Source: an uncultured Flavobacterium sp. (lineage in GTDB: Bacteria > Bacteroidota > Bacteroidia > Flavobacteriales > Flavobacteriaceae). Taken from it: a DNA stretch of 6,061 bases. The DNA is taken from assembly GCF_946482535.1 (NCBI RefSeq), contig NZ_CAMLRU010000159.1:1-6061 (forward strand), given 5' to 3'. The translations under genes were made by a program, and so were the position numbers. The notes under the pieces are model-generated. The model saw nothing but the letters and a program-made list of their open reading frames with translations. It did no database searches and was not told the origin of the DNA. This document shows positions 1 to 6,061 of this stretch, in pieces. The stretch's first letter is position 1. The number at the start of each line of letters is the position of its first letter.

Positions 1-34
1 TCTTGATATCGATGAGTTTTATTGAATAAAATTT

Positions 35-42
35 TATTTTTG
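35..42 (+). promoter_or_regulatory. Candidate -7 box for leucine dehydrogenase
   Basis: TATTTTTG matches the Bacteroidota sigma-A -7 consensus TAnnTTTG at every fixed position and lies about 41 bases before the ATG at 84, leaving room for a short leader. No TTG sits at the usual 17-23 base spacing upstream: the TTGs at 3-5 and 22-24 are too far and too near. Only half of the promoter is therefore supported. The sequence is AT-rich enough that a chance match is possible. Confidence 0.4.
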
Positions 43-83
43 TACCGACTTTTTAGAAAGTCTTAAATTAACACCAATACAAT

Positions 84-1190
84 ATGACTTCAGAAATCAC
101 TACACCGGTCGAGCTAAAAAAAATGGACCCTGTTTTCGGTCAAGTTTCTTTTGACAATCACGAACAAATCGTTTTTTGTAATGACAAAGATACAGGATTA
201 AAAGCAATTATCGGTATTCACAATACAGTTATGGGACCGGCACTTGGTGGAACAAGAATGTGGAATTACGCTAACGAATGGGAAGCATTAAATGATGTGT
301 TGAGACTTTCACGCGGGATGACTTATAAATCAGCTATTACAGGATTGAACCTTGGTGGCGGTAAAGCGGTAATCATCGGAGATTCTAAAACGGATAAAAC
401 ACCTGAAATGATTACGCGTTTCGGAGAGTTTGTAAACTCTTTAAGCGGAAAATATATTACAGCGGAAGATGTTGGAACTACCACAGAAGACATGGACAGA
501 ATTCACAAAGTAACCAATTATGTTACGGGAATTTCTGAGTCTATCGGCGGTTCTGGAAATCCTTCTCCGGTAACGGCTTATGGCGTTTACATGGGAATGA
601 AAGCGGCTGCTAAATACCAATTCGGGTCTGAAAATTTAGACGGTAAAAAAGTATTGGTACAGGGAACCGGTCACGTAGGCGAAACTTTAATCAGCTATTT
701 GAGAAAAGAAGGTGCTGAGGTTTTTGTATCCGACATCCACCAAGACAAAATGGAAAACATGGTCGCTAAATACGGTGCCAAAATTTTCACGGGTGCCGAT
801 TTATACAGTGCTGATGTTGATATTTATTCACCATGTGCTTTGGGTGCAACCATTAATGATGAAACCATTCACAAAATCAAAGCCAAAGTAATTGCCGGAG
901 CGGCTAATAACCAGTTGGCAGTGGAAGCCATTCACGGTCAAATTTTAAGAGAAAGAGGTATTGCTTACGCGCCCGATTTCTTAATCAACGCCGGTGGGAT
1001 TATCAACGTTTACGGTGAAATCGTAAAATACGGTAAAGACCAAGCCATGAGAATGACCGAGAATATCTACAATACGACTTTAGAAATTTTCAACTTTGCG
1101 GACGTTAACAATATGACTACGCAACAAGCGGCTATGCAAATTGCCCAAAACAGAATTGATCAAAGAAAAAAAGAAAACGCTAATAAATAA
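84..1190 (+). CDS. ldh: Leucine dehydrogenase (Glu/Leu/Phe/Val dehydrogenase family)
   Basis: A cytoplasmic NAD-dependent enzyme that reversibly deaminates leucine, and usually valine and isoleucine, to the 2-oxoacid plus ammonium; it opens branched-chain amino acid breakdown. The 368 residues match the family's usual 360-370. Visible marks are the glycine-rich substrate loop GPALGGTRMW (51-60); MTYK and GLNLGGGK, whose lysines 82 and 94 correspond to the catalytic pair of Bacillus LeuDH with a 14-residue offset; the Rossmann loop GTGHVG (194-199), followed by Asp217 as expected for NAD rather than NADP; and DFLINAGGIINVY (298-310). The first ~14 residues are an extra N-terminal segment relative to Bacillus. 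The ATG start has an A-rich leader and no Shine-Dalgarno, normal for this phylum. The gene appears monocistronic, being followed by a strong hairpin. Leucine specificity over phenylalanine or valine is inferred from overall similarity, so family assignment is surer than substrate. Confidence 0.95.
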   Translation: MTSEITTPVELKKMDPVFGQVSFDNHEQIVFCNDKDTGLKAIIGIHNTVMGPALGGTRMWNYANEWEALNDVLRLSRGMTYKSAITGLNLGGGKAVIIGDSKTDKTPEMITRFGEFVNSLSGKYITAEDVGTTTEDMDRIHKVTNYVTGISESIGGSGNPSPVTAYGVYMGMKAAAKYQFGSENLDGKKVLVQGTGHVGETLISYLRKEGAEVFVSDIHQDKMENMVAKYGAKIFTGADLYSADVDIYSPCALGATINDETIHKIKAKVIAGAANNQLAVEAIHGQILRERGIAYAPDFLINAGGIINVYGEIVKYGKDQAMRMTENIYNTTLEIFNFADVNNMTTQQAAMQIAQNRIDQRKKENANK

Positions 1191-1212
1191 TTATTAGGTT
1201 TTAAAATATTCC

Positions 1213-1220
1213 TATTTTTG
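1213..1220 (+). promoter_or_regulatory. Candidate -7 box for the nusB group
   Basis: TATTTTTG is a full TAnnTTTG match, identical to the box before leucine dehydrogenase. A TTA at 1191-1193 lies 19 bases upstream, where the -33 TTG would be expected, so that half is imperfect. Transcription would begin around 1225-1227, giving a leader of about 45 bases before the GTG at 1271. The box directly abuts the hairpin at 1221-1247. Confidence 0.45.
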
Positions 1221-1247
1221 CAAAGCGAAAGAAATTCTTTCGCTTTG
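1221..1247 (+). terminator. Hairpin, probable intrinsic terminator of leucine dehydrogenase
   Basis: CAAAGCGAAAG (1221-1231) and CTTTCGCTTTG (1237-1247) form a perfect 11-bp stem with a 5-base loop AAATT. It is followed by TTAATTTTT, an imperfect U tract. It begins 31 bases after the leucine dehydrogenase stop and so fits a terminator for that gene. The tract is interrupted by AA, so termination may be partial, letting some transcripts run into nusB. Confidence 0.6.
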
Positions 1248-1270
1248 TTAATTTTTAAAAGTTCTTACAG

Positions 1271-2209
1271 GTGTTAAACAGAAGACATATTCGAGTAAAA
1301 GTGATGCAATCTATCTACGCGATGCATCAAAAAAATTCTGAGGATTTGGAGAAAGAAGAGAAATTCTTAATCCAAAGTATTGATAATATTCAGGATTTGT
1401 ATTTAATCATGTTGTCGACTCTGACAGAAATCAGAAAAAAGGAAATTGTTTTTTTGGAGGCTTCCAGTAAAAAGCATTTGGCCACACCTGAAGAAAAAAA
1501 TCCCAACCCAAAATTCATCAATAATTTGGTATTGCTTCAATTAGAAGACAATAGTTCGCTGAGTATCGCTTTAGAGAAAAGAAAAATCAACAATTGGTCA
1601 TTGAACGATGATTATATTTTGATTTTGCTTAATGATATCAAGCAAAGCGACTTGTATGCTAAATACATGAGCAATCGCAAAAATAATTTTGAAGAAGACA
1701 AACAATTCGTGTTGGATATGTTTACCGAATTGATTGCACCGAATGAAAAACTTTACGAATATTTAGAGGATAACAAACTGACTTGGACAGATGATATTCC
1801 GGTGGTGAATACCCAAATTCAGAAACAGTTGAAGCAGTTTTCAGAGAATAGCGAGTTCAAATTAGTTAAACTCTACAAAGACGAAGAAGACAAAGAATTT
1901 GTGGGGAATTTGTTCCGAAAAACCGTTTTAAACGAAGTGGAATTGGCCAAAGAATACATCGATAAAACCCCGAATTGGGATGCTGACCGTATTGCCGAAA
2001 TTGATACCATCATTTTGAAAATGGCCATTTGTGAGTTCTTGAAATTCCCATCGATTCCGATTAAAGTAACCATCAATGAGTATTTGGAAATTGCCAAAGA
2101 ATATTCAACCCCAAAAAGCAGTATTTTTATCAACGGAATTTTGGATAATTTGGTAAAAGAATTCCAAAACGAAAATAAAATTAAAAAAACCGGTCGCGGT
2201 TTAATGTGA
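1271..2209 (+). CDS. nusB: Transcription antitermination factor NusB, enlarged Bacteroidota form
   Basis: NusB binds boxA RNA with NusE (S10) and supports antitermination on rRNA operons. The N-terminus NRRHIRVKVMQSIYAMHQ corresponds to the RRRARECAVQALYSWQ helix of E. coli NusB. The C-terminal part, about 236-298, carries the conserved core: DRIAEIDTIILKMAICEF, then IPIKVTINEYLEIAKEYS and the FINGILD motif. At 312 residues it is more than twice the E. coli length (139). The extra ~170 residues lie between these two parts and are charged and helix-rich; such enlargement is usual in Bacteroidota. GTG is chosen as the start because an in-frame TAA at 1256-1258 excludes anything earlier, while the first ATG (residue 12) would delete conserved RNA-binding residues. 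It leads a compact set with the lipoprotein gene 9 bases downstream. Confidence 0.93.
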   Translation: MLNRRHIRVKVMQSIYAMHQKNSEDLEKEEKFLIQSIDNIQDLYLIMLSTLTEIRKKEIVFLEASSKKHLATPEEKNPNPKFINNLVLLQLEDNSSLSIALEKRKINNWSLNDDYILILLNDIKQSDLYAKYMSNRKNNFEEDKQFVLDMFTELIAPNEKLYEYLEDNKLTWTDDIPVVNTQIQKQLKQFSENSEFKLVKLYKDEEDKEFVGNLFRKTVLNEVELAKEYIDKTPNWDADRIAEIDTIILKMAICEFLKFPSIPIKVTINEYLEIAKEYSTPKSSIFINGILDNLVKEFQNENKIKKTGRGLM

Positions 2210-2218
2210 TTATAAAGT

Positions 2219-2719
2219 ATGAATAAAAGAATGAATCTATTAGTTGTTGCTGCCATTTTATTATTGACAACAGCTTGTAAAAAAGAAACTGCCACAGAAA
2301 GTGATAAAGTTATTGATACCATTTCAGTAAAACAACCCGAGGCTGGCATTGCCACTGATGGCGCACCGACTACATCAGTTCCGGCTGACGGGAAATACCC
2401 TGAGATGACTTTTCAAGAAGAAGAGCATGATTTCGGAACCATCAAACAAGGAGATAAGCCTTCTTGTGAATTTGAATTTAAAAATACCGGTGAAGCTGAT
2501 TTGATTATCACTTCAGCTCGTGGTTCTTGCGGTTGTACGGTTCCCGACTATCCAAAAACACCGATAAAAGCCGGCGAATCAGGGAAAATAAAAGTATCTT
2601 TTGATTCCAAAGGGAAATCAGGTGAAACTTCTAAAACCGTTACCATCTTATCTAACACTAAAGAAGGCAGCAAAATATTAAAAATTAAAACTAAAATCGA
2701 AGTTCCTCAAAAGAACTAA
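2219..2719 (+). CDS. DUF1573 domain lipoprotein
   Basis: A predicted envelope lipoprotein of 166 residues with unknown specific function. The N-terminus has basic MNKR, a hydrophobic stretch at 6-16 and the lipobox-like LTTAC, so Cys20 is the likely lipidated residue; Thr at -3 is atypical but Bacteroidota lipoboxes are loose. A Thr/Ala/Pro-rich linker (~21-58) precedes the DUF1573 domain (~60-160), an immunoglobulin-like beta fold. Domain marks are HDFGTIKQGD (70-79), FKNTG (87-91) and SCGCT (103-107). Cys104 and Cys106 are typical of the family. The residues after Cys20 (KKE) are not a clean acidic surface-export signal, so periplasm-facing versus surface location is undecided. The ATG lies 9 bases after nusB's stop and yajC follows after 15, suggesting co-transcription. 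The link to NusB and YajC function is not evident. Confidence 0.88.
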   Translation: MNKRMNLLVVAAILLLTTACKKETATESDKVIDTISVKQPEAGIATDGAPTTSVPADGKYPEMTFQEEEHDFGTIKQGDKPSCEFEFKNTGEADLIITSARGSCGCTVPDYPKTPIKAGESGKIKVSFDSKGKSGETSKTVTILSNTKEGSKILKIKTKIEVPQKN

Positions 2720-2734
2720 AACAAAACAATTATT

Positions 2735-3010
2735 ATGGAACAATTACAGAGTTTTTTACCGTTTTTATTGATGTTTGTGGTGATCTATTTCTTTATGATC
2801 AGACCGCAACAAAAGAAAATCAAACAAGAAAAAGAATTTGAAGCCGGACTAAAAGTAGGCGATAAAATCATCACCAAAAGTGGTTTCCACGGAAAAATCG
2901 CTGAGCTATCAGAAGGAACAGCCGTTATCGAAACCATGTCGGGCAAACTTAAAATTGAGCGTTCTGCTATTTCATTAGAGCTTACTGCTGCGGCTAACAA
3001 AAAAGCATAA
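2735..3010 (+). CDS. yajC: Preprotein translocase subunit YajC
   Basis: A small inner-membrane protein that associates with SecDF and the SecYEG translocon. The 91 residues show the standard layout: one N-terminal transmembrane segment (about 6-22, LPFLLMFVVIYFFMI), the signature RPQQKK at the cytoplasmic edge (23-28), a short charged helix, and a small beta domain with LKVGDKIITKSGFHGKI (39-54). The family is usually 85-115 residues, so it is complete. The ATG has an A-rich leader (AACAATTATT) without Shine-Dalgarno. It is the last gene of the nusB group: a hairpin spans its stop codon and the next gene converges on it. It is not next to secDF or tgt as in proteobacteria. Confidence 0.95.
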   Translation: MEQLQSFLPFLLMFVVIYFFMIRPQQKKIKQEKEFEAGLKVGDKIITKSGFHGKIAELSEGTAVIETMSGKLKIERSAISLELTAAANKKA

Positions 3011-3020
3011 GCTTTTTTGT
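2997..3020 (+). terminator. Hairpin straddling the yajC stop codon
   Basis: ACAAAAAAGC (2997-3006) and GCTTTTTTGT (3011-3020) are perfect 10-base inverted repeats with loop ATAA, which contains most of the yajC stop (TAA, 3008-3010). The T6 in the right arm could serve as the U tract of a short GC-capped hairpin. The stem is mostly A-T and therefore weak, so it may act only as an auxiliary to the larger terminator at 3071-3111. Confidence 0.4.
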
Positions 3021-3152
3021 AAATTCCAAATCTGAAATTCCAAAACCCAAAGAAATTTCTAATTTCTAATAAAAAATCCCAAACACCATTATTGGAATTT
3101 GGGATTTTTTTATTGGATTTTATTTGTACTTTGTTTTAAAAATTTGGAATTT
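3021..3152. repeat. Degenerate 7-base repeat array, inverted about its centre
   Basis: From 3021 the sequence reads in 7-base steps: AAATTCC, AAATCTG, AAATTCC, AAAACCC, AAAGAAA, then TTTCTAA twice. The decamer AAATTCCAAA occurs at 3021-3030 and 3035-3044. Its exact reverse complement TTTGGAATTT is at 3143-3152, with a 9-base version (TTGGAATTT) at 3092-3100. The right half therefore holds the same kind of unit on the other strand, and the centre is the terminator hairpin. The array fills the space between two converging genes and its last base is the final base of the stop codon of the minus-strand gene. Function unknown; it may have grown by slippage or be a family of dispersed repeats. Confidence 0.6.
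3071..3111. terminator. Bidirectional intrinsic terminator between convergent genes
   Basis: AAAAAATCCCAAA (3071-3083) and TTTGGGATTTTTT (3098-3110) form a 13-bp perfect stem with a 14-base loop. The A run on the left and the T7 run (3105-3111) on the right give a U tract whichever strand is transcribed, so the same hairpin can end yajC transcripts from the left and YdeI-family transcripts from the right. Position between two converging stop codons fits this role. Confidence 0.8.
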
Positions 3153-3733
3153 TACTTTCTGTATTTATCATTAAAACCTTTTCCTTCCAAAATCATAGGC
3201 GTGATTTTTTCCAATCGGGTGACTTTGGTTTTTTCTTGTTTGGCAGTCGCCATATATTCCCAATACTCTTTTTGTTTGAAAGGTGTGAGTTGCTCTAAAG
3301 CGGTTTTTAAGGCGGTATTTTTATTTAATTCAGCTTGAAAAAAATCACATTGCATGGCTTCTTTCTTTTCGGGCTTGATGGCCAGACCTTTTTTCTCATT
3401 TTCAATCGCTTCGTTCAAATAACGCAGGATGAGTTTTTCATCCAGTTCATCAGCCGAAGTAAAACGCCATTGGCGCAAGCCTTTCGTCACGCCTTCATTG
3501 GCATTGACTAAAACCTTAGCTTCATCTTTTAAGAAAACACCATTCCAAAACCATAAGGCAAAATAGTTCTTGAAACCGCCAATACCAATCACGTTTTTAT
3601 TGTTGATGGTATAGACTTCGCCACCCCATTTTTTGGTTTCCACCAATTCGGTTTTTTGAACAATTTCTCTCAATCGACCAATTTCTTCAGTCCATTGGTC
3701 GTTTTTCATCCAAGGATTTTTCTCTTCTTTCAT
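3152..3733 (-). CDS. YdeI/OmdA-family protein with DUF1801 domain
   Basis: A cytoplasmic protein of 193 residues without signal peptide or membrane segment. Residues ~12-112 fit a DUF1801 (YdhG-like) domain: the helical WTEEIGRLREIVQKT start, ETKKWGGEVYTINNKNVIGI and the aromatic KNYFALWFWNG strand. Residues ~130-192 fit the YdeI/OmdA module: ALKTALEQLTPFKQKEYWEYM, AKQEKTKVTRLEKITPMILEGKG and a terminal NDKYRK. Family members have been loosely tied to bacteriocin or stress protection and to iron chaperoning (frataxin-like fold), but no biochemical role can be assigned here. ATG at 3733 is used; Met9 is an alternative because the first eight residues (MKEEKNPW) are weakly constrained. It lies downstream of pepT on the same strand but separated by 154 bases holding a structured repeat, so co-transcription is uncertain. 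No clear promoter was found. Confidence 0.82.
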   Translation of the reverse strand: MKEEKNPWMKNDQWTEEIGRLREIVQKTELVETKKWGGEVYTINNKNVIGIGGFKNYFALWFWNGVFLKDEAKVLVNANEGVTKGLRQWRFTSADELDEKLILRYLNEAIENEKKGLAIKPEKKEAMQCDFFQAELNKNTALKTALEQLTPFKQKEYWEYMATAKQEKTKVTRLEKITPMILEGKGFNDKYRK

Positions 3734-3760
3734 TGGGTAATACTATTGCTTTTGGTTGGC

Positions 3761-3873
3761 TTCTCGATACTTTTCCTATCGTTGTAACCAACGATATGAA
3801 AAACTCGAAGTGACGGTTTAGCAGAGGTTCGTCAGTTCGAGTGGTTTTTACGAAGTAAAAATTGTATCGAGAA
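3761..3873. repeat. 113-bp cloverleaf-forming repeat element with 10-bp terminal inverted repeats
   Basis: The ends TTCTCGATAC (3761-3770) and GTATCGAGAA (3864-3873) are perfect inverted repeats. Between them, in order, are three hairpins. The first pairs 3771-3784 with 3789-3802 (14 positions, one C-T mismatch, loop TAAC). The second pairs ACTCGAA and TGACG (3803-3815) with CGTCA and TTCGAGT (3830-3842), with one G-G mismatch and a 14-base loop. The third pairs TTTTTAC (3845-3851) with GTAAAAA (3855-3861) around a GAA triloop closed by C-G. Together they allow a four-way junction using almost every base. No ORF lies inside. It sits between pepT and the YdeI-family gene, in the 3' untranslated region of pepT. 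Likely a REP-like or MITE-like dispersed element; mobility and copy number are not shown by this window. Confidence 0.65.
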
Positions 3874-3887
3874 CTTTCTCTAATTTG

Positions 3888-5180
3888 TTATTTCTTCTTA
3901 GCTATCTTTTCTTTTTTCGCTTTACCTTCTTTCTTCGTAAAATCAGTCGTAGCGGTTAACTCGGCAATCTTCACAATCACTTCTACCGCTTTCTGCATGC
4001 TTTCTACCGGAACGTATTCATACTTTCCGTGGAAGTTATGACCACCGGCAAAAATGTTCGGGCAAGGCAAGCCCATATATGACAAACGACAACCATCTGT
4101 TCCACCGCGAATCGGTTTGATTAACGGTTTAATGCCTAAAGATTTCATGGCTTTTTCGGCCAAATCTACTATGAACATTACCGGTTCTACCTTTTCCTTC
4201 ATGTTGTAGTATTGGTCCTTGATTTCGCAAATCACAATGTCTTCTCCGAATTGCTTCTTGAATGCTTTATTGAATTTTTTGGTGATTTTGTGCACCAATT
4301 CTTTGCGTTTGATGAACTTCTTCATGTCGTGGTCACGAATAATCATCTCCAATTTGGTTTCCTCAATACTACCTGTCAAACCGGTTACATGGAAGAATCC
4401 TTCGTAACCTTTGGTCTCTTGTGGGGTTTCGCCTTTGGGTAATTCATTGATAAAATCGTTGGCAATCAACATCGAATTAATCATTTTACCTTTGGCATAA
4501 CCGGGGTGAACCGATTTTCCTTTGAAGGTAATTTTCACACCGGCCGCATTGAAGTTCTCATATTCCAATTCGCCTATCTGACTGCCATCCATGGTATAAG
4601 CCCAATCGGCTCCGAATTTCTTCACATCAAACAAATCGGCACCGCGACCAATTTCCTCATCAGGCGTAAAACACACTCTGATTTTCCCGTGTTGGATTTC
4701 CGGATTTTGAATAAGATATTCCATCGCGGTCATGATTTCGGTAATTCCGGCTTTGTCATCGGCACCTAATAAAGTCAGACCGTTAGTGGTAATCAACGTT
4801 TGTCCTTTGTATTGCAATAAATCTTTGAAATAACTAGGCGATAAAACGATGTTTTGTTCTTTGTTCAGAATGATATCGCCACCATCATAATTCGGAATCA
4901 CTTGTGGTTTGACATCTTTCCCGGTAAAATCAGGCGTAGTGTCAAAATGCGATACAAAACCTATGGTTGGGACTTTGTGCTTCACATTCGAAGGCAAAGT
5001 CGCCATCACATAACCGTGTTTGTCAATGGTAACTTCCTTCATACCAATAGTCTTTAGCTCTTCTACCAATTTGTTGGCTAAATCGAATTGCTTTTTGGTA
5101 CTCGGCGTAGTAGTTGAATTCGGGTCTGATTCGGTATCAATAGTGACGTAGCTGATAAAGCGGTCTATAATGTGTTGCAT
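3888..5180 (-). CDS. pepT: Peptidase T (tripeptide aminopeptidase)
   Basis: A cytoplasmic M20B zinc metallopeptidase that removes N-terminal residues from tripeptides. Numbered from the chosen Met, the di-zinc site is intact: HFD with His78 and the accompanying Asp80, GADDKAG with Asp141 (bridging), PDEE with catalytic Glu175 and ligand Glu176, TMDG with Asp198, and [10 protein letters not shown] with His381. These match E. coli PepT (78, 140, 173/174, 196, 379) almost residue for residue. The dimerisation or lid domain occupies roughly 208-320. The start is placed at 5180 (MQHIIDRF) because that is where homology begins; an in-frame ATG at 5228 would add 16 unrelated residues encoded by repeat sequence. 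The protein is 430 residues, longer than the usual ~410, owing to a lysine-rich tail (about 416-430, [16 protein letters not shown]). Confidence 0.95.
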
Positions 5181-5196
5181 GGTTTTTAATTTTTGG

Positions 5197-5229
5197 TAAA
5201 GATAAGAATTAGGAAGTACAAAGTGCAAA
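5197..5229 (-). promoter_or_regulatory. Weak candidate promoter for pepT
   Basis: Read on the minus strand, TATCTTTA (5204-5197) matches TAnnTTTG at all but the last position. A TTTG (5229-5226) lies 21 bases upstream, inside the accepted -33 spacing. Transcription would start near 5190, about 10 bases before the ATG at 5180. That supports the shorter pepT start. The -33 element would be supplied by the 7-base repeat array. An independent promoter is expected because a strong terminator separates pepT from the upstream E1 gene. Confidence 0.35.
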
Positions 5230-5262
5230 GTACAAGGGAAAAGGGATAAGGGAAAAGAAAAG
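5214..5262. repeat. Degenerate 7-base tandem array upstream of pepT
   Basis: Forty-nine bases divide into seven consecutive 7-mers: AAGTACA, AAGTGCA, AAGTACA, then AGGGAAA, AGGGATA, AGGGAAA and AGAAAAG. Within each sub-block the first and third units are identical and the second differs by one base, giving a 14-base superperiod. It is noncoding and lies in the pepT upstream region. The unit sequences differ from those at 3021-3152, but the 7-base period is the same. Confidence 0.65.
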
Positions 5263-5292
5263 TTTCTGGAGTCGAAGAGCTAATAATACCTC

Positions 5293-5321
5293 AAAAAAAA
5301 AGGAACCATTTCGGTTCCTTT
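5293..5321 (-). terminator. Intrinsic terminator of the E1 dehydrogenase gene
   Basis: GGTTCCTTT (5313-5321) and AAAGGAACC (5299-5307) form a 9-bp perfect stem with loop ATTTC. On the minus strand the stem is followed by a run of U from the A tract at 5293-5301. It begins 5 bases after the E1 stop codon (TAA, 5328-5326). Stem composition, tight loop and long U tract make this the most classical terminator in the window. Between it and the pepT start the bases are occupied by the 7-base array and a short unassigned stretch (5263-5292). Confidence 0.85.
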
Positions 5322-5325
5322 AATA

Positions 5326-6061
5326 TTAATACAAACTCGGATAAACTTCCGGTTTCGCTTCGTGCATAATGGCGTAAACCTTTTCAAAAACATCTTCTGC
5401 GGAAGGCTTGGAGAAATAATCTCCGTCGGTGCCGTAAGCCGGTCTATGAGCTTTGGAGGCTAGCGTTTGCGGTTGGCTGTCTAGATGTTGGTAAGCGTTT
5501 TGCTCGTCTACAATTTGTTGGAGTAGGTAAGCCGAAGCACCACCCGGAACATCTTCATCAACCACCAATAATCGGTTGGTTTTGGCGATGCTCTTCACAC
5601 AGTCGTGGTTAACGTCAAAAGGCAATAACGATTGGGTGTCGATGATTTCTGCATCAATCCCAACTTCCAATAATTCTTTCGCGGCTTGCTCAATGATTCT
5701 TAGGGTAGAACCATAAGAAACTATCGTGATATCGCTTCCTTCTTTTATCGTTTCCACCACGCCAATCGGGGTTTTGAATTCGCCCAAGTTGGTTGGCATT
5801 TTTTCTTTCAAACGGTAACCGTTCAAACATTCTACTACCAAGGCCGGTTCATCGGTTTCTAATAAAATATTGTAAAATCCGGCTGCTTTGGTCATGTTTC
5901 TCGGCACCAAAACGTGAATCCCGCGAATGGCATTGATAATCATACCCATCGGCGAACCCGAGTGCCAGATTCCTTCTAGTCTGTGACCACGCGTTCTGAT
6001 AATCAATGGCGCTTTTTGACGGCCGTGGGTTCTGTATTGTAAAGTCGCCAAGTCATCACTC
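5326..6061 (-). CDS. 2-oxoacid dehydrogenase E1 component, beta-type C-terminal part (partial)
   Basis: Only the last ~244 residues are present; the frame stays open to the right edge (preceding codons read S-D-D), so the TTG at 6051 is not a start. The visible part matches E1-beta of branched-chain 2-oxoacid and pyruvate dehydrogenases. It has the end of the transketolase pyrimidine domain, with [19 protein letters not shown] and GIWHSGSP, whose His corresponds to the conserved E1-beta His of the YHSQSPE motif. It then has the transketolase C-terminal domain (~95-220), with [20 protein letters not shown] and [13 protein letters not shown]1 uses thiamine diphosphate to decarboxylate a 2-oxoacid and acylate the E2 lipoyl domain. 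In flavobacteria alpha and beta are often fused into one ~650-residue chain; whether that holds here is outside the window. Branched-chain specificity is inferred, not shown. It ends in a strong terminator. Confidence 0.85.

Follow-up and report, generated by a model that had tools for sequence, protein, structure and literature searches.

A tail-to-tail pair of CGTC-tagged REP units in Flavobacterium and its likely GIY-YIG nuclease partner

We identified the structured element at positions 3761-3873 of the window, the whole 6,061-nucleotide stretch of Flavobacterium DNA analyzed, as a tag-inward (tail-to-tail) pair of inverted CGTC-tagged REP units that belong to 1 Flavobacterium family, each unit being a separate hairpin module. 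The likely partner of this family is a GIY-YIG nuclease of ~96 amino acids and not a RAYT. Taken jointly, the 2-REP anatomy and the nuclease association are almost certain, and paired CGTC REP units with a clade-specific GIY-YIG nuclease acting on them are probably the best explanation of the whole.

Two inverted REP units downstream of a pepT-like gene

The element lies inside a 154-bp gap (3734-3887) between 2 co-oriented genes, both on the minus strand: a pepT-like gene (3888-5228), a TTG-started ORF whose 3' end is 15 bp from the element, and a DUF1801/OmdA-domain gene (3152-3733) on the other flank. Drawn as a cloverleaf (3761-3873), it has an outer stem (3761-3770/3864-3873) and 3 arms, with pairing both between and within the 2 units. 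The first-pass annotation had described perfect 10-bp ends around 3 hairpins, a structure beyond chance, and a C-GAA-G triloop, and these features were borne out: the ends (TTCTCGATAC / GTATCGAGAA) are perfect, with 3 hairpins inside, the triloop is drawn in both the DNA and the RNA folds, and none of 200 shuffles matched the element's fold as either DNA or RNA. The minimum free energy DNA structure of the 113 bases had 43 pairs (86 of the 113 bases; -32.1 kcal/mol, z -9.62), and the RNA fold of the same bases reached -47.1 kcal/mol (z -8.03). As first delimited, the 113-bp element is too narrow: each unit's own stem takes in the bases flanking the 10-bp ends, so that the pairing units extend to 3759/3760 and 3874/3875.

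The right unit, of G type (3830-3875, plus strand), reads CGTC-A-GTTC-GAG ... CGA-GAAC-T and carries an apical TTTTTAC-GAA-GTAAAAA hairpin, and the left unit, of C type (3759-3815, minus strand), reads CGTC-A-CTTC-GAG ... CGA-GAAG-C on its own strand and carries a longer apical hairpin. Their CGTC tags, at 3830-3833 on the plus strand and at 3812-3815 on the minus strand (GACG on the plus strand), face inward across a 14-bp spacer (3816-3829); in the tag-inward pairs of relatives, spacers range from 12 to 92 bp. The unit core, CGTC-A-stem-GAG ... CGA-stem', carries an apical part that is hypervariable in sequence and for the most part self-complementary. With CGAG on both facing strands, the core would give 4-5 pairs, then a tandem G.A step, and then 1 G-C pair, the tandem G.A step being read off the sequence, as a step of a kind that the folding program does not draw. 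Apical inserts were 4 to ~75 nt long, mostly >20 nt, and their folds had a z below -2, against mononucleotide shuffles, in 174 of the 205 distinct inserts of at least 14 nt.

Scanned with a family-blind descriptor built on the core (YGTC, 1-2 nt, stem of 4, GAG, loop, CGA, stem'), the window gave exactly 2 matches, the left and right units; 1.53 Mb of background gave 18, and the reversed background sequence gave 0. The early suggestion of a REP-like sequence proved correct, the element being part of a multi-copy hairpin family whose exact pattern occurred in 67 of 199 Flavobacterium genomes, at up to 35 copies per genome and with compensatory changes within units. In relatives, units stood alone, formed inverted pairs of either kind, or lay in arrays; among neighboring units within 120 bp, 54 were tag-inward, 49 tag-outward, and 37 head-to-tail. 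When the element was compared with the genomes of 8 relatives, matches were found in 5, and 21 of the 22 matches listed started at element base 63 or later and therefore covered 1 element end only. The element matched no described RNA family up to E 1 in the Rfam release searched, plasmid records held no relative of it, and phage records gave none either (2 records of 1 phage, E 4).

Same-type units within 1 array shared like apical hairpins by eye (L315, 8924-10648, and L337; G154), and the apical hairpins differed, again by eye, from the G001 array to its G154 orthologue; the likeness within an array looks as if copies were homogenized inside it. Elsewhere in the window, an AT-rich inverted repeat follows the ORF ending at 3010 (3060-3112; sub-threshold Rfam NsiR1 match, E 0.2) and is probably a terminator-like hairpin. 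The lysine-rich C-terminus of the pepT product (3888-3960 and orthologues) varies in length among relatives via short repeats.

Pairing within the units and the orthologous gap in relatives

Counted directly on 268 distinct units, the variable stem pair within the unit was Watson-Crick in 215, against 112.7 on average and at most 135 when partners were re-dealt in 1,000 shuffles, which places the compensation within each unit. The remaining 53 units had no Watson-Crick pair at this place, and 37 of them were C/C. The inner arm of the cloverleaf is set by the same variable base, and here 41 of 54 tag-inward dimers were C/G and hence mismatched, with 7 dimers alike (C/C in 4, G/G in 3) and 6 of other kinds. 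Unit frequencies would give ~22 C/G pairs among the 54, so unlike pairs are favored; among tag-outward dimers, unlike C/G pairs made up 30 of 49. Read as 2 hairpins, the element has 3810 paired with 3760 and 3835 with 3874, and the G3810-G3835 mismatch is the signature of an unlike dimer. The mismatch that had been pointed out at these positions is thus real, but its interpretation as drift is not upheld: most dimers of this kind in relatives are mismatched there. Two independent hairpins can incidentally give a striking cloverleaf, and what marks such pairs is a kept mismatch, not drift.

In a DNA energy model of the whole single strand, the cloverleaf reached -32.3 kcal/mol versus -4.5 and -13.2 kcal/mol for the lone units, and by this calculation it may well form in single-stranded DNA. 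As a conserved unit, the cloverleaf was ruled out by the dimer pair counts together with the single-unit orthologues.

We examined 12 orthologous regions, 9 of which had both the pepT-like and the DUF1801 genes. The gap in G122 held a single unit, identical to the right unit of the window at 44 of 45 bases (the neighboring genes being 73 and 81% identical), and that in G356 held a unit pair with tags outward. The unitary cloverleaf proposed by the first-pass annotation was abandoned on this outcome, 1 unit only in the former and a reversed pair in the latter, which is of a kind named beforehand as refuting it. No family unit was found with the descriptor in the other 7 of the 9 gaps (G154, G234, G286 with an extra gene, G001, G190, G214, and G166), and the gap measured a few bases at L003 and 12 bp at L001, the G001 locus. 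With 1 unit, an outward pair, or none at the same gap, units therefore appear to come and go singly. Of the marks of a mobile family that had been proposed for intergenic copies, compensatory changes (within units) and empty-site orthologues were found and target-site duplications were not, no duplication or exact junction repeat being readable against relatives at such divergence. At L280 (G214), another palindrome (GAATCT...TTCTGAAACAAGTTCAGAAT) sits where the window has its REP pair, and the pepT-DUF1801 gap therefore takes up several kinds of repeat.

Small GIY-YIG nuclease genes among the repeats

One array (L102, L126) contained a 96-aa GIY-YIG ORF with REPs on either side, and the L126 protein matched Pfam PF01541 (E 4e-16). 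Among 22 close homologues from 50 genomes, a set that includes 1 locus where the nuclease idea arose, the descriptor was found within 500 bp in 19 and on both sides in 14; among 1,280 background ORFs, from 80 loci all around pepT, it was found within 500 bp of 25 and on both sides of 1. Two of the 3 close homologues without the descriptor had the window family with a changed stem base, and 1 had a similar palindrome lacking the tag (by eye). In a new set drawn from 199 genomes, with homologues at least 64% identical, the family tag lay within 500 bp in 24 of 25 and on both sides in 20 of 25, its background rate being 1 per 1.53 Mb. Of a further 40 homologues, at 47-62% identity, 39 had a descriptor repeat within 600 bp and only 2 had the window family. 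The window REP family flanks 1 clade of small GIY-YIG nuclease genes; different REP families built on the same core accompany the other clades.

More distant small GIY-YIG genes had the descriptor nearby in 3 of 8 cases in a mid-distance set, and those of the first 8 genomes in 2 of 17, both of which (L126 and L121) are the close-set loci L169 and L170. Long or uvrC-like GIY-YIG loci had the descriptor nearby in 0 of 13, a poor control because their flanks lie largely inside their own long frames. The distant small genes L118 (G001), L119 (G008), and L110/L117 (G003, G002) were seen by eye, outside the descriptor counts, to lie between other palindromes, of the TGTCATACTGACGAAGGAAGTATCTCA, TGTCATTGCGAG, and GCTGAACTAGTTTCAGCATC types. 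Another class of small GIY-YIG genes (L112, L120/L128, and L133) lay directly downstream of tRNA genes in tandem copies, with pieces like tRNA 3' ends repeated after each ORF; the layout of this class suggests insertion at tRNA 3' ends.

The distribution of REP classes tracks the nuclease tree. With labels set by hand from a table of the homologues, 5 REP classes on a tree of 81 of the 98 extracted proteins (omitting L110, L118, L119, L170, L175, L176, L190-L198, L218, and L261, 17 in all) required 4 changes, the minimum possible, against a shuffled mean of 43.7. With automatic labels, 85 of the 98 proteins (13 omitted: 3 short and 10 without a match) required 6 changes, against a shuffled mean of 45.9 and a shuffled minimum of 38. 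Both are quick trees in which many forks are open because the columns are few.

At the level of genomes, the exact REP pattern was present in 27 of the 31 genomes that carry the family's nuclease type vs 40 of 168 others (p 2.7e-11), at a mean of 8.0 copies with the nuclease type and 1.4 without. Leaving out G124 and G071, which were classed by their flanks, the counts were 25 of 29 vs 42 of 170 (p 3.5e-10). The REP therefore often persists without the nuclease type, as in those 40 genomes, with high copy numbers in G147 (21), G025 (17), and G211 (16); draft assemblies or loss may be the cause.

The 29 family nuclease loci shared neighbor genes (~1.5 kb) only within 3 small groups, of 3, 2, and 4 loci. 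The nucleases of G001 and G154 are 93-94% identical, and their 20-kb surroundings matched at E 1e-10 only in the REP-nuclease block and in 1 isolated REP. The G154 orthologue of the G001 site, where sequence matched on both sides, held a REP array of 7 tag-inward dimers in which the nuclease gene was not found (best protein match E 0.58), and the G154 nuclease gene lay in another REP cluster ~21 kb away. The gene is therefore present in one genome and absent in the other inside 1 orthologous array. This difference is the best evidence here for mobility of the gene, and recombination between REPs could also yield it.

Alternatively, old REPs might be retained for a structural role in RNA or DNA (as 3'-end protection of pepT mRNA, a terminator, or a gyrase or IHF-like site), the nuclease gene merely landing in the arrays. 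The strong RNA fold of the element, its place just downstream of the pepT stop between 2 co-oriented genes, and the many REP-bearing genomes without the nuclease type are all consistent with this; however, the 7 of 9 relatives that have both genes and no unit at the site argue against a conserved local role in the pepT-DUF1801 gap, and landing alone leaves unexplained that REP classes follow nuclease clades. We consider this explanation improbable.

RAYTs have a separate repeat family per enzyme clade, forming REPtrons, and the window family resembles REP/REPIN sequences with their RAYT in consisting of non-coding inverted hairpin pairs tied to 1 nuclease gene. A classical REP/REPIN mobilized by a RAYT, a Y1 HUH tyrosine transposase, had been among the first proposals for this element, and Y1_Tnp genes occurred in 144 of the 199 genomes, with the REP somewhat commoner there (56 of 144 vs 11 of 55, p 0.012). 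The inverted hairpin pairs and arrays also resemble REPINs and BIMEs as these appear in the part of PMC3733652 covered here. Yet among the 32 best-scoring Y1_Tnp loci the family tag lay within 500 bp in 0 and any descriptor repeat in 1, so no Y1 gene in that set was flanked by the window family; the tag is CGTC instead of GTAG, the associated nuclease is of the GIY-YIG and not the HUH Y1 type, and G003 has the REP with no Y1_Tnp match. A RAYT as the mover is thus very unlikely. Least credible of all is a MITE, a non-autonomous transposon whose 10-bp terminal inverted repeats would be acted on by an unrelated DDE transposase, which would account for the perfect 10-bp ends and the presence or absence at the orthologous site, but whose ends should be fixed as a pair, whereas the units are also single, tag-outward (49), or head-to-tail (37) besides the 54 tag-inward pairs, and no junction repeat was readable against the relatives, given their divergence.

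Known repeat systems and a possible nuclease mechanism

In the part of Di Nocera, De Gregorio and Rocco (2013, PMC3733652) covered here, CGTC REPs are described as 4 families, with Bacteroidetes among the hosts, that carry an unpaired CGTC (or TGTC/CCTC) tag at one hairpin end, a stem of 8-9 bp whose first 2 pairs are A-T, and, in most families, a loop of 4-5 nt. Their dimers are mainly tag-outward (HH) and rarely TT, unlike pairs are preferred in most families with no obvious explanation, and the Neisseria CGTC-1 repeats are equated with dRS3. According to the same part, these repeats have no dedicated transposase and no linked tyrosine transposase; it leaves the disperser open for that reason and has 0 mentions of GIY.

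Compared with that description, the window family likewise has a CGTC tag at one hairpin end, inverted pairs, arrays, common unlike pairs, and multiple copies in relatives. It differs in its stem, where a tandem G.A step comes after 4-5 pairs, in a second stem pair that is G-C or C-G in the window units although the first pair of the right unit is A-T, in an apical part of up to ~75 nt, and in having tag-inward dimers as often as tag-outward dimers (54 and 49). We therefore regard it as a related variant and not as one of the 4 CGTC families as there described, since its stem, loop, and dimer types depart from theirs. The part of PMC12306157 covered includes a table naming Flavobacterium genomes, and the window repeat family was not seen in that part. 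The literature searched, itself covered in part, yielded no paper that connects REP or dRS3 repeats with GIY-YIG proteins.

A 2025 Nature Communications paper reportedly describes Ssn, a family of site-specific nucleases for single-stranded DNA, within the GIY-YIG superfamily, whose targets in Neisseria are repeats (NTS), and is said to find many homologues, each with its own target sequences. As far as this account goes, the Flavobacterium system is like Ssn in having a small GIY-YIG protein with target-like repeats around its gene (24 of 25 in relatives). It is unlike Ssn and NTS in host phylum, repeat sequence, extended apical hairpins, and unlike-pair architecture, and the presence or absence of the gene within an orthologous REP array goes beyond that account. 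If that account is right, the link between nuclease and repeat is known in principle; what is added here is the window REP family, the 2-hairpin architecture with its kept mismatch, and the clade-by-clade match in Flavobacterium, as well as the tie of GIY-YIG nucleases to CGTC REPs and the varying presence of the gene in an orthologous array.

We propose that the nuclease would recognize its own REP as folded single-stranded DNA, whether on the lagging strand, in transforming DNA, or in a cruciform, and cut at or near the CGTC tag. Repair at such cuts might then copy or move units, and at times the nuclease gene, between REP clusters. The cloverleaf would be a by-product of 2 units lying inverted, and unlike stems together with unlike apical hairpins would keep the pair from becoming a long perfect palindrome, a possible reason for the prevalence of unlike pairs. 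We lean slightly toward cleavage of single-stranded REPs by the nuclease and hold mobilization by it more tentatively. Equally tentative is the idea that CGTC REPs and small GIY-YIG nucleases make up a second, independent REPtron-like mobile system, in which the nuclease of each clade would recognize, in single-stranded DNA, the tandem-G.A hairpin core of the REP family that goes with it, nick that core, and so spread the units and carry its own gene between REP clusters. If true, this would provide, in Bacteroidota, a mover for CGTC REPs, which had been described as having none. The clade-by-clade link between CGTC/TGTC REPs and GIY-YIG genes makes the disperser question, as raised in the part of PMC3733652 covered, testable.

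Such a system would also extend to alphaproteobacteria and Neisseria, via homologues amid CGTC hairpins. A GIY-YIG homologue was identified in 43 records of the plasmid collection, and among 10 records examined, a scripted scan found the gene flanked on each side by tagged hairpins in Rhizobium, Azospirillum, Neisseria gonorrhoeae, and Sphingobium, other palindromes were seen by eye on both sides in Sphingomonas, Methylobacterium, 2 Sinorhizobium, and Planktothrix, and no such repeats were found near Bacillus subtilis yazA. The N. gonorrhoeae homologue, 40.5% identical over 78 residues, sits amid CGTC hairpins, a repeat that we take to be dRS3. On a plasmid of Azospirillum lipoferum 4B (L268, 1363-1981), the GIY-YIG gene and its CGTC hairpins lie within the suf operon, between sufB and sufC.
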